Positions 1 through 64,000 of a stretch of 64,000 nucleotides of DNA are shown piece after piece (within the stretch, counting starts at the first letter, position 1; every line of letters begins with the position of its first letter). The position numbers were made by a program, and so were the translations under genes. Origin of the DNA: Baekduia soli (GTDB lineage: Bacteria > Actinomycetota > Thermoleophilia > Solirubrobacterales > Solirubrobacteraceae); assembly GCF_007970665.1 (NCBI RefSeq), contig NZ_CP042430.1:1240001-1304000 (forward strand), given 5' to 3'. The notes beneath the pieces were generated by a model. The model was not told the DNA's origin, ran no database searches, and worked only from the letters and a program-made list of their open reading frames with translations.

Positions 1-251
1 CAGCGCCCCACGGCGACGATGACGCCGGGGCTGCGGGCCAGGACGGCGACCAGGGCGTGGTGGTCGTGGCCGTCGATCTCGGTGAGGTAGGCCAGCTCGG
101 AGCGGCTCAGCCTCGGCTTGGGGGAGAGGAAGCGCTCGTAGACCGAGCGGTCCGAGAGCCGGCCCAGCCCGGCGACCAGGGCGTCCTTGTCGTCCGGGCG
201 GATGGGACGCAGGACGATCTCGGGGAGCTGGGCATCGGCGGGCACGGTCAT
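1..251 (-). CDS. GNAT-family N-acetyltransferase (N-terminal part, runs off the left edge)
   Basis: The first 83 residues of a GNAT-type acetyltransferase are visible; no stop codon occurs before position 1, so the C-terminal part and the acetyl-CoA loop lie outside the window. The opening (LRPIRPDDKDALVAGLGRLS followed by SVYERFLSPK) is the usual start of a GNAT domain and resembles the N-terminal GNAT half of the large protein at 38778-41222, so it may be a free-standing relative of that Pat-type domain. The ATG at 251 is chosen because a TACCGT hexamer lies 9 nt upstream and no Shine-Dalgarno site is visible. The substrate cannot be told from this part. Confidence 0.75.
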   Translation of the reverse strand, partial: MTVPADAQLPEIVLRPIRPDDKDALVAGLGRLSDRSVYERFLSPKPRLSRSELAYLTEIDGHDHHALVAVLARSPGVIVAVGR

Positions 252-260
252 GCCACGGAC

Positions 261-266
261 ACGGTA
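261..266 (-). promoter_or_regulatory. -10 element of the partial GNAT gene (leaderless)
   Basis: TACCGT on the minus strand with 9 nt to the ATG at 251, so transcription should begin at or next to the start codon. Confidence 0.5.
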
Positions 267-286
267 CCCCGCTCGGGACGCACCGT

Positions 287-315
287 GAGGCCCGTCACCG
301 ACGGTGACGGGCCTC
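287..315 (-). terminator. strong hairpin downstream of citrate synthase
   Basis: A perfect 13-bp inverted repeat (287-299 and 303-315) with a 3-nt GAC loop begins 18 nt past the citrate synthase stop codon. There is no T tract on either side, so it is a GC-rich hairpin terminator of the kind common in high-GC actinobacteria, or an mRNA-stabilising 3' hairpin. Confidence 0.7.
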
Positions 316-333
316 CGGGCGCAGCTGCGGGCG

Positions 334-1665
<1,332 letters not shown>

Positions 1666-1707
1666 GATCGGATGCCCTCTTCTCCGGGGTGGGGGGATCG
1701 TTCTCGC

Positions 1708-1713
1708 ATACTA
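1708..1713 (-). promoter_or_regulatory. probable -10 of citrate synthase
   Basis: TAGTAT on the minus strand, 42 nt before the GTG, leaving a leader of about 35 nt that includes the AGAGGG site at 1675-1680. Confidence 0.45.
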
Positions 1714-1755
1714 GTGTTCCTGCGCGGGCGAGCCCGTCACTCGCGCGGCGGGTGT

Positions 1756-2109
1756 TCAGCGGCGGTCCCAGCGATCGCGCAGCTCGCGCCCCGCGCGGCG
1801 GGCGCGGCGGACCGTCCCGGCGTTGCGCAGGCGCCGCGCCATCGGCGATCCGCGGTCCTGCACGTGGTCGTCGGCGTGGGCCAGCGCGAACGTGACGGTC
1901 ACCTGTCGCTCGGTGATCCGGGCGACCTCGGGCGCGTCGACGAAGCGCACGCCCTCCTTGGTGTCGACGTCGATGCCGTCGAAGATGTTCTCCCGCGCGG
2001 CCTCGTGCACGCGGCGGACCCTGCCGAGGACCTGCCCGTCGGCGGTCCGCACCGGCGTGCCGCGGCGCAGGACCTTGTAGGAGATGGCCGGGTCCTCGTC
2101 CCCGGTCAC
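1756..2109 (-). CDS. PRC-barrel-like small protein
   Basis: A 117-residue soluble protein. Residues 10-70 (YKVLRRGTPVRTADGQVLGRV followed by a short ligand-like loop and a beta-rich segment) resemble a PRC-barrel fold, a small adaptor domain found in RNA-processing and photosynthetic proteins. The C-terminal third is rich in Arg and Ala. The GTG start at 2109 is chosen because it overlaps the stop of the upstream small membrane protein gene as GTGA, implying coupled translation. The function is unknown; the fold call comes from pattern recognition only. Confidence 0.6.
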   Translation of the reverse strand: MTGDEDPAISYKVLRRGTPVRTADGQVLGRVRRVHEAARENIFDGIDVDTKEGVRFVDAPEVARITERQVTVTFALAHADDHVQDRGSPMARRLRNAGTVRRARRAGRELRDRWDRR

Positions 2110-2336
2110 GCGGTGATGACGGCGGTGGCCATCGCCGCCGCCATCAGGACCAGGCCGACCAGGATCGTGCCGCGCTTGATGGCGGCCGTCGTGGGGAACG
2201 TCGCCTGCGTCATGCCGACGACGCTGAGCGCGAGCGCCCACACCACGAACGCCCCGCCGAAGATGTAGAACGCGGTCTTGGACTTCTCGCCGCCGGCCTC
2301 GGCGGCGAGGACCAGGGCTGAGATCGCGTGGAGCAT
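2106..2336 (-). CDS. small two-helix membrane protein
   Basis: Encodes 76 residues with two hydrophobic stretches (about 23-44 and 53-75) separated by a short polar loop, so probably a small inner-membrane protein. I do not recognise the family. It is co-transcribed with the PRC-barrel-like gene through a GTGA overlap. A TAGAGT hexamer 6 nt before its ATG suggests a leaderless transcript for the pair. Confidence 0.6.
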   Translation of the reverse strand: MLHAISALVLAAEAGGEKSKTAFYIFGGAFVVWALALSVVGMTQATFPTTAAIKRGTILVGLVLMAAAMATAVITA

Positions 2337-2342
2337 GGCGCG

Positions 2343-2348
2343 ACTCTA
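2343..2348 (-). promoter_or_regulatory. -10 element of the small membrane protein operon (leaderless)
   Basis: TAGAGT with 6 nt to the ATG at 2336. Confidence 0.5.
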
Positions 2349-2374
2349 TCCGAGCGCCCGCCGGGCCGGAAGGC

Positions 2375-2977
2375 TCAGGATCCGGTCGCCGGGCCGGGCG
2401 GGACGGCGCCGTAGCGCGACTCGGTCGCCTCGAGCTGACCGTGGTAGTGGCTGCCCAGGTCCGGGTGGCCATAGGGCCGCTCCGCCGGGCGGTCCAGCGT
2501 CATGAAGCTCAGCTGGGCGATCGGCAGGCCGGGACGCAGGACGATCGGCACGCTGTTGAAGTTGGTGATCTCGAGCGTCAGGGAGCCGCGGAACCCGGGG
2601 TCCACGAAGCCGGCGGTGGCGTGCACGATGAGCCCGAGGCGCCCGAGGCTGGACTTGCCCTCGATGCGGGCCACGATGTCGTCGGGGATCGCCACGTGCT
2701 CCTCGGTGCGTCCGAGGACGAACTCGTTGGGATGGATGACGAACGGCTCGTCGGCGGCGACCTCGACGTGCTCGGTCAGGCCCGTCGGCGGGTCGGCGAG
2801 GTCGATGACCTGGATCCGGTGGTTGTGGAACACGCGGAACGACGTCCCGAGGCGCAGGTCGACGCTCGCCGGCTGCACGAGCCGGTCGTCCCACGGGTCG
2901 ATGCCCAGGTGGCCCTCGGCCACCAGGCGGCGGATGGTGCCGTCGGACAGGACCGATGCCGGCTGCATGCCGGGCAT
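2375..2977 (-). CDS. dcd: dCTP deaminase (probably the dUMP-forming, bifunctional type)
   Basis: Deaminates dCTP on the way to dUMP for thymidylate synthesis. The 200-residue protein has the trimeric dUTPase fold signatures: LGIDPWDDRLVQPASVDLRL, EGKSSLGRLGL and the active-site segment HATAGFVDPGF with a Glu nine residues on. The AGF in that segment matches the M. tuberculosis and M. jannaschii enzymes that also hydrolyse the triphosphate, rather than E. coli Dcd, which has AHR there. The start could also be the ATG at 2968, nine nt after a GGAAGG site; the ATG at 2977 touches that site directly. Confidence 0.92.
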   Translation of the reverse strand: MPGMQPASVLSDGTIRRLVAEGHLGIDPWDDRLVQPASVDLRLGTSFRVFHNHRIQVIDLADPPTGLTEHVEVAADEPFVIHPNEFVLGRTEEHVAIPDDIVARIEGKSSLGRLGLIVHATAGFVDPGFRGSLTLEITNFNSVPIVLRPGLPIAQLSFMTLDRPAERPYGHPDLGSHYHGQLEATESRYGAVPPGPATGS

Positions 2978-3007
2978 CCTTCCACGTGCGCCCCGTGGGG
3001 GCGGGCC

Positions 3008-3271
3008 TCAGTGGTGCTCGGGGTCGCGGGCGCGGGCGGCGGTGCGCACGCGGGCGGGCGGCACGGGCGCCGGGTCGCCGTGGGGGCCGCGACGGCGCGG
3101 GAAGCGGTCGCGCCCGCCGCGGTGGTCGGGCGGCACCTTGGAGCCGCCGTCGCCGCCGGAGTCGCCGTCGTCGGGCTCGACGTCCTGGTGGATCGCCCAC
3201 CAGACGAGGTACAGCAGCGCCCCGACCGGGATCTTGAGCGCGAGCATGAGCCAGAGGAAGCCCCAGGTCAC
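3008..3271 (-). CDS. small single-pass membrane protein with charged tail
   Basis: An 87-residue protein with one N-terminal hydrophobic segment (residues 2-26, including LALKIPVGALLYLVWWAI), an acidic DDGDSGGDGG linker and a strongly basic, proline-rich cytoplasmic-looking tail. No family recognised. It starts with a GTG preceded at 9 nt by TAGCCT. Low-complexity tails like this are common in high-GC actinobacteria, so the reading frame is supported mainly by its promoter-like signal and membrane helix. Confidence 0.5.
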   Translation of the reverse strand: MTWGFLWLMLALKIPVGALLYLVWWAIHQDVEPDDGDSGGDGGSKVPPDHRGGRDRFPRRRGPHGDPAPVPPARVRTAARARDPEHH

Positions 3272-3280
3272 AGTCCGCCA

Positions 3281-3286
3281 AGGCTA
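3281..3286 (-). promoter_or_regulatory. -10 element of the 87-residue protein gene (leaderless)
   Basis: TAGCCT with 9 nt to the GTG at 3271. Confidence 0.45.
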
Positions 3287-3344
3287 CCCGCGTGGACCCC
3301 GTGCGACCAGGGCGCGTCCGCGCCGGGTCCGCGTGCGGTCCGGC

Positions 3345-4685
3345 TCAGGCGCGCGTGATGCGGCGCGGACGCGCGCTGGTCGCCGCCCGGCGGGCCGCGG
3401 CCTTGCGGGCGCGGGCCTTCTTGGCGCGGCGGGCGCGGGCCTTCTTGGCGCGCACGGCCTTGGCCTTCGCCTTGACCTTCGCGGTGCTGTTGGCCTTCGC
3501 GGTCCGCGCAGCGGTGCGGCGCGCCGGCGCCGCCGACGAGGAGCGCAGCGTGGCGGGCGCCGGCGCGTCGCGCCACGCGACGGCGGGGATGACAGCGCGC
3601 AGCGCGGCGCCGACGTCCAGGGCGCCGGTCTGCACCGGCAGCCCGTCGCGGCGCGTCCCGGCCAGCAGCGCGTCGCGCAGCCCCTGCCAGTCGAGGTCGG
3701 GCCGTGCGGCGGCCAGCAGCACGAGCGCGCCGGTCACCTGCGGTGCCGCCATCGACGTGCCCGTGCGCCACTCGTAGCCGCCGCCCAGCGCGGTGGAGAG
3801 GATGTCCTGGCCCGGGGCGGCCAGATCGGCGCCCGTCCCGTAGTCCGAGACGGAGGAGAGGCCGCCGTCGGGCGTGGTGGCCGAGACGCCGAGGACGTTG
3901 TCCTCGCCGAAGGCGGCCGGGTACGTCGGGGTCGAGGCCAGGTCGCGGCCGTCGTTGCCGGCGGCGGCGACGATGAGCACCCCGTGCGAGCGGGCGTAGC
4001 CGACGGCGTCCTCGAGCTCCTGCGTCGGGGTGGGGCCGGCGAGGCTCAGGTTGATGATGCGCGCGCCGTTGTCGACGGCGTAGCGGATGCCCTGCGCGAC
4101 GCCGGTCGTCGTGCCGCGGGCATCGGCGTCCAGGACGCGGATCGCCATGAGCTGCGCGCTCCACGCGACGCCGGCGACGCCGAGCCCGTTGCCGCCGCGG
4201 GCGGCGACGATCCCGGCCACGTGGGTGCCGTGGCCGTTGAGGTCCTGGGGGTTGCCGTCGCCGTCGACGAAGTCGTAGCCGTGGACGTCGTCGACGAAGC
4301 CGTTGCCGTCGTCGTCGATGCCGTTGCCGGGGATCTCGCCCGGGTTCGTCCACAGGTTGGGCGCGAGGTCGGGGTGGCCGAGGTCCACGCCGGAGTCGAT
4401 GATCGCGACGCGGACGTCGCCGCCGGTGGTCTGGCGCCACGCGCTGGCCGCGCCCATCGGGCCGTCGCCCTGCAGCGCCCACTGCTCCGCGATGCGCGGG
4501 TCGGTCGCCGAGGCCTGCGCCGCCCGGGCCCGTGGGGCGGGACGGGCGTGGGGCATGGTCGCCAGGCCGTCGGGGGCGCCGACGACGGCCCCACGCGGCG
4601 CCTGGGCCTGCACGGTGGCCGCCTGGGTGGCTGCGCTGAGCAGCAGCGTGGTGAGAACGGCGAGCGCGCGGGCGACGACGGGCAT
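3345..4685 (-). CDS. secreted subtilisin-like serine protease (S8) with Lys/Arg/Ala tail
   Basis: A 446-residue exported protease. A signal peptide covers about residues 1-25, followed by a short pro-segment and a full S8 catalytic domain. The triad is visible as Asp97 (AIIDSGVD), His152 (NGHGTHVAG) and Ser311 (GTSMAAP), with oxyanion Asn244. An Asp/Gly/Asn-rich loop near residues 120-148 looks calcium-binding. After residue 395 the protein becomes a run of AKKA/RKAA-type repeats, like histone H1 tails, which may bind cell wall, DNA or acidic polymer. The ATG at 4685 is chosen because GGAGG sits 4 nt upstream and a signal peptide follows directly; the frame stays open upstream without either. 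Confidence 0.9.
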   Translation of the reverse strand: MPVVARALAVLTTLLLSAATQAATVQAQAPRGAVVGAPDGLATMPHARPAPRARAAQASATDPRIAEQWALQGDGPMGAASAWRQTTGGDVRVAIIDSGVDLGHPDLAPNLWTNPGEIPGNGIDDDGNGFVDDVHGYDFVDGDGNPQDLNGHGTHVAGIVAARGGNGLGVAGVAWSAQLMAIRVLDADARGTTTGVAQGIRYAVDNGARIINLSLAGPTPTQELEDAVGYARSHGVLIVAAAGNDGRDLASTPTYPAAFGEDNVLGVSATTPDGGLSSVSDYGTGADLAAPGQDILSTALGGGYEWRTGTSMAAPQVTGALVLLAAARPDLDWQGLRDALLAGTRRDGLPVQTGALDVGAALRAVIPAVAWRDAPAPATLRSSSAAPARRTAARTAKANSTAKVKAKAKAVRAKKARARRAKKARARKAAARRAATSARPRRITRA

Positions 4686-4841
4686 CCGGCCTCCAGAGCC
4701 GAAGTGCCCGGCGGTTCGGGGTGCCCGCCGGACACCCCTGGCATCGGCCGGTGCGCCGGGATCCGGGCATGGCGCCGCCCGGTCTGGCCGGATGACCGAT
4801 GGTCCCGCGCCGGCCGCCGTCACCCGGCGGGGCGGCGGAGG

Positions 4842-5777
4842 CTAGGCGCGCAGCGCCACGGGGTCGGCCGCGAAGGCCGTCATGCGCGAGAGGTCGGCGA
4901 CGCGCGCCTGGATCTCCTCGGCGGTGAGGCGCTCGACGCGCTCCGTGCCGAACTCCTCGACGTTGTAGGAGGCCAGGGCGGTGCCGTAGGCCATCGCGCG
5001 GGCCAGGAGCCCGTGGTCGAGGGCCTCGCCCGGATGGGCGGCGACGTAGCCGACGAAGCCGCCGGCGAACGTGTCCCCGGCACCCGTGGGGTCGATGACC
5101 TCGCTGAGCGGATAGGCCGGCAGCGCGAAGAAGTCGTCGGCGGTGAACAGCGCTGCGCCGTACTTGCCGAGCTTGGCCACGACGGCGGTCGGGCCCCAGG
5201 AGAGGACCTCGCGCGCGGCCTGCAGGAGCGTCGGCTTCTCCGTCAGCATCTCGAGCTCCTCGTCGTTGAGGATGAGGCAGTCGACCGTGCCGATGACCTC
5301 GCGCAGCGCCTGGTGGGCGATGTTGATCCAGAGGTTCATCGAGTCCATGGCGACGAAGCGCGCCTTCGTGCACTGCTCGCGGACGTTGAGCTGCAGCTCG
5401 GGCTGGATGTTGGCCAGGAACAGGACGTCGGCGTCCTGGGAGGCCTGCGAGAGCTTGGGGGAGAACGTCTCGAAGACGTTGAGGTCGGTGACGTGGGTCT
5501 CGCGCTGGTTGAGGTTGGCGGAGTACTCGCCCTTCCAGAAGAAGGTCCTGCCGCCCTCGACGAGCTCGACGTCGTCGGTGACCGTGCCGCGCGTGCGCAG
5601 GATCCGCCAGGACTCCTCGTCGAAGTCGTCGCCGACCGGTCCGACGGGGCGCACCTCGTCGAAGAAGGAGGCCGCGAGGGCGAAGTGGGTGGCGGCGCCG
5701 CCGAGCATGCGCTCGCGCTCCCCGAAGGGCGTCTTGACGGCGTCGTAGGCGATCGATCCGACGACAGTGAGGCTCAT
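4842..5777 (-). CDS. PfkB-family sugar/nucleoside kinase
   Basis: A 311-residue ribokinase-fold kinase that phosphorylates a sugar or nucleoside hydroxyl with ATP. The N-terminal signature VVGSIAYD, the substrate-loop GGAATHFA and the C-terminal anion-hole motif DPTGAGDTFAGGF with the catalytic base Asp235 are all present. The substrate is not evident; the family includes adenosine, ribose and fructose kinases. It diverges from the quinone oxidoreductase gene at 5822, each with its own TANNNT element in the 44-bp gap. Confidence 0.9.
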   Translation of the reverse strand: MSLTVVGSIAYDAVKTPFGERERMLGGAATHFALAASFFDEVRPVGPVGDDFDEESWRILRTRGTVTDDVELVEGGRTFFWKGEYSANLNQRETHVTDLNVFETFSPKLSQASQDADVLFLANIQPELQLNVREQCTKARFVAMDSMNLWINIAHQALREVIGTVDCLILNDEELEMLTEKPTLLQAAREVLSWGPTAVVAKLGKYGAALFTADDFFALPAYPLSEVIDPTGAGDTFAGGFVGYVAAHPGEALDHGLLARAMAYGTALASYNVEEFGTERVERLTAEEIQARVADLSRMTAFAADPVALRA

Positions 5778-5787
5778 GTGGCCCGCG

Positions 5788-5793
5788 AGGGTA
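5788..5793 (-). promoter_or_regulatory. -10 element of the PfkB kinase gene
   Basis: TACCCT with 10 nt to the ATG at 5777. Confidence 0.5.
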
Positions 5794-5807
5794 CCGGCGC
5801 CCGTGGG

Positions 5808-5813
5808 TAGGGT
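5808..5813 (+). promoter_or_regulatory. -10 element of the quinone oxidoreductase gene (leaderless)
   Basis: TAGGGT with 8 nt to the ATG at 5822; it lies only 14 bp from the opposite-facing element for the PfkB gene. Confidence 0.55.
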
Positions 5814-5821
5814 GCCGCCCG

Positions 5822-6775
5822 ATGCGCGCGATCCAGCAGACCGCGTTCGGCGGCCCCGAGGTGCTCGAGCTCGCGGAGGTCCCGGTGCCCGAGCCCGGCG
5901 CGGGCGAGGTGCTCGTACGCGTCGTGCGCGCCGGGCTGAACTTCGCCGACACCCACCAGCGCGAGGACGCCTACGTCCAGCGCCAGTCGCTGCCGCTCAT
6001 CCCGGGCTCCGAGGTCGCCGGCGTGGTGGAGGGCACGGGCGAGCGCGTGGTCGCGCTGTGCGGGCACGGCGGCTACGCCGAGTACGTCGCCGTCGCGGCC
6101 GACCGCGTGTTCGCCATCCCCGACGGCCTGGACGACGGCACGGCGCTGGCGCTCCTGCTCCAGGGCCTGACGGCCTGGCACCTGTACCGCACGTGCGCGC
6201 GCCTGGCGCCGGGGGAGTCCGTGCTCGTGGTCTCGGGCGCGGGCGGCGTCGGATCGCTGGCCGTGCAGCTCGGCCACGTCGCAGGGGCGGGGCGGGTCAT
6301 CGCGACGGCGTCCTCGGCCGACAAGCGCGAGCTGTGCCTGGAGCTCGGCGCCGACGCGGCGATCGACGGCGACCCCGAGGGCCTGGGCGACCGCATCCTG
6401 GCCGCCAACGACGGCCGCGAGGTCGACGTCGTGCTCGAGATGGCCGGGGGCCCGCTGTTCGACGCGGCGCTGCGGGCGATGGCCGACCGCGGGCGCCTCG
6501 TCGTCTACGGCATCTCCTCCAGGGACCAGAACACGGTCCGCACCGGGCGGCTGCTGCGGCGCTCGCAGGCGATCGTGGGCTTCTGGCTCTTCCACTACCT
6601 GCAGCGCCGGGAGGACCTCGCCGAGCCGCTGGCCGAGCTGTTCGCGCTGGCCGCCCAGGGACGCCTACGCGTGGTGGTCGGCGAGACCTACCCGCTCTCG
6701 GACGCGCGGCGGGCACAGGAGGACCTCGCCGCGCGCCGGACCCGCGGCAAGCTGCTGCTGGACCCGGCGCGGTAG
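5822..6775 (+). CDS. zinc-independent quinone oxidoreductase / MDR-family enoyl reductase-like
   Basis: A 317-residue medium-chain dehydrogenase/reductase that probably uses NADPH to reduce a quinone or activated alkene. The GroES-like N-terminal half carries GLNFADTHQREDAY, typical of the QOR branch, and lacks the cysteine cluster of zinc alcohol dehydrogenases. The Rossmann nucleotide-binding loop is GAGGVGSLAVQL (about residues 139-150). The C-terminal GKLLLDPAR ending is also typical. The physiological substrate is unknown. It converges on the LuxR gene across a long hairpin. Confidence 0.85.
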   Translation: MRAIQQTAFGGPEVLELAEVPVPEPGAGEVLVRVVRAGLNFADTHQREDAYVQRQSLPLIPGSEVAGVVEGTGERVVALCGHGGYAEYVAVAADRVFAIPDGLDDGTALALLLQGLTAWHLYRTCARLAPGESVLVVSGAGGVGSLAVQLGHVAGAGRVIATASSADKRELCLELGADAAIDGDPEGLGDRILAANDGREVDVVLEMAGGPLFDAALRAMADRGRLVVYGISSRDQNTVRTGRLLRRSQAIVGFWLFHYLQRREDLAEPLAELFALAAQGRLRVVVGETYPLSDARRAQEDLAARRTRGKLLLDPAR

Positions 6776-6819
6776 GGGCGCGCCGGCGGGGTGGCGCGTC
6801 GGCGCTCTCGCGACGTCCG

Positions 6820-6860
6820 GATGTCGCGAAGGTGTGGCGATGCCCCACGTTCGCGACATC
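6820..6860. repeat. long intergenic hairpin between convergent genes
   Basis: Arms 6820-6837 and 6843-6860 pair over 18 positions with two mismatches (outer 11 bp perfect, TTCGCGACATC and its complement) around a 5-nt loop. A third partial copy, TCGCGACGTC, starts at 6808. It lies in the 138-bp gap between the stops of two convergent genes, so it could act as a bidirectional terminator or be a member of a dispersed REP-like family. Confidence 0.6.
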
Positions 6861-6913
6861 GGCCCCCCGCGCGCCCGCGGACGACCACGGGCGCCCGGCG
6901 CCTCGCCGGCCCC

Positions 6914-9751
6914 TCAGGCCGCCCGGCCCTCGGGCAGCTCGGAGGCCATGAGGCCCGCGAGCTGGGTGCGCGAGCGCAGGTCGAGCTTGCGGTAGATCTG
7001 CGACAGGTGGTACTCGATGGTCTTCGGGGAGAGGAAGAGCTTGGCCGCGACCTCGCGGTTCGTCATCCCGTAGGCCACGAGCCGCGCGATCTGCAGCTCG
7101 TGGGCCGTCAGCTCCTCCAGCCCCGCCGCCGGTGCCGCCTCGCCCCCGGGCGTCGGCGCCTCGGCCGCCGCCGCCGCGGCGCCGCCGGTGGCCCGCAGCT
7201 CGACGCGCGCCCGCTCGGCCCACGGCGCCGCGCCGAGGCGCTCGAAGGCCTCCAGCGCGTCGCCGAGCTGCTCGCGGGCGTCGGCACGGCGGCGGTCGCG
7301 GCGCAGGCGCTCGCCGAAGCAGAGCTGCGTCCGGGCGCGCTCGAACGGCTGGCCGTCCTGGCCATGGTGGGCCAGCGCGGCCTCGAAGTGCTGCTCGTAG
7401 GCCTTGCCGGCGAGGATCCCGCGGCAGCGGGCCAGCGCCCCCTGCGCCCAGGTCCCGCCGCCCGGCGCGTCGGCGAAGTCCTCCAGGGCCTGGAACGCCT
7501 CGTCGGTGCGCCCCACGCGGGCCAGCGCCTCCACGCGGTTGGCGCCGTACTGGACCAGGCCACGCTGGATGTGCAGCGGCGCCGCGAGCCGGTGGACGCG
7601 GTCGTGCAGCTCGGCGGCGGCCTCGGCCTCGCCCGCGCTCAGCGCGTCGAACGCCAGCGCGTTGACGGCGTAGACCATCACGGCCGAGGCCCCGGCGGCC
7701 TCCCCGAGCTGGAGGGACTCGCGGGCGTGCGCACGCGCCTCGTCGCGGCGGCCCATCCCCGCCTCGACGTGCGCGAGGACCGACAGCGTGAAGGTCAGCA
7801 GCGGCAGCAGCCCGGTCTCCCGGGCCAGCCGCGCCGACTCGCCGGCGTCGGCCAGCGCCGCCGCCCAGCGGCCGCGGCGGAAGTGCAGCCCCGAGCGCGC
7901 GGCCAGTGGGTAGATGAGCTGGTTGATCGCGCTGGCCTCGCGGGCCGCGCCGATGAGGTGGTCGAGCACCGCCGTCGCGCGGTCCCAGCGCTCGTACCAG
8001 ACGGCGCACTGGCCGGCCATGCCCACGAGCTCGGACGGCAGCGTCAGCACGTGCTCGCTCGTCAGCAGCGGGAGCGCCGGGTCCAGGAGCGCGTCGGCCT
8101 CGTCCTCGTGGCCGAGCGCCGCGTGGGCCTCGCCGACGAGGACGCCCGCAAGCATGCCCAGCGCCGGGTCGGCGCCCTCGGGCAACAGCGCTCGCGCCCG
8201 GTCGCCGAGCGCGACCAGGGCCTCCATGTCGCCGGTCATCATGTGCGCCACGGCGGCCTCGAGCATGAGCGACGCGGCGACGCCCGGCTGGTCGCCCTCG
8301 ATCCGCTCGGCCTCGGCGACGAGCAGCGCGTTGGCGGCCAGCGGCGCGCCGCGGCGCATCTCGACCCGCCCGCGCACCCGCACGATCTCGGGCGTCAGCG
8401 CCGCGTCGGCCCCCACGAGCCCCTGGGCCTCGTCGACCAGGACGAGCGCGCGGTCGGCCTCGCCGCCCTGCACGTAGTCCGAGGCCGCCTCCAGCAGGCG
8501 CCGGGCGCGGCCCTGGGCGTCCGTGCTGAGATCGGCGGCTCGCTCGAACGCCCGGGCGCCGGCGATGACACCGCCGCGGGCGCGGGCCTCGCCGGCCGCG
8601 GCCTCCAGCGCGGCGGCGACCGCCTCGTCGGGCCCCTGGGCCGCCGCGGCCAGGTGCCAGGCCCGGCGGCCGACGGAGACCGAGACCTCCGCGAGCGTCG
8701 CGTGCACGCCGCGGCGCAGGACGGGGTCGGCGCCGTGGTAGATCGCCGAGCGCAGCAGGGGGTGGGAGAACTCCACGAGCCGGTCGACGCCGACCAGGCC
8801 GTCGCGCTGCGCGGGCTCCAGCGCGTCGGCCGGCAGGCCGCGGCGCGCGAGCGCGTCCACCAGGAGGTCGTGGCGGGCGGTGTGCATCGCGGCGACGACG
8901 AGCAGCGCCTCGCGCGTGGGCTCGGGCAGCCCGGAGAGCTGGCGGGCGAAGGCCCGCTCGATCTGCTGGCCCGCGGGCACCGGGCCGTCGAGCGGGCGCA
9001 GGCCCGCGAGCTGCTCGGCCGTCAGCGCGCGGGGGATCTCCGTCAGCGCCAGCGGGTTGCCGCGGGCGGTGGCGATGAGGTCGCCCGCGACGCGCTCGCC
9101 CAGGGTCCCCGCCACGGCGCGGCGCAGCAGCGCGCCGGCGTCGTCGTCGCCCAGGCCCGTGACCTCCATCGCGAGGACCCCGGTGAACGCCTCGAGGACC
9201 GCCTCGTCGGGGCGTGACGCGCAGAGCAGCACCACGCCCTCGGCGCCCAGGCGGCGCGCCACGAAGATCGTCGCGTCGCGCGAGGCGTCGTCGAGCCAGT
9301 GGACGTCGTCGGCGATGACGAGCTGCGGTCGCCCCTCGGCCGCCGCGGCCAGGAGCCCGAGCATCCCGGCGGGCACGGCGAAGCGGTCGAACGGCGCCGG
9401 GGGCTCGAGCGCCAGCGCCGAGCCCAGCGCGCGCGCCTGGACCTCCGGGATGCGGTCGCGCAGCGCCAGCAGCGGGGTCAGGAGCTCGAGCAGGCCCGCG
9501 AACGGGATGTCGGACTCCGACTCGAAGCCGCGCGTGCGCACGACGCCGAAGCCGAGCTCCGTCGCGCGCTCGCCCGCGTGGCGCAGCAGCGCGGACTTGC
9601 CGATGCCGGGCTCGCCGTGGAGCAGCAGCGCCGAGCTCGTCCCGGCCAGCGCACCTGCGAGGAGGTCATCGATGTGCGCGACTTCGCGCTGGCGTCCGAG
9701 AAGCACGTCTGGCTGGGGCTGATGCGGCCGGCATCGTGCCGAACGCGCCAA
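6914..9751 (-). CDS. LuxR-family regulator with AAA-type ATPase domain (LAL/MalT type)
   Basis: A large (up to 945 residues) signal-transducing ATPase regulator. The N-terminal domain has a Walker A loop (LHGEPGIGKSALLRHAG, near residue 45) and a Walker B (LVIADDVHWLDD). A long helical, TPR-like middle follows, and the last 65 residues are a LuxR helix-turn-helix (ELQIARLVAYGMTNREVAAK, then SPKTIEYHLSQIYRKL). Such proteins bind an inducer and then oligomerise on DNA. The frame opens with a TTG at 9751; a GTG at 9706 (DVLLGRQREVAHI) is an alternative start closer to the conserved domain. Target genes are not evident. It diverges from the DEAD-box helicase. Confidence 0.9.
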   Translation of the reverse strand: MARSARCRPHQPQPDVLLGRQREVAHIDDLLAGALAGTSSALLLHGEPGIGKSALLRHAGERATELGFGVVRTRGFESESDIPFAGLLELLTPLLALRDRIPEVQARALGSALALEPPAPFDRFAVPAGMLGLLAAAAEGRPQLVIADDVHWLDDASRDATIFVARRLGAEGVVLLCASRPDEAVLEAFTGVLAMEVTGLGDDDAGALLRRAVAGTLGERVAGDLIATARGNPLALTEIPRALTAEQLAGLRPLDGPVPAGQQIERAFARQLSGLPEPTREALLVVAAMHTARHDLLVDALARRGLPADALEPAQRDGLVGVDRLVEFSHPLLRSAIYHGADPVLRRGVHATLAEVSVSVGRRAWHLAAAAQGPDEAVAAALEAAAGEARARGGVIAGARAFERAADLSTDAQGRARRLLEAASDYVQGGEADRALVLVDEAQGLVGADAALTPEIVRVRGRVEMRRGAPLAANALLVAEAERIEGDQPGVAASLMLEAAVAHMMTGDMEALVALGDRARALLPEGADPALGMLAGVLVGEAHAALGHEDEADALLDPALPLLTSEHVLTLPSELVGMAGQCAVWYERWDRATAVLDHLIGAAREASAINQLIYPLAARSGLHFRRGRWAAALADAGESARLARETGLLPLLTFTLSVLAHVEAGMGRRDEARAHARESLQLGEAAGASAVMVYAVNALAFDALSAGEAEAAAELHDRVHRLAAPLHIQRGLVQYGANRVEALARVGRTDEAFQALEDFADAPGGGTWAQGALARCRGILAGKAYEQHFEAALAHHGQDGQPFERARTQLCFGERLRRDRRRADAREQLGDALEAFERLGAAPWAERARVELRATGGAAAAAAEAPTPGGEAAPAAGLEELTAHELQIARLVAYGMTNREVAAKLFLSPKTIEYHLSQIYRKLDLRSRTQLAGLMASELPEGRAA

Positions 9752-9767
9752 TCATGCCAGAGCGCAC

Positions 9768-9773
9768 TACCCT
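9768..9773 (+). promoter_or_regulatory. -10 element of the DEAD-box helicase gene
   Basis: TACCCT with 10 nt to the ATG; a short AGGGA lies between, so the leader is a few nt at most. Confidence 0.5.
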
Positions 9774-9783
9774 TCAGGGATAC

Positions 9784-11205
9784 ATGACCGCCTTCGCGGA
9801 CCTCGGCCTGAGCGAGCCGACCCTCCAAGCCCTCCAGGATGTCGGATACGAGCAGCCCAGCCCGATCCAGGAGCAGGCCATCCCGATCCTCCTCCAGGGC
9901 GAGGACATCATCGGCCAGGCCCAGACGGGCTCCGGCAAGACCGCCGCCTTCGGCCTGCCCATCGTCGAGCACGTCGACCCGTCCGTCGGCGAGGTCCAGG
10001 CGCTCGTCCTGACCCCGACGCGCGAGCTGTGCATCCAGGTCACCCAGGCGCTGCGCACCTACGGCGCGCGCAAGGGCGTCGACGTCGTCGCCGTCTTCGG
10101 CGGCGCCCCCATCCGCAGTCAGCAGGCCCAGCTGCGCGCGGGCGGCCACGTCGTCGTCGGCACCGTCGGCCGCGTGCTCGACCTCCTGTCGCGCGCCTCG
10201 CTGCACCTGTCGGACTGCCGCTTCGTCGTCCTCGACGAGGCCGACGAGATGCTCGACCTCGGCTTCCTGGAGGACGTCGAGAAGATCCTCAAGCTCTGCC
10301 CCAACGGCCGCCAGACGGCGCTGTTCAGCGCGACCATGCCGCCGCCGATCCGGGAGCTGGCCGACCAGTACCTGTACCACCCGCAGACGGTGAAGGTGAA
10401 GTCGGCCAACCTGACGGTCGACACCGTCGAGCAGTTCCGGCTCGAGGTCAAGACGGCCGACAAGGCCGACACGCTCGTCGACGTCCTCGCCCAGGAGCGC
10501 CCCGACCAGGCCATCGTGTTCACGCGCACGAAGATCCGCGCCGATCAGCTGTACCGCAAGCTGCGGGACAAGGGGATGAACGTCAAGGCCCTGCACGGCG
10601 ACATGAGCCAGGGCCAGCGCGACGGCGTCATGCTCTCGTTCAAGGGCGGCCGCGTGCCGATCCTCGTCGCCACCGACGTCGCCGCCCGCGGGCTGGACAT
10701 CTCCACGGTCACCCACGTCGTCAACTTCGACGTGCCGGCCTCGCCCGACACCTACGTGCACCGCATCGGGCGCACGGGCCGCGTCGGTCGCTCGGGCCGC
10801 GCGATCACGTTCGTCGAGCCGCGCCAGCAGAAGGAGCTCGCCGCGATCGAGACGCACGTCGGCATGCCGCTGACGCCGTGGGCGCCGGGCGCCAAGACGA
10901 CGCCCGCGAAGATCGAGGAGCCGCCCAAGCGCCACACCAAGCCGCAGCTGTCGCGCAACGGCGCCGAGACCTACCGCCGCGTGCTCGCCGCCGCCGGCCG
11001 CGCCGACGGCATCGAGGTCGCCGACGTGGTCCACGCGGTGACGAGCGCCGCCGGCCTCGACGGCGAGGCCGTCCGCGACGTCCACGTGCTCGAGCGCTTC
11101 ACGCTGTTCTCGGTCCCCGACAGCGAGGCCGACCGCATCGTGCAGGCCGTCGACGGCAGCGAGCTCGCCGGCCGGGCCCTGCGCGTCGAGCTCGCCCGGG
11201 GCTGA
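9784..11205 (+). CDS. DEAD-box ATP-dependent RNA helicase with DbpA-like RNA-binding domain
   Basis: Unwinds RNA duplexes, probably in ribosome assembly or mRNA turnover. All helicase motifs are present: the Q motif (FADLGL...PSPIQEQAIP), motif I AQTGSGKT, Ia PTREL, II DEAD, III SAT, V ARGLDI and VI HRIGRTGR. After a basic linker, the C-terminal 75 residues (ETYRRVLAAAGRADGIEVADV onward) look like the RRM-like DbpA RNA-binding domain. The ATG at 9784 is used because the Q motif follows at once, with TACCCT at 9768-9773 and AGGGA 4 nt before it; the frame is open 48 nt further upstream but has no signals there. Confidence 0.95.
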   Translation: MTAFADLGLSEPTLQALQDVGYEQPSPIQEQAIPILLQGEDIIGQAQTGSGKTAAFGLPIVEHVDPSVGEVQALVLTPTRELCIQVTQALRTYGARKGVDVVAVFGGAPIRSQQAQLRAGGHVVVGTVGRVLDLLSRASLHLSDCRFVVLDEADEMLDLGFLEDVEKILKLCPNGRQTALFSATMPPPIRELADQYLYHPQTVKVKSANLTVDTVEQFRLEVKTADKADTLVDVLAQERPDQAIVFTRTKIRADQLYRKLRDKGMNVKALHGDMSQGQRDGVMLSFKGGRVPILVATDVAARGLDISTVTHVVNFDVPASPDTYVHRIGRTGRVGRSGRAITFVEPRQQKELAAIETHVGMPLTPWAPGAKTTPAKIEEPPKRHTKPQLSRNGAETYRRVLAAAGRADGIEVADVVHAVTSAAGLDGEAVRDVHVLERFTLFSVPDSEADRIVQAVDGSELAGRALRVELARG

Positions 11206-11293
11206 TCGCGGCGCGTCGCACCGGATCCCAGACCCCCCGCCCGACATCGGCCGGGCAGGTCCGCAACCTCGGTGCGGCGAATGTCGTTCGGGG

Positions 11294-11299
11294 TAAGGT
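11294..11299 (+). promoter_or_regulatory. -10 element of the zinc-ribbon membrane protein gene
   Basis: TAAGGT with 12 nt to the ATG at 11312. Confidence 0.45.
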
Positions 11300-11311
11300 G
11301 GACACGAGTCG

Positions 11312-12391
11312 ATGACACTCCTGCTGCGAGATCCGGACGCCCGCCAGGGCGAGCAGGCTCCCGAGGCGCCGCCGACCGAGACGGCACCCGAGGTCCGTTC
11401 CTGCCCGTCCTGCCACACGCCCCTGGCCGAGGGGCAGGACTGGTGCCTGGCCTGCGGGCAGGCCCAGCCCGGGCGCCTGGCCGCCCTGCCGGGCAGGCGC
11501 GCCGCGGCGACGGTCCTCACGCTGACCGCGCTGCTCGTCGGCGGCGCCGTCGCCGCGTCCTACGCGGCGCTGCAGAGCGACGACCCGGCGCCGGCGCCGA
11601 CGCCCGTCCAGCTCGCGCAGGTGCCCTCGACGGCAACGCCGCCCGCCGCCGCCCCGGTCGCGCCCGCCGCCCCGCCGTCGAGCACCGCCACGCCGCCCGC
11701 CCCGGCCCCCGGGTCCTCGACCTCGGCGCTGCCCCCGGCGACCCCCGAGTCCACGCCGCCCGCCCCGTCGGCGCCCGTGACGCCCGCTGGAACGGGCTCG
11801 ACGGGCACCGGCTCGACCGGCTCGCCGACGGGCTCGTCGGGCACGGGCACCGGCTCCACCGGGACGACGACCGGCTCGTCGGGCACCAAGGCCGACACGC
11901 GCACGTCCACGACGCCCGAGCCCCCGGCGCCGGTGGCCATCAAGCTCGCCGACGGCGCCGCCGCCCCGTACGACCCCTACACGCGCAACATCGCGGTCGG
12001 CGGGGACATCGCCAAGGTCATCGACGGCGATCCCAACACCTCCTTCCCGATCACGGTCGCCGACGGCGCGACGACGATCGGCTCCGGCATCGTCGTCGAC
12101 CTGGCCAAGCTGCGCGGCATCCGCGAGCTCGACCTCACGACGAAGACGCCGGGCTTCAAGCTCGAGCTCTACGCGACCGACAGCGAGGAGCTGCCGCCCG
12201 ACGTGCTCGACACGCGGTGGGCGCACCTCAAGGACGTCACCGACGTCGGCGCCGCCGACGGCGCGGCGGGCAGGCAGTCGATCGACCTGGGCTCGGGCAG
12301 CACGAAGTACCGCCGCGTCCTGCTGTGGTTCACCGCGCCTCCCGCCGATGGGCTCACCGTGCGCATCTCCGAGCTCAAGCTGCTCGGCTGA
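11312..12391 (+). CDS. membrane-anchored protein: zinc ribbon, TM helix, Pro/Thr/Ser linker, discoidin-like domain
   Basis: A 359-residue protein of four parts. A cytoplasmic zinc ribbon (CPSCHTPL and CLACGQ, residues 31-50) comes first, then one transmembrane helix (about 65-88). A 120-residue Pro/Thr/Ser/Gly-rich linker follows, containing [10 protein letters not shown]-type repeats, probably spanning the wall. The C-terminal globular domain (about 210-359) begins [20 protein letters not shown], continues as [10 protein letters not shown] and ends in [10 protein letters not shown], a layout like discoidin/F5-8C or NPCBM carbohydrate-binding domains. I infer a surface sensor or adhesin; the ligand is unknown. 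Confidence 0.75.
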
Positions 12392-12462
12392 CGACGCAGC
12401 CGCTAGCGTCCCGCGGACCCGATCCGCCACTCCCGTTCCCCCTTGACCCTACGGAGGTCGAC

Positions 12463-12921
12463 ATGTCCCAGGCTGTGATGACCACGAGCGAGGGCCCGAT
12501 CACGATCGAGCTCTTCGACGCCGACGCCCCCAAGACCGTCGAGAACTTCAAGAAGCTCGCCGGCGACGGCTTCTACGACGGGCTCATCTTCCACCGCGTG
12601 ATCCGCGACTTCATGATCCAGGGCGGGTGCCCGCAGGGCACCGGCACCGGCGGCCCCGGCTACACGTTCGAGGACGAGTTCAACGATCACAAGGTCGTCC
12701 GCGGCGCGCTGGCGATGGCCAACGCCGGGCCGAACACCAACGGCTCGCAGTTCTTCCTGGTCACGACGCCCGAGGCCTCGTGGCTGGACGGCAAGCACAC
12801 GGTCTTCGGACAGGTCACCGACGGCATGGAGGTCGTCGACGCCATCGAGGCCAAGCCGACCGACGGGCGCGACCGTCCCACCGACGACGTCCGCATCGAG
12901 TCGCTGACGATCAGCGACTAG
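12463..12921 (+). CDS. ppiB: peptidyl-prolyl cis-trans isomerase (cyclophilin)
   Basis: A 152-residue single-domain cyclophilin that catalyses proline isomerisation during protein folding, probably cytoplasmic since no signal peptide is seen. Family motifs are complete: [40 protein letters not shown], the active-site segment [17 protein letters not shown] and the Trp-containing [10 protein letters not shown]. The ATG at 12463 follows a clear GGAGG (12453-12457) with 5-nt spacing; the frame is open far upstream but without homology. Confidence 0.95.
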
Positions 12922-12946
12922 CCCGGCGGGGCGGGTGCGCGGGGAG

Positions 12947-12952
12947 TATGGT
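12947..12952 (+). promoter_or_regulatory. -10 element of nagA
   Basis: TATGGT, 12 nt before the ATG at 12965. Its last base is the first base of the dre-like operator, so bound repressor would cover the promoter. Confidence 0.5.
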
Positions 12953-12963
12953 GGTCTAGACCA
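12952..12963. promoter_or_regulatory. dre-like operator of nagA
   Basis: A perfect 12-bp palindrome, TGGTCTAGACCA, identical to the core of the DasR responsive element of Streptomyces. It lies over the transcription start and 1 nt before the nagA start codon. The DasR-like regulator is encoded 2.2 kb away at 15165-15935. Confidence 0.85.
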
Positions 12964-12964
12964 G

Positions 12965-14104
12965 ATGACCGTCTCCTCGCCCCGCGCCGGCCGCCGGCTC
13001 GGCGTTCGCGCCGCGCTCGTCGACGGCGTCCTGGTGCCCGGCGACGTCCTCGTGCAGGACGGCGCGATCGCCGCGGTCGGGGCGGGCCGCGCCGGCGGCC
13101 GCGGCGTCGCGGCGCCCGGGTTCCTGGACCTGCACATCAACGGTTTCGCGGGCGTCGACTTCCTGGCGGCCGACGCCGCCGGCTACCGCACCGCGGGTGC
13201 CGCGCTGGCCTCCCACGGCGTCACGGGCTACCTGCCCACGTTCATCACCTCGCCGCCGGGCGACTACGAGCCCGCGCTGCGCCGGGCGCTCGACGCCACC
13301 GCTCGCGGCGCCGCCGACGGCGCGCGCGTCCTGGGCGTGCACCTCGAGGGCCCGTGGCTCTCGCCGCGCTGGCCGGGCGCGCACGATCCCGAGCACCTGC
13401 GCGCCCCCGACGTCGCGGGCGCCCTGGCCCTGTGCGACCTCGGGCCGGTGCGGATGGTGACGCTGGCCCCCGAGCTCGACGGCGCGCTCGAGCTCGTCGA
13501 GGCGCTCGTCGCGCGCGGCGTCGTGGTCTCCTGCGGCCACAGCGATGCCGACGCGGCCGCCGCCGACGCGGCGTTCGACGCCGGCGCCCGCGCCGTCACC
13601 CATCTCTACAACGCCCACCGCCGCTGGAGCCCGCGCGATCCCGGCCTGGCCGGCGCCGCGCTCGTGCGTCCCGGCGTCGTCGTGCAGGCCATCGTCGACC
13701 ACGTGCACCTCGCCCCCCAGACCGCCTACGCCGCGTTCCTGGCCTCGCGGGGGCGCTTCGCCCTGGTCACCGACGCCATCGAGGCCGCCGGGCAGGCCGC
13801 CGGCACCTACCGGCTCGGCCGCCGGGAGGTCGAGGTCCACGACGGGCGCGCCGAGCTGCCCGGAGGCCTGCTGGCGGGCAGCGTGCTGTCGATGGACGCC
13901 GCCGTGCGCAACCTCGTCGGCTGCGGCGCCTCGGTGGCCGACGCGCTGCACGCCGCCACCGCGGTCCCGGCGCGCCTGCTCGGCCGCCCCGAGCTCGGCA
14001 CGCTGGCGCCGGGCAGCCCGGCCGACCTCGTCGTGCTCGACGACGACCTGCGCGTCGCCCGCACGCTCGTCGCCGGCGACGAGTGCTTCGCCGCCGCGGC
14101 CTGA
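12965..14104 (+). CDS. nagA: N-acetylglucosamine-6-phosphate deacetylase
   Basis: Hydrolyses GlcNAc-6-P to glucosamine-6-P plus acetate, in use of chitin or cell-wall amino sugars. The 379-residue amidohydrolase shows the family metal/active-site segments in order: PGFLDLHINGFAGVDF, HLEGPWLSP, CGHSDADA, THLYNAH and the catalytic Asp in VTDAIEAAG. A SPADLVVLD ending is typical. The ATG at 12965 is chosen over upstream codons because the dre-like operator and -10 element lie directly before it. It converges with the SIS-domain deaminase gene, 26 bp apart. Confidence 0.93.
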   Translation: MTVSSPRAGRRLGVRAALVDGVLVPGDVLVQDGAIAAVGAGRAGGRGVAAPGFLDLHINGFAGVDFLAADAAGYRTAGAALASHGVTGYLPTFITSPPGDYEPALRRALDATARGAADGARVLGVHLEGPWLSPRWPGAHDPEHLRAPDVAGALALCDLGPVRMVTLAPELDGALELVEALVARGVVVSCGHSDADAAAADAAFDAGARAVTHLYNAHRRWSPRDPGLAGAALVRPGVVVQAIVDHVHLAPQTAYAAFLASRGRFALVTDAIEAAGQAAGTYRLGRREVEVHDGRAELPGGLLAGSVLSMDAAVRNLVGCGASVADALHAATAVPARLLGRPELGTLAPGSPADLVVLDDDLRVARTLVAGDECFAAAA

Positions 14105-14130
14105 GCCCGCCGCGCAGCGCCGCGCCCGCG

Positions 14131-15168
14131 TCAGCGCGTGATCGTGACCTTCGAGAGCCCGAACGGCGCGTCGGGGTCGATGCCCCGGTCCAGCGCCAGC
14201 GCGTGGGCCAGCTGCTGGGCGCGCACGATCACCCCGACGGAGGCCAGGCCCTCGGGCACGCTCGCGGGCAGCGGCAGGTCGGCGCCGGCGTGCGCCGCGC
14301 AGGTCAGCACGCGGCCGCCGCGGCGCCGCACCTCCGCGGCGAGGTCGTCGAGGTCGCCCGCGGCCGGGCCGCCCGAGCTCAGCGTGAGGACGGGCAGGCC
14401 GTCGCGCACGACGGCGATCGGGCCGTGCAGGAAGTCGGCGGCCGAGGCGCCCTCGGCGAGGATCGCCGTGGTCTCCTTGAGCTTGAGCGCGGTCTCCAGC
14501 GCGGCGCCGAGCAGGATGCCGCGGGCGGCGACGACCAGGCCGGGCGCATCGCCGATCGCCGCCGCGGTGCGCCGTGCCGGCTCGGGGTCGGCGAGCAGGT
14601 CGGCGACGGCGCCGGGGAGCCCGTCCCAGTCGCCGGCCGTCCACGGCAGACGCGCGGGGTCGTGGGCGGCGGCCTCGCCGAGCACGGCGAACGCCGCGAC
14701 CTGCGCGGTCACCGTCTTGGTCGCCGGCACCGCGAGCTCATCGCCGGCGGCGGTGTCGATCGTCGCCTGCGCCACATCGGCGAGCGGGCTGTCGGCCGCG
14801 TTGGTGATGGCGATGGTCCGCGCCCCCGAGGCGCCGAGCTGCTCCAGGACGGTGACGATCTCGGGCGTGCGCCCCGACTGGCTGACCCCGACGGCCAGCC
14901 AGCCCTCGAGGTCGCCGTGCAGGTGGTAGCGCGTGACGAGGCTCGGCGCGGCGAGGGCCACCGGGCGGCCCGTGGCGAGCTCGAGGACGTAGCGGCCGTA
15001 GACCGCCGCGTTGTCCGACGAGCCGCGGGCGACGAGCACGACGCCCGCCGGCGCCGGCGGCAGGACGGCGCGGACCCGCGCGGTCAGCTCGCCGCGCCGC
15101 GCCGCCAGCGCCTCCAGGACGCGCGGCTGCTCGGCCATCTCGGACGCCATCGTGCGGCCGCCGGTCAC
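14131..15168 (-). CDS. SIS-domain glucosamine-6-phosphate deaminase/isomerase-like protein (NagB-II type)
   Basis: A 345-residue protein with two sugar isomerase (SIS) domains, like the isomerase half of GlmS but with no glutaminase domain. The first domain has VLVARGSSDNAAVYGRY and VSQSGRTPEIV, the second VVAARGILLGAALETALKLKE and a HGPIAV loop. Next to nagA, the natural role is conversion of glucosamine-6-P to fructose-6-P and ammonia, completing GlcNAc catabolism. An AgaS-like role on another amino sugar is possible. The GTG start at 15168 overlaps the stop of the regulator gene as GTGA. Confidence 0.85.
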   Translation of the reverse strand: MTGGRTMASEMAEQPRVLEALAARRGELTARVRAVLPPAPAGVVLVARGSSDNAAVYGRYVLELATGRPVALAAPSLVTRYHLHGDLEGWLAVGVSQSGRTPEIVTVLEQLGASGARTIAITNAADSPLADVAQATIDTAAGDELAVPATKTVTAQVAAFAVLGEAAAHDPARLPWTAGDWDGLPGAVADLLADPEPARRTAAAIGDAPGLVVAARGILLGAALETALKLKETTAILAEGASAADFLHGPIAVVRDGLPVLTLSSGGPAAGDLDDLAAEVRRRGGRVLTCAAHAGADLPLPASVPEGLASVGVIVRAQQLAHALALDRGIDPDAPFGLSKVTITR

Positions 15169-15935
15169 GGGCGGCCCCCGGCGGCCCGGCCCCGCGCCGC
15201 GCGCACCTGGCGCAGCCGGATCTCGTAGCGGTCGCCGCGGAACAGCGACCACGCGTAGGCCACGGGCGCGTCGTCGGGGTCGAGGACCAGGCTGTGGAAC
15301 CGCAGCCCGGCGCGGCCGGAGCCGACGCGCAGCAGGTCGGCGTCCTCGCCGACGATCTCCACGGCGACCACGCGCTGGTCGGCGTAGGCCAGGCGGGCGC
15401 CGAAGCGGGTCTCCAGCACCTCGAACAGCGAGCGTTCCTCGAGGTCGCCCGCCTCCAGGCCGGCGAAGCGCTCAGCCTCCAGGAACGCCTCCTCGACGGC
15501 CATGGGCTCGCCGTCGGCCGTGCGCACGCGACGCGCGCGCAGCACGGGCGTGCGCGGGGCGAGCCCGAGCCGGGCGGCGACGAGGTCGTCGGCAGGCAGC
15601 ACGTCGTGGGCCAGGACCCGCGAGCCCGCGACGAGGCCGCGGGCGCGCATGTCCTCCGTGAACGAGCTGAGCGTCGCGGCCTGGGCGGCGCGGGCCTCGG
15701 CGACGAACGTGCCGCGACCCTGCACCCGCTCGACCAGGCCCTCGGTGGCCAGCCGCCCCAGCTCGGCCCGGACGGTCATCCGGGCCACGTCGTAGCGCTC
15801 GGCGAGCTCCCGCTCGGAGGGGACCGGATCGCCGGGCTGCAGCGACCCGATCAGATCCTCCAGGATCGCGCGCAGCTGCTCGCCCTTCGGGCTGGCGCGC
15901 GAGAGCCGGCGCGGGAGCCCGGCGTGCGCGGTCAT
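15165..15935 (-). CDS. GntR/HutC-family repressor, DasR/NagR-like
   Basis: A 256-residue regulator. A GntR winged helix-turn-helix (residues 10-80, including GDPVPSERELAERYDVARMT and QGRGTFVAE) is followed by a UTRA effector domain (RARGLVAGSRVLAHD to the end). Size and neighbours match DasR/NagR, which release DNA on binding glucosamine-6-P or GlcNAc-6-P. Two dre-like operators lie nearby: one on nagA and one on the promoter of its own operon, implying autorepression. The ATG at 15935 overlaps the stop of the sugar-binding-protein remnant as ATGA. Confidence 0.9.
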   Translation of the reverse strand: MTAHAGLPRRLSRASPKGEQLRAILEDLIGSLQPGDPVPSERELAERYDVARMTVRAELGRLATEGLVERVQGRGTFVAEARAAQAATLSSFTEDMRARGLVAGSRVLAHDVLPADDLVAARLGLAPRTPVLRARRVRTADGEPMAVEEAFLEAERFAGLEAGDLEERSLFEVLETRFGARLAYADQRVVAVEIVGEDADLLRVGSGRAGLRFHSLVLDPDDAPVAYAWSLFRGDRYEIRLRQVRAARGRAAGGRP

Positions 15936-16236
15936 CCGATGACGGTGTCCACGAGCACGGACGGCACCTTGACGTCGACGGCGTCGAGCACGGGGACCTT
16001 GGCGCCGAGGGTGATCGCGGCCTCGGCCTGCTGCTGCCGGGCCGCGTCCTGGTCGGCGCTCTCGGCGATGACCTGGCACGACGGGCAGAGCGCCCTGACC
16101 TTGGCCTCGAGGAACGGCCTGTCCCGGGACTCGTAGCGTGCCGTGTTCTCCGACGAGCTGCCCCGCGCGGCGGCTGCGATCGGGCGCCGGGCACCGAGCA
16201 GCGCGACGGCGGCGCGGGGCCTGAACGTGGGGGCAT
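15932..16236 (-). pseudogene. remnant of an ABC sugar-binding protein (XylF/RbsB type)
   Basis: About 80 residues are readable: SSENTARYESRDRPFLEAKV, then LCPSCQVIAESADQDAARQQ, then AEAAITLGAKVPVLDAVDVK. This is the start of a periplasmic sugar-binding protein, normally 320-370 residues, but it stops at once after VPSVLVDTVIG. The ATG at 16236, which has a TACGGT element 6 nt upstream, is out of frame with the conserved part, and the signal-peptide region is degraded. So both ends are broken. Its promoter, dre-like operator and coupling to the regulator gene persist, so it now serves mainly as the leader of that operon. The frame is also open from a GTG at 16285, which I think is chance. Confidence 0.75.
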
Positions 16237-16242
16237 GGGGGC

Positions 16243-16248
16243 ACCGTA
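16243..16248 (-). promoter_or_regulatory. -10 element of the remnant/dasR-like/SIS operon
   Basis: TACGGT with 6 nt to the former ATG at 16236. Confidence 0.55.
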
Positions 16249-16253
16249 GCACC

Positions 16254-16269
16254 ACTGGTATAGACCAGC
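16254..16269. promoter_or_regulatory. dre-like operator of the DasR-like operon
   Basis: ACTGGTATAGACCAGC, one substitution from symmetry in the TGGTNTANACCA core. It sits immediately upstream of the minus-strand -10 at 16243-16248, inside the promoter spacer, so repressor binding should block transcription of the remnant, the regulator and the SIS gene. Confidence 0.8.
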
Positions 16270-16306
16270 AAGGCTGGTGGACCACACCGGTCGGCGGTGC
16301 GATCGG

Positions 16307-16789
16307 TCAGCCGCCCGGAGGCCCCACGGAGGCGTCGGGCGTCGCGGGGTTGGGAATCGTCAACGTGCCGCCCTGGGGCGTCGTCGCGGCGCCCTGCGAC
16401 GACGGCGTCGTCGCAGGGCCGTCGGGCGGACCGGTCGTCGTCGTGCCGGTGCCCCCGTCGCCCCCGGAGGGCACGGTGGCGGGTGTCGTCGCCGGTGTCG
16501 TTGACGGCCGCGGCGTGGTGCGCGGCGCGGCGCCGGCGCCGCGGGCCGGCGGGGCCGGGACGGCCGCGGTCGCACGGTCCGGCGTGCCCATGGCCCCGGT
16601 GCTCGTGCGGCGATGGCGCAGCCGGTCGCGGTGGCGCGGCAGCCGCACCGCGCGCGCGGCCTGTGGGGCGGTGCGCACCGTGGCGGTGGCGGGGGCGCTC
16701 GCGGGGGCGCCGGCGTCAGGGCGTGTCGCGAGCACCACGGCCAGGGTCGCGGCGGCTCCGACGAGGAAGGCGAGGAGGTTGCGGCGCAT
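16307..16789 (-). CDS. small membrane-anchored or secreted protein with Pro/Thr-rich tail
   Basis: A 160-residue protein opening MRRNLLAFLVGAAATLAVVL, a signal anchor, followed by a basic stretch and a 90-residue Ala/Pro/Thr/Gly-rich, probably disordered extracytoplasmic tail with a TGTTTTGPP run. No domain is recognisable and the tail composition is close to background for this DNA, so only the N-terminal helix and a GGAG near the ATG support it. It diverges from the aldehyde dehydrogenase gene. Confidence 0.5.
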   Translation of the reverse strand: MRRNLLAFLVGAAATLAVVLATRPDAGAPASAPATATVRTAPQAARAVRLPRHRDRLRHRRTSTGAMGTPDRATAAVPAPPARGAGAAPRTTPRPSTTPATTPATVPSGGDGGTGTTTTGPPDGPATTPSSQGAATTPQGGTLTIPNPATPDASVGPPGG

Positions 16790-16897
16790 GGCTCCGGTCC
16801 TCCAACGAGTGTGGCGCGCGGAGGTGACGCCCGCTCCCGCGAGGACATCAGCCGGTAGGCTTGACACCCCGTCGAACACGACCTTGGAGCAGGATCG

Positions 16898-18448
16898 ATG
16901 GCCGGTACCGAGGAGCAGGTCCACGGCGCGCAGGCGCCCGCCGCGGGCGACGCCGCCGACGAGTTCGCCGTGCGCGACCCGGCCACGGGCGAGGTCATCG
17001 CCCACTGCCCCGACCTCGGCCCCGAGGCCGTCGCCGCCATGGCGCGCAGGGGCCGCGAGGTGCAGCCGGCCTGGGAGGCCCTGGGCTTCGCGGGCCGCGG
17101 GCGCATCCTGCGGCGGATGCAGAAGTGGGTCATCGACCACCGCGAGGAGATCATCGCGGTCATCCGCTCGGAGACCGGCAAGACCTACGAGGACGCGCTC
17201 ATCGCCGAGATCTCCTACGGCGCCGCCGCGTTCGGCTTCTGGGCCGCCAACGCCGAGGGCTACCTCGCCGACGAGAAGGTCAGGTCCTCGGCCGTGCTCG
17301 TCAAGGGCAAGAAGCTGCTCGTGCGCTACCGGCCGCTCGGGCTCATCGGCGTCATCGGCCCGTGGAACTACCCCTTCACGAACTCCTTCGGCGATTGCAT
17401 CCCGGCGCTGGCCGCGGGCAACAGCGTGATCCTCAAGCCCTCCGAGGTCACGCCGCTGACCTCGCTGAAGCTGGCCGAGGGCCTGCGTGAGTGCGGCGTG
17501 CCCGACGGCGTCTTCCAGGTCGCCACGGGCCAGGGGCCCACGGGCGCCGCGCTCGTCGAGCAGGTCGACATGATCATGTTCACCGGGTCGACGGCCACCG
17601 GCAAGAAGATCATGGCCGAGGCGGCCAAGACGCTGACGCCCGTGTCGCTCGAGCTGGGCGGCAAGGATCCCATGATCGTGCTGGCCGACGCCGACGTGGA
17701 CCGCGCCGCCAACACCGCCCTGTACTACGGCATGTTCAACGGCGGGCAGACCTGCATCTCCGTCGAGCGCGTCTACGTCGAGGAGCCCATCTACGACGCG
17801 TTCGTGGCCAAGGTCACCGAGAAGGCCCGCAAGCTGCGCCAGGGCGCGGGCGGCCCGGGCACCGCCGACGTCGGAGCGATGACGTTCCCGCCCCAGGTCG
17901 ACATCGTCGAGCGTCACGTCCAGGACGCCCGCGACAAGGGCGCCCGCGTCCTCGTGGGCGGCTCGCGCGGCGACCACGCCGCCGGCAGCTGGTACGAGCC
18001 CACCATCCTCGTCGACGTCGACCACACGATGACCTGCATGACCGAGGAGACGTTCGGGCCGACCCTGCCGATCATGAAGGTCCGCGACGAGGAGGAGGCC
18101 ATCCGGCTGGCCAACGACTCGCCCTACGGCCTCGCGGCCTCCGTGTTCGGCAAGGACGTCAAGCACGCCGAGGCGGTCGCGCGGCGGGTCGAGGCGGGGG
18201 CGGTGTGCGTCAACGACGCGCTGGTCAACTACTCGGCGCTCGAGCTGCCGATGGGCGGCGCGAAGGCGTCGGGCCTGGGGTCGCGCCACGGCGCGGGCGG
18301 CATCCGCAAGTACACCCAGCAGCAGGCGATCCTCGTCACGCGCTTCGCGATGAGGAAGGACCCGCACATGTACCCCTACAGCGCGCGGATGACCAAGCGC
18401 CTCGGCAGGCTGTTCGCGTTCCTCTACGGGCGCGGGGCGCGCGATTGA
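16898..18448 (+). CDS. NAD(P)-dependent aldehyde dehydrogenase
   Basis: Oxidises an aldehyde to the acid. The 516-residue protein has the full ALDH superfamily core: Asn157 in GPWNYPF, the cofactor loop FTGSTATGKKI, the general base Glu252 in LELGGKDP and the nucleophile Cys286 in GGQTCISVERV. The C-terminus is extended by about 40 basic residues (MTKRLGRLFAFLYGRGARD), an amphipathic tail that could touch membrane, as in long-chain aldehyde or succinic-semialdehyde-type actinobacterial enzymes. The ATG follows TTGGAGCAGG, and TAGGCT at 16856-16861 is a plausible -10, giving a leader of about 30 nt. The substrate is not determined. Confidence 0.92.
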   Translation: MAGTEEQVHGAQAPAAGDAADEFAVRDPATGEVIAHCPDLGPEAVAAMARRGREVQPAWEALGFAGRGRILRRMQKWVIDHREEIIAVIRSETGKTYEDALIAEISYGAAAFGFWAANAEGYLADEKVRSSAVLVKGKKLLVRYRPLGLIGVIGPWNYPFTNSFGDCIPALAAGNSVILKPSEVTPLTSLKLAEGLRECGVPDGVFQVATGQGPTGAALVEQVDMIMFTGSTATGKKIMAEAAKTLTPVSLELGGKDPMIVLADADVDRAANTALYYGMFNGGQTCISVERVYVEEPIYDAFVAKVTEKARKLRQGAGGPGTADVGAMTFPPQVDIVERHVQDARDKGARVLVGGSRGDHAAGSWYEPTILVDVDHTMTCMTEETFGPTLPIMKVRDEEEAIRLANDSPYGLAASVFGKDVKHAEAVARRVEAGAVCVNDALVNYSALELPMGGAKASGLGSRHGAGGIRKYTQQQAILVTRFAMRKDPHMYPYSARMTKRLGRLFAFLYGRGARD

Positions 18449-18506
18449 TCCTCGCCCGGAGGGCTCGGACGATCGGGCGCGAGCTCGCGCACGGGCGCGC
18501 TCGCGC

Positions 18507-18521
18507 GGCCCTGGCAGGGCC
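18507..18521. terminator. short hairpin between convergent genes
   Basis: GGCCCT and AGGGCC arms with a GGC loop, ending at the last base of the response-regulator stop codon. It is placed to stop transcription from both sides, but is short and lacks a T tract. Confidence 0.35.
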
Positions 18522-18886
18522 TATGCCAACTCATCCACCAGGCGCAGCAGGTCGAGCGGGCTGAACGGCTTGGTGAGGAAGAGGTCGGCGCCCGCCTCGC
18601 GGGCGCGGACCTCGTTCTCGCCGGCGCCGGCCGCCGTCAGCATCACGATCGTCGCGCTGCCGCCCGCGCCCTCCTGCTCGCGCAGGGCGCGGCAGGCGGT
18701 GATGCCGTCCATGCGGGGCATGTCGATGTCCAGGAAGACGAGCTGGGGGCGGATCTGCGCCGCGCGCTCCACGGCCTCGACGCCGTTGGCCGCCTCGTGC
18801 AGCGCGAAGCCGGCGACGTCCTCCAGCGTGGTCGAGACGAGCTTGCGGATGAACGGGTCGTCGTCGACGATCAGCACGCTGCGCAT
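18521..18886 (-). CDS. single-domain response regulator (CheY-like)
   Basis: A 121-residue receiver domain with no output domain. Acidic pocket VDDDPF, phospho-acceptor Asp53 (VFLDIDMPRMDG), Thr in MLTAAG and Lys in TKPFSP are intact, so it should be phosphorylated. The ATG at 18886 overlaps the stop of the HD-GYP gene as TGATG, so the two are co-translated. Probably a phosphate sink or a partner-binding switch for the kinase and HD-GYP genes upstream. Confidence 0.92.
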   Translation of the reverse strand: MRSVLIVDDDPFIRKLVSTTLEDVAGFALHEAANGVEAVERAAQIRPQLVFLDIDMPRMDGITACRALREQEGAGGSATIVMLTAAGAGENEVRAREAGADLFLTKPFSPLDLLRLVDELA

Positions 18887-19629
18887 CAGTCGGACTCGAG
18901 TCGGATGCGGTCCAGCGTCGTGATCGGGATGTCCATGAACGCCGTGACGACCTGCGGGTCGAAGTGGCTGCCCGAGGCGTCCTGGATCATCGCCCGCGCC
19001 TCCTGGACCGGCGACGGCGGCCGGTAGGGGCGCAGCGTGGTGAGCGCGTCGAGCACGTCGGCGACGGCGAACACGCGCGCGGCCAGCGGGATGACCTCGC
19101 CCTCCAGCGCGTCGGGGTAGCCCATGCCGTCCCAGCGCTCGTGATGGTGGCGCACGACGAGCTTGGCCTCGCCGAGGAAGTCGATCTCGCGCAGGATCTC
19201 CCAGCCCACGATGGGGTGCTTCTCCATCAGCGCGCGCTCGTCGGGCGTCAGCGGCTCGGGCTTCCAGAGGATCGCGTCGGGCACCGCGACCTTGCCCACG
19301 TCGTGCAACAGGAAGCCGAACTCCACCTCGGGGTCGTCGGCGAACGGCGCGTCCATGACGCGCGCGATCTCCATCCCGTAGGCGGCCACCCGCTCGGCGT
19401 GCTTGCCCGTGTAGGCATCGCGCGCCTCGACGGCGTTGCACAGCGCGCGCACCGTCGCCATGTAGGAGCGGCGCAGCTCGTGGCGGCGCTCGCGCTCACG
19501 CTTGAAGGTCTCGCGGAGGTCCGCGGCGTAGCGCTCGAGCTGGCGCTCCTTCTCGGCCGCCGAGCGCTCGACGGTGGCCAAGCGACCCTGGAGCACCGAG
19601 ATCTCGGTGGTGATGCTCTCGCCTGCCAT
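18886..19629 (-). CDS. HD-GYP domain protein (probable cyclic-di-GMP phosphodiesterase)
   Basis: 247 residues: an N-terminal coiled coil (about 10-55, ending in a KRERERRHELRR segment) and an HD-GYP domain. The metal ligands His109-Asp110 (LLHDVGK), the HHH segment at 161-163 and the GYP triplet at 170-172 (WDGMGYP) are all present, so it should be catalytically competent toward c-di-GMP. Unlike many relatives it has no fused receiver; the separate response regulator downstream and the kinase upstream probably supply that input. The start MAGESITTEIS lies 17 nt after the kinase gene. Confidence 0.9.
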   Translation of the reverse strand: MAGESITTEISVLQGRLATVERSAAEKERQLERYAADLRETFKRERERRHELRRSYMATVRALCNAVEARDAYTGKHAERVAAYGMEIARVMDAPFADDPEVEFGFLLHDVGKVAVPDAILWKPEPLTPDERALMEKHPIVGWEILREIDFLGEAKLVVRHHHERWDGMGYPDALEGEVIPLAARVFAVADVLDALTTLRPYRPPSPVQEARAMIQDASGSHFDPQVVTAFMDIPITTLDRIRLESD

Positions 19630-19646
19630 GTCGTCAGCCGACGAGC

Positions 19647-22084
19647 CTACAAGTCCGCGGCGGCCGCGGGTTCCAGGAGCGCGAGGACGGCGGCACCGGC
19701 CTCGTCGACCGGGATCGGGTCGGCGTCGAGCCGCGCGAGGCCCGGGAAGCCCTCCGCGTCGTCGGCGGACACGATGACGATCGACCGCTTCAGGCGCCGC
19801 CCGCGCAGGTCCAGGCCGGCGATCGCGGCCTCGACGTCGGGCAGGCCGGCGTCGACGAGCGCGACCTCGAAGCGCCGGCTCGCGCACAGCCGGGCGGCCT
19901 CGAGCGGGGTGCTGGCCCACTCGTGCTCGATGCCGAGCTTCTCGAGCGTGTCGTTGAGGTGGGTGCGCACGCCGGCGCGGCCGACGGCCAGCACGCGGAC
20001 ACGGCCGGCCATGACGGCGGCGCCGAGCGCGTCGGCCAGCTCGTCGGCGTCGATCGGCTTGCTGACGACCCACTCGCCCGACAGCGCCTCGCGGCCGGAG
20101 AAGACGGAGACCACGACGACGGGCAGCTCGGCCAGGCGCTCGTCGGCCCGCAGCTCGCGGAGGACCTCGAACCCGCTCATCCCGGGCATGAGCACGTCGA
20201 GCGTCATCGCGTCGAACTCGCCGCTGCGCAGGCGCGCGAGGGCGGCCTCGCCGTCGAGGACGATCTCGCACTCCACCCCCAGGGCTCCAGGCGCTCGGCG
20301 ATGAGACGGGCCGTCTCGGGCTCGTCGTCCATCACGAGCACCTTGCGCCCGCGCAGCGCGTCGCGCGGGCGGGTGACCACCCCCGGCGCGGGGGCGGCCG
20401 GCAGCGTGATCGCGAACGTCGTGCCCTCGCCCGGGGTGCTCGCGACGTCGATCGTGCCGCCGTGCAGGTCGACGAGCGACTTGACGATGGACAGGCCCAG
20501 GCCGGTGCCCGGCGTCCCCGTGCTGCCCGAGCCGCGCGAGAAGCGCTCGAAGACGTGCTCGAGCTCGCCGGGATCCATGCCGCGCCCGGTGTCGCTGATC
20601 TCGATCCGCACCCCGCCCGGCGAGCCGCCGGCTCGCACGGCGACCGTGCCGCCCTCGTCGGTGTAGAGGTGCGCGTTGGTGACGAGGTTGGTGAGCATCT
20701 GGCGCAGCCGCGAGGCGTCGGCCAGCACGCGCGGGGTGTCGGGCTCGACATCGAGCTCCAGGCGCTGGTCCTTGGCCTCGATGCGCCCGTGCAGGAGCGT
20801 GACGACGTCGTCGAGGGCCTCGTGCACGTCGATGGCGCGACGGTGGACCTCCACGCGGCCGGCCTCCAGGCGCGCGACGTCGAGCAGGTCGTTGACGAGG
20901 TCGACGAGGCGGTTCGTGCTCACGAGGACGATGTCGAGGAACTCGCGCTGGCGGGGGTCGAGGCCCTCGCCCGCGCTGAGGAGCTCGACGAAGCCCTTGA
21001 TGGAGGTCAGCGGCGAGCGCAGCTCGTGCGAGGCGGTGGCCACGAACTCGCTCTTGAGCCGCTCCAGGCGGGCGCGCTCGGTCGCGTCGCGCAGGGTCCA
21101 CACGACGCCGCCTCCGCCGTGCTCGTCCAGCCGGGCGGCCGTGGCGGCCAGCGTGCGCCCGTCGTGGTCGAGGAGCACCTCGACGCCGAGGGCCTCGTCG
21201 GTGGCGGGGAGGACGAGGCCGGCGAGCTCCGGCGGGTGGCCGACGCGCAGCTCGGGCGTGTACTGCATGGCGCGTGGGTTGGCCGAGGCGACGAGGCCCT
21301 CGTCGTCGACGAGCACGAGCCCGTCGCCGAGGCTGCGCAGCGTGACGTCCAGGCGCCTTCGCTCGGCCTCGAGCTTCTCGCTGGCGCGCTCGAGGTCGGT
21401 GGCCATCGCGTTGAAGGACCGGCCGAGCTGGCGCAGCTCATCGGGGCCGCGCTCCTCGTCGACGCGCGCCGTGAGGTCGCCGCCGGCGACACGCGCCGAG
21501 GCGCCGACGAGCTCCTCCAGCGGGCGCCGCACGCCGGCCAGCAGCAGCGCGACCAGGGCGATCGCCCCGGCCAGGGCCAGGCCGCCGGCGGCGGTGATCG
21601 AGGCCAGCGCCCGGCGCGAGTCGCCGCGGGCGTGCTTGTCGGCCGCGGCCAGCCGCGCGTCCTGGCGGCGCTGCAGGGCGTTGATCGGCGCCCGCGCTCC
21701 GAGGGCTGCCGCGGCCGGTGCCCCCGGGCGGCGCAGGACGGCCTGGGCGGCGCTCGCCTGCTGGATGAGCTTGAGGCTGGCGGCGTCGTCGACGGCCTTC
21801 GCGCGCGTGTCGGCCAGGGCCTGCTCGTAGGCCGTGCGCGCGCGGGCCGTGGAGGCGCTGGCCTGGCCGGAGCGGCGGGCCCGCAGGGTGGCCTCCTCGA
21901 CGACGGAGGCGGCGAGGAGCTTGCCCGCGGAGGCCTTGACCTCGAACGCATGGGCGAGCTGGGCCTCGTAGTGCTGGCGCGACGAGTAGAGGGCCCCCAC
22001 GCCGAAGCCGGCGATCGCCGTGAGGGCGATCGTCAATCCGAGGAGCGCGAGTTGGACCGAACGCGCGATGGAAAGCCGCCGCAC
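19647..22084 (-). CDS. hybrid sensor histidine kinase with two C-terminal receiver domains, interrupted by one frameshift
   Basis: From the GTG at 22084: TM helices at 10-32 and 163-185 around a helical extracytoplasmic segment, a HAMP domain, a PAS-like region (VTLRSLGDGLVLVDDEG), HisKA with phospho-acceptor His353 (SHELRSPLTS) and an HATPase domain (NAHLYTDEGG, DTGRGMD, GTGLGLSI). A receiver domain begins RKVLVMDDEPETARL, but its frame ends early at 20204. The sequence continues in the next frame from GVECEIVLDG (phospho-Asp in LDVLMPGMSG) into a second, degenerate receiver ending at 19647. The switch falls in a run of five C at 20276-20280, where one more base restores the frame. No residues are lost, so a read error or very recent mutation is likely. 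First gene of a kinase/HD-GYP/response-regulator operon. Confidence 0.85.
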
Positions 22085-22091
22085 GGCTAGC

Positions 22092-22097
22092 AAGCTA
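22092..22097 (-). promoter_or_regulatory. -10 element of the hybrid kinase operon (leaderless)
   Basis: TAGCTT with 7 nt to the GTG at 22084; it supports the GTG over the longer open frame. Confidence 0.5.
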
Positions 22098-22224
22098 CCG
22101 GGCGGCGGCGACGCGCGTGCACGGATTCGGCAGGTCTGCACACCCGCCCCGCTTCCCGGAGTCATGGGAGCACGCTGCGGATCCCGCCGCGGCGTCCCGC
22201 GCCGCCTGCCACGATGGCGGGTCG

Positions 22225-23067
22225 ATGACCGTCGTGCTCGCCATCGCCGCCGCCGCGTCCTGGGGGCTGGCCGACTTCCTGGCCGGGCTGGCCAGCCGGC
22301 GGGTGGCCGTCCCGGTGGTCCTCGCGCTGGTGGAGGGCGGCGGGCTCGTCGTCGTGCTCGCGGTCACGCTGGCGGTGCACGAGCCCTTCTTCTCCGACCG
22401 CCTCGACGCGGTGGGCGCGATCGCCGGCGGCCTGTCCGGCGTGCTGGCGCTCGGGCTGTTCTACCGGGCGCTGGCCATCGGCACGATGAGCATCGTGGCG
22501 CCGATCTCGGCGGCCGGGTCGGCCGTCGCGGTCGTGGTCGGCGTCGCCGCCGGCGACCGGCCGTCGGCGATCGCCGCGGTGGGCCTGGCGGGCGTGTTCG
22601 CCGGCGTCGTGCTCGCCTCGCGCGAGGCCTCGGACGACGACCCGGCCGGCGCGGCGGACCGGCGCCTCAGCGTGCTCCTGGCGCTCGGGGCCGCCGTGGG
22701 CTTCGGCGGCTTCTTCGCGCTGACGGCGAGCCCGGCCCGCGCGTCGGTGCTCTGGATGCTCGTCCTGGCGCGCGCCTCGGCGCTGCCCTTCGTCCTGGCG
22801 CTCGTGGCGCGCACGCGCCCGGCGCTGCCGGGGCGCCGGCTGGGGCTCGGCCTGGCCGCCGTCGGGCTCGTCGACCTCGCCGCCACGGCGTTCATCGGCC
22901 TAGCCGACCGCCACGGCGACCTCAGCGTGGTCGCCGTCCTGGGCGGGATGTACCCGGTCGTCACCGTGCTGCTGGCCGCCGCGGTGCTCGGGGAGCGCCT
23001 GCGCGCGGCGCAGCTGCTCGGCGTGACCCTGGCGCTGACCGGTGTGGCGGCGGTGGCGGCGTCGTGA
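22225..23067 (+). CDS. EamA/DMT-family transporter
   Basis: A 280-residue integral membrane protein with about ten hydrophobic helices arranged as two repeats of five, the drug/metabolite transporter layout. The first repeat begins VVLAIAAAASWGLADFLAGL and the second near VLLALGAAVGFGGFFALTAS; each ends in a helix typical of EamA domains (for example TVLLAAAVLGERL). The substrate is unknown. The ATG at 22225 is the first in-frame start before the helices. Its stop overlaps the next start as GTGA. Confidence 0.85.
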   Translation: MTVVLAIAAAASWGLADFLAGLASRRVAVPVVLALVEGGGLVVVLAVTLAVHEPFFSDRLDAVGAIAGGLSGVLALGLFYRALAIGTMSIVAPISAAGSAVAVVVGVAAGDRPSAIAAVGLAGVFAGVVLASREASDDDPAGAADRRLSVLLALGAAVGFGGFFALTASPARASVLWMLVLARASALPFVLALVARTRPALPGRRLGLGLAAVGLVDLAATAFIGLADRHGDLSVVAVLGGMYPVVTVLLAAAVLGERLRAAQLLGVTLALTGVAAVAAS

Positions 23068-23978
23068 CCGGCACGCTCGCCGCCGCGACGTTCGAGTTCG
23101 CGCCCCTGCAGATCGCGCCGGGGCTGGCCAGCGCGGGGCTGTACGCCCGCCGCTGCGCGACGCTGGCCGGCACGCCGCGCGCGGTGCCGCGCGAGCGCCA
23201 GGTGGCCTTCTACGCGGGCGTCGCGGTCATCCTCACCGTGCTCGTCTCGCCGCTGGCCGGGCTGAGCGACGAGCTCTTCTGGGCCCACATGGTCGAGCAC
23301 CTGGTGATCGCCGACCTCGGCGCCCTGCTCATCGTGCTCGGCCTGACGGGGCCGCTGCTGGCCCCGGTCCTGCGGATCCCGGTCTTCGACCGGCTGCGCG
23401 TGCTGGCCCACCCGCTCGTGGCGCTGCCGCTGTGGGCGATCGACCTCTACGCCTGGCACGTGCCGGTGCTGCACGTCGCCGCCGTCCACCACGACGGGCT
23501 CCACGCGCTGCAGCACCTGTGCTTCATCTTCTTCGGCGCCAACGTCTGGATGTGCCTGTTCGGCCCGCTGCCCATGCCGTCGTGGTTCGGGACGGGGTGG
23601 AAGGCGGGCTACATCCTCGGGGTGCGCCTCGTGGGCGCCGCGCTGGCCAACGCCCTGCTGTTCGGCGGCGGCGCGTTCTACCACGTCTACGCCGCCGGCG
23701 AGGCCGCCCACGGCATCTCGGCCGAGGGCGACCAGGTCGTCGCCGGCTCGGTGATGATGGTCGAGGAGTCGCTGCTGACGATCGGGCTGTTCTGCTGGCT
23801 CTTCCTGCGGGCGGCGCGCCAGAGCGATGAGCGCCAGGAGCTGCTGGACCTCGCCGCCGCGCGCGGCGTCGACCTCACGCCCGAGCGCGCGGCGCGAGCC
23901 GTCGCGGCGGGCCGCGCCGGCGAGCTGCGCGCCCGCATCGAGCGCGGCCCGGGCGCCGGCCCGACGCCTCAGGCCTGA
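23064..23978 (+). CDS. ctaG: cytochrome c oxidase assembly factor CtaG (caa3 type)
   Basis: A 304-residue membrane protein with about seven helices and the histidine-rich features of the CtaG family: MVEHLVIADLGALL, WAIDLYAWHVPVLHVAAVHH, LHALQHLCFIFFG and a late MMVEESLL helix. The family is needed for copper insertion or assembly of caa3-type oxidase in Bacillus. It has a hydrophilic C-terminal tail of about 50 residues. The GTG start overlaps the transporter stop. No oxidase genes are in the window. Confidence 0.87.
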   Translation: MTGTLAAATFEFAPLQIAPGLASAGLYARRCATLAGTPRAVPRERQVAFYAGVAVILTVLVSPLAGLSDELFWAHMVEHLVIADLGALLIVLGLTGPLLAPVLRIPVFDRLRVLAHPLVALPLWAIDLYAWHVPVLHVAAVHHDGLHALQHLCFIFFGANVWMCLFGPLPMPSWFGTGWKAGYILGVRLVGAALANALLFGGGAFYHVYAAGEAAHGISAEGDQVVAGSVMMVEESLLTIGLFCWLFLRAARQSDERQELLDLAAARGVDLTPERAARAVAAGRAGELRARIERGPGAGPTPQA

Positions 23979-25069
23979 CGGGTCAGCGCCTCGGCACGCG
24001 CGGCGAGGCTGACGACGCCCTCGCCGAAGGACTTCAGGTACGGGTCGTCGCTCAGGCCGGTGGAGGCGCGCTTGTAGTTGCCCTCCATGAACACGATCGA
24101 CTTCCACAGGGCCAGCGTCTGGTACCAGCGGATGTCGGTCATCGAGCGCCCCGAGCGCTCCTCGTAGCGCGCCAGCAGCTCCGCGCGCCGCGGCCAGCCC
24201 TCTTCGCGGGTGACGGGCGACAGCTCGAACGTGTTGCCCGGCGGGTCGTCGCGGTCGGCGTACATCGTGCAGAAGTAGCCGAGGTCGGCCAGCGGGTCGC
24301 CGATCGTCGACATCTCCCAGTCCAGGACGGTGACCACCCGCGCCGGGGGCTGCAGCGCGAGCATCGTGTTGCCCAGGCGGTAGTCGCCGTGGACGATGGT
24401 CGCGGGGGGCGAGTCGGGCAGGTTGGCCTTCAGCCATGCGCCGACGGACTCCACGGCCGGGATCTCGCGGGTCTTGTTGTGGTCCCACAGCCCGAGGAAG
24501 CGCCGCACCTGGCGCTCCGTGTAGCCCTCAGGGCGCCCGAAGCCCTCCAGCCCCGCCTCGCGCCAGTCCACCGCGTGGATCTCGACGAGGGTGTCGACGA
24601 GCTCCTCGCCGGCCCGCCGGCGCTCCTGCGGCGTGTCGAGCTCGGCGGGCATGGTCTTGGTGATCACGTGCCCGGAGATCTCCTCCATGACGTAGAACGG
24701 CGCGCCGATGACCGAGTCGTCGTCGCAGACGGCCAGGACGCGCGGCACGCGCGCGCGGCCCTCCAGCGCGCGCAGCACCCGCGCCTCGCGCAGCATGTCG
24801 TTCGCGCTGGGCGGCAGCGGCGGCCGCGGCGGACGGCGCAGCACGAAGGTCGCCCCGCCGCGCGCGAAGCGGTAGGTGGCGTTGGAGTGGCCGTCGCCGA
24901 TCGCGCTGATCTCCGGCTCGCCCTCGCCGAGCCCGGACCGGTCCAGGAACGCGAGCAGGGGGTCCAGGACGAGCAGCGGCACGCGGGCGTTGGCCTCGCC
25001 CTCGGCGTGGGTGCGGACGATGTCGTCGGCAGCGATCTCGTGGGGCATCAGGGGACGGAACTCTCCCAT
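23969..25069 (-). CDS. APH/choline-kinase-like phosphotransferase (ACAD10/11 N-terminal type)
   Basis: A 366-residue protein kinase-like phosphotransferase. It shows ISAIGDGHSNATYRF (nucleotide loop), the ATP-binding Lys/Arg region in FVLRRPPRPPLPPSA, the catalytic loop VHGDYRLGNTML and the metal Asp in VLDWEMSTIGDPLADL. These spell the family seen fused to acyl-CoA dehydrogenases or standing alone in fatty-acid-degrading actinobacteria, not true aminoglycoside resistance enzymes. The substrate is probably a hydroxyacyl-CoA or similar (inference). Its last bases overlap the end of ctaG, tail to tail. The start may alternatively be the ATG at 25048. Confidence 0.85.
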   Translation of the reverse strand: MGEFRPLMPHEIAADDIVRTHAEGEANARVPLLVLDPLLAFLDRSGLGEGEPEISAIGDGHSNATYRFARGGATFVLRRPPRPPLPPSANDMLREARVLRALEGRARVPRVLAVCDDDSVIGAPFYVMEEISGHVITKTMPAELDTPQERRRAGEELVDTLVEIHAVDWREAGLEGFGRPEGYTERQVRRFLGLWDHNKTREIPAVESVGAWLKANLPDSPPATIVHGDYRLGNTMLALQPPARVVTVLDWEMSTIGDPLADLGYFCTMYADRDDPPGNTFELSPVTREEGWPRRAELLARYEERSGRSMTDIRWYQTLALWKSIVFMEGNYKRASTGLSDDPYLKSFGEGVVSLAARAEALTRQA

Positions 25070-25154
25070 GCCGCGGGGTCGGGCGCTCGCTCGCGGTCGC
25101 CGCGCGCGGACCCGTCGCGCAACTTCGGTGGCCGATAGCGTGTCCCCCTTCGTG

Positions 25155-26552
25155 ATGCCGCTCCTCCGACGCCTCCTCCCGCTGACCCTCCTCGCGCTGC
25201 TCGTGCTGCCCGCGCTGCCCGCCCAGGCCAAGCACACGCAGGAGGTCACCTTCGAAGCGCCACGCGACCTCTTCGACGTCGCCAAGCGCGATGCCGCGTT
25301 CTCCGAGATCGACAGCCTGGGCGCCAACGCGCTGCGCGTCGTCCTGTACTGGCACGACGTCGCCCCGGCGCCCGACGACCGCGTCAAGCCCAAGCTCGAC
25401 ATGACCGACCCGGCCACCTACGACTGGTCGCGCTACCAGCCCGTGCTCGACGAGGCCGCGCGCCGCGGGTGGACCGTGCAGGTCACCGTGTCGGGCCCGG
25501 TCCCGCGCTGGGCGACCAACGGCGCGCGCGACACGGTCACGCGGCCGAGCCCCAACGAGTTCCGCATGTTCATGATGGCGGTCGCCAAGCAGTTCGGCTC
25601 CGAGGTCTCGCGCTGGTCGATCTGGAACGAGCCCAACCACCCGCAGTTCCTCGGGCCCCAGTACGACAGCCGCCACCGGCCCGTCTCGCCGACGGTCTAC
25701 CGCGGCCTGTACGCCGCGGCGCTGCGCGGGCTGGCCGCCGTCGGCGACAGCAAGCCCGTCCTCATGGGCGAGACGGCGCCGACCGGCACGGGCCGGGACG
25801 TGGCCCCGCTCACGTTCCTGCGCCAGGCGCTGTGCCTGAGCGACACCTACAAGAAGAAGGGGTCGTGCGCGAAGCTGCGCATCGACGGCTACGCCCATCA
25901 CGCCTACTCCACGCGCCTGGGCCCGTACTACAAGCCCGACGGCCCCAACAACGTGACGATCGGCGTGCTCTCGCGGTTGACGGGCGCGCTGGACAAGGCG
26001 GCGAGGGCCGGCGCGGTCAAGGCCCGCCTGCCGCTGTACCTGACCGAGTTCGGCGTGCAGTCCACGCCCGACCCGCTCTACGGCGTGAGCCTGCAGCGCC
26101 AGAACGAGTTCCGCGACGACGCGGAGAAGATCGCCTACGACAACCCGCGCGTGGCGGCGTTCTCCCAGTACCTGCTGACCGACGACGCGCCGCTGACCGG
26201 CGTGCCCGCCGAGCAGCGCTACAGCGGCTTCGAGTCCGGGCTGCGCACCTCGGACGGCAGGGCCAAGCCCGCCCTGGCCGGCTTCCGGCTGCCGCTCGTC
26301 GTCAAGAGGGGCAAGGGCGCCAAGGTCACGCTGTGGGGCCTGGTGCGCCCGGCGCGCGCGGTGACCAAGGTCGTCGTCCAGCAGCGCGACAAGGGCCGGG
26401 CGTTCGCGACGATCGCGACGGTGACCACGAACGCGCGGGGCGTCTGGACGGGCCGCGCCGGCCTCGGCGGCTCGGGCCGCGAGTGGCGCGTGCGCTGGAC
26501 GGCGCCCGACGGCACCGTCTTCACCGGCCCGGCCACGCGCGCGCTGAAGTAG
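25155..26552 (+). CDS. secreted glycoside hydrolase (clan GH-A fold, GH5/GH39-like)
   Basis: A 465-residue exported enzyme. A signal peptide (about 1-25, ending LPAQAK) is followed by a TIM-barrel domain with acid/base Glu159 in WSIWNEPNH and probable nucleophile Glu298 in LPLYLTEFG, spaced as in clan A glycosidases. The last 80 residues (VKRGKGAKVTLWGLVRPARA onward) form a beta-rich C-terminal domain. The polysaccharide attacked cannot be told. A TAGCGT hexamer at 25136-25141 precedes the ATG by 13 nt; a GTG one codon upstream is an equal start candidate. Confidence 0.85.
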   Translation: MPLLRRLLPLTLLALLVLPALPAQAKHTQEVTFEAPRDLFDVAKRDAAFSEIDSLGANALRVVLYWHDVAPAPDDRVKPKLDMTDPATYDWSRYQPVLDEAARRGWTVQVTVSGPVPRWATNGARDTVTRPSPNEFRMFMMAVAKQFGSEVSRWSIWNEPNHPQFLGPQYDSRHRPVSPTVYRGLYAAALRGLAAVGDSKPVLMGETAPTGTGRDVAPLTFLRQALCLSDTYKKKGSCAKLRIDGYAHHAYSTRLGPYYKPDGPNNVTIGVLSRLTGALDKAARAGAVKARLPLYLTEFGVQSTPDPLYGVSLQRQNEFRDDAEKIAYDNPRVAAFSQYLLTDDAPLTGVPAEQRYSGFESGLRTSDGRAKPALAGFRLPLVVKRGKGAKVTLWGLVRPARAVTKVVVQQRDKGRAFATIATVTTNARGVWTGRAGLGGSGREWRVRWTAPDGTVFTGPATRALK

Positions 26553-26581
26553 TCCCTGCACGGGCGGCGTCCGCGGGCCGC

Positions 26582-26587
26582 TAGATT
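26582..26587 (+). promoter_or_regulatory. -10 element of the SixA-like gene (leaderless)
   Basis: TAGATT with 6 nt to the ATG at 26594. Confidence 0.55.
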
Positions 26588-26593
26588 GCGCCG

Positions 26594-27109
26594 ATGGGGT
26601 CCCAGCTCTGGTTGCTGCGCCACGGCGAGGCCGAGCCGCACGACGCGCGGCCGGACCCCGAGCGGCGCCTCACGCCGCGGGGCGAGCAGCAGTCCCGTGC
26701 GGCGGGGGCCGGGCTCGCGGCGCTGGAGATGACGTTCCAGGCGGTCTACACCAGCCCAAAGGTCCGTGCCCGCGACACCGCGCTGATGGCGTGCGCCGAG
26801 CTCGGCGTGCAGCCCGTCGAGCACGCGGCGCTGGCCGAGGGCTTCGACGTCGGCGAGGCCCACGCGCTCCTGCTGGCCCACGGCCCCCACGCGCGGGTGC
26901 TCGTCGTCGGTCACAACCCGGATTTCGCCCAGGTCGTGGCCGACCTGACGGGCGCGGCGATCGACGTCAAGAAGGGCGGCGTCGCCGGCGTGCGGCTGGC
27001 CGGCGCCACACGCGGCACGCTCATCGCGCTGCTGCGCCCGCGTGAGCTCAGCCGGCTGGCGGCGCGTGACCGCGCCGCGGCCGTCCAGGCCGCCGCCACC
27101 TCCGACTAG
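26594..27109 (+). CDS. SixA-like histidine phosphatase
   Basis: A 171-residue member of the histidine phosphatase superfamily. The phospho-accepting His lies in LWLLRHGEAEP at residues 6-16, the Arg pair in RLTPRGEQQSRAAG and YTSPKVRARDTA, and the second catalytic His in VLVVGHNPDF. Compact length and the HGEAE motif place it with SixA, which dephosphorylates phosphohistidine in signalling proteins. The actual target is unknown. A TetR gene follows 17 bp downstream. Confidence 0.88.
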   Translation: MGSQLWLLRHGEAEPHDARPDPERRLTPRGEQQSRAAGAGLAALEMTFQAVYTSPKVRARDTALMACAELGVQPVEHAALAEGFDVGEAHALLLAHGPHARVLVVGHNPDFAQVVADLTGAAIDVKKGGVAGVRLAGATRGTLIALLRPRELSRLAARDRAAAVQAAATSD

Positions 27110-27126
27110 CCTGTGGCCCACGGCCC

Positions 27127-27732
27127 ATGCTGGACTCCTCCGACGTCACGCGCCTGGACGGGCGCGCCGCGCGCTCCCAGCGCTCGCGCCTGGCGATCGT
27201 CGACGCGCTCATCGCGCTGCTGCAGGAGGGCAACGTCCAGCCCAAGATCGAGGACATCGCCGCCCGCGCCGGCGTGGCGTCGCGCACGGTGTTCGGGCAC
27301 TACCCCGACGGCGAGGCGCTGTTCGCCGCGGTGGGCGAGCGCCAGGCGCGCAGCCTCGAGGCGCTGCTGACGCCGATCGCCCCCGGCGGCCCGCTGGCCG
27401 AGCGCGCGGCCGCCGTCGCCCTCCAGCGCGCGACGCTGTACGAGGCGATCGCGCCCGTGCGGCGCGCGGCCCTGCTCATGGAGCCGCTCAGCCCGTCGGT
27501 CCAGGCGACGCTCGAGCGCTTCCGCGCCGCCAAGCGCGCCGCCGTCCTGGGCGTCTTCGCCGCCGAGCTGGACGCGATGGACCCCGCACGACGCGACGCC
27601 GCGGCGGCGGCGCTGGGCGCCGCGGCCTCGTGGGCGGCGTGGGACGCGCTGCGCCGCCAGCAGGGGCTGTCGGTCGACGCCGCGCGCGCGGCGCTCCAGC
27701 ACGCCGTCGGCGCCCTGGTGCGCCCGGGCTGA
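27127..27732 (+). CDS. TetR-family transcriptional regulator
   Basis: A 201-residue regulator with an N-terminal helix-turn-helix (about 20-66: IEDIAARAGVASRTVFGHYP) and a variable helical ligand domain. The ligand is unknown. It lies between the SixA-like and the thioredoxin/NHL genes, 3 nt before the latter, so it is probably in one transcription unit with it. TAGCCT at 27107-27112, overlapping the sixA stop codon, is a possible -10, 14 nt before the ATG. Confidence 0.85.
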   Translation: MLDSSDVTRLDGRAARSQRSRLAIVDALIALLQEGNVQPKIEDIAARAGVASRTVFGHYPDGEALFAAVGERQARSLEALLTPIAPGGPLAERAAAVALQRATLYEAIAPVRRAALLMEPLSPSVQATLERFRAAKRAAVLGVFAAELDAMDPARRDAAAAALGAAASWAAWDALRRQQGLSVDAARAALQHAVGALVRPG

Positions 27733-27735
27733 GCC

Positions 27736-29437
27736 GTGCTGGACCGCGTCCGGGTCCGCGCGCCCGAGCTCGAGGGCGCCGGCGGGTGGATCGGCTCCGA
27801 CGGCCTGACGCTCGCCGGGCTGCGCGGCCGCATCGTGCTCCTGGACTTCTGGACCCTGGCCTGCGTGAACTGCCAGCGCGTGGTCGAGGAGCTGCGCGGC
27901 CTGGAGCGGCGCTTCGCCGACGTCCTGGTCGTCGTCGGCGTGCACTGGCCCAAGTTCCCCACGAGCACGACCACGCCGCCGTCCGCGCCGCAGTCGCCCG
28001 CCACCGCGTCCGCCATCCCGTGCTCGACGATCCGGGCCTGGTGACCTGGGACGCCTACGCGGTGCGCGCCTGGCCGACGCTCGTGCTCGTCGACGCCGAG
28101 GGCCGCGTCGCGCTGACGGTCTCCGGCGAGGGGCACGCCGTGACCCTGGCCTCGGCGATCGAGGCGCTCGTCGAGGAGGCGCAGGCCGCCGGGACGCTGT
28201 CGCCCGGGGGGTCGAGGTCGACGGCGAGGCGCCGGGCACCGGGGAGCTGGCCTTCTGCGGCAAGGTCGCCGTCGAGGAGGGCGCCGACGGCCCGCCGCGC
28301 CTGGCCATCGCCGACACGGGGCACGACCGCGTGCTGGTGACCACGCTGGAGGGCGAGGTCCTGCACGAGCTCGACGGCCTCTACCAGCCCCAGGGGGTGC
28401 GCTTCGACGGCGCCGGGTCCACGCACGTGCTCGTCTGCGAGACCGGCGCCGACCGCGTGTGGCGCATCGCGCTGGACGACGGCACCCGCGAGCTGGTCAC
28501 CGACCGCCTGGCCTCGCCGTGGGACGTGATCCGCTGGCGCGGGCACCTCGTGATCGCCGAGGCGGGCCGCCACCGGCTGTGGGCCGTCGACCGCGACGGC
28601 GAGCTGCAGGTCCTCGCCGGCACGGGCGCCGAGGCATTGCACGACGGCCCGGGGCTGGAGGCGGTGCTGGCCCAGCCCTCGGCGCTGGCGGTCACCGCCG
28701 ACGACGACCTGGCGTTCCTCGACGCGGAGGCCGGCGCGCTGCGCGTGCTGCGGGCGGGCACGTTCGTCGTGCAGACGCTGGCGGGGGCGGGGCTGTTCGC
28801 CTGGGGCAGCGACGACGGCGGCCGCGACCGCGCGCGCATGCAGCACCCGCTCGGCCTGGCCACCGGCCCCGACGGCGCGCTGTACGTCGCCGACACGTTC
28901 AACGGCCTGGTGCGCGTCTGGCGCGGGTCGCACCTGTGGACGGTCCCCATCGACGGCTTCGCCGAGCCCGGCGGGCTGGCCGTGCTGGCCGACGGGCGCC
29001 TCGTGGTCGCCGACACGGGCAACCACCGCGTCGTGCTCGTCGACCCGGTCATGGCCGGCGCCGTGGCGCTCGACGTCGGGCGCCCCGGGTCCGTCGACGC
29101 CCCGGGCCCGCAGCCCGCCGCCGTCGCAGGGACGATCGTGCAGCCCGAGGGCTCGGTGCTGGATCTCACGCTCGACCTCGACACGGGCGACGACGTGCTC
29201 GACCCCGCCGGCGGCCCGCCCGTGCGCGTGCGCGCCGTCGCGACCGACCCGGCGCTGCTGCGCGAGCCGACGAGCTGGGCCCTGCCCGCGCTGCCCGCGC
29301 AGGTGCGCCTCGCGCTGGGGGAGGGGTCGGGACGGGTCACCGTGGAGCTGCTGGCCGCGACCTGCGGGCCCGACGCGTGCCGCCTGCGCCGCACGCAGCG
29401 CGCCTACGACGTGCTGCTGACCGCGGGCGGGGCCTGA
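27736..29437 (+). CDS. NHLRC2-like protein: thioredoxin-fold domain plus NHL repeats, interrupted by two frameshifts
   Basis: Read across three frames it makes one colinear protein of about 567 residues. A thioredoxin-like domain comes first (LLDFWTLACVNCQRVVEEL, with CVNC as the CxxC; then AYAVRAWPTLVLVDAEGRV). NHL beta-propeller repeats follow (YQPQGVRFDG, HPLGLATGPDGALYVADTFN, GGLAVLADGRLVVADTGNHR). The frame changes in a run of four C at 27957-27960 and a run of six G at 28206-28211; one extra base at each restores the whole frame without loss. The family (human NHLRC2) is of uncertain biochemical role. It starts at GTG 27736, three nt after the TetR stop. Confidence 0.85.
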
Positions 29438-29470
29438 CCCCGTCCGGCCCGCTGCCCCGTCGCCGGGCAA

Positions 29471-29476
29471 TACCCT
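29471..29476 (+). promoter_or_regulatory. -10 element of the Fpg-family gene (leaderless)
   Basis: TACCCT with 9 nt to the ATG at 29486. Confidence 0.5.
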
Positions 29477-29485
29477 GCAGGGGCC

Positions 29486-30340
29486 ATGCCGGAGCTGCCC
29501 GAGGTCGAGATCACCGCACGCCGCCTGGGCGAGGCGCTGGCGGGCGCGACGATCGAGTCGACGCTGGCGCCGGGGATCAACGCGCTCAAGACGTTCGACC
29601 CGCCGCTGCACGCGCTCGACGGGCGCACGATCGCGGGGCTGCGGCGCATCGGCAAGCATCTCGTGGTCGACGTCTCCGGCGACCTGCACGTGCTCGTGCA
29701 CCTCATGAGCGCCGGGCGCCTGCAGCTGTTCGACAAGCGCGCCGGGCTGCGGGACCGCACGTCGCGCCTGCTCATCCGCATCGACGACGGGCGTGAGCTG
29801 CGGCTGCGCGAGTTCGGCACCAAGCAGGCCGCATGGGTCAAGGTGCTCACGCCGGAGGGCCTGGCCGCCGACGACGCGGTGGCGACGCTGGGCCCCGAGG
29901 CCTGGCCCGACCCGCCCGAGGACCTCGCCGCGCTCCTGGCTCCCCACGGCGCGCGGCCGCTGCAGGCCGCGCTGCGCGACCAGCGGATCATCACCGGCAT
30001 CGGTCGCTCCTGGGTCGACGAGATCCTGTGGACGGCGCAGCTCTCGCCCTTCAAGCGCGCCAACGAGCTCGACGCCGACGACGCCGCGGCGCTGCGCCGC
30101 GCGATCGTGGAGCGCCTCGGCGCCGCGATCGACCACTACGAGGAGGTCGTGCACCTCCCGATCCCCGACAAGCTCCCGCTGCCCCTGCAGGTCCACCGCC
30201 ACCAGGGCGAGCCGTGCCCGCGCTGCGGCACGACGATCGAGGCGGTGCACTACGAGGACTACGTCCTCTGCTACTGCCCGCAGGACCAGACGGGCGGGCG
30301 CGTCCTCAAGGACCGCCGCCTGTCGCGGCTGCTCAAGTAG
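29486..30340 (+). CDS. Fpg/Nei-family DNA glycosylase (formamidopyrimidine-DNA glycosylase-like)
   Basis: Removes oxidised bases and nicks the DNA. The catalytic N-terminus PELPEVE (Pro2, Glu3, Glu6) and Lys57 (RRIGKHLVV) are intact, as is the H2TH region (GIGRSWVDEILW). The C-terminal zinc finger is unusual: Cys244 and Cys247 (CPRC) and Cys264 are in place, but the fourth ligand position is Asp267 (CPQD), with an extra Cys262 two residues before Cys264. Zinc may be held by a shifted or Asp-containing set. At 284 residues the length is normal for the family. Confidence 0.92.
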   Translation: MPELPEVEITARRLGEALAGATIESTLAPGINALKTFDPPLHALDGRTIAGLRRIGKHLVVDVSGDLHVLVHLMSAGRLQLFDKRAGLRDRTSRLLIRIDDGRELRLREFGTKQAAWVKVLTPEGLAADDAVATLGPEAWPDPPEDLAALLAPHGARPLQAALRDQRIITGIGRSWVDEILWTAQLSPFKRANELDADDAAALRRAIVERLGAAIDHYEEVVHLPIPDKLPLPLQVHRHQGEPCPRCGTTIEAVHYEDYVLCYCPQDQTGGRVLKDRRLSRLLK

Positions 30341-30504
30341 CGGGCTCCAGCGGGACGTCGTGGCGGCCGGGCGACGTGTCGAGCCTGACGTCGTCGCGGG
30401 AGCAGGCCAGGCTGGAGTGCACCGACGCGTTGGCGGCCTTCGCCGCGTGGGCGTTGACGCCGAAGGCGCCGGTGCCCAGCGTGCCTACGCGGTCAGGGCC
30501 GCAA

Positions 30505-30510
30505 TATCAT
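30505..30510 (+). promoter_or_regulatory. -10 element of the peroxiredoxin gene (leaderless)
   Basis: TATCAT with 7 nt to the ATG at 30518, in a locally AT-richer patch. Confidence 0.55.
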
Positions 30511-30517
30511 CGTGGGC

Positions 30518-30997
30518 ATGGGCAAGATCCACGAGGGCCAGCCGGCACCGGACTTCGAGCTCCCCGACCAGTCCGGGTCGCCCGTGCGCCTGTCGAGCTT
30601 CCGGGGGCAGCGGGTGGTCCTCTACTTCTACCCCAAGGCCAACACGCCGGGCTGCACGACGCAGGCCTGCGGCGTGCGCGACCACGAGACCGACTACGAG
30701 GCGGCGGGCGCGGTCGTGCTCGGCGTCTCGCCCGACCCGGTCAAGGCCGTCAGGAAGTTCTACGAGAAGCAGGCGCTGAACTTCGAGCTGCTGGCCGACG
30801 AGGACCACGCGGTCTCCGAGGCCTACGGCGTCTGGGTCGAGAAGTCGATGTACGGCAAGACCTACTGGGGCGCCGCCCGCACGACGTTCGTCATCGACGA
30901 GGAGGGCATCGTGCGCAAGGTCATCAAGAAGGTCAAGCCCGCGACGCACGACGACGAGGTGCTCGCCGTGCTGCGCGACCTGGAGCCCGCCGCCTAG
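30518..30997 (+). CDS. bcp: thioredoxin-dependent peroxiredoxin (BCP/PrxQ)
   Basis: Reduces hydrogen peroxide and organic peroxides using thioredoxin. The 159-residue protein has the peroxidatic Cys46 in YPKANTPGCTTQA and the resolving Cys51 five residues later, the arrangement of PrxQ/BCP enzymes, plus the conserved Arg in ARTTFVIDEEG. The ATG at 30518 fits the promoter spacing better than the GTG two codons upstream. Confidence 0.94.
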   Translation: MGKIHEGQPAPDFELPDQSGSPVRLSSFRGQRVVLYFYPKANTPGCTTQACGVRDHETDYEAAGAVVLGVSPDPVKAVRKFYEKQALNFELLADEDHAVSEAYGVWVEKSMYGKTYWGAARTTFVIDEEGIVRKVIKKVKPATHDDEVLAVLRDLEPAA

Positions 30998-31000
30998 CAT
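30995..31000 (+). promoter_or_regulatory. -10 element overlapping the peroxiredoxin stop codon
   Basis: TAGCAT begins with the peroxiredoxin TAG stop and ends 7 nt before the next ATG at 31008. Confidence 0.5.
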
Positions 31001-31007
31001 GGCCGCC

Positions 31008-31286
31008 ATGTCCCGCCGCGACGACCTCGACGCCCTGTCCTCCAAGGAGCTGCACGACCGTGCCGTGCGGCGTGCCGAGCGCCACCTCGACGTGAAGTTC
31101 CTCTGGAACCTGATGCAGGTGGTCCCCGCGGCCAACGCGGCCGCCGGGCAGACCGACCAGGCCGACTACGACGTCGCCCACTGGAGCGGCCAGGTCGCCG
31201 ACACGTTCCGCGACGACGACGGCAAGCTGTCCGACGCGCTGCGCCCGGTCTACCTCGACTACCTCGAGCAGCACCCCGACGCCTGA
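31008..31286 (+). CDS. small soluble protein of unknown function
   Basis: A 92-residue, charged, mostly helical-looking protein with no membrane segment. It contains LSSKELHDRAVRRAERHLDV and a conserved-looking FLWNLMQVVPAANAAAGQ stretch, and it ends LDYLEQHPDA. The balanced composition and few Arg/Pro tracts suggest a real, folded protein. I do not recognise the family. It follows the peroxiredoxin gene with its own leaderless-type promoter. Confidence 0.7.
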   Translation: MSRRDDLDALSSKELHDRAVRRAERHLDVKFLWNLMQVVPAANAAAGQTDQADYDVAHWSGQVADTFRDDDGKLSDALRPVYLDYLEQHPDA

Positions 31287-31390
31287 GCGGGCCCGGGCGG
31301 GACGACGCCCGGCCTCAATCCTGCCCCCGGCCGGTCGATCACCGGGACGACGACCCGCGAACGACCGGTGAAGGGACAGGACAACCCGAC

Positions 31391-32332
31391 ATGACGACCC
31401 AGGTGGCCGAGCGCTATCGGCTGGTGACCCGCTCCGACTTCGACGGGCTGGTGTGCGCCGCCCTGCTGAAGGAGCTCGGGATCCTCGACGACATCAAGTT
31501 CGTCCACCCCAAGGACATGCAGGACGGCCTCGTCGAGCTCACCGAGCGCGACATCACGACCAACCTGCCCTACGTCCCGGGCGTCCACCTGTCGTTCGAC
31601 CACCACGACAGCGAGACCGTCCGCGTGACCGACTCGCCCGACAACCACGTCATCGTGGCCGGGGCCAAGTCCGCGGCGCGTGTCGTGTACGACTACTACG
31701 GCGGGGCGCAGCGCTTCACGCAGATCGGCGAGGACATCATGTCGGCGGTCGACAAGGCCGACGCCGCCGACTTCACCCGGGACGACATCGTGTCGCCCCA
31801 GGGGTGGGGCTACATCTCCTTCATCATGGACCCGCGCACCGGGCTGGGGCGCTTCCACGACTTCCGCATCTCCAACTACCAGCTCATGATGCAGCTCATC
31901 GACGACATCACGACGAAGTCGATCGACGAGATCCTGCAGACTCCCGACATCGCCGAGCGCGTCGACCTCTACCGCGCGCACGCCGACGGGGCGATCGACC
32001 AGGTCGCGCGCTGCAGCCGGACCCACGGCAACGTCGTGGTGCTCGACCTCCGCGAGGAGGACCCGATCCTGGCCACGAACCGGTTCATGGTCTACGCGGT
32101 GCGTCCCGAGTGCAACATCTCGATCCACATCCTCTGGGGCCGGGGCCGCCAGACCACCGTGTTCGCGGTGGGCAAGTCGATCCTGGACCGCTCGAGCACG
32201 ACCGACGTCGGCGAGCTCATGCTCTCCTACGGCGGCGGCGGCCACATCGCGGCGGGCACCTGCCAGGTGCCCAACCAGGACGCCGAGCGCGTCCTGGGCG
32301 AGCTCATCGCCCGCATGAACCAGGACGGCTGA
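31391..32332 (+). CDS. DHH-family phosphoesterase (exopolyphosphatase/oligoribonuclease-like)
   Basis: A 313-residue phosphoesterase with the DHH metal-binding set: TRSDFDGLVCAALL, SFDHHDSE and a third Asp in DKADAADF, followed by a DHHA1 domain ending in the substrate-binding GGGGHIAAGTCQV. Members cleave polyphosphate, cyclic dinucleotides or short oligonucleotides; which one applies here is not visible. Unlike many neighbours it has a leader: AAGGGACAGGA lies 10-20 nt before the ATG. The 104-nt upstream gap holds no other feature I can name. Confidence 0.88.
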   Translation: MTTQVAERYRLVTRSDFDGLVCAALLKELGILDDIKFVHPKDMQDGLVELTERDITTNLPYVPGVHLSFDHHDSETVRVTDSPDNHVIVAGAKSAARVVYDYYGGAQRFTQIGEDIMSAVDKADAADFTRDDIVSPQGWGYISFIMDPRTGLGRFHDFRISNYQLMMQLIDDITTKSIDEILQTPDIAERVDLYRAHADGAIDQVARCSRTHGNVVVLDLREEDPILATNRFMVYAVRPECNISIHILWGRGRQTTVFAVGKSILDRSSTTDVGELMLSYGGGGHIAAGTCQVPNQDAERVLGELIARMNQDG

Positions 32333-32369
32333 GGCCGCGACGCGCGCCGTCCGCGGGCGCGCGACGGCG

Positions 32370-32375
32370 TAGAGT
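32370..32375 (+). promoter_or_regulatory. -10 element of the GNAT gene (leaderless)
   Basis: TAGAGT with 8 nt to the ATG at 32384. Confidence 0.55.
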
Positions 32376-32383
32376 CCGGCCCG

Positions 32384-32968
32384 ATGTCGGTCCGCCCGGC
32401 CCGTGCGGAGGACGTGCGGCCGCTCGCCGCCGCGCTGTCGCGCGCCTTCCACGACGACCCGGTCACGGGCTGGGTCTACGCCTCCGAGCGCCGGCGCGCC
32501 CACTGGTCGTCGCGGTTCTTCCGCTGGCAGCTCGAGCGCCTGCTGCCCCAGGACGCCTGCTGGGCCACGGAGGCCGGCGACGGTGCCGCGCTGTGGGCCC
32601 TGCCCGACCGCTGGCGCGAGGAGGCCCGTGAGAGCATCACGCTGCTGCGGCGCACGATGCCCGGCGTGCTGCCCCGGCTCCCGCGGCTCGTGCGGGGCCT
32701 CGGGCAGGTCGAGGCCCGCCACCCCGTGGAGCGCCACCTCTACCTCGCGGTGCTCGGCGTGGACCCGGTGCGCCAGGGTCAGGGGCTGGGCTCGGCGCTC
32801 ATCCGGCCCGGGCTCGAGCTCGCCGACCGCGAGGGCCTGCCGGCGTACCTCGAGACGGGCCGCGAGCGCAACCTGGCCTTCTACGGTCGCCACGGCTTCT
32901 CCGTCGTCGGCGAGCTCGACCTGCCCAAGGGCCCACGCGTGTGGTTCCTGTGGCGGGAGCCGGGGTAG
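32384..32968 (+). CDS. GNAT-family N-acetyltransferase
   Basis: A 194-residue acetyltransferase. The opening SVRPARAEDVRPLAAALSRAF, the acetyl-CoA loop VRQGQGLGSALI near residue 130 and the closing strand ETGRERNLAFYGRHGF are typical of GNATs, especially the puromycin-acetyltransferase-like group. The substrate is unknown. A 177-bp gap without further recognised features separates it from the HAD gene. Confidence 0.88.
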   Translation: MSVRPARAEDVRPLAAALSRAFHDDPVTGWVYASERRRAHWSSRFFRWQLERLLPQDACWATEAGDGAALWALPDRWREEARESITLLRRTMPGVLPRLPRLVRGLGQVEARHPVERHLYLAVLGVDPVRQGQGLGSALIRPGLELADREGLPAYLETGRERNLAFYGRHGFSVVGELDLPKGPRVWFLWREPG

Positions 32969-33132
32969 GGGCGCGGGCGGCCCGGCGCCGGGCGCGACCC
33001 ACGCCGCGGGGCGCGTACGGGACCTCGGGCGCCGGCGGTGCCGCCTGGGTCCACGCCCCTTCGCCGATCCGACCGGCGTCCGTGCCCCGCGGTCGCCGGC
33101 GGGGCACGCCACCCACGCGCCGACCCACCTCG

Positions 33133-33138
33133 TAGCCT
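33133..33138 (+). promoter_or_regulatory. -10 element of the HAD gene (leaderless)
   Basis: TAGCCT with 7 nt to the GTG at 33146; it fixes the start despite a longer open frame. Confidence 0.55.
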
Positions 33139-33145
33139 GGCCGCC

Positions 33146-33805
33146 GTGACCCCTGCCGCGATCGTCTTCGACAACGACGGCCTGCTGCTCGACACCGAGG
33201 AGGCCTGGACGCGTGCGGAGACGACGCTCTTCGCCCGCCACGGCGGCACGTTCACCGCCGAGCACAAGCGCGACCTCATCGGGTCCTCGCACACCGTCGC
33301 CGCGGGCAGGATCGAGGCGATGCTCGGCCTCCCCGGCCGGGGCCTGGAGCTCATGGACGAGCTCGCCGCCCTCGTCCTGGAGGAGGCTCTGCACGACATC
33401 GAGCCGCGCCCGGGCGCCATCGACCTGGTCCACGCGCTGCGCGACGCCGGCATCCCGTACGCCGTGGCCAGCAACTCGCCGCGGGCGTTCGTCGACCGCG
33501 TCCTGCGCACCGCCGGGGTCGACGCGCTGTTCGCGGTGACCGTCGCCGGCGACGAGGTGCAGCACCCCAAGCCGGCGCCCGACATCTACCTCGAGGCCTG
33601 CCGCCGCCTGGGCGCCGACCCCGCAGCGTGCGTCGGGCTGGAGGACTCGCCGACGGGCGCGGCGTCCGCGCGCGCCGCGGGCCTGACCGTCATCGGCGTG
33701 CCCTACCTGCCCGACATGGCCATCCCGGACGCCGACGTCCTGGCGACCTCGCTCGCCGACGCGGTCGTGCACGAGACCTGCGGGCTCGTAGTCTCTGGCC
33801 GGTGA
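33146..33805 (+). CDS. HAD-superfamily phosphatase/phosphomutase-like protein
   Basis: A 219-residue HAD hydrolase with an alpha-helical cap. Motif I is VFDNDGLLLDTE (nucleophile first Asp, acid second), motif II ASNSPRAF, the Lys of motif III lies in HPKPAPD, and motif IV is GLEDSPTGAASA. The set matches the beta-phosphoglucomutase/phosphoglycolate phosphatase group; the substrate is unspecified. Its stop overlaps the next GTG start. Confidence 0.9.
   Translation: MTPAAIVFDNDGLLLDTEEAWTRAETTLFARHGGTFTAEHKRDLIGSSHTVAAGRIEAMLGLPGRGLELMDELAALVLEEALHDIEPRPGAIDLVHALRDAGIPYAVASNSPRAFVDRVLRTAGVDALFAVTVAGDEVQHPKPAPDIYLEACRRLGADPAACVGLEDSPTGAASARAAGLTVIGVPYLPDMAIPDADVLATSLADAVVHETCGLVVSGR
33789..33794 (+). 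promoter_or_regulatory. internal -10 element before the flippase-like gene
   Basis: TAGTCT inside the 3' end of the HAD gene, 7 nt before the GTG at 33802, so the downstream gene may have its own promoter besides read-through. Confidence 0.45.
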
Positions 33806-34815
33806 CCCCCGTCCCCGCACCGATCGTCGCCGGCATCGGCGGCTTCTTCGATGCGGTGGGCCAGTTCTTCACCCAGCTGGCCGACATCAGCTGGGGGCCG
33901 CTGCTGCTCGGGATGCTGTGCTTCGGCACCTACCTGTCGATCCGCTCGCGGGCCTTCTACCACGTGCTGCGCGCCGCCTACCCGGCGGAGAGGATCGAGT
34001 TCAAGCGCATCTGGGGCGCCTACATCGCGGCCTACGGCTTCAACAACGTCGTCCCGGCCCGCGGCGGCGACGTCATCAAGCTCTTCCTCACGAAGACCTC
34101 GGTCCCCGACTCGACCTACTCGGCGATCGGCGCGGCCTTCTTCGTCGAGATCGGCTTCGACGCGACGATGGGCTTGTTCATCCTCATCTTCGCGTTCACG
34201 CAGGGCGTGTTCCCCAAGCCGCCGGACTTCTCCAAGCTCCAGGCGTTCGACCTCAGCTTCTTCGCGTCGCACCCGCGCTTCCTGCTGTTCCTGCTGACCG
34301 TGCTGGCGATCGCCGGCCTCGTCGGCTTCGCGCTGCTGAGCACGCGCGTGCGCGCGTTCTGGGCCAAGGTGCGCCAGGGCCTGACGATCATCTTCGACCG
34401 CCGCCGCTACTTCCGCGAGGTGTGGCTCGTGCAGTTCGGCGGCTGGTGCTTCCGCTTCGCCGCGTTCTGGTTCCTGCTCGACGCGTTCCACATCGGCGGG
34501 TCGGTCAAGAACGTGCTGCTCGTCCTGGGCGTCAACGCCGTCGCGGCGGTCGTGCCGTTCACGCCCGGCGGCGCGGGGGTCCAGCAGGCGTTCCTGGTCA
34601 AGGTGTTCGCCGGCGTGGCGTCGGGGGCGACGGTCGCGGCCTACTCCGTGGGCCAGCAGATCGCCATCGCGATCTTCAGCCTGGCCATCGGCTTCTTCGC
34701 GCTGGCCACCATCTTCAAGTTCCGGTCCTTCAAGGCCGTGCTCGCGGCCGGCCGCGAGCACCGCGAGTCCGAGCGCCAGGCCTCCGCGCGGACGGCGGGC
34801 GGGGGGCTACAGTAG
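33802..34815 (+). CDS. flippase-like integral membrane protein (LPG synthase TM / UPF0104 family)
   Basis: A 337-residue protein with about eight hydrophobic helices and the family landmarks AAYGFNNVVPARGGDVIKL near residues 76-94 and VPFTPGGAGVQQAFLVKVF near 250. The family comprises the membrane part of lysyl-phosphatidylglycerol synthases and related lipid-linked transport proteins. No soluble synthase domain is present, so it probably moves or binds a lipid rather than aminoacylating it (inference). It overlaps the HAD gene by GTGA. Confidence 0.85.
   Translation: MTPVPAPIVAGIGGFFDAVGQFFTQLADISWGPLLLGMLCFGTYLSIRSRAFYHVLRAAYPAERIEFKRIWGAYIAAYGFNNVVPARGGDVIKLFLTKTSVPDSTYSAIGAAFFVEIGFDATMGLFILIFAFTQGVFPKPPDFSKLQAFDLSFFASHPRFLLFLLTVLAIAGLVGFALLSTRVRAFWAKVRQGLTIIFDRRRYFREVWLVQFGGWCFRFAAFWFLLDAFHIGGSVKNVLLVLGVNAVAAVVPFTPGGAGVQQAFLVKVFAGVASGATVAAYSVGQQIAIAIFSLAIGFFALATIFKFRSFKAVLAAGREHRESERQASARTAGGGLQ
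34808..34813 (+). promoter_or_regulatory. -10 element of the 88-residue protein gene (leaderless)
   Basis: TACAGT overlaps the end of the preceding gene and lies 6 nt before the ATG at 34820. Confidence 0.5.
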
Positions 34816-34819
34816 AGCC

Positions 34820-35086
34820 ATGGAAGGCTTCGGTGGGATGTTCGGAGACCCGGAAGAGCTCCAGCGCCGCATGGCGGAGTTCGCCGAGCAGATGCAGGGC
34901 CAGCAGCGCCTGGCCTGGGCCGACAACGCGATCGGGCTCGCGGTCCAGATGACCGTCGCGGCCGTCAACCGCGTCAACATCCAGGGCACGACCCAGGAGC
35001 AGGCCGAGCAGATCCGCGCCGTCATGGCGACGGTCTTCCCCGAGGCGGTCACGCTCGTCCGCGAAGCCCGCCAGGGCCTGCAGTAG
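34820..35086 (+). CDS. small soluble protein of unknown function
   Basis: 88 residues, opening MEGFGGMFGDPEELQRRMAE and continuing with amphipathic helices rich in Gln and Glu. No Cys, no membrane segment, no recognised domain. The opening is reminiscent of YbaB-type nucleoid-associated proteins, but the rest does not follow that family, so I leave it unassigned. Confidence 0.65.
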   Translation: MEGFGGMFGDPEELQRRMAEFAEQMQGQQRLAWADNAIGLAVQMTVAAVNRVNIQGTTQEQAEQIRAVMATVFPEAVTLVREARQGLQ

Positions 35087-35140
35087 CGCCGCGTCGACCC
35101 CGGGCGCGCCGAGCGCGGGCCGCGGCGGCCCCGGCGCCGA

Positions 35141-35146
35141 TACCAT
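35141..35146 (+). promoter_or_regulatory. -10 element of the 66-residue protein gene (leaderless)
   Basis: TACCAT with 7 nt to the GTG at 35154. Confidence 0.5.
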
Positions 35147-35153
35147 CCGCGCC

Positions 35154-35354
35154 GTGGCGCAGCTCTCCCCCAGCCAGTTGGCGTGGCGTGGCCGGATCGA
35201 GACCGGTCTGCGGTTCGCCGCGCCCGTCCTCGACGTCGTGCTCGCCGCCGGCGACCGCCTGTCGCGCGTCGTCGACCGCGAGGAGCCCGAGCTGCTGCTC
35301 TCCGGGCGCCTCGGCCACGACGACCAGCCTGCGCTGGCCCATGGCCGCGACTGA
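35154..35354 (+). CDS. small protein of unknown function
   Basis: 66 residues, with a central hydrophobic stretch FAAPVLDVVLAAGDRLS and an acidic EEPELL segment; possibly membrane-associated. Support comes from a well-placed -10 element and a 14-nt overlap with the next gene, which implies co-expression. No family recognised. Confidence 0.5.
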   Translation: MAQLSPSQLAWRGRIETGLRFAAPVLDVVLAAGDRLSRVVDREEPELLLSGRLGHDDQPALAHGRD

Positions 35355-36264
35355 GACCCCCGCCCGTCCGCCCGCGCAGGACGTCCTGGTGCGCGAGGCC
35401 CGGCTGCGCCCGCTCGTCGGCCTCGCGTCGCTGGCCGCCGCGATCCTGGCGGCCGCCGCCGGCGTGCTGCCCGGCGCGATCTACTCGGGCTTCCCGCGCG
35501 TCTACGTCCTGGACTCGATCCGGGCCGCCTCCGGACAGGACTTCGGCGGGGACGGCCTGCGCACGGCGCAGGTCCTGTTCATCCACGACAAGGCGCTGCC
35601 GCTGCTGGGCGCCAGCGTCGTCCAGGCGCTCATGGTCCTGCTGGTCGGCGCCGTGCTCGTCTTCCTGCTCGACGCCGCGCAGGCGCGCGGCGCGACGACG
35701 CCGCGCCTGGCGCGGCTGCTGGCGATGGTCGGCGCGGTGGCGTCGGCCGTCGGCGCCCTGCTGCTGCAGATCGGCGTGATGACCGAGGCCAGCACGTTCG
35801 CCGGCCAGTCCGACCACAGCACCGCCGCCGCCCACGACGCCGTGCGCGGCGGGCTGGTCGTCGCCGGCAGCGGCATCGGCTTCTTCGGCGGCCTCACGCT
35901 CGCCGCGGCGTTCGTCATGATCGCGATCGGCGCGATGCGCGTCGGCCTGCTGACGCGTTTCGTCGGCGTGCTCGGCGCGATCTGCGGCGTCCTGCTCGTC
36001 CTCGGCCCGGCCACGGGGTCCTCCACGTTCATCGTGCAGACGTTCTGGCTCGTCATGGTCGGCGTGCTGCTCCTGGGCCGCTGGCCGCGCGGCACGCCGC
36101 CGGCCTGGGCCGGCCTGGACGCCATCCCGTGGATGACCCAGCAGCAGGTGCGCGAGGCCCGCGCCGCGGGCGGCGGCGGGCCCGCCCCCGCCCGCGCGGC
36201 CCCCGCGCCGGCCGGTCCGGGCGTGCCCGGGGCCGCGCGCCGCAAGCGCAAGCGCCGCGGCTGA
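35341..36264 (+). CDS. multi-pass membrane protein of unknown function
   Basis: A 307-residue protein with about six hydrophobic helices (first at 20-42 LVGLASLAAAILAAAAGVLP; others around 83-107, 122-143, 180-205, 212-232 and 238-256) and a Pro/Ala-rich, strongly basic tail ending RRKRKRRG. No transport or enzyme signature is recognised. Its ATG lies inside the end of the 66-residue gene. Confidence 0.7.
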   Translation: MAATETPARPPAQDVLVREARLRPLVGLASLAAAILAAAAGVLPGAIYSGFPRVYVLDSIRAASGQDFGGDGLRTAQVLFIHDKALPLLGASVVQALMVLLVGAVLVFLLDAAQARGATTPRLARLLAMVGAVASAVGALLLQIGVMTEASTFAGQSDHSTAAAHDAVRGGLVVAGSGIGFFGGLTLAAAFVMIAIGAMRVGLLTRFVGVLGAICGVLLVLGPATGSSTFIVQTFWLVMVGVLLLGRWPRGTPPAWAGLDAIPWMTQQQVREARAAGGGGPAPARAAPAPAGPGVPGAARRKRKRRG

Positions 36265-36394
36265 TCCACCCGCCCGGCCCGGTCACGTCCGTCCGCTGAC
36301 GGGGCGCCCGGGCTTCGCCGCGCGCCGACCCGGGAACCCTCCCTGCGACCACGTCATACCGGGGCGCCCGCCCCCTCCCGGGGCCCGCTCCGCG

Positions 36395-36425
36395 GACAGG
36401 AGAGGGCGCCGACAGGAGAGGGCGC
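36395..36425 (+). repeat. 16-bp tandem duplication of a ribosome-binding region
   Basis: GACAGGAGAGGGCGC occurs at 36395-36409 and again at 36411-36425, one base apart, directly before the ATG of the YaaH remnant. Each copy carries an AGGAG. Confidence 0.8.
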
Positions 36426-36428
36426 ACC

Positions 36429-36755
36429 ATGGAGACATCGACCGCACGAGAGGCCCGGTTCGCGGTGGTCCGGGCGCGACGACCCCGCCGCCGCCCCGGC
36501 CGAGACCAGGTCCGCCCGGGCGGCGATCGCCGACTCCGGCCCGCTCGGCCTCGCGGGCTTCGCCCTGCTGACGGCCACGTTCTTGCTGCTGGGCATCGGC
36601 AACGCGGGCGCCCACACGTCGATGGCGAAGGCCGGCGGGTGGGTCGGCCTCGCCACCGCGGCGGCGGCATGGTATGCCTCGTTCGCGGCGGTGACGACGC
36701 GACCTTCGGGCGCAGCGTCCTGCCGGTGCGGCCGCTGAAGCCGACGGACGCCTGA
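36429..36755 (+). pseudogene. remnant of a GPR1/FUN34/YaaH-family acetate transporter
   Basis: The conserved N-terminal family segment (DSGPLGLAGFALL) is joined directly to the C-terminal part (TFLLLGIGNAG, MAKAGGWVGLATAAAAWYAS, then TFGRSVLPVRPL), so the middle helices of a normally six-helix, roughly 190-residue protein are missing. The pieces are also in two frames: the start and end share one frame and the middle another, with changes near 36475 and 36695. Internal deletion plus two frame changes, not in homopolymers, indicate real decay. Its position directly before acetyl-CoA synthetase fits the usual acetate-uptake neighbour. This accounts for most of the 525-bp gap at 36265-36789. Confidence 0.75.
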
Positions 36756-36789
36756 ACGACCACGACGACGCAGAGGAGCGGCTGACCAT

Positions 36790-38759
<1,970 letters not shown>

Positions 38760-38760
<1 letters not shown>

Positions 38761-38776
38761 AGCCACAATGTGGCTC
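38760..38776. promoter_or_regulatory. 17-bp palindrome between acs and the acetyltransferase gene
   Basis: GAGCCACA and TGTGGCTC form a perfect 8-bp inverted repeat around one A, spanning the last base of the acs stop codon to 1 nt before the next ATG. It overlaps CACAAT, a possible weak -10. It could be a protein-binding site or a small hairpin that affects translation of the downstream gene. Confidence 0.5.
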
Positions 38777-38777
38777 C

Positions 38778-41222
38778 ATGCCGTCCTCGCCGACCGTCCG
38801 TGACGTCATCCTGCGGGACGGGGCCGCCCTGCGGCTCCGTTCGCCGCAGCCCGAGGACGAGGCGGACATCCGCGCGTTCTTCGACCGCCTGTCGTTCGAG
38901 AGCCGGTACATGCGCTTCCACGGTGCGGGCCGGACCGACCTCGTCTCGCGCGACTACGCCCAGGCCGACGGCGAGGCCCGGATGCCGCTGTTGGCCCACC
39001 TCGGCGACCGCATCGTGGCAGTGGCCGGCTATGACCGCCTGAACGAGCCCGACGCGGCCGAGGTCGCCTTCGCGGTCTCGGAGGAGATGCGCGGCCGCGG
39101 GCTGGCGACCCGCATGCTCGAGCAGCTCGCCGAGATCGCCGCGGGGCGCGGCATCACGCGCTTCGACGCAGAGGTCCTGGCCGACAACCGCGCGATGCTG
39201 CACGTGTTCTCCAACGTCGGCTTCGGCGTGCGGCGCGTCACCTCCCACGGGGTCGTGCACCTCGACCTCGACCTGCGCCCGACCGAGGCGCTGGCCGAGC
39301 GCATCGACGACCGCACCCACGCGGCGACCGTCGTCTCCCTGCAGGCGCTGCTGCGCCCGCAGTCGGTCGCCGTCGTCGGCGCCTCGTCGCGGCCGGGCAG
39401 CATCGGCGGGGCGATCTACCAGGCGATCATCCTCGGCGGCTTCGCGGGGGTGGCGACCCCCGTGCACCGCGACGGCGGGATCGTGGCCTCCACGCGCGCC
39501 GTGCGCTCGCTCGCCGAGCTGCCCGAGCCCGCCGAGCTCGCCGTCGTGGCCGTGGGCGCCGGTGACGTGCAGGCCGTGGCCGAGGAGGCCGCCGCCTGCG
39601 GCGTCCGCGCGCTGCTCGTGGTCTCCACGGGCTTCGGCGACACCGACGAGCCCGAGGGCCGCGCCCGCGAGGAGGCCCTGCTGGCGACCGTCCGCGCGCA
39701 CGGGCTGCGGCTCGTGGGACCCAACGCGCTCGGCGTCGTCAACACGGACCCCGAGGTCGCGCTGCAGGCCCTGATCGGCCGGGTGCCCGTCCGCGCCGGC
39801 GGCCTCGGGCTGTCGTCGCAGTCCGGCGCGCTCGGGCTCGCCCTGCTCGGCCACGCCGCGGCGCGGCGCATGGGCGTCTCGTCCTTCCTGGCGCTCGGCA
39901 ACCGCGCCGACGTGTCGACCAACGACGTCCTGGAGCACTTCGCCGACGACGAGCGCACGAAGGTCGTGGCCTTCTACGTCGAGTCCTTCGGCAACCCGCG
40001 GCGCTTCTCGCAGGTGGCCCGCCGCGTGTCGCGGCGCAAGCCGATCCTGGCCGTCAAGGGCAGCCGGCGCGCGGAGGGCGACGCACGCCAGAACCTGCGG
40101 ATCGCCGCCGCGCTGACCGACGCCGCGGCGACCGAGGCCCTCTTCCACCAGGCCGGCGTGCTGCGCGTCGAGAGCACCCAGACGCTCTTCGACGCCGCGG
40201 AGTTCCTCGAGCGCCAGCCGCTGCCCGCCGGGCGCAGCATCGGCATCGTGACGAACTCGGGCGGCCTGGGCACGGTGGCCGCCGACGCGGCCGCGGTCCG
40301 CGGGCTGCGCCTGGCCCGCACGTCGGACGCCACGCGCGCGCGGCTGGCCGCGGACCTGCCCGCCGCCGACCGCATCGGCAACCCGATCGACCTCGGCGTG
40401 CGGGCGCCCGTCGACGACGAGCGTGCCGCGGTGCGCGCGCTGCTCGACGACGAGGGCGTCGACGCGGTCCTCGTGGTCCACGTCGGCCTGGGGGGCGACG
40501 ACCCGGGCATGCGCCTGGCGGCCCTCGAGGACGCGGTCGCCGACGCGTCCAAGCCCGTCGCCGCGTGCGTGGTCGGCCTGGACGGCGAGCTGCCCGAGCG
40601 CGACGAGCGCCGCGTGCCCAACTACCGCTTCCCCGAGGCCGCCATCCGGGCGCTGGCCATCGCCGCCGACCGCCGCGACTGGCTCGGCCGCCGCCTCGGC
40701 CAGGCACCCGAGCTGCCCGGCTTCGACGCCGACGCCGCGCGCGTCCTGGTCGCCGGCGCGCAGGACGGCCGGCTCGACGCCGAGCAGGTCGTGGCGCTGC
40801 TGGGCACCGCGGGCCTGGCGCTGGCGCCCGGCGCGCGGGCCGTGCCCGAGGACGCCGTCGAGGTGCTCGTCGGCGCGGTCAACGACGCCGAGCTGGGGCC
40901 CGTGATCGGCGTCGGCGCGGGTGGCGGGCGCCCGCTCGTGCCGGGCGACGTCGCGTTCCGGCTGGCGCCGCTGACCGATGTCGACGCCGAGGACCTCGTC
41001 GACGCCCCGGCGGCGCTGCGCGCCGCGCTGGCGACGGGCCGCCACGACGTCGCGGCTCTGCGCGACGTCGTCCTGCGCGTCGCGGCGCTCGCCGATGCGC
41101 TGCCCGAGCTCGCCGAGGCCGAGCTGGACCCGGTCCGGGTGGCGCCCGGCGGGGTCACGGTGGCCGGGGCGCGGATGCGCATCGCCCCGCCGCCCCAGCG
41201 CGAGCGCGCGAAGACCTGGTAG
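38778..41222 (+). CDS. Pat-type protein lysine acetyltransferase: N-terminal GNAT fused to ADP-forming acyl-CoA synthetase domains
   Basis: An 814-residue two-part protein. Residues 1-180 form a GNAT domain (RFHGAGRTD, acetyl-CoA loop EEMRGRGLATRMLEQL, AMLHVFSNVGFGVRRV). From about 190 on, the acyl-CoA synthetase (NDP-forming) domains follow: CoA-binding SVAVVGASSRPGSIGGAIY, ligase-like SSQSGALGLALL and GNPIDLG, with a weak C-terminal ATP-grasp-like part. The GNAT-first order is that of the Streptomyces PatA-like enzymes; Salmonella Pat has the reverse order. Adjacent to acs, it very probably acetylates and silences Acs, with the synthetase part acting as a sensor rather than an enzyme (inference). 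Confidence 0.88.
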   Translation: MPSSPTVRDVILRDGAALRLRSPQPEDEADIRAFFDRLSFESRYMRFHGAGRTDLVSRDYAQADGEARMPLLAHLGDRIVAVAGYDRLNEPDAAEVAFAVSEEMRGRGLATRMLEQLAEIAAGRGITRFDAEVLADNRAMLHVFSNVGFGVRRVTSHGVVHLDLDLRPTEALAERIDDRTHAATVVSLQALLRPQSVAVVGASSRPGSIGGAIYQAIILGGFAGVATPVHRDGGIVASTRAVRSLAELPEPAELAVVAVGAGDVQAVAEEAAACGVRALLVVSTGFGDTDEPEGRAREEALLATVRAHGLRLVGPNALGVVNTDPEVALQALIGRVPVRAGGLGLSSQSGALGLALLGHAAARRMGVSSFLALGNRADVSTNDVLEHFADDERTKVVAFYVESFGNPRRFSQVARRVSRRKPILAVKGSRRAEGDARQNLRIAAALTDAAATEALFHQAGVLRVESTQTLFDAAEFLERQPLPAGRSIGIVTNSGGLGTVAADAAAVRGLRLARTSDATRARLAADLPAADRIGNPIDLGVRAPVDDERAAVRALLDDEGVDAVLVVHVGLGGDDPGMRLAALEDAVADASKPVAACVVGLDGELPERDERRVPNYRFPEAAIRALAIAADRRDWLGRRLGQAPELPGFDADAARVLVAGAQDGRLDAEQVVALLGTAGLALAPGARAVPEDAVEVLVGAVNDAELGPVIGVGAGGGRPLVPGDVAFRLAPLTDVDAEDLVDAPAALRAALATGRHDVAALRDVVLRVAALADALPELAEAELDPVRVAPGGVTVAGARMRIAPPPQRERAKTW

Positions 41223-41232
41223 CCGCCGGATG

Positions 41233-41281
41233 CCCGCCCAGGGGGCGGGATCCGGTCGCGGGTGTTCGCCCAGGGGGCGAA
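41233..41281. repeat. two tandem intergenic hairpins with a shared core
   Basis: CCCGCCC/GGGCGGG (41233-41249) and TTCGCCC/GGGCGAA (41265-41281) each form a perfect 7-bp stem with an AGG loop and share CGCCCAGGGGGCG. They lie after the acetyltransferase gene and before the promoter of the next one, so they probably terminate transcription from acs-pat. Confidence 0.6.
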
Positions 41282-41297
41282 ACCCGCAGTGCGGAGC

Positions 41298-41326
41298 TTG
41301 TCCCGCCGCGCCCCCTCTCCTAGGGT
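41298..41326 (+). promoter_or_regulatory. promoter of the acyl-CoA synthetase gene (leaderless)
   Basis: TTGTCC (41298-41303), a 17-bp spacer and TAGGGT (41321-41326), ending 6 nt before the ATG at 41333. This is the most complete sigma-70-like promoter seen in the window. Confidence 0.65.
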
Positions 41327-41332
41327 CGGGGC

Positions 41333-42892
41333 ATGGGTCGCTACGAAGACGAATGCGCCAGGCACCGGTGGACGGTGCCCGAGCGCTACAACCTCGCCCA
41401 CGACGTGTGCGACAAGCACCCGCGCGACAAGCTCGCGATGGTCTGGGAGCGCTTCGACGGCGAGCGCCGCGACGTCACCTGGGGCGAGATGCAGGACCTG
41501 GCCAACCAGGCCGCCCATGTGCTGGCCGACCACGGCGTGGTCAAGGGTGAGCGCGTCGCGGTCGTGCTGCCGCCGACGCCCGAGACCGCGGCGATCTTCT
41601 TCGGCACCTGGAAGCTCGGTGCGCTGCTGTTGTCGATGTCGGTCCTCTACGGCGACGACGGCATCCGCCACCGCCTGACCGACAGCGACCCCAAGGTGCT
41701 GGTCACCAACGCCGCCAACGCCGCTCGGTTCGCCGACTGGGGCGGCGAAGTCCTGATCCTGGACGCCGACGACGGCCTGCTGGCGGGCGCCTCGACCGAG
41801 CCCGTCGTCGCCGACACGTCCTCCGAGGACCCCGCCCAGCTCTACTACACGTCGGGCACCACCGGGCTGGCCAAGGGCATCGTCCACGCCCACCGCTACC
41901 TGCTGGCCCACGAGGAGTTCATCTACTGCCACGAGGTGCAGGACGGCGAGCGTTTCCATGGCATGGGCGAGTGGGCGTGGGCGGCGGGCATCGCGCCGCT
42001 GCTGGGGCCGTGGCGCCTGGGCGCCACGCAGGTCGTCATCCAGCGCGAGGGCGGGTTCGACCCCGCCCAGCAGCTGGACTTCCTCAGCCGTCACCGGGTC
42101 ACCAACGTGTTCACGACCCCGACGGCGATGCGCTCCATGATGTCGATCGCCGACGCGGGCACCCGCTACCCGTGCGAGTTCCGCCGCGTGTGCAGCGCCG
42201 GCGAGCCGCTGAACCCGGAGGCCATCCGCTGGTTCCGCGAGCAGTACGGGCTGACCGTGCTGGACTACTACGGGCTGACCGAGTCCTATCCGCTCGTCGG
42301 CAACTTCCCGTGGATGGAGGTCCGCGAGGGCTCCATGGGCCGTCCCATGCCGGGCTGGGACGTGCGGATCCTCGACGAGGACGAGCGCGAGGTCGCCCAG
42401 GGCGAGCGCGGCGAGATCTGCCTGCGCGCCCGGTCCAACCCCCACTACCCGCTCGGCTACTGGAACAACGACGAGGCCGCGCGGGAGACCTTCGGCGGCG
42501 ACTGGTTCCACACCAAGGACGCCGCGACGGCCGACGAGGACGGCTACATCTGGTATGCCGGGCGCGCCGACGATGTCATCATCTCGGCCGGCTACCGGAT
42601 CGGCCCGTTCGAGGTCGAGTCGGCGTGCATCGAGCACCCCGCCGTGCGCGAGGCGGCGGCCGTCGCCTCGCCCGACGAGCGCCGCGGCACGATCGTCAAG
42701 GCGTTCATCGTGCTCGCCGAGGGCCACGAGGGCTCCGACGCGCTGGCCGAGGAGATCAAGGCCTTCGTGCGCGACCGGCTGTCGGCCTACGCCTACCCGC
42801 GCCGCATCGAGTTCGTGACCGACCTGCCCAAGACGCTGACGGGCAAGATCCGCCGCATCGAGCTGCGCGAGCAGGAGGCCGCGCGGTCCTGA
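41333..42892 (+). CDS. AMP-binding acyl-CoA synthetase (medium-chain type)
   Basis: A 519-residue adenylate-forming enzyme. The P-loop is YYTSGTTGLAKGIVHAH, the adenine motif YYGLTESYPL, the hinge/ribose motif WYAGRADDVIISAGYRIGPFEVE and the catalytic Lys lies in LPKTLTGKIRRIEL. Sequence flavour (MGEWAWAAGIAPLLGPW) is that of the medium-chain/acetyl-like MACS group and not of long-chain FadD. The natural acid is not evident. It has its own promoter, so it is not simply part of the acs-pat unit. Confidence 0.92.
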   Translation: MGRYEDECARHRWTVPERYNLAHDVCDKHPRDKLAMVWERFDGERRDVTWGEMQDLANQAAHVLADHGVVKGERVAVVLPPTPETAAIFFGTWKLGALLLSMSVLYGDDGIRHRLTDSDPKVLVTNAANAARFADWGGEVLILDADDGLLAGASTEPVVADTSSEDPAQLYYTSGTTGLAKGIVHAHRYLLAHEEFIYCHEVQDGERFHGMGEWAWAAGIAPLLGPWRLGATQVVIQREGGFDPAQQLDFLSRHRVTNVFTTPTAMRSMMSIADAGTRYPCEFRRVCSAGEPLNPEAIRWFREQYGLTVLDYYGLTESYPLVGNFPWMEVREGSMGRPMPGWDVRILDEDEREVAQGERGEICLRARSNPHYPLGYWNNDEAARETFGGDWFHTKDAATADEDGYIWYAGRADDVIISAGYRIGPFEVESACIEHPAVREAAAVASPDERRGTIVKAFIVLAEGHEGSDALAEEIKAFVRDRLSAYAYPRRIEFVTDLPKTLTGKIRRIELREQEAARS

Positions 42893-42898
42893 CCGGCG

Positions 42899-43840
42899 CT
42901 ACTCGTAGACCACGACGTCCGGGCGTGGGCTCAGCGCCATGACCGCGCCCGGCGCCATCGTCCGGACGTCCTCCTTGTAGAACAGCTTGAACCCGCGCCC
43001 CAGCGTGGGCGTGCGGCGGATGAAGGCGTGGTACTTGGCCACCTTGACCACCGTGCTGCCGAAGCCGTCGACGTTGACCACGGTCGCCACGCCCGGTGAG
43101 GGGCGCAGGCGCTCGTCGCGGGTGATCATCCCGTCGGTGAACCGGTGCACCAGCAGCAGCTTCTCGGGCAGCGCCCGCTCGCGGACGATCCGAGACAGGT
43201 AGCCGGCGGCGGCGTTGACGACGTCGGCGTCGGTGCTGCCGATGACCTTCCCCGGCAGCTGGCCGGGGCCGACGTGCCACTCGGGATCCAGCGCGAGGCC
43301 GACGTCGGGCTCGCGCAGCCAGCGCGCCAGGCGCTCGATCTCGGGACCGAACTGGCCGCGGCCCGGCTGGATGTCGAGCACGAGCAGCGCGTGGACCCGG
43401 CGTGCGGCCGCGAGGTAGCGGTCGATCATCGCCGCGCTCATACGGTCGCGGTACAGCCCCGAGGGCCCGGGCGCGGCCGTGGCGACCGTCGAGATGAGCT
43501 CCAGGGCGGGCAGGACGTGGCGCGTGCGGCGGTCGTAGGGCCGCGCCTGGGCGAGCAGGCGGCGTGCGGCGTGGGCGGGCGTGCCGATCCCCAGGGCGCC
43601 GAGCTCGGGGTCGCGCGGGTTGCCGTAGAAGGCGACGACGCGCCGGTCGGGGAACAGGCGCCGCCCGCCCCCGGGCAGCTGCGTGGCAGGCGCGGCGCGC
43701 TCGCTCGCCGTCCGCTCCGTGGCGTCCGGGCGGCCGCCGCCGCCCGACGAGGCCCCCACCGCGACCCCGGCGCCGAGCGCGGCGAGCCCCACGACCGCCA
43801 GGGCGGCCAGGCGCCGCCGTCGGACCACCGCGCGCTCCAC
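42899..43840 (-). CDS. secreted or membrane-anchored protein of unknown function, possibly TIM-barrel
   Basis: A 313-residue protein. After a basic start (VERAVVRRRR) comes a signal anchor (LAALAVVGLAALGAGVAVGA), a short disordered linker and a 240-residue globular domain from RRVVAFYGNPRDPELGALGI. Regular beta-strand/helix alternation (HALLVLDIQPG, VGLALDPEWHVGPG, LLLVHRFTDGMI, VATVVNVDGFG) suggests a barrel with carboxylates at strand ends, as in glycosidase-like proteins, but no known family motif. The GTG at 43840 has CATGAT 6 nt upstream; the frame is open further upstream without support. It diverges from fabI. Confidence 0.7.
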   Translation of the reverse strand: MERAVVRRRRLAALAVVGLAALGAGVAVGASSGGGGRPDATERTASERAAPATQLPGGGRRLFPDRRVVAFYGNPRDPELGALGIGTPAHAARRLLAQARPYDRRTRHVLPALELISTVATAAPGPSGLYRDRMSAAMIDRYLAAARRVHALLVLDIQPGRGQFGPEIERLARWLREPDVGLALDPEWHVGPGQLPGKVIGSTDADVVNAAAGYLSRIVRERALPEKLLLVHRFTDGMITRDERLRPSPGVATVVNVDGFGSTVVKVAKYHAFIRRTPTLGRGFKLFYKEDVRTMAPGAVMALSPRPDVVVYE

Positions 43841-43953
43841 GCGTGCATCATGCCCGCTGGGAGGGGGCGGGCGAACCTGTCCGCGCGCCGGCGGCGACCT
43901 CGACATCCGCCGCGGCGGCGTCGAACCCGGGCCGCGATCGGCGTCCGAGTCGG

Positions 43954-43959
43954 TAAGGA
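43954..43959 (+). promoter_or_regulatory. probable -10 element of fabI
   Basis: TAAGGA with 8 nt to the ATG at 43968; a purine-rich GGGGGAG fills the space. Confidence 0.4.
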
Positions 43960-43967
43960 TGGGGGAG

Positions 43968-44780
43968 ATGGCTCTCCTGAACGGCAAGAAGCTCCTGATC
44001 ACCGGCGTGCTCACCGACCGCTCGATCGCCTACTCCGTCGCGCGGCGGGCGCAGGAGGAGGGCGCCGAGATCGTCCTCACCGGCTTCGGGCGCGCCATGC
44101 GGCTGACCCAGCGGATGGCCCAGCGGCTGCCCGACCCGCCCGACGTCCTCGAGCTCGACGTCACCGACGACGCGCAGCTCGCCGCCGTCGCGCAGGAGCT
44201 CGAGGGCCGCTGGGGCGCCCTGGACGGCGTCCTGCACGCCATCGCGTTCGTGCCCGGTGACGCGCTCGGCGGGCGCTTCATGGAGGCGCCGGCCGCCAGC
44301 GCGCTCAGCGCGTTCGAGATCAGCGCGTTCTCGCTGAAGTCGCTCGGCGCGGCGTTCGCCCCGCTGCTGGAGCGTGCCGAGGGCGGCGGCTCGCTCGTCG
44401 GACTGGACTTCGACGCCACCCGGGCGTGGCCGATCTACGACTGGGCCGGCGTCTCCAAGGCCGCGCTGGAGTCCGTCAACCGCTACCTGGCCCAGTACCT
44501 CGGGCCGCGCGGCATCCGCTCCAACCTCGTCGCCGCGGGGCCGCTGCGCACGATGGCCGCCGGCGCGATCGAGGGCTTCGACGTCCTCGCCCAGGCGTGG
44601 GAGACCGGCGCGCCGCTGGGCTGGGACCTCGAGGACCCCGACCCGGTCGCGGACGCCTGCCTCTTCCTGCTCTCGTCGCTGTCGCGCGCGATCACCGGCG
44701 AGATCCTGCACGTCGACGGCGGCTTCCACGCCCTCGGCGTGCACGGTGTCACGCCCCCCGCGCCCGGCGCGGCGGCCTGA
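43968..44780 (+). CDS. fabI: enoyl-ACP reductase, InhA-like
   Basis: Reduces trans-2-enoyl-ACP with NADH, the last step of FAS-II elongation. The 270-residue SDR begins LLNGKKLLITGVLTDRSIAY and has the FabI/InhA catalytic pair Tyr157 and Lys164 (YDWAGVSKAALESVNRYLA). It also has IRSNLVAAGPLRTMAA and the closing TGEILHVDGGFHALG. The VAAGPLRT and ESVNRYLA segments are closer to mycobacterial InhA than to E. coli FabI. A thioesterase gene follows 3 nt downstream. The rest of the FAS-II genes are 6 kb away on the other strand. Confidence 0.95.
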   Translation: MALLNGKKLLITGVLTDRSIAYSVARRAQEEGAEIVLTGFGRAMRLTQRMAQRLPDPPDVLELDVTDDAQLAAVAQELEGRWGALDGVLHAIAFVPGDALGGRFMEAPAASALSAFEISAFSLKSLGAAFAPLLERAEGGGSLVGLDFDATRAWPIYDWAGVSKAALESVNRYLAQYLGPRGIRSNLVAAGPLRTMAAGAIEGFDVLAQAWETGAPLGWDLEDPDPVADACLFLLSSLSRAITGEILHVDGGFHALGVHGVTPPAPGAAA

Positions 44781-44783
44781 GCG

Positions 44784-45206
44784 ATGGCGGGCCCCGACGA
44801 GGAGCGCACGCGCCGGCGCGTGCACGTGCGCTGGCGCGACCTGGACACGCTCGGCCACCTCAACTCCTCGGTCTACCACGAGTACCTCGAGGAGGGCCGT
44901 GGCGCGCTGGTCGCCGGGCTCGGCGACGACCCGGCCGACCCGTTCCCGTGGGTGCTGGCCCACATCGAGCTCGACTACCGCCACGAGGTGCGCCGCGAGC
45001 ACGGCTACGTCGAGATCGTCACGGGGGTCGAGCGCGTCGGGTCCAAGAGCGTGACGACGACCCAGCGCGTCCTGCTGCCCGACGGGACCGTCGCGGCCGA
45101 GGGCCGCGCGATCATCGTCGCCTGGGACGGCCGTGCGCGCGGCTCGCGGCCGCTGGGCGAGCGCGAGCGCGCCGTGCTCGGGGGGCTCGCGGCCGCCGAC
45201 GGCTGA
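44784..45206 (+). CDS. acyl-CoA thioesterase (hot-dog fold, 4HBT family)
   Basis: A 140-residue hot-dog thioesterase. The family signature is seen as RWRDLDTLGHLNSSVYHEYLEEG, with the active-site Asp/His region near residues 17-33. A FfcA/YbgC-like role in releasing fatty acids from CoA or ACP fits its position directly after fabI. Its stop abuts the stop of the convergent SDR gene with no spacer. Confidence 0.88.
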   Translation: MAGPDEERTRRRVHVRWRDLDTLGHLNSSVYHEYLEEGRGALVAGLGDDPADPFPWVLAHIELDYRHEVRREHGYVEIVTGVERVGSKSVTTTQRVLLPDGTVAAEGRAIIVAWDGRARGSRPLGERERAVLGGLAAADG

Positions 45207-45983
45207 TCAGCGCCTGAACGACCGCGACGACACGGTGTCCAGCACGACCTTGGGCAGGTGGGAGGCCAGCTTGCCCAGCGCCGACTTGCCGCCGGGCCCG
45301 AGCACGTCGTCGTCGGCCGCGATCGCACGGGCGATCTTGTCGGCCCAGGACTCCGGCGACTGGCGGTCCCACCCGTCGAGCGTGCCGAAGTGGGGCTCGA
45401 GCAGACGCTTGGTGTCGTCGAGCATCTCGGTGGCGATGCCGCCGGTGATGACGTGCAGCGTCGTGACCGGCGTGGGCGCCAGCTCGCGCCGCAGCGACTC
45501 GGTGAAGGCCGCCACGCCGCCCTTGGACGCCGCGTAGGTGCTCACGGCCGGGAAGTTGACGTAGCCCGAGACGCTCGAGTTGTTGACGATCTTGCCCGAG
45601 CCGCGGGCCAGCATGATCGGCAGCAGCCGGTGGGTGAGGTGGATCGTGCCGAGCAGGTTGACCTGGATCAGGCTGTAGATCTGCTCGAGGTCCTGCTCCT
45701 CCAGCAGCCCGGCCGTGAACTGGCCGGCGTTGTTGACGAGCACGTCGATGGCGCGCAGGTCATCGCCCAGGCCGTCCAGCCCGGCGTCGATGGACTCGCG
45801 CGAGGAGAGGTCGAGCGCGACGGGCACGACCGTGCCCTGCCCGGCCGGGATGGGATCGTAGGCCGAGACGTCGCGCACGCCGGCCAGCACGCGCACCGGC
45901 TCGCGCGCCAGGCGCTGGGCGATGGCGCGGCCGATCCCGCGGTTGGCGCCGGTGACCAGGACGGTGATGCCGTGCAGCTCCAT
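45207..45983 (-). CDS. short-chain dehydrogenase/reductase (SDR)
   Basis: A 258-residue classical SDR with TGANRGIGRAIA (cofactor loop), NNAGQF, catalytic Ser in NNSSVSGY and the YAASKGG Tyr-Lys pair (AVSTYAASKGGVAAF). The fold is intact; the substrate is unknown. The ATG at 45983 directly precedes the Rossmann strand and follows an AGGA. It lies downstream of the FAS-II operon on the same strand, 70 bp after the TetR gene, so could belong to it. Confidence 0.9.
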   Translation of the reverse strand: MELHGITVLVTGANRGIGRAIAQRLAREPVRVLAGVRDVSAYDPIPAGQGTVVPVALDLSSRESIDAGLDGLGDDLRAIDVLVNNAGQFTAGLLEEQDLEQIYSLIQVNLLGTIHLTHRLLPIMLARGSGKIVNNSSVSGYVNFPAVSTYAASKGGVAAFTESLRRELAPTPVTTLHVITGGIATEMLDDTKRLLEPHFGTLDGWDRQSPESWADKIARAIAADDDVLGPGGKSALGKLASHLPKVVLDTVSSRSFRR

Positions 45984-46053
45984 GGTCCTGCAGTGTCCCG
46001 CACGTGGCCCCGGGCAACGGCGCAGGCGCCAACCCGGCGCCCGAGCGCTCGGC

Positions 46054-46686
46054 TCAGTCCTCGGCGGGGCCGGCGGTGGGCTTGGAGTACACCGCGCGCC
46101 ACCACAGCTCGGCGAGCACGCGGATGGACTGGTGGGCGTCGCCGCCGCCCTGGATGAGCTCCAGCGTGACGTGGCGCTCGACCATCGCCAGCAGGGCCTG
46201 CGCGGCCAGCCGCGGCGGGATGTCGGACGGCGCGATGCCGCGGGCCTGATCGCGCGCGATGCGCGACACCGCCCCTTCGACGAAGCGCACGACGTAGGGC
46301 GCCCACTGCGGCGGGAGCCGATCCTCCTCGCCGGAGAGCATGGCCGCGAGCGTGAGCACGTGCGCGTTGCTGTCGATGACCTTGACGGCGCGGGCCAGGC
46401 CGCGGCGCAGCTCGGCCCGCGGGTCCCCGGTGCCCTCGAGGTACGGCGACGCCGCCTCGTACATGTCCATGAACGCACGGGCGATCAGCCGGTCGACGAG
46501 CGCGCGCTTGTTCGGGAAGTAGAAGTACAGCGCCGTGCGCGACGTGAAGGCGCGCCGGGCGATCGTGTCCATCGTCAGCCGGCGGTAGGGCGTGTCGGCC
46601 AGCGCGTCGCGCGCGGCGTCGAGGATCGCCTCCTCGGTCGCGTTGCGCGACTCACTGCCCAATGGCTCGCCGGCCGGGTGGGTCAC
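46054..46686 (-). CDS. TetR-family regulator at the end of the FAS-II operon
   Basis: A 210-residue TetR protein. The helix-turn-helix (residues 30-60: LTMDTIARRAFTSRTALYFYFPNK) is clear; the ligand domain is helical. It starts with GTG 4 nt after the carboxyltransferase stop and so is the last gene of the fabD-to-accD block. Being co-transcribed with fatty-acid genes, it probably senses acyl-CoA or a fatty acid and controls the operon, in the manner of mycobacterial FasR (inference). Confidence 0.87.
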   Translation of the reverse strand: MTHPAGEPLGSESRNATEEAILDAARDALADTPYRRLTMDTIARRAFTSRTALYFYFPNKRALVDRLIARAFMDMYEAASPYLEGTGDPRAELRRGLARAVKVIDSNAHVLTLAAMLSGEEDRLPPQWAPYVVRFVEGAVSRIARDQARGIAPSDIPPRLAAQALLAMVERHVTLELIQGGGDAHQSIRVLAELWWRAVYSKPTAGPAED

Positions 46687-46690
46687 TCCA

Positions 46691-48049
46691 TCACGCGCCC
46701 AGCTCCAGGACGTGCGCGATGCGGTCGCGCGTGTCCTGCGGGGCCACGACCTCGTCGACGAACCCGGCCGCGGCGGCGATGCGCACCGGGAGGTGCTCGG
46801 CGGCGTAGGCCTCGGCCAGCAGCGCGGCGTCGGCACCGGCCTCGATCTCCCGGCGGCGGACCAGCTCGACCGCCTGGCGCGCGCCCATGACGCCGATCCT
46901 GGCGTCCGGCCAGGCGAGCGTGAGGGTGGCACCGAGGTCGCGGGAGTTCATGACGATGTGCGCCCCACCATACGCCTGCCGCAGGGTGACCGTCACCCGA
47001 GGCACGGTCGCGCGGGCGAACGCGCGCAGCAGCGACGCGCCGTGGCGCAGCACGCCGGCCTGCTCCTGCGTGGCGCCCGGCAGGAAGCCCGGCGTGTCGG
47101 AGAGCACGACGAGCGGGATGCCGAAGCGGTCGCACAGGTTCACGAACCAGGCGCCCTTCTCGGCCGCCGCGGCGTCCAGGCAGCCGCCGAGGTAGCGCGC
47201 CTGGTTGGCGATGACGCCGACCGGACGGCCCTCGATGCGGCCGAAGGCCACGGTGAGGTTGCGCGCCCACTTCGGCGCCAGCTCGAGCAGCTCGCCGCCG
47301 TCCAGCAGCGCCGCGGCGACGTCGCGGACGTCGTAGACCTGCCGGTCGGAGGCCGGCAGCGCGTCGGACGGGTCGTGGCCCGGCGCGTCGGCCGGCACGA
47401 CCAGCGGCGGCGTCGCGCCGATGCGGTCGGGCAGGAACATGAGCAGCTCGCGGGTGAGCTCGGCGGCGTGCACGTCGTCGCGGGCCACGAGGTGCGAGAC
47501 GCCGTTGGCGCCGTGCACCTTGGGGCCGCCGAGGTCCGGCGCGCTGATCTGCTCGCGCGTGACGCGCTCGATGATCTTGGGGCCCGTGAGGAACATCACG
47601 GCCTCCTGGGTCATCACGACGAAGTCGCCGAGCGTCGGCGAGTATGCCGCGCCGCCCGCGCACGGGCCGCTGATCACGCTGATCATCGGCACGGTGGCCA
47701 GCGACTGCGCGCGGAAGATCCGCGCGTAGGCCGTCAGCGCCGCCACGCCCTCCTGCAGCCGGGCGCCGCCGGAGTGCGGGAAGCCGACGACCGGCACGCC
47801 CAGCGTGTCGGCGCGCTCGATCGTGCGGGCGATCGTCTCGCCGCCCGCCGAGCCCAGCGACCCGCCCTTGTGGCCGCCGTCCTGCGCCCAGGCGCAGACC
47901 GGCCGGCCGCGCACGCGCCCGCTGCCCGCGAGCACGCCGTCGCCGACGGCGGTGCGCATCGGCCGGAACGTTCCCGGGTCGAAGAGCAGCTCGAGCCGTG
48001 CCCGTGCTGCGAGGTGGTGGTCCGGTGCGACGTCGAAGACTGCGCTCAT
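46691..48049 (-). CDS. acyl-CoA carboxylase carboxyltransferase (beta) subunit
   Basis: A 452-residue crotonase-fold carboxyltransferase that makes malonyl-CoA, or propionyl-derived product, from carboxybiotin. Glycine-rich oxyanion regions are visible at the N-half (FPHSGGARLQEG, SGPCAGGAAYSPTLGD) and the C-half (LSDTPGFLPG, QAYGGAHIVMNSRDLG). In M. tuberculosis the FAS-II operon likewise ends in accD6, so this is the likely counterpart. The biotin carboxylase/carrier partner is not in this window. The ATG lies 1 nt after the fabF stop. At 452 residues it is shorter than AccD5/6-type subunits, which usually run over 470. Confidence 0.88.
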   Translation of the reverse strand: MSAVFDVAPDHHLAARARLELLFDPGTFRPMRTAVGDGVLAGSGRVRGRPVCAWAQDGGHKGGSLGSAGGETIARTIERADTLGVPVVGFPHSGGARLQEGVAALTAYARIFRAQSLATVPMISVISGPCAGGAAYSPTLGDFVVMTQEAVMFLTGPKIIERVTREQISAPDLGGPKVHGANGVSHLVARDDVHAAELTRELLMFLPDRIGATPPLVVPADAPGHDPSDALPASDRQVYDVRDVAAALLDGGELLELAPKWARNLTVAFGRIEGRPVGVIANQARYLGGCLDAAAAEKGAWFVNLCDRFGIPLVVLSDTPGFLPGATQEQAGVLRHGASLLRAFARATVPRVTVTLRQAYGGAHIVMNSRDLGATLTLAWPDARIGVMGARQAVELVRRREIEAGADAALLAEAYAAEHLPVRIAAAAGFVDEVVAPQDTRDRIAHVLELGA

Positions 48050-48050
48050 G

Positions 48051-49229
48051 TCAGGCCGCCTGGAGGACGAGGGTTGCGTTCTGGCCACCGAAGCCGAACG
48101 AGTTGCTCAGCGCCACCTTGAGGTCGGGCGCCTCGCGGGGCGCGCCCGCGATGTGGTCGGCCTCGCATTCGGGGTCGATCTGCTCGAGGCCGAGGGTGGG
48201 CGGGAGGGCGCCGTGGCGCAGCGCCTCGACGCACGCCACGGCCTCGATCGCGCCGGCCGCGCCGAGCGTGTGCCCGATCGCGCCCTTGCAGGAGGAGACC
48301 GGCGGGCCGTCGTCGCCCATGACGTCGCGCAGCGCCTTGCTCTCCACCCGGTCGTTGATCGGGGTGCTCGTGCCGTGGGCGTTGACGTAGCCCACGTCGG
48401 CCGGGGAGAGGTCGGCGTCGCGCAGCGCGGCGCGCATGGCCTCGATCGCGCCGCGGCCGTTCTCCTCGGGCTGCGTGATGTGGAAGGCGTCGTTGGAGGC
48501 GCCGTAGCCGACGACCCGCGCCAGGACCTTGGCCCCGCGGGCCACGGCGTGCTCCTCGCGCTCGAGGACCAGCACGGCCGCGCCCTCGCCCATGACGAAG
48601 CCGTCGCGGCGTTCGTCGAACGGGCGCGAGACGCCCTCGCGCGACAGGGCGCCCATGCGCCGGAACGCGGCGAGGCACAGGCCGATGAGCGCGGCCTCCG
48701 TGCCGCCGGCGACCACGACGTCGGCGTCGCCGCGCTCGATCATGCGCTTGGCTTCGCCGATGGCGTGGGCGCCCGTGGCGCAGGCCGAAGCGACCGAGAA
48801 GCCGGGGCCGTGCGCGCCGAGGCGCATCGCGACCTGGCCGGCGGCGGCGTTGGGCATCATCATCGGGACGAAGAGCGGGGACACCGCGCGGTCGCCCTTG
48901 GTGAGCCAGTTCTCGCACTCGATCGCCATGGTCGTCAGCCCGCCGACGCCCGTGCCGATGATCACGCCGACGCGGGCGGGGTCGACCTCGCCCATGAGAC
49001 CCGCCTCGGCCGCGGCCTCGTCGGTCGCGGCGACCGCCAGCTGGGTGAAGCGGTCGTTGCGGCGCACCTCCTTGGGCGTCATCGAGGTCTCCGGATCGAA
49101 CTCGGCGCAGGGGGCGATGCCCTCGTCGCCGATCCCGCTGCGGAGCTTCAGCAGCGCGTCGAAGAAGGTGTCGGCCCCGTTGCCCAGCGACGAGACGACG
49201 CCACGGCCGGTGACGACGATCGAGCCCAT
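48051..49229 (-). CDS. fabF: 3-oxoacyl-ACP synthase II (KAS II)
   Basis: Elongates acyl-ACP with malonyl-ACP. The 392-residue condensing enzyme has the Cys-His-His triad: Cys150 in SVASACATGAHAIG, His in NAHGTSTPIND and His in KGAIGHTLGAAGA, plus the SNSFGFGGQNA C-terminal loop. It starts immediately after the acpP stop (TAG followed by ATG), the tightest possible spacing. Confidence 0.97.
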   Translation of the reverse strand: MGSIVVTGRGVVSSLGNGADTFFDALLKLRSGIGDEGIAPCAEFDPETSMTPKEVRRNDRFTQLAVAATDEAAAEAGLMGEVDPARVGVIIGTGVGGLTTMAIECENWLTKGDRAVSPLFVPMMMPNAAAGQVAMRLGAHGPGFSVASACATGAHAIGEAKRMIERGDADVVVAGGTEAALIGLCLAAFRRMGALSREGVSRPFDERRDGFVMGEGAAVLVLEREEHAVARGAKVLARVVGYGASNDAFHITQPEENGRGAIEAMRAALRDADLSPADVGYVNAHGTSTPINDRVESKALRDVMGDDGPPVSSCKGAIGHTLGAAGAIEAVACVEALRHGALPPTLGLEQIDPECEADHIAGAPREAPDLKVALSNSFGFGGQNATLVLQAA

Positions 49230-49481
49230 CTACGCGGTCGCGCCCTGGAGGCGCTCGACCAGGGTGATGGCGTCGCCCACGGAGGCGATGCCCTTGAGGT
49301 CGGGGTCGGCGATCTGCACGTCGAAGCGGTCTTCGAGCGCCTTGACGAGCTCGACGAGGTCGAGCGAGTCGACGTCGAGCTGCTCCCACGTCGTGTCGGG
49401 CTGCGCGGTCTCGGCGTCGGGGACCTTGATCGCGGCGAGCTCGGTGCGGATCGCCTCGAGGATCTCCTGCTGGGTGGCCAT
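49230..49481 (-). CDS. acpP: acyl carrier protein
   Basis: An 83-residue acidic four-helix carrier. Phosphopantetheine is attached at Ser39 in the DVDSLDLVEL motif. The ATG at 49481 is used because MATQQEILEAIRTE is the normal ACP start; the frame is open upstream with unrelated sequence. It lies between fabG and fabF in the FAS-II operon. Confidence 0.97.
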   Translation of the reverse strand: MATQQEILEAIRTELAAIKVPDAETAQPDTTWEQLDVDSLDLVELVKALEDRFDVQIADPDLKGIASVGDAITLVERLQGATA

Positions 49482-49524
49482 GGTGTCGGTTGCTCCTGGT
49501 GGTTCGGGGTCAGGGTGCAGAGCG

Positions 49525-50208
49525 TCAGGCGCCCAGGCCGCCGTCGACGGCGAGGGTCGCTCCGTTGATGTAGGCCGCGTCGTCGCCGACGAGGAAGGAC
49601 ACCGCGGCGGCGACCTCCTCCGGCGTTCCGACGCGTCCCGCCGGGACCGCGCTCTTGAGGTCCCCGGCAAGGTCGTGGGTCATCTCGGTGTCGATGACGC
49701 CGGGCGTCACGGCGTTGCACGTGATGCCGCGCTTGCCCATCTCGCGGGCGATGACGCGCGTGAAGCCCAGCAGGCCGGCCTTGGAGGCCACGTAGTTGGC
49801 CTGGCCCGGGTTCGCCCGCTCGGCGACGACCGAGGAGATGTTGACGATGCGGCCCCAGCGGGCCTTGAGCATGTCGTCGAGGCCGCGCTTGGTGCAGTGG
49901 AACGCGCCGTTGAGGTTCGTGTCGATGACGCGCGTCCAGTCCTCGTCGGGCATGCGGATCGCGAGGCCGTCGGCGGTGATGCCGGCGTTGTTGACGAGCG
50001 CGAGGATCTTGCCGAAGCGCTCGCGCACCTCGTCGAACGCTGCCTGGACCTCGGCGGGGTCGGCGACGTCGGCGCGCACGTCGGCGGCCTCGCTGCGCCC
50101 GAGCGTCGCGACGGTCCAGCCGTCGCCGCGCAGGCGCTCCGCGATCGCGGCGCCGATGCCGCGCGTGCCGCCCGTGACGACGGCCACGCCCTCGTCACGC
50201 CCGGACAT
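49525..50208 (-). CDS. fabG: 3-oxoacyl-ACP reductase
   Basis: A 227-residue SDR that reduces 3-oxoacyl-ACP with NADPH. The cofactor loop is TGGTRGIGAAIAERL; NNAGITADG, ISSVVAERANPGQANYVASKAGLLGF (catalytic Ser, Tyr, Lys) and the closing INGATLAVDGGL are standard FabG features. Its start lies 14 nt inside the end of fabH, implying coupled translation. Confidence 0.96.
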   Translation of the reverse strand: MSGRDEGVAVVTGGTRGIGAAIAERLRGDGWTVATLGRSEAADVRADVADPAEVQAAFDEVRERFGKILALVNNAGITADGLAIRMPDEDWTRVIDTNLNGAFHCTKRGLDDMLKARWGRIVNISSVVAERANPGQANYVASKAGLLGFTRVIAREMGKRGITCNAVTPGVIDTEMTHDLAGDLKSAVPAGRVGTPEEVAAAVSFLVGDDAAYINGATLAVDGGLGA

Positions 50209-51271
50209 CGCGGCGCTCCTTCCAGCTCACGATGCCCGCGCCCCACACGAAGCCCGCGCCGAAGGCGGTCATCGCGATGGTGGCGCCGGGGCGCAGGCGC
50301 CCATCGGCCTCGGCCTGGGCCAGGGCCAGCGGGATCGACGCCGACGACGTGTTGGCGACGCGGTCGACGTTCATGACGACCTTCTCGGGCGGCAGGCCCA
50401 TCTCCGCGGCGGCCACCTCGATGATGCGCGAGTTGGCCTGGTGGGCGACGAAGAGGTCGATGTCGGCCATCTGCAGGCCGGCGGCCTCGAGCGCCTCGTG
50501 CGTGGACTGCACCATGCGCGCGACGGCGTGGCGGTAGACCTCACGGCCCTCCATGCGCAGCTTGCGGTCCACGTTGTCGGCGTAGAGCAGGTCCCCCTGC
50601 TCGGGGTCGCAGCCCAGCACGAAGCGCGGGCAGCCGCGGTCCAGCTCGCCCGCGGCCACGACGACCGCGCCGGCGCCGTCGCCGAAGAGCACGGCCGTGC
50701 CGCGGTCCTCGAGGTCGGTGAGGCGGCTCAGGGCCTCGGCGCCGCAGACCAGCACGACGCGCGCACGGCCGGTCTCGACGAGCGCGGCGGCCTGGTCCAG
50801 CGCGTAGAGGAAGCCGGCGCAGGCGGCGTTGAGGTCGACGGCGGCCGCGCCGTGGGCGCCGATGAGCCGGGCGACCTCGGGGGCCAGGCCCGGCGTGACG
50901 CGATCGGGGGTGATCGTCGTGACGATGATCTGGTCGACCTCGTCGGCGGTGCGTCCGGCGTCGCGCAGGGCCGCGAGGCACGCCTCGGCGGCCAGCGGGG
51001 CGATCGGCTCGCCCTCGGCGAGCCAGTGGCGGCTGCGGATGCCGGTGCGCCGGACGATCCACTCGTCCGTGGTGTCCAGCGTGGACTCGAAGTGGTCGTT
51101 GCCCACGACGGCCTCGGGCAGCCCGATGCCGACGCCGAAGAGCCCGGCGACCGTCCCCTTGGGCAGCGGGCGGCCCAGGCGCCGGCGGGGCGCCACGCCG
51201 ACGGGCGCGCTGTGGCCGAAGCGGTGGGTCGGCGTGGTCGTCGCCGCGCTCGTGGAGGTCTGGACCGCCAT
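50195..51271 (-). CDS. fabH: 3-oxoacyl-ACP synthase III (KAS III)
   Basis: Starts fatty-acid chains by condensing an acyl-CoA with malonyl-ACP. Catalytic Cys151 (LNAACAGFLYAL), His in FVAHQANSRII and Asn in VANTSSASIPLAL are present. At 358 residues it carries an N-terminal extension of about 40 residues (Thr/Ser-rich, then RRRLGRPLPKG) not seen in typical 310-330 residue FabH; an inner start would remove it, but the TGATG overlap with the fabD stop supports the long form. Primer choice (acetyl versus branched) cannot be read off. Confidence 0.95.
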   Translation of the reverse strand: MAVQTSTSAATTTPTHRFGHSAPVGVAPRRRLGRPLPKGTVAGLFGVGIGLPEAVVGNDHFESTLDTTDEWIVRRTGIRSRHWLAEGEPIAPLAAEACLAALRDAGRTADEVDQIIVTTITPDRVTPGLAPEVARLIGAHGAAAVDLNAACAGFLYALDQAAALVETGRARVVLVCGAEALSRLTDLEDRGTAVLFGDGAGAVVVAAGELDRGCPRFVLGCDPEQGDLLYADNVDRKLRMEGREVYRHAVARMVQSTHEALEAAGLQMADIDLFVAHQANSRIIEVAAAEMGLPPEKVVMNVDRVANTSSASIPLALAQAEADGRLRPGATIAMTAFGAGFVWGAGIVSWKERRDVRA

Positions 51272-52101
51272 CAGGCCGTCGTCAGGGTTCGCTTGACAAG
51301 CCCGGTCAGGACGGCGCCCGGACCGTGCTCGACGAAGCGCTCGACGCCCGCGGCTCGCAGTGCCAGCAGCGTCTCGCGCCAGCGCACGCCGCGCAGGAGG
51401 TTGGCGCTGAGCTCGCGGCGCACGTCGGTGAACGGGGCGGCGGTGCCGTTGCCGTAGACGGGGAACGCGCCGGGCTGCAGCTCCACGCGCTCCAACGCCA
51501 CCCGCAGGCGCTCGGCGGCCGGCTCCATGAGCGGGGAGTGGAACGCGCCGGAGACGTCCAGGCGGCGGGCGCGGGCGCCGGTCTCCTCCCGGGCGGCCTC
51601 CTCGGCGGCGGCCACCGCGTCGGCGGCGCCGGAGAGCACGAGCTGGCCCGGGGCGTTGTCGTTGGCGATCGTGAGGTGCAGGCGGGCGGCCAGGGCGCGC
51701 ACGGCGTGGTCGTCGCCGCCGAGCATGGCGACCATGCCGCCCTCGGCCAGCTCGCCCGCGTCGGCCATGGCGGCGGCGCGCTCAGCCACGAGGCTCACGG
51801 CATCGTCGAAGCGCAGGACGCCCGCTGCGACCAGGGCCGCGTACTCGCCGAGCGAGTGGCCCGCGGCCGCGCGGACCTCGGCGGCGTCGTCGGCCTGCTC
51901 GTGGCGCCAGATGTCCCACGCGGCCACGCTGCAGAGCAGGATCGCGGGCTGCTGGAAGCGGGTTCCCTCGTGCAGGCGCTCGAAGGGGTCGAACCCGAGC
52001 AGCTCCAGCCCGCGCTCGAAGGCGGGATGGCCGCGGTACGGCTCGTCCATATCGGGCGCATGGCTGCCCTGGCCCGGGAAGATCGCGGCGATCGATGGCA
52101 C
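51271..52101 (-). CDS. fabD: malonyl-CoA:ACP transacylase
   Basis: Loads malonate onto ACP. The 276-residue acyltransferase shows FPGQGSH, the nucleophile Ser83 in AAGHSLGEYAAL, and the catalytic His in SGAFHSPLM. It is the first gene of a seven-gene block (fabD, fabH, fabG, acpP, fabF, carboxyltransferase, tetR), all overlapping or closely spaced. The GTG at 52101 is chosen because PSIAAIFPGQGS follows directly; the longer frame upstream has no homology. Confidence 0.96.
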   Translation of the reverse strand: MPSIAAIFPGQGSHAPDMDEPYRGHPAFERGLELLGFDPFERLHEGTRFQQPAILLCSVAAWDIWRHEQADDAAEVRAAAGHSLGEYAALVAAGVLRFDDAVSLVAERAAAMADAGELAEGGMVAMLGGDDHAVRALAARLHLTIANDNAPGQLVLSGAADAVAAAEEAAREETGARARRLDVSGAFHSPLMEPAAERLRVALERVELQPGAFPVYGNGTAAPFTDVRRELSANLLRGVRWRETLLALRAAGVERFVEHGPGAVLTGLVKRTLTTA

Positions 52102-52142
52102 TGCCCATACGTAGCGTGGTTTGCGCCCCAGGTTTCCCGATC

Positions 52143-52167
52143 TCGACACCGGCGTGCAGAGTGTCGA
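52143..52167. promoter_or_regulatory. inverted repeat upstream of the FAS-II operon
   Basis: TCGACAC and GTGTCGA (7-bp arms, 11-bp spacer) lie 42-66 bp before the fabD start, in the 105-bp gap after the ThyX-like gene. It could be the operator of the operon's TetR protein or a weak hairpin ending the upstream gene. Confidence 0.4.
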
Positions 52168-52206
52168 ATCCCGCCTGGCGCACCCGTTCAGGTGGAGGAA
52201 CCCGTG

Positions 52207-53802
52207 CTAGGACGTCGCAGCGTCGAGCCGGGCCTGCGTGCGCATCTCGGAGAGGATGCGCTCCAGCCGCGGCTCGGTCTCGGTGTCCACGTGCGTCATC
52301 GCGGCCCCGACGGCCGGGTGCACCGCGCTGATCGCGCGGTGCATCTCGTGCGCGACGGCGCGGTAGCTCGGGTGCCCCTCGCGCCCGGAGCGCAGCTCGA
52401 TGAGCTGCATCGCCTCGCGGGCGTTGAGGTCCAGGACGTAGCGGATCCGGTATCCCAGGCACAGGGCGTAGGGCGCCGCGCGGTGCTGCCCGGCGTCGGC
52501 GAGCGCCTGCCAGGCGGCCCGCGAGGTCTCGTAGGCGCGCCGGACGTCGTCGCCGCAGCCGGCGGCGTCGACCTCCTCGGGCACGCCCGCCCCGAGGTGT
52601 GGGGTGAGCTGCTGCCACTGGACGGTCAACATCCGGTGGCGCTGCAGGTCGCGGAAGGCGCCGTAGTCCGAGACGATCTCGAAGCGGTAGCGCAGGGCCT
52701 CGAAGCCGCGGCCGGGCCGGTGGCGCCGGTTGGCGCGGGTGCCGACCAGGTCGGCGAGCATCGCCGCGCGCTCGTCCGCCGCCAGGGCGGCGAGGCGGAT
52801 CCGCGCGGCCTCCTCCCCGACGCCGGTGGCCTCGAACAGCAGCGCCGCCAGCAGCGCGTCCTCGTCGCCGTCGACATGCAGCAGCCGCACCGACGAGCCG
52901 CCCTCGCCGTCCCCGGTCCCGCGCTCCAGGCCCAGGCGCGCCGCCCACCGCGCCGCCGCGGCGTCGCGCTCCTGCAGATAGGCGACCCACTCGCCGCCGC
53001 GGTCGGGGCGCTCCACGCGCGCGACGAAGGACGGCATGACGGCCTGGACGGCCTCCAGGATGCCCTGCCCGTAGGCCCGGGCCTCGGGCAGGGGATGGGC
53101 CAGCAGGTGCAGGATGAGCTGCTCGTAGCTCTGGCCCGAGGCGTAGATGCCCATGTGCGACAGCGCCGCGGCGGGCAGCACGCCGCGCAGGAGGTCCAGC
53201 GCCTTGGCCCCGAGCGCGCGCGTGCGCGCGGGGGAGGGGTCGCCGGGGAACTCGTCGTCCAGCCACGCGCGCACGCGCGGGAGCGCCCCCGCGTAGACGC
53301 CGAACACCTCGTCCATGGCGGCGGCGTAGCCGGGCCCCAGCGCGCCGTCGCGGTAGTAGCGGTAGCGCGGCTCGCCCTCCCGGCCCGCGGGCATCGGGGC
53401 GTCGTAGGGGATGTAGCGCGTGGACTGCTCGAGGTAGGAGGCCAGCCGCGGGCGCTGCAGGACCTTGGTGAGCACGTTGGAGGTCCACTCGCAGGCGACG
53501 TGCATCCCGCCGAGCTGGGCCACGGAGTCGTCGCCGTAGCCCAGGAAGATCCGGTCGTAGAGGTCGGCGGCCCGCCGACCCTCGCCGGACTCGAAGGCGG
53601 GCAGGCCGGGCAGCGACTCGGCGAACTCGTCCAGGAAGAGGCGGCGCAGGGTCCCCTGGTAGCGGGAGTAGCGGGCGAACAGCGCGCCCTTGACGGTCTC
53701 GGGCAGGTTGACGAGTGCGAAGACGGGACGGTCGAGGTTCGTCACGTGCGGGGCCAGCACGGCCCGCTCGGCGGGGGAGAAGGTCTCGACGGGGTAGTCC
53801 AC
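52207..53802 (-). CDS. ThyX-like protein with two fused thymidylate-synthase-type domains
   Basis: A 531-residue protein built of two halves that each resemble flavin-dependent thymidylate synthase (ThyX, usually 220-260 residues). The N-terminal half has RPRLASYLEQSTRY at 117-130: Ser127 of the RHR-x7-S motif is kept, but His is Pro. The C-terminal half has the RHR (388-390, LQRHRMLTVQWQQL), but Gln replaces the Ser, and it ends with the family's NAREAMQLIELRSGREGHPS region. So neither half has a full motif. It may be an active fused pseudodimer or a divergent flavoprotein. The GTG at 53802, with TAGCAT 10 nt before it, is chosen over a GTG at 53853. Confidence 0.8.
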   Translation of the reverse strand: MDYPVETFSPAERAVLAPHVTNLDRPVFALVNLPETVKGALFARYSRYQGTLRRLFLDEFAESLPGLPAFESGEGRRAADLYDRIFLGYGDDSVAQLGGMHVACEWTSNVLTKVLQRPRLASYLEQSTRYIPYDAPMPAGREGEPRYRYYRDGALGPGYAAAMDEVFGVYAGALPRVRAWLDDEFPGDPSPARTRALGAKALDLLRGVLPAAALSHMGIYASGQSYEQLILHLLAHPLPEARAYGQGILEAVQAVMPSFVARVERPDRGGEWVAYLQERDAAAARWAARLGLERGTGDGEGGSSVRLLHVDGDEDALLAALLFEATGVGEEAARIRLAALAADERAAMLADLVGTRANRRHRPGRGFEALRYRFEIVSDYGAFRDLQRHRMLTVQWQQLTPHLGAGVPEEVDAAGCGDDVRRAYETSRAAWQALADAGQHRAAPYALCLGYRIRYVLDLNAREAMQLIELRSGREGHPSYRAVAHEMHRAISAVHPAVGAAMTHVDTETEPRLERILSEMRTQARLDAATS

Positions 53803-53812
53803 GGGGGCGGCG

Positions 53813-53818
53813 ATGCTA
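53813..53818 (-). promoter_or_regulatory. -10 element of the ThyX-like gene
   Basis: TAGCAT with 10 nt to the GTG at 53802; it lies within the longer open frame and argues for the shorter protein. Confidence 0.5.
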
Positions 53819-53919
53819 GCGACCGGTCCGGCGGGGCGCGATCGCGGACTCACGCCCGCTTGCGCACTTTGTCCACCGGCTGAATCACCACTTTGCCCAT
53901 TGGGGCAGTCGACTTGGGG

Positions 53920-53925
53920 TACACT
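53920..53925 (+). promoter_or_regulatory. -10 element of the sulfate transport operon
   Basis: TACACT in an AT-richer patch (53880-53960). It gives a leader of about 48 nt with GGGAGG at 53963-53968, so this operon is not leaderless. A small inverted repeat (TGCCC/GGGCA, 53894-53907) lies just upstream. Confidence 0.55.
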
Positions 53926-53979
53926 GTCGAACCTCCGAAACCTGACTGCGTTTGACCCTTTTGGGAGGCCGTCCCGCTC

Positions 53980-55005
53980 GTGAAGCTCAAGATCCTGATC
54001 CTCGCCCTAGCCTCCGCGGCCCTCCTGGCCGCCGGATGCGGCGGCGCCTCCGACAGCACCTCGGGCTCCTCGGGCTCGTCCTCCTCGGGCTCGGGCGGCG
54101 GCTCCTCGCTGTCGCTGGTGGCCTACTCCACGCCCGAGGTCGTCTACGACGAGATCATCCCCGACTTCCAGAAGACCCCCGAGGGCAGGGGCGTGTCGTT
54201 CAAGACCTCCTACGGCGCCTCGGGCGACCAGAGCCGCGCGGTGCTCGCCGGCCAGAAGGCCGACGTCGTCGCGCTCTCGCTCGCGCCCGACGTCGACAGG
54301 CTCGTGCCGGACAAGCTCGTCCCCGCCGACTGGGTCGAGCAGACCGAGGCGGCCGGCGGCAAGGGCGGCTTCGTCACGACCTCGCTGGTGTCCTTCGTCG
54401 TGCGCAAGGGCAACCCGAAGGGCATCAGGGGGTGGGACGACCTCCTCAAGCCCGGCGTCAAGGTCGTCACGCCCAACCCGTTCACCTCGGGCGCGGCGAA
54501 GTGGAACCTCATGGGCGCCTACCAGCACGGCGGCATCGACTACGTCCGCCGGCTGCTGACCGACCACGTGCCGGTCCAGCCCAAGTCCGGCCGCGAGGCG
54601 CTGCAGACCTTCACCGGCGGCGAGGGCGACGTCCTCATCTCCTACGAGTACGAGTACACGACGGCCGTCAAGAAGGGCGAGAAGGGCCTGCAGCTCGTGC
54701 AGCCCGCCGACACGTTCCTGATCCAGAACCCGATCGCGGCCACGACCGCGGGCGGTGCCAAGGGCCGGGCCTTCGTGACGTTCGCGCTCAGCGACGCCGC
54801 CCAGCAGCACTTCGCCGACTGGGGCTACCGCCCGGTCAACCAGGCGGTCTTCGACAAGAACAAGGCCAGGTTCCCTTACCCGCCGACGGTCAGGACGATC
54901 GACGACTACGGCGGATGGTCGAAGGTCAACGACGAGCTGTTCGACCCCGAGAAGGGCTCCGTCGCCAAGATCGAGGACGACAACGGGGTCTCGACCGCCA
55001 AGTGA
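53980..55005 (+). CDS. sbp: sulfate/thiosulfate ABC transporter substrate-binding lipoprotein
   Basis: Binds sulfate or thiosulfate outside the membrane. A lipoprotein signal (LLAAGCGG, Cys20) is followed by a Ser/Gly linker and a 295-residue type II binding domain. Family segments are visible: LVAYSTPEVVYDEIIPDF, SYGASGDQSRAVL, ADVVALSLAPDVDRL, VTPNPFTSGAAKWNLMGAY and GEGDVLISYEYEY. The GTG start follows GGGAGG by 11 nt. Its stop overlaps the first permease gene as GTGA; the operon runs sbp-cysT-cysW-cysA. Confidence 0.95.
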   Translation: MKLKILILALASAALLAAGCGGASDSTSGSSGSSSSGSGGGSSLSLVAYSTPEVVYDEIIPDFQKTPEGRGVSFKTSYGASGDQSRAVLAGQKADVVALSLAPDVDRLVPDKLVPADWVEQTEAAGGKGGFVTTSLVSFVVRKGNPKGIRGWDDLLKPGVKVVTPNPFTSGAAKWNLMGAYQHGGIDYVRRLLTDHVPVQPKSGREALQTFTGGEGDVLISYEYEYTTAVKKGEKGLQLVQPADTFLIQNPIAATTAGGAKGRAFVTFALSDAAQQHFADWGYRPVNQAVFDKNKARFPYPPTVRTIDDYGGWSKVNDELFDPEKGSVAKIEDDNGVSTAK

Positions 55006-55853
55006 GCACGCAGGCCGCCACCCCCGCCGCCCCGGCGCGCCCCCGGCGCCGTCCGTACCCCACGGCGCGCGCGGGCGGCGTCGGCGGCCGCGGCATGGGC
55101 CTGGCGATGCTGTGGCTGAGCATCATCGTGCTCCTGCCGCTGGCGGCGCTGGCGGCCAAGTCGCTCGACGGCGGCCTCTCGGCCTTCTGGGACTCCGTCT
55201 CCAGCCGCCAGGCCGTCTCGGCGCTGAGGTTCACACTGATCGTCTCGGTCATCGTCGCGGCGGTCAACGCCGTCGCCGGCCTGGCGATCGCCTGGACGCT
55301 CGTGCGCGACGAGTTCCCCGGGCGCAGGATCGTCAACGCGGTGATCGACCTGCCGTTCGCCATGCCGACGATCGTCGTCGGCATCACGCTGCTGGCGCTC
55401 TGGGGGCCGACGAGCCCCGTCGGCATCAACCTCGCGTTCACGCAGCTCTCCGTGGCGCTCGCACTGCTGTTCGTCACGCTGCCGTTCGGCGTGCGCGCGG
55501 TGCAGCCGGTGCTCATGGAGCTCGACGACGAGATGGAGCAGGCGGCCGCGTCGCTCGGCGCCGGCCCGCTGACGACGTTCCGCCGGATCATCCTCCCCAA
55601 CCTGGTCCCGGCGATCCTCTCGGGCGCCGCGCTCTCGTTCGCGCGCGCCGTCGGCGAGTTCGGCTCCGTGATCCTCATCTCGGGCAATAAGCCGTTCGAC
55701 ACGCAGGTCTCGTCGGTCTTCATCTTCAAGCAGATCGAGAGCGACAACGCGCGCGGCGCCGCGGCGGTCGCGGTCGTCCTGCTCGGCGTCTCGCTGCTCA
55801 TGCTGATCGCGTTGCGCGTCATCGAGTACTGGGGCTCGCGCCATGACCACTAG
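55002..55853 (+). CDS. cysT: sulfate ABC transporter permease
   Basis: A 283-residue permease with six helices and the EAA loop (EMEQAAASLGAGPLTTFRRI) that contacts the ATPase, plus VGEFGSVILISGN, typical of CysT/CysU. A basic, Pro-rich N-terminal tail of about 30 residues precedes the first helix. The last 11 nt overlap cysW. Confidence 0.95.
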   Translation: MSTQAATPAAPARPRRRPYPTARAGGVGGRGMGLAMLWLSIIVLLPLAALAAKSLDGGLSAFWDSVSSRQAVSALRFTLIVSVIVAAVNAVAGLAIAWTLVRDEFPGRRIVNAVIDLPFAMPTIVVGITLLALWGPTSPVGINLAFTQLSVALALLFVTLPFGVRAVQPVLMELDDEMEQAAASLGAGPLTTFRRIILPNLVPAILSGAALSFARAVGEFGSVILISGNKPFDTQVSSVFIFKQIESDNARGAAAVAVVLLGVSLLMLIALRVIEYWGSRHDH

Positions 55854-56649
55854 CCCGGTCGGCCGCCACGGGATTCGCGTCGTCGCGCTCGGCTACGTGG
55901 CGGTGCTGCTGCTCGTGCCGATCGGCGTCGTGCTCCACCGGACGTTCGAGCCCGGCGTCGGCGCGGTGTGGGCGTCGGTCACGACGCCGGCCGCGGTCAG
56001 CGCGTTCTGGCTGACGATCGAGATCGCGGCCGTCGCCGTCCCGCTCAACACGATCTTCGGGATCGTGGCGGCGCTCGCGCTCGTGCGCTCGCGCGTGCGC
56101 GGCAAGCGCCTCCTCGAGGCGCTCATCGACCTGCCCTTCGCGATCTCGCCGGTGGTCATCGGCCTGGCGCTGTTCCTGCTCTACGGCCGCCAGGGCTGGC
56201 TCGGGCCGATGCTCACCGACGCCGGGATCCGGATCATCTTCTCCGTCCCCGGCATGGTGCTGGCCACGATCTTCGTCTGCCTGCCGTTCGTCGTGCGCGA
56301 GGTCGCGCCCGTGCTGCGTGAGATCGGCGACGAGCAGGAGCAGGCCGCCTCGACGCTGGGCGCCTCGCGCTGGCAGACCTTCCGGCGCATCACGCTGCCG
56401 GCGGTCCGCTGGGGCGTGGCCTACGGCGTCGTGCTGTCGGTCGCGCGGGCCATCGGCGAGTTCGGCGCGGTGAGCGTCGTCTCGGGCAGGATCTCCGGCG
56501 AGACCATCACGCTGCCGCTGCTCGTGGAGAACCGCTTCTCGAATTTCGACCTCGCGGGGGCCTATGCCGCCTCCGCGCTCATGGCCGTCATCGCGCTCGT
56601 GGTCCTGCTCGCGATGACCCTCCTGCAACGCAAGGGTGATGCCCGATGA
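55843..56649 (+). CDS. cysW: sulfate ABC transporter permease
   Basis: A 268-residue partner permease with the EAA loop [20 protein letters not shown] and the CysW-type [26 protein letters not shown] segment. It forms the heterodimeric channel with CysT. Its stop overlaps the cysA start as ATGA. Confidence 0.95.
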
Positions 56650-57671
56650 TCTCCGTCTCCTCGGTCTCCAAGCGCTACGGCGGCTTCGCCGCGCTGGACG
56701 AGGTCTCCGTCGAGGTCGAGTCCGGCTCGCTGACCGCGCTGCTCGGGCCGTCGGGGTCGGGCAAGTCGACGCTGCTGCGCGTGATCGCCGGGCTCGAGGT
56801 GCCCGACGAGGGCACGGTGGTCCTCGAGGACCGCGACGTGACGCGCCTTGCCCCCCAGCGGCGCGGCATCGGCTTCGTCTTCCAGCACTACGCCGCGTTC
56901 AAGCACATGACGGTGCGTGACAACGTCGCGTTCGGGCTCAAGGTGCGCAAGCGCCCGAAGGCCGAGATCGCCGCCAAGGTCGACGAGCTGCTCGGCGTCG
57001 TCGGGCTGGCCGGCTACCAGGGCCGCCATCCGTCGCAGCTCAGCGGCGGCCAGCGCCAGCGGATGGCGCTGGCCCGTGCGCTGGCGGTCGAGCCCAAGGT
57101 GCTGCTGCTCGACGAGCCGTTCGGCGCCCTGGACGCCAACGTCCGCGCCGAGCTGCGCGCGTGGCTGCGCCGGCTGCACGACGAGGTCCACGTCACCACG
57201 GTCCTGGTCACCCATGACCAGGAGGAGGCGATGGAGCTCGCCGACCGCATCGTGGTCCTCAACGGCGGCCGGGTCGAGCAGGCCGGCGCTCCGCGCGAGC
57301 TCTACGACGTCCCGGCCAACCCGTTCGTCATGGGCTTCCTCGGCCCGGTCGCCCGCCTGGGTCAGGGCCTCGTGCGCCCGCACGACCTCATCATCACCGC
57401 CGGGCCCGGCGAGGACGGCATCGAGGCGCAGGTCGCCCGCATCGTGCACCTGGGCTTCGAGGTGCGCGTCGAGCTCGAGCTCGACGGCGAGGGCGCCGTG
57501 GCCGCCCAGCTCACGCGCCACGAGGCGGAGGAGCTCGAGCTGGCCGAGGGCGACATCGTCTACGTGCGCCCCGACGGGACCGCGCCCCTGCAGGCCGACG
57601 GCGCGCCGGAGCCCGCCGCGCCGGCGCCCGAGGCGCCGGCGCCCGAGGCGCCGGCGCCGGCCGCGGGCTGA
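56646..57671 (+). CDS. cysA: sulfate ABC transporter ATP-binding protein
   Basis: A 341-residue ATPase. Walker [11 protein letters not shown]-loop [12 protein letters not shown], signature [15 protein letters not shown], Walker [13 protein letters not shown] and switch His in VTHDQEEA are intact. The C-terminal TOBE-like domain is followed by a tail of about 28 residues made of PAPEA repeats (15-bp DNA repeats near 57625-57660), likely disordered. It converges with the Rrf2 gene, one base apart. Confidence 0.96.
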
Positions 57672-57672
57672 G

Positions 57673-58134
57673 CTACCGGCGCGTGACCCAGGCCTCGGGG
57701 TCCTTGGCGAGCCCCTCGATGTCCCTGCCGAGGTCGCCCGAGGCCAGGTCGGCCAGCGTGACCTCCTCGACGACGCTGCGCAGCGCGGCGCGCACCGCGA
57801 TCCACACGCGCTGCAGCGGCTCGGCGGTGCCGGAGTAGTCGACGTCCTCGGGCCGGCCGCCGCGCACGGAGGCCAGCGGCCCCTCGACGGCGCGGATGAT
57901 GTCGGCGACGCTGATCTCCTCCGCCGGGCGCGCGAGCCAGTAGCCGCCCTCGGCGCCGCGGCGGCTGGTCACCAGCCCGGCGTGGCGCATGTCGGCGAGG
58001 ATGTTCTCCAGGAACTTGAGGGGGATCGCCTGGGCCTGGGCGATCGTGTCGCCCTTCGTCGGACGCTCGTTGCCGGACACGGCGAGCTCGATGGCCGCTC
58101 GGACCGCGTAGTCGGCTTTCGCGGAGATGCGCAC
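57673..58134 (-). CDS. Rrf2-family transcriptional regulator (CymR-like, no cysteines)
   Basis: A 153-residue regulator: winged helix opening MRISAKADYAVRAAIELA, the recognition part PLKFLENILADMRHAGLVTSRRGAEGGYWLARP and a dimerisation helix. The three cysteines that hold Fe-S in IscR and NsrR are absent; there is no Cys at all. That matches CymR-type members, which sense sulfur status through cysteine synthase. Being next to the sulfate operon, control of cysteine or sulfur genes is the natural guess, though the two units converge. Confidence 0.88.
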   Translation of the reverse strand: MRISAKADYAVRAAIELAVSGNERPTKGDTIAQAQAIPLKFLENILADMRHAGLVTSRRGAEGGYWLARPAEEISVADIIRAVEGPLASVRGGRPEDVDYSGTAEPLQRVWIAVRAALRSVVEEVTLADLASGDLGRDIEGLAKDPEAWVTRR

Positions 58135-58176
58135 GCCCGCATCGTTCCAGACGCGCCGGAGGGCCGCCGCGGCGGG

Positions 58177-58401
58177 TCAGCCCGCCGCGCCGGGGTTGCC
58201 TGTCGACCGTTGCCGCTCGGACTCCTCGTCGGTCGCCGGTGACGGGGCCTCGGAGCCGGCGGCGCCGCCGCCGGTCGAGCCCGTGCCGCCCTCGCCCTCG
58301 TCGGGCGTCGCACCGCCGGGCTGGGCCTCGGGGTACCCGCCCTGCCCGGTGTCCTGGTCCCGCGGGTCGTCGGTGTGGTCGGCCCTGCGATCGTCGTCCA
58401 T
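58177..58401 (-). CDS. small acidic, probably disordered protein
   Basis: 74 residues, opening MDDDRRADHTDDPRDQDTGQ, rich in Asp, Glu, Gly, Ser and Thr, with no hydrophobic core. No family recognised. Support is a TAGCAC hexamer 7 nt before the ATG and the absence of any better frame here. Confidence 0.4.
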   Translation of the reverse strand: MDDDRRADHTDDPRDQDTGQGGYPEAQPGGATPDEGEGGTGSTGGGAAGSEAPSPATDEESERQRSTGNPGAAG

Positions 58402-58408
58402 GGCGCTG

Positions 58409-58414
58409 GTGCTA
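58409..58414 (-). promoter_or_regulatory. possible -10 of the 74-residue protein gene
   Basis: TAGCAC with 7 nt to the ATG at 58401; the last base departs from the usual T. Confidence 0.35.
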
Positions 58415-58585
58415 CCCCGGCGTGGCCGGGGCAGCACGCGCGCCGGCGCCGGCGGCCTCGCCGGGCAGCCGCGGCTCGCCCGCGGACAGGACGCACGCCG
58501 CGACGTCGGCCGCGCAGCCGGCCCTGGCCGCCCAGCAGCGCCAGCACGTTGGCGGCCGCGGTGAGGGCCGCGGGCGGTGGCCGGC

Positions 58586-60145
58586 CTAGAGCAGGCCGAG
58601 CGACCGGCCGGCGTCGGCGGCCAGGTTGAGCAACGGCGACGGGATGATCCCGAAGAACAGCACGGCGGCGCCGGCCAGGACCGCCACGGCGGTGACCTCC
58701 AGCTGCGGGCGCTCCAGGCCCTCGGCGGCCGGGTCGGCGCCCGCCAGGCGCGGCGCGCCCGCGGCGTCGGACGTCGCGAGCTCGCTGCCGGCGGCCGGGC
58801 GCATCCAGACCGCCGCGACGACCTTGAGGTAGTAGGCCAGGGAGATCATCGAACCCACGACGATGATGATGCCCAGCCACGTGTACCCGCCGTCGGAGGC
58901 GGCGTTGATCAGCGCGAACTTGCCGATGAAGCCCGCCGTCGCCGGCATGCCGGCCAGGGAGAGCATCGAGAGGGTCAGCGGCCAGGCCAGCAGCGGCCGG
59001 CTCAACCCGATCCCGGCGACGGCGGAGATGTCGTCGCCCAGGCCGGTCTCGCGCTCGCGGGCGATGATCACCGCGAAGGCGGCGACGTTCATCATGAGGT
59101 AGACGGCCAGGTAGAACACCGTGGCCTTGACGCCGGTCTGGGAGGCCACCAGGACGCCGGCCAGCAGGTAGCCCGCCTGCGCCACCGAGGACCAGGCGAG
59201 CAGGCGCTTGAGCGAGGACTGGGTGATCGCGCCGACGTTGCCGACGATGATCGTCACCGTGGCCAGCGCGGCCAGCGCCGGGCCCCAGTCGGCCTGGGCG
59301 TCGATGAGCGCGACGTCCAGGAGGCGGATCGCGGCGCCGAACGCGGCGGCCTTGGTCGCGACGGCCATGAACGTCGTGATGGGGGTCGGGGCGCCCTCGT
59401 AGACGTCGGGCGTCCACTGGTGGAACGGGGCGACGGAGGCCTTGAACCCGAGGCCGACGATGGCCAGCGCGATGCCGGTCAGCAGCAGCGCGTCGTGGGC
59501 CGTGCCGCCGGCGACGGCGTTGGCGATGCCGCGGAAGTCGGTGTCGCCCGCGGCGCCGTAGAGGAAGGCGAGGCCGTAGAGGAACGTGGCCGAGCCGACC
59601 GAGCCGATGATGAGGTACTTCAGCCCGGACTCCAGCGAGCGCTCGCGGCGCATCTCCGTCGCGCACAGGACGTAGAGCGGAACGGAGAGCAGCTCGAGCC
59701 CGAGGAAGACCGTCACGAGGTTCTGCCCGGCGGCCAGCACGACCATGCCGGCCACCGACACGAGCAGCATCGCGTAGTACTCGCCGTGGGCGGCCTCGCG
59801 CGGGGCGAGCGCGCGCCAGCTCAGCAGCACCGTGGCGATTCCGGCGACGCTCACGATCCAGGTGATCATGATCGTGAGCTCGTCCATGCGCAGGGCGCCC
59901 TGCGAGCCCTGGGCGACGAAGAGGTCCTTGGGGTGGCCCCACTGCCAGACGCCGAGGCCGATGGCGGCCCCGAACGCGGCGATCGCCAGCAGCGGCACGA
60001 CCTGCTCGCGGATGACGCGGCCGCGCAGGAGGCCGGCCATGAGGACGATGAGCGCCCCGCCCAGCAGCGCGAGGACCGGCGAGGCTCCCGCCCAGTCGAT
60101 GGAGGGCTTGACGACGGCGGCGAGGATGGGGGACACGTGGGTCAC
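58586..60145 (-). CDS. nuoN: NADH-quinone oxidoreductase subunit N
   Basis: A 519-residue antiporter-like subunit of complex I with about 14 helices. The TM5 glutamate is kept (TVFLGLELLSVPLYVL), as are the Lys and His of GFKASVAPFHQWTPDVYEGAPTPI. A hydrophilic insert near residues 450-475 (PAAGSELATSDAAGAPRLAG) lies before the last helices. The GTG at 60145 overlaps the nuoM stop. It is the last gene of the nuo cluster; no further nuo gene follows. Confidence 0.96.
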   Translation of the reverse strand: MTHVSPILAAVVKPSIDWAGASPVLALLGGALIVLMAGLLRGRVIREQVVPLLAIAAFGAAIGLGVWQWGHPKDLFVAQGSQGALRMDELTIMITWIVSVAGIATVLLSWRALAPREAAHGEYYAMLLVSVAGMVVLAAGQNLVTVFLGLELLSVPLYVLCATEMRRERSLESGLKYLIIGSVGSATFLYGLAFLYGAAGDTDFRGIANAVAGGTAHDALLLTGIALAIVGLGFKASVAPFHQWTPDVYEGAPTPITTFMAVATKAAAFGAAIRLLDVALIDAQADWGPALAALATVTIIVGNVGAITQSSLKRLLAWSSVAQAGYLLAGVLVASQTGVKATVFYLAVYLMMNVAAFAVIIARERETGLGDDISAVAGIGLSRPLLAWPLTLSMLSLAGMPATAGFIGKFALINAASDGGYTWLGIIIVVGSMISLAYYLKVVAAVWMRPAAGSELATSDAAGAPRLAGADPAAEGLERPQLEVTAVAVLAGAAVLFFGIIPSPLLNLAADAGRSLGLL

Positions 60146-61680
60146 GGCGTGGGTGCGGCGGTCGGGGCGGCGGCCTGCTGGGGCGGCTGCGAGCCGGAGA
60201 TCTCGCTCGCGGCCTGCACCGACCGCGTGATGGCGGGCTCGCCCTTGTGCAGGGCCAGCTGCGGGTACAGGGCGAAGAAGAGGATGACCGCGACGAGCGG
60301 CACGAGCACGAGCCCCTCGCGGAGGTTCAGGTCGCGCGAGGCGACCTCGGTGCCGACGCGGTTGTGCATCGCGCGGATGAAGAGCCGCAGCGCGTAGACG
60401 GCGGCCATCCCGACGCCCGTGAACGCGATGGCCGCGATGACGAGCTTGGAGTGGAAGACGCCGAGCAGGATGAGGAACTCGCCGGCGAAGTTCGACGAAC
60501 CGGGCATGGCCAGGGTCGCGAGCGACACGATGAGGAACAGCCCGGCCAGCACGGGCGCGCGGAACGCGATCCCGCCCATGTCGCGGATGTCCTCGCTGCC
60601 CCCGGCGCGGTCGGCGAGGTAGGCGACGATGACGAAGGCGGGGGCGACGACCAGGCCGTGGTTGACGGCCTGGATGATCGCGCCCTGGGCGCCGTCGCCG
60701 TTCAGCGCGAAGACGCCGAGCGTGATGAAGCCGAGCTGGGCGATCGACGAGTAGCCCAGGATGAGCCGGGTGTCGGTGGTCGTGAAGGCCATCGCCGACC
60801 CGTAGAGGATCGACCCGAGCGCCAGGACGAGCATGAGGTCCTGGAAGTGGGCGCTGGCGTCGGGGAACAGCGGCGTGACGATGCGCAGGAAGCCGTAGGC
60901 GGCGACCTTGGACAGCACGGCCGAGAAGACCGCCAGCACCGGCATCGGCATGTTGCGGTAGCCGTCGGGCATCCAGCCGTGCACCGGGAAGGCGGGCATC
61001 TTGACCCAGAAGGCCGCCGCGAAGCAGAGGAAGATCCACTCCTGCGAGCCCTTGGGCAGCGGAAAGGCCGCGAGGTCGCTGAACGCGAAGCTCAGGTCGT
61101 GGCCGGACTGCTGGGAGACCAGCACGCCCGTGGCGATCGCCGCGGCGAGCATGAGCAGCGAGCCGACCAGCGTGTAGATGAACAGCTTGGTGATCGCGGC
61201 GATCCGCGTCGACTCCGGGCCCCAGATGCCGGTCAGGAACAGGAACGGCAGGAGCATGAGGTCGAAGAACAGGACGAAGAGCGCGAGGTCCTGGGCCATC
61301 AGCGCGCCGAGCACGCCGCTCTCGGCCAGCCCGAAGAAGAAGAAGAACAGGCCGGGGCGCGGGAGGTCGGCCTCGGACTTCATCGCGGCCCAGATCACGC
61401 ACATCAGGAAGATGAACGCGGCCAGGGCGATGAGGAACAGGTTGAGCCCGTCGACGCCGAGCTTGTAGTGGATGCCGAGCTGGCGGATCCACATCTGGTC
61501 GGTGAGGTCCTGCAGGCCGCGCGCGGCGCGGTCGAAGTCGGCGATGGCCCAGATCGACCAGGCGAACGTCGCCAGCGCGCCGAGGACGGCCAGCGCGCGG
61601 GAGGCGACGCCGGGCAGCAGCATGCCGACGAACGCGGCGGCGGCGGGCAGCCAGAGGGGGATGGAGAGGGGGATGCTCAC
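60142..61680 (-). CDS. nuoM: NADH-quinone oxidoreductase subunit M
   Basis: A 512-residue antiporter-like proton-pumping subunit of complex I. TM7 carries the Lys in FWVKMPAFPVHGWMPDGYR. In TM5 the glutamate of the usual FWE motif is replaced by Asp140 (LFVLFFDLMLLP), which keeps the charge on a shorter side chain. A Pro/Ala/Gln-rich tail (QPPQQAAAPTAAPTP) ends the protein. It starts with GTG, 7 nt after nuoL. Confidence 0.96.
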   Translation of the reverse strand: MSIPLSIPLWLPAAAAFVGMLLPGVASRALAVLGALATFAWSIWAIADFDRAARGLQDLTDQMWIRQLGIHYKLGVDGLNLFLIALAAFIFLMCVIWAAMKSEADLPRPGLFFFFFGLAESGVLGALMAQDLALFVLFFDLMLLPFLFLTGIWGPESTRIAAITKLFIYTLVGSLLMLAAAIATGVLVSQQSGHDLSFAFSDLAAFPLPKGSQEWIFLCFAAAFWVKMPAFPVHGWMPDGYRNMPMPVLAVFSAVLSKVAAYGFLRIVTPLFPDASAHFQDLMLVLALGSILYGSAMAFTTTDTRLILGYSSIAQLGFITLGVFALNGDGAQGAIIQAVNHGLVVAPAFVIVAYLADRAGGSEDIRDMGGIAFRAPVLAGLFLIVSLATLAMPGSSNFAGEFLILLGVFHSKLVIAAIAFTGVGMAAVYALRLFIRAMHNRVGTEVASRDLNLREGLVLVPLVAVILFFALYPQLALHKGEPAITRSVQAASEISGSQPPQQAAAPTAAPTP

Positions 61681-61687
61681 GGGCTCG

Positions 61688-63703
61688 CTAGGACTGCAGG
61701 AGGAAGTAGAGGATCACGACGCCGGCCCCGACGAGCAGCAGCGCGGCGTAGGCGCGCAGGAAGCCGGACTGCAGCGCGCGCACCGCGGCCGAGCCGGCCC
61801 GCACGACGCCGCTGGTGCCGCCGACCAGGGTCCCGTTGACGAAGACCCGCTCGAACGTCTGCTGGCCGAAGCGCCCGAACCAGCCCAACGGCTTGACGAC
61901 CAGCCAGCCGATCAGCTCGTCGAAGTACCACTTGTTGACGAACAGGCGGTGCAGCGCGGGGACCCGCTCGCGCGCGGCCACGGCGATCTCGCCGTTGGTC
62001 ATGCCCCAGATGCGGTAGGCGATGGCGATGCCCAGCACGCCGAGCACGGTGCCGACGATCAGCCCGATGACCAGGAGCGAGTCGCTGCCCTGGATCGTCG
62101 GGGTCAGCGTGGAGTCCTTGAACGTGGGCTCCAGGAAGGTGTCCAGCCACGTCGTGACCTTCGGGATCAGCACGACGCCGCCGACGGTGGCCAGGATCGC
62201 CAGCGTGCCCATGGCGATCTTCATCGGGCCCGACTGCTCGGCGACGTGGTGCTCGGGGCCCGGGAAGCCGACGTCGGTGTCCTCGACCTCGCCGTTGGCC
62301 GGGTTCGTCGGCTGCGGCGCGTGCCACAGGTGGCCGTGCTCGAGCTCGCGGGCCTGCTCGACCGGCTCGCCCCAGAACGCGCGGAAGATCATGCGCCACG
62401 TGTAGACGGCGGTCATGAGCGCGGCGAGGTAGCCGGCGACGTAGAGGACCCAGTGCCAGCCGCCGCGCTCGCCCATGACGAGCAGGATCTCGTCCTTGGA
62501 GAAGAACCCCGAGAAGGGCGGCACGCCCGACAGCGCCAGGCCGCCGATGACGAAGCAGGCGAACGTGAACGGCATCGCCTTGCGGAAGCCGCGCATGCGG
62601 TCGAGGCTCTGGTCGCCGCCCATCGCGCTGATCAGCGAGCCCGCCGCCATGAAGAGCAGCGCCTTGAAGAACGCGTGCGTCATGAGGTGGAACAGGCCGG
62701 CCACGTAGGCGCCGCCGCTGACGGCCATGATCATGTAGCCGATCTGCGACATCGTCGAGTAGGCGATCACCCGCTTGAGGTCGGTGACGACGAGGCCGAT
62801 CGTGGCCGCGACCACCAGGGTGACGGCGCCGATGATCGTCCCGACGTCGGCCGCGGCGACCGACTGCTCGAAGAGCGGGTGCATGCGGGCGATGAGGTAG
62901 ACGCCCGCGGTGACCATGGTCGCGGCGTGGATGAGGGCCGAGACCGGGGTCGGGCCCTCCATCGCGTCCGGGAGCCATGTGTGGAACGGGATCTGCGCGG
63001 ACTTCGCGAACGCGCCGACCAGGAGCAGGATCAGCCCCGCGGTGAGGTCGCCGTGCGCCGTGGCGCCGATCTCCTTGGCCTGGGCGAAGGTGCCCAGGAA
63101 GTCCAGCGTGCCGGAGTGCTTGAGGATGAAGAACGTCCCCAGCGTCAGGCCGATGTCGCCGACGACGTTGATGACGAAGGCCTTGATGCCGGCCGAGGTC
63201 GCCGTCGTGCGCCGGTACCAGAAGGAGATGAGCAGATAGGAGGCGGCCCCGACGAACGCCCAGCCCACGATGAGCAGGAAGAAGTTCGCCGCCAGGACCA
63301 GCAGCAGCATCGAGAAGACGAAGAAGTTCAGGTAGGCGAAGAAGCGCGTGTAGCCGCGGTCGCCGCTCATGTAGCCGAACGAGTAGACGTGGATCAGCGT
63401 CGACACGCCGGTGACCACGAGCATCATGAGGACGCTCAGCGGGTCGACCAGGATCGACAGCTTCGCGTCGATCGTCCCGACGACGGCGTAGTCGTACAGC
63501 GAGGAGACGAGCTGGCGGTGCTCCTCGCCGTTGCCCTGCAGCTGGACGAAGGCGATGACGGCGAAGACGAACGCAGCGGCCAGCGCGGCGGTGCCGACGA
63601 CGCCGGGCAGCCTGCCCTTGAGGGTCCGGAAGCCCAGCGCGTTGACGATGGTGCCCGCCAGGGGGCAGGCCAGCGCGAGCCAGGCGGCGGTGGTGGGACT
63701 CAT
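61688..63703 (-). CDS. nuoL: NADH-quinone oxidoreductase subunit L
   Basis: A 671-residue distal antiporter-like subunit with the long C-terminal lateral-helix extension. TM7 Lys and the following motif are typical (AKSAQIPFHTWLPDAMEGPT), as is the Asp in NVVGDIGLTLG. The TM5 glutamate that E. coli NuoL has in GWEGVG is Ala149 here (IVGWAFVGAASYLLI). A 40-residue hydrophilic loop near 480-520 (HLWHAPQPTNPANGEVEDTD) is present. Its ATG follows the nuoK TAG stop without a gap. Confidence 0.96.
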   Translation of the reverse strand: MSPTTAAWLALACPLAGTIVNALGFRTLKGRLPGVVGTAALAAAFVFAVIAFVQLQGNGEEHRQLVSSLYDYAVVGTIDAKLSILVDPLSVLMMLVVTGVSTLIHVYSFGYMSGDRGYTRFFAYLNFFVFSMLLLVLAANFFLLIVGWAFVGAASYLLISFWYRRTTATSAGIKAFVINVVGDIGLTLGTFFILKHSGTLDFLGTFAQAKEIGATAHGDLTAGLILLLVGAFAKSAQIPFHTWLPDAMEGPTPVSALIHAATMVTAGVYLIARMHPLFEQSVAAADVGTIIGAVTLVVAATIGLVVTDLKRVIAYSTMSQIGYMIMAVSGGAYVAGLFHLMTHAFFKALLFMAAGSLISAMGGDQSLDRMRGFRKAMPFTFACFVIGGLALSGVPPFSGFFSKDEILLVMGERGGWHWVLYVAGYLAALMTAVYTWRMIFRAFWGEPVEQARELEHGHLWHAPQPTNPANGEVEDTDVGFPGPEHHVAEQSGPMKIAMGTLAILATVGGVVLIPKVTTWLDTFLEPTFKDSTLTPTIQGSDSLLVIGLIVGTVLGVLGIAIAYRIWGMTNGEIAVAARERVPALHRLFVNKWYFDELIGWLVVKPLGWFGRFGQQTFERVFVNGTLVGGTSGVVRAGSAAVRALQSGFLRAYAALLLVGAGVVILYFLLQS

Positions 63704-64000
63704 CTAGCCGTGCAGCTCCCGCATCTCGTCGACGTCGATCGGCAGGCGGCGGCGGAAGATCGCCACCACCAGGCCCAGGCCGATGCAGACCTCGCACGCG
63801 GCGACGACCATGACGATGATCGCGAAGATCTGGCCGTCCCCGTTGCCCCACATGCGCGAGAACGCGATGAGGGCCAGGTTCGCGGCGTTGAGCATCAGCT
63901 CGAGGCAGAGCAGGATGACCAGCGGGCTGCGGCGCGTGAGCACGCCGGCGGCGCCGGTGCAGAAGACGAGGGCGGAGACCGCCAGGTACCAGCCGATGTT
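63704..64000 (-). CDS. nuoK: NADH-quinone oxidoreductase subunit K (start outside the window)
   Basis: 98 residues are visible, beginning NIGWYLAVSALVFCTGAAGV; the family is about 100 residues long, so only the first one or two codons are missing. Three helices and both membrane glutamates (LLCLELMLNAANL and VVAACEVCIGLGL) are present, as needed for proton translocation. Confidence 0.95.
   Translation of the reverse strand, partial: NIGWYLAVSALVFCTGAAGVLTRRSPLVILLCLELMLNAANLALIAFSRMWGNGDGQIFAIIVMVVAACEVCIGLGLVVAIFRRRLPIDVDEMRELHG

What the first reader, a model, noticed from the sequence alone, without database searches (positions are those of the whole stretch)
20276..28211. Three single-base frameshifts, all in C/G homopolymers, in two otherwise intact genes
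The hybrid kinase (C5 at 20276-20280) and the thioredoxin/NHL gene (C4 at 27957-27960; G6 at 28206-28211) each become full-length, fully colinear proteins if one base is added to the run. No conserved residues are missing. Three homopolymer deletions in 8 kb with no other decay point to undercalled homopolymers in the assembly rather than pseudogenes.
Basis: partly seen in the sequence, partly recalled or inferred. Interest (0 to 1): 0.6.

Follow-up and report, generated by a model that had tools for sequence, protein, structure and literature searches.

The report
Undercalled homopolymers in a genome assembly
Two bacterial genes look broken because three bases are missing next to short runs of C or G, and the same kind of missing base turns up all over this genome, even in genes the cell cannot do without, so these are almost certainly sequencing errors and not real mutations.

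Summary
All three runs are at the stated coordinates. Every relative that aligns cleanly has one base more there, and these are the only intragenic frame changes in the window shared by all informative relatives. Purifying selection continues on both sides of each shift.

A frame-aware scan of 1.264 Mb of this genome finds 46 strong deletion-type and 8 insertion-type frameshifts; 1.222 Mb of three same-genus assemblies gives 2 and 6. The deletions sit next to runs of 4 or more (57% against 13% of random positions in the same genes). They hit the only murD, lysA and (twice) 2-oxoglutarate dehydrogenase genes. At ettA and murD a relative reads G5 where this genome reads G4. Three per 64 kb is this genome's average.

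Gene decay, phase variation and programmed frameshifting fit poorly. One detail is softened: at 27957-27960 most relatives read CCCG, so the lost base need not be a C. Reads were not available. This is ordinary and matters for annotation only.

The parts
19647..22165 (-). Hybrid histidine kinase gene (HAMP, HisKA, HATPase_c, receiver domain), read in two frames
   Evidence: Pfam HAMP, HisKA and HATPase_c before the shift and Response_reg after it; one open frame of 856-857 codons in G001 and G006
20276..20283 (-). Site lacking one base (C5 run, or the adjacent GGG run)
   Evidence: One base fewer than nine relatives; HMM gain 36.8 nats
27736..29437 (+). Thioredoxin-like/NHL-repeat gene, read in three frames
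   Evidence: Thioredoxin-like part (below Pfam cut-off, CVNC motif) and NHL repeats; one open frame in relatives such as G006 and G013
27957..27960 (+). Site lacking one base (C4 run; most relatives read CCCG here)
   Evidence: One base fewer than seven relatives; HMM call at permissive cost
28203..28211 (+). Site lacking one base (CCC followed by G6)
   Evidence: One base fewer than the relatives that align cleanly; HMM gain 43.7 nats

Best explanation
The three frameshifts are consensus errors of the assembly: single bases dropped at or next to short C/G runs, as happens when homopolymer length is undercalled in long reads and not corrected with accurate reads. In the living organism the hybrid kinase and the thioredoxin/NHL gene are most likely intact and full-length. 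Shown: the missing bases relative to relatives, unchanged selection on both sides of each shift, and a genome-wide excess of deletions at C/G runs that includes single-copy core genes. Inferred: the sequencing platform and the step at which the bases were lost.
For: Relatives have one base more at each site and these are the only shared intragenic phase changes in the window. Codon-position divergence keeps the coding pattern on both sides. 46 strong deletions and 8 insertions in 1.264 Mb of this genome against 2 and 6 in 1.222 Mb of three same-genus assemblies. 26 of 46 deletions within 6 nt of a run of 4 or more against 12.8% of random positions in the same genes; 9 of 46 against 2.4% for runs of 5 or more. 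Only murD split in two frames, only lysA split, the single 2-oxoglutarate dehydrogenase gene broken twice. Direct G5-to-G4 differences at ettA and murD. [quoted passage not shown] false deletions peak after runs of four to five.
Against: No reads or platform information were available. The G/C run-length spectrum shows no gross truncation, so only a small share of runs can be affected. About 40% of the deletion calls have no run of 4 or more within 6 nt, though HMM positions are approximate. The exact lost base is ambiguous at all three sites.
Confidence: 0.95

Rival explanations
1. Real recent loss-of-function mutations: young pseudogenes in the kinase and the thioredoxin/NHL gene.
For: Each gene is truly split in the sequence as given, while relatives are intact. 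Very young pseudogenes would show no further decay.
Against: The same lesion occurs at a similar rate across the genome and in single-copy core genes. The window is average for the genome. Two independent single-base deletions in one otherwise clean gene are improbable as real events.
Confidence: 0.03
2. A real mutator or slippage-prone lineage, or phase-variable tracts, so that run lengths vary among cells.
For: The affected sites are C/G runs and are spread over the genome.
Against: Runs of 4-6 are below usual phase-variable lengths (own knowledge). Slippage gives both signs, but 46 deletions to 8 insertions were seen. Relatives do not carry the runs at these positions. A broken only copy of murD would be lethal (own knowledge).
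Confidence: 0.01
3. Programmed -1 frameshifting or transcriptional slippage restores the full-length proteins from the sequence as it stands.
For: Runs of C or G are in principle slippery, and both genes keep selection downstream of the shift.
Against: No relative has a shift or a comparable slippery run at these positions. The same would have to hold for dozens of unrelated genes.
Confidence: 0.01

Closest known systems
Residual homopolymer indels in long-read-only bacterial assemblies (PMC8812927; PMC12007338)
   Same: Single-base false deletions, associated with runs of about four to five, splitting otherwise intact genes, including core genes
   Different: Platform not known here; the affected runs are nearly all C/G, as expected in a 73-75% G+C genome
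Frameshifted pseudogenes
   Same: A single indel splits a gene that relatives carry intact
   Different: No further decay, unchanged selection across the shift, and the same lesion in single-copy core genes
Programmed -1 ribosomal frameshifting or transcriptional slippage
   Same: Two overlapping frames that join at a run
   Different: Neither the run nor the shift is conserved in relatives

Membership tests
Long-read homopolymer consensus error | Excess of single-base indels, mainly deletions, across the whole assembly | tested here: met
   46 deletions and 8 insertions in 1.264 Mb against 2 and 6 in 1.222 Mb of relatives
Long-read homopolymer consensus error | Association with homopolymer runs | tested here: met
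   57% within 6 nt of a run of 4 or more against 12.8% in the null; G5 to G4 at ettA and murD
Long-read homopolymer consensus error | Hits genes regardless of importance | tested here: met
   murD, lysA and Kgd, each present once, are split; rpoC is intact
Long-read homopolymer consensus error | Accurate reads show the longer run | not testable with these tools
   No reads available
Pseudogene | Relaxed selection or further decay | tested here: not met
   Third-position-biased divergence on both sides of every shift; no other intragenic shift shared by relatives
Programmed frameshift site | Slippery site and shift conserved in relatives | tested here: not met
   Relatives are in one frame and lack the run
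Phase-variable tract | Long simple repeat with mixed lengths in the population | tested here: inconclusive
   Runs are only 4-6 long and not conserved; mixed lengths need reads

The most novel reading that the evidence does not exclude
The present run lengths are real, and this lineage tolerates or corrects many -1 shifts at C/G runs, in core genes too, by slippage during transcription or translation or as a mixed population.
Probability: 0.015. Interest if true: 0.7.

Novelty: not a real feature. Interest (0 to 1): 0.1.

Why it matters
It matters for annotation. Extrapolated from the sample, about 190 genes of this 5.2 Mb genome would carry a strong deletion-type shift and be annotated as pseudogenes or fragments. 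Claims of gene loss, split genes or missing pathway steps drawn from this assembly should be checked against reads first.

Tried and rejected
A first tblastn-based junction search gave many false junctions from upstream extensions of stop-to-stop frames, and first HMM scorings overcalled because of closed slice ends; both were replaced. Further weak HMM candidates in the window (for example 35084, 36471/36691, 60164) lie at gene boundaries or in weakly coding stretches and were not counted; the phase change at 60127-60208 has opposite sign in two relatives. The G/C run-length spectrum was tried as an independent sign of undercalling and showed no gross truncation.

Full report
What was checked. 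The window is bases 1,240,001-1,304,000 of a single-contig 5.21 Mb genome with 95.55% estimated completeness. The nearest named relatives are metagenome genomes of Conexibacter and Solirubrobacterales. The C5, C4 and G6 runs are at the stated coordinates.

Comparison with relatives. At the kinase site nine relatives, at 68-83% identity, all have one base more. At 27957-27960 all seven distinct aligned relatives have one base more. At 28204-28212 the relatives that align cleanly have one base more; in others neighbouring indels blur the position. A scan of the whole window for persistent phase changes against three relatives leaves these three as the only intragenic ones shared by all informative relatives. 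In G001 and G006 the kinase lies in one open frame of 856-857 codons, and the thioredoxin/NHL gene lies in one open frame in relatives such as G006 and G013.

What the genes are. The kinase has HAMP, HisKA and HATPase_c domains before the shift and most of a receiver domain after it. The shift falls inside the receiver, between the acidic pocket (MDDE) and the phospho-acceptor Asp (LDVLMPG), so no conserved residue is missing (sequence; motif assignment from general knowledge). The second gene has a thioredoxin-like part (below Pfam's cut-off, with a CVNC motif) and NHL repeats. Divergence by codon position keeps the coding pattern on both sides of each shift (for the middle part of the second gene the printed phases are rotated by one because of the anchor I gave). 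There is no sign of decay.

Genome-wide test. I wrote a two-strand, frame-aware hidden Markov model, trained on each genome's own codon use, that may skip or add a base at a cost, and scored each call by the likelihood lost when that call is forbidden. With a gain of at least 25 nats and at least 100 nt of gene on either side, this genome has 14, 19 and 21 calls in three blocks totalling 1.264 Mb: 46 deletions and 8 insertions. Three same-genus assemblies (G001, G006, G005) give 3, 0 and 5 calls in 1.222 Mb: 2 deletions and 6 insertions (binomial p about 1e-11 for the deletions). Two of the three window sites pass this threshold and the third is found at a lower one, so the count is a lower bound. 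The expected number of strong calls per 64 kb is about 2.7, so the window is average for this genome.

Homopolymer association. Of the 46 deletions, 57% lie within 6 nt of a run of 4 or more, against 12.8% of random positions in the same genes; for runs of 5 or more it is 20% against 2.4%. At two sites a relative shows the change directly: ettA reads GGGG where G001 reads GGGGG in a 94%-identical stretch, and murD reads GGGG where G003 reads GGGGG. At other sites, including the three in the window and lysA, the lost base could belong to either of two adjacent runs or be a neighbouring base.

Core genes. The only murD above cut-off in this genome is split into two frames, while eight relatives match in one piece. 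lysA is split while ten relatives have it whole. The 2-oxoglutarate dehydrogenase (Kgd-type) gene, for which one copy was found, is broken twice. ettA and a nicotinate phosphoribosyltransferase gene are also hit. rpoC is intact. A peptidoglycan-making bacterium without MurD is not expected to live (established knowledge), so at least this shift must be an error, and the window's three share its type and rate.

Conclusion. The pattern is that described for long-read-only bacterial assemblies: hundreds of residual errors, mostly homopolymer indels (PMC8812927), with false deletions most frequent after runs of four to five (PMC12007338). What remains unproven is the cause, since neither reads nor platform could be seen; the run-length spectrum shows no gross truncation, so only a small share of runs is affected.

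Noticed in passing
G000:C1:2987324-2988603 (murD) and 4599664-4600880 (lysA), outside the window: Both core genes are split by a single missing base next to a C/G run; any completeness or auxotrophy inference from this assembly would be misled.
   Followed up: yes
window 18521-22165: The hybrid kinase is followed on the same strand by an HD-GYP-like gene (18886-19629) and a receiver-domain gene (18521-18877); the order is collinear in several relatives, which suggests one signalling unit.
   Followed up: no
G001:C1:820737 and 697169; G005:C1:2746450: The control assemblies hold a few strong insertion-type frameshift calls with no run of 4 or more nearby; real frameshifts, joined neighbouring genes or errors of another kind.
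   Followed up: no
G000 as sampled: This genome has more G/C runs of 4-6 per 100 kb than G001 and G006 and slightly more than G005, partly explained by its higher G+C.
   Followed up: partly

What the first reader, a model, noticed from the sequence alone, without database searches (positions are those of the whole stretch)
52207..53802. Fused double ThyX-like protein with the RHR-x7-S motif split between its halves
The N-half keeps the Ser but has RPR; the C-half keeps RHR but lacks the Ser. ThyX active sites are assembled from several subunits of a tetramer, so complementary loss in a fused pair could rebuild one composite active site per dimer. Alternatively it is a flavoprotein with a new role. 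The gene is next to the fatty-acid operon rather than to dcd.
Basis: partly seen in the sequence, partly recalled or inferred. Interest (0 to 1): 0.65.

Follow-up and report, generated by a model that had tools for sequence, protein, structure and literature searches.

The report
Fused ThyX with split active site
This bacterium, and probably whole classes of its relatives, appears to make the DNA letter T with a single fused enzyme whose two halves have each kept a different part of the active site, so that neither half could work alone.

Summary
Window 52207-53853 (-) encodes a 548-aa protein with two ThyX (Thy1) domains. In 104 diverse homologues the split is absolute. The N-half always keeps the dUMP loop (E142-x-S144-x-R146-Y147), S110 and R223, and never has RHR. 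The C-half always keeps RHR (405-407) and R488, and loses the loop. Mapped on the published M. tuberculosis site, residues given by subunit A lie in the C-half and those given by subunit C in the N-half. Plasmid and phage homologues at 23-42% identity show the same split.

The genome has no ThyA, no other ThyX, no FolA and no thymidine kinase. Of 396 Actinomycetota genomes, 130 have the fused protein: none has another ThyX, and 126 also lack ThyA. Of the other 266, 261 have ThyA or a separate ThyX. AlphaFold2 gives a confident model (pLDDT 89.6); its C-half matches TM0449 (Z 17.7).

Best reading: an essential thymidylate synthase working as a fused dimer (pseudo-tetramer) with two composite sites instead of four. 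Activity and geometry are inferred. Public records call such genes FAD-dependent thymidylate synthase; I found no paper on the split. New variant of a known kind.

The parts
52207..53853 (-). Fused double-ThyX gene, 548 aa, GTG start at 53853 (alternative in-frame GTG at 53802), stop at 52207
52900..53796 (-). N-half ThyX domain (about residues 20-318), predicted donor of the dUMP loop and of the FAD-phosphate serine
   Evidence: PF02511 3.7e-13 for residues 1-318 alone; residue conservation
53524..53535 (-). N-half G107-D108-D109-S110; S110 equals Mtb ThyX S71 (subunit B contact to FAD phosphate)
   Evidence: S110 104/104; gapless match to the Mtb chain as printed; role from PMC6514825
53446..53454 (-). 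N-half degenerate RHR site: R134-P135-R136
   Evidence: R134 is R 71 / W 33; 135 is G 71 / P 33, never H; R136 104/104
53413..53430 (-). N-half dUMP loop E142-Q143-S144-T145-R146-Y147 (Mtb Q103, S105, R107, Y108; T. maritima E86, S88, R90, Y91)
   Evidence: E142, S144, R146, Y147 104/104
53185..53187 (-). N-half R223, the Arg of ThyX motif ARxxLP (Mtb R172)
   Evidence: 104/104
52279..52899 (-). C-half ThyX domain (residues 319-525), predicted donor of the flavin-binding RHR and of the dUMP-activating Arg
   Evidence: PF02511 1.4e-15; model matches TM0449 3g4a_B Z 17.7, rmsd 2.3, 193 aligned over 317-526
52708..52710 (-). C-half R382 at the place of Mtb S71
   Evidence: 104/104 Arg
52633..52641 (-). 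C-half intact RHR, R405-H406-R407 (Mtb R95-H96-R97)
   Evidence: 104/104
52600..52611 (-). C-half lost dUMP loop: Q415, T417, P418 in place of Ser, Arg, Tyr
   Evidence: variable at 415; never R at 417 or Y at 418
52390..52419 (-). C-half R479 (Mtb R190, N-x-R motif) and R488 (Mtb R199 = T. maritima R174, which activates dUMP)
   Evidence: both 104/104

Best explanation
The gene encodes the organism's only de novo thymidylate synthase, a flavin-dependent ThyX in which two ThyX domains are fused and have divided the catalytic residues by subunit role. The C-half acts as subunit A of a normal ThyX tetramer: its RHR holds FAD and its R488 activates dUMP. The N-half acts as subunit C: S144, R146 and Y147 bind dUMP and cover the flavin. 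Its S110, and in the most divergent members also the N-x-R arginine, suggest that a second N-half fills the subunit-B role at the FAD phosphate. Two fused chains would make a pseudo-tetramer with two composite sites, each from one C-half and two N-halves, while the other two pseudo-sites are dead. Shown here: fused architecture, ThyX homology of both halves, absolute conservation of the split, absence of any other thymidylate synthase. Inferred: quaternary structure, number of sites, activity.
For: Role partition in 104 homologues and in far members from Miltoncostaea, Euzebya, Parabacteroides and Paenibacillus plasmids and a Tunturiibacter phage, read against the published subunit assignment of the Mtb site (PMC6514825 section 9). 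Own genome (5.2 Mb, one contig, 95.6% complete): no ThyA, no other Thy1 domain, no FolA, no thymidine kinase. 41 relatives: all 29 with the fused gene lack ThyA and single ThyX; all 12 without it have one or both. 396 phylum genomes: 130 fused, 0 of them with another ThyX, 4 with any PF00303 hit, 5 with a FolA hit; 261 of the other 266 have ThyA or a separate ThyX. AF2 model pLDDT 89.6, pTM 0.88; C-half Z 17.7 to TM0449. Phage member follows dCMP deaminase; Euzebya plasmid member is close to dcd.
Against: No biochemistry. Invariant R479 and R382 in the C-half would also fit a C-half in the B role, which leaves that part open for the actinobacterial branch. Mtb R87 (dUMP contact) is Asn in the N-half and the folate-stacking His (Mtb H69) is lost from both halves in the actinobacterial branch, so some active-site details must differ. 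NCBIfam thyX TIGR02170 is hit below its cut-off (53.1 against 87.9 bits). The fold search showed only the C-half.
Confidence: 0.8

Rival explanations
1. It is a thymidylate synthase, but the assembly differs: C-halves fill both the A and B roles, so each site has two C-halves and one N-half, with R382 and R479 replacing the Ser/Arg phosphate contacts.
For: R382 and R479 are 104/104 in the C-half, and the N-half has Q241 in place of R190.
Against: S110 (Mtb S71) is 104/104 in the N-half; the two most divergent members keep R190 in the N-half and lack it in the C-half, and a single origin of the fusion is suggested by N-halves and C-halves each keeping together in the tree (modest support, poor alignment).
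Confidence: 0.2
2. A flavoprotein with a different role or substrate, as happened for PolB (UMP/dUMP methylase, 4p5a/4p5b) or for the C. glutamicum ThyX reported as not required for thymidylate.
For: Strong divergence from single ThyX, some active-site residues changed, and precedents by title in the fold search.
Against: It is the only candidate thymidylate synthase in its genome and in 126 of 130 fused-gene genomes; those genomes mostly lack FolA too, as expected of ThyX chemistry; relatives that lack it carry ThyA or single ThyX instead.
Confidence: 0.05
3. A decayed or misassembled gene, with the missing motif residues due to error or relaxed selection.
For: None beyond the atypical motifs.
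Against: Intact frame; the same residues are invariant in 104 homologues from independent assemblies.
Confidence: 0.01

Closest known systems
ThyX / flavin-dependent thymidylate synthase (PF02511, TIGR02170; T. maritima TM0449, M. tuberculosis ThyX)
   Same: Both halves score as PF02511; C-half fold matches (Z 17.7); all catalytic classes of residues are present somewhere in the fused chain; replaces ThyA and FolA genomically.
   Different: Two domains in one chain; residues split by subunit role; predicted two sites per pseudo-tetramer instead of four; below the TIGR02170 cut-off.
Thermus thermophilus Thy1 with an extra C-terminal domain (6j61)
   Same: Longer than usual ThyX, matched by the C-half (Z 17.4).
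   Different: By its title it has one Thy1 domain plus an extra domain of about 240 residues in the chain; not two complementary Thy1 domains (not examined further here).
PHROG phrog_36506 'thymidylate synthase' (491 positions)
   Same: A long phage family; P0001 matches at 3.6e-9 with two stretches.
   Different: Its members' motif state was not examined here.

Membership tests
ThyX (flavin-dependent thymidylate synthase) | Thy1 domain homology (PF02511 above gathering score) | tested here: met
   Both halves, alone and together
ThyX (flavin-dependent thymidylate synthase) | TIGR02170 thyX equivalog score above its cut-off | tested here: not met
   53.1 bits against 87.9; expected for a strongly diverged fused form
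ThyX (flavin-dependent thymidylate synthase) | RHR-x7-S motif in one polypeptide domain | tested here: not met
   RHR only in the C-half, Ser only in the N-half; hence filed as a variant, not as a standard ThyX
ThyX (flavin-dependent thymidylate synthase) | Full set of A-, B- and C-subunit residues present in the assembly | tested here: met
   Shared between halves: R405-H406-R407, R488 / S110, R479 or N-half R190 / S144, R146, Y147. Exceptions: Mtb R87 and H69 equivalents are changed in the actinobacterial branch
ThyX (flavin-dependent thymidylate synthase) | ThyX fold | tested here: inconclusive
   C-half Z 17.7. N-half has the same order of helices and strands in the model but was not matched separately
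ThyX (flavin-dependent thymidylate synthase) | Genomic replacement of ThyA, usually with loss of FolA | tested here: met
ThyX (flavin-dependent thymidylate synthase) | FAD binding, tetrameric assembly and dUMP methylation | not testable with these tools
   needs biochemistry or a structure

The most novel reading that the evidence does not exclude
A widespread, obligately asymmetric thymidylate synthase: a homotetramer turned into a fused pseudo-heterotetramer in which each half has lost what the other keeps, with two composite sites, serving as the sole thymidylate synthase of many Thermoleophilia, Acidimicrobiia and other lineages and also carried by plasmids and large phages.
Probability: 0.7. 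Interest if true: 0.72.

Novelty: new variant of a known kind. Interest (0 to 1): 0.64.

Why it matters
Thymidylate synthesis is essential, and ThyX is studied as a drug target and as a model of flavin methylation. A natural fusion that has separated the flavin arm from the dUMP loop would show which subunit supplies what, would let single sites be mutated without touching the others, and would be a clean case of a homo-oligomer evolving into an interlocked pair. It also shows that the usual sequence signature misses the main thymidylate synthase of about a third of the Actinomycetota genomes sampled here (130 of 396).

Tried and rejected
phmmer of the single protein against PDB found nothing and the small-profile search only weak hits; the link to ThyX rests on Pfam and the model. 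A first AF2 model from 15 sequences was poor (pLDDT 59.9) and was not used. Profile-profile alignment of the halves with five closely related single ThyX gave no significant score: too few template sequences. Gene neighbourhood: the fab cluster and the sulfate transporter genes are neighbours only in close relatives, and other recurring neighbours in the wider set were not informative about function. The fatty-acid link was therefore dropped. Literature: eight searches found no description of a fused or duplicated ThyX; the library holds open-licence papers only, so this does not prove absence. The fold search did not list a separate match for the N-half; one domain can fill the list, so this says nothing against it. 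FastTree of single halves is shown only as a hint: the alignment is short and divergent.

Full report
What is there. The minus-strand frame 52207-53853 encodes 548 aa. Pfam sees PF02511 twice, and each half alone passes the cut-off. The curated NCBIfam thyX equivalog is hit below its cut-off. The start is uncertain between GTG 53853 and GTG 53802. The gene lies 57 bp upstream of fabD on the same strand; divergently, a sulfate-type ABC transporter operon starts at 53980.

The split is absolute. Aligned to the M. tuberculosis ThyX chain printed, N-half residues 105-151 match without gaps. S110=S71, N126=R87, R134-P135-R136=R95-H96-R97, E142=Q103, S144=S105, R146=R107, Y147=Y108, and R223=R172. 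The C-half gives R405-H406-R407=RHR, Q415=S105, T417=R107, P418=Y108, R479=R190, R488=R199. In 104 homologues the N-half residues S110, E142, S144, R146, Y147 and R223 are invariant; position 135 is never His; R190 and R199 equivalents are Q and L/M. In the C-half R405, H406, R407, R479 and R488 are invariant, the Ser position is free, and the Arg and Tyr of the loop are never present. An earlier count on 98 sequences agrees.

Read against subunit roles. A review of ThyX structures (PMC6514825) gives the Mtb site as follows: subunit A supplies RHR and R199; subunit B supplies S71 and R190; subunit C supplies R87, S105, R107 and Y108. Thus all A-role residues are in the C-half, and the C-role Ser, Arg and Tyr are in the N-half. 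The B-role Ser is in the N-half; the B-role Arg is in the C-half of the actinobacterial branch. In the two most divergent members, a Paenibacillus plasmid and the Tunturiibacter phage Tunturi_5, both B-role residues are in the N-half, which also keeps the classical GHxS. The Paenibacillus type has R-H-N-R rather than RHR in its C-half. A single origin is suggested because C-halves group together (support 0.96) apart from the N-halves; the alignment is weak.

It is the only thymidylate synthase. The own genome (one contig, 5.2 Mb, 95.6% complete) has no ThyA, no further Thy1 domain, no FolA and no PF00265 thymidine kinase. Among 41 related genomes, 29 have the fused gene and none of these has ThyA or a single ThyX; the 12 others all have one or both. 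In 396 Actinomycetota genomes (tally) 130 have the fused gene. None of them has another ThyX. Four have a PF00303 hit: G331 full length, G223 in two pieces, G161 a fragment, G247 weak. Three of these four (G161, G223, G331) also have FolA; among the other fused genomes only G316 and, weakly, G266 have a FolA hit. Of the 266 genomes without the fused gene, 261 have ThyA or another ThyX. Genomes are related, so the Fisher values overstate the certainty, but the switch within one family shows repeated replacement. Established knowledge: ThyX, unlike ThyA, does not oxidise folate to dihydrofolate, so FolA can be lost; this fits.

Fold. A model from 104 sequences has mean pLDDT 89.6 and pTM 0.88. 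Its C-half aligns to TM0449 with Z 17.7, rmsd 2.3, 193 residues, and to other ThyX structures at Z 13-17; the first unrelated row is at Z 4.4. Foldseek agrees. The N-half shows the same order of elements.

Spread. A scan of bacterial genomes returned more than 584 related places, mostly in Thermoleophilia and Acidimicrobiia records among the 80 kept, including named Conexibacter, Solirubrobacter and Patulibacter. Plasmid records from Miltoncostaea, Euzebya, Parabacteroides and Paenibacillus, one phage record and several viral contigs carry relatives. The phage gene directly follows dCMP deaminase and the Euzebya plasmid gene lies near dcd, both sources of dUMP, which supports thymidylate synthesis.

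How it most likely works. Two fused chains form a pseudo-tetramer. FAD sits on the C-half RHR; dUMP is held by the N-half loop (S144, R146, Y147) and activated by C-half R488; the FAD phosphate is reached by a second N-half (S110) or, less likely, a second C-half (R382, R479). Two sites work and two pseudo-sites are dead. Shown: sequence split, homology, genomic exclusivity, predicted fold. Inferred: assembly, site count, activity.

Verdict. Known chemistry, new arrangement. Standard membership in ThyX fails on one defining feature, the motif in a single domain, so it is filed as a new variant. Public records already annotate such genes as FAD-dependent thymidylate synthase, but no paper describing the split was found in the library searched.

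Noticed in passing
L173 (viral contig IMGVR_UViG_3300033802_000519): A Paenibacillus-type double ThyX carries an intein-like insertion in its N-half, exactly at GHS|SVAEH (the Mtb S71 site), beginning C-YDEETDV and ending HVSGN|S. Inteins favour catalytic motifs, so this fits an active N-half.
   Followed up: partly
L160-L164 (genomes G090, G079, G049, G111, G190): Some genomes from families that otherwise have the fused gene carry instead a single, about 300-aa ThyX-like protein with NTHRxFSRNSxSSRAIP, that is THR instead of RHR.
   Followed up: partly
L052: A record titled Bifidobacterium breve MAG TrH-03may19-71 holds a double ThyX 74% identical to this one; the title looks wrong for the DNA.
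   Followed up: no
G331 C8:48396-49669; G223 C39; G161 C181: The few genomes with both the fused gene and ThyA have thyA and folA next to each other on one contig, as on a gained cassette or, for G161, possible contamination.
   Followed up: no
5 of 396 genomes, e.g. G074 and G106: Five sampled genomes show none of the fused gene, ThyA or another ThyX by these models; G074 and G106 are examples absent from both lists. Could be incompleteness or a further type.
   Followed up: no
window 53980-58134: Divergent to the gene: a sulfate/thiosulfate-type ABC transporter operon (binding protein, two permeases, ATPase) followed by a convergent Rrf2-like regulator at 57673-58134 (-). Named from sequence reading, not searched.
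   Followed up: no
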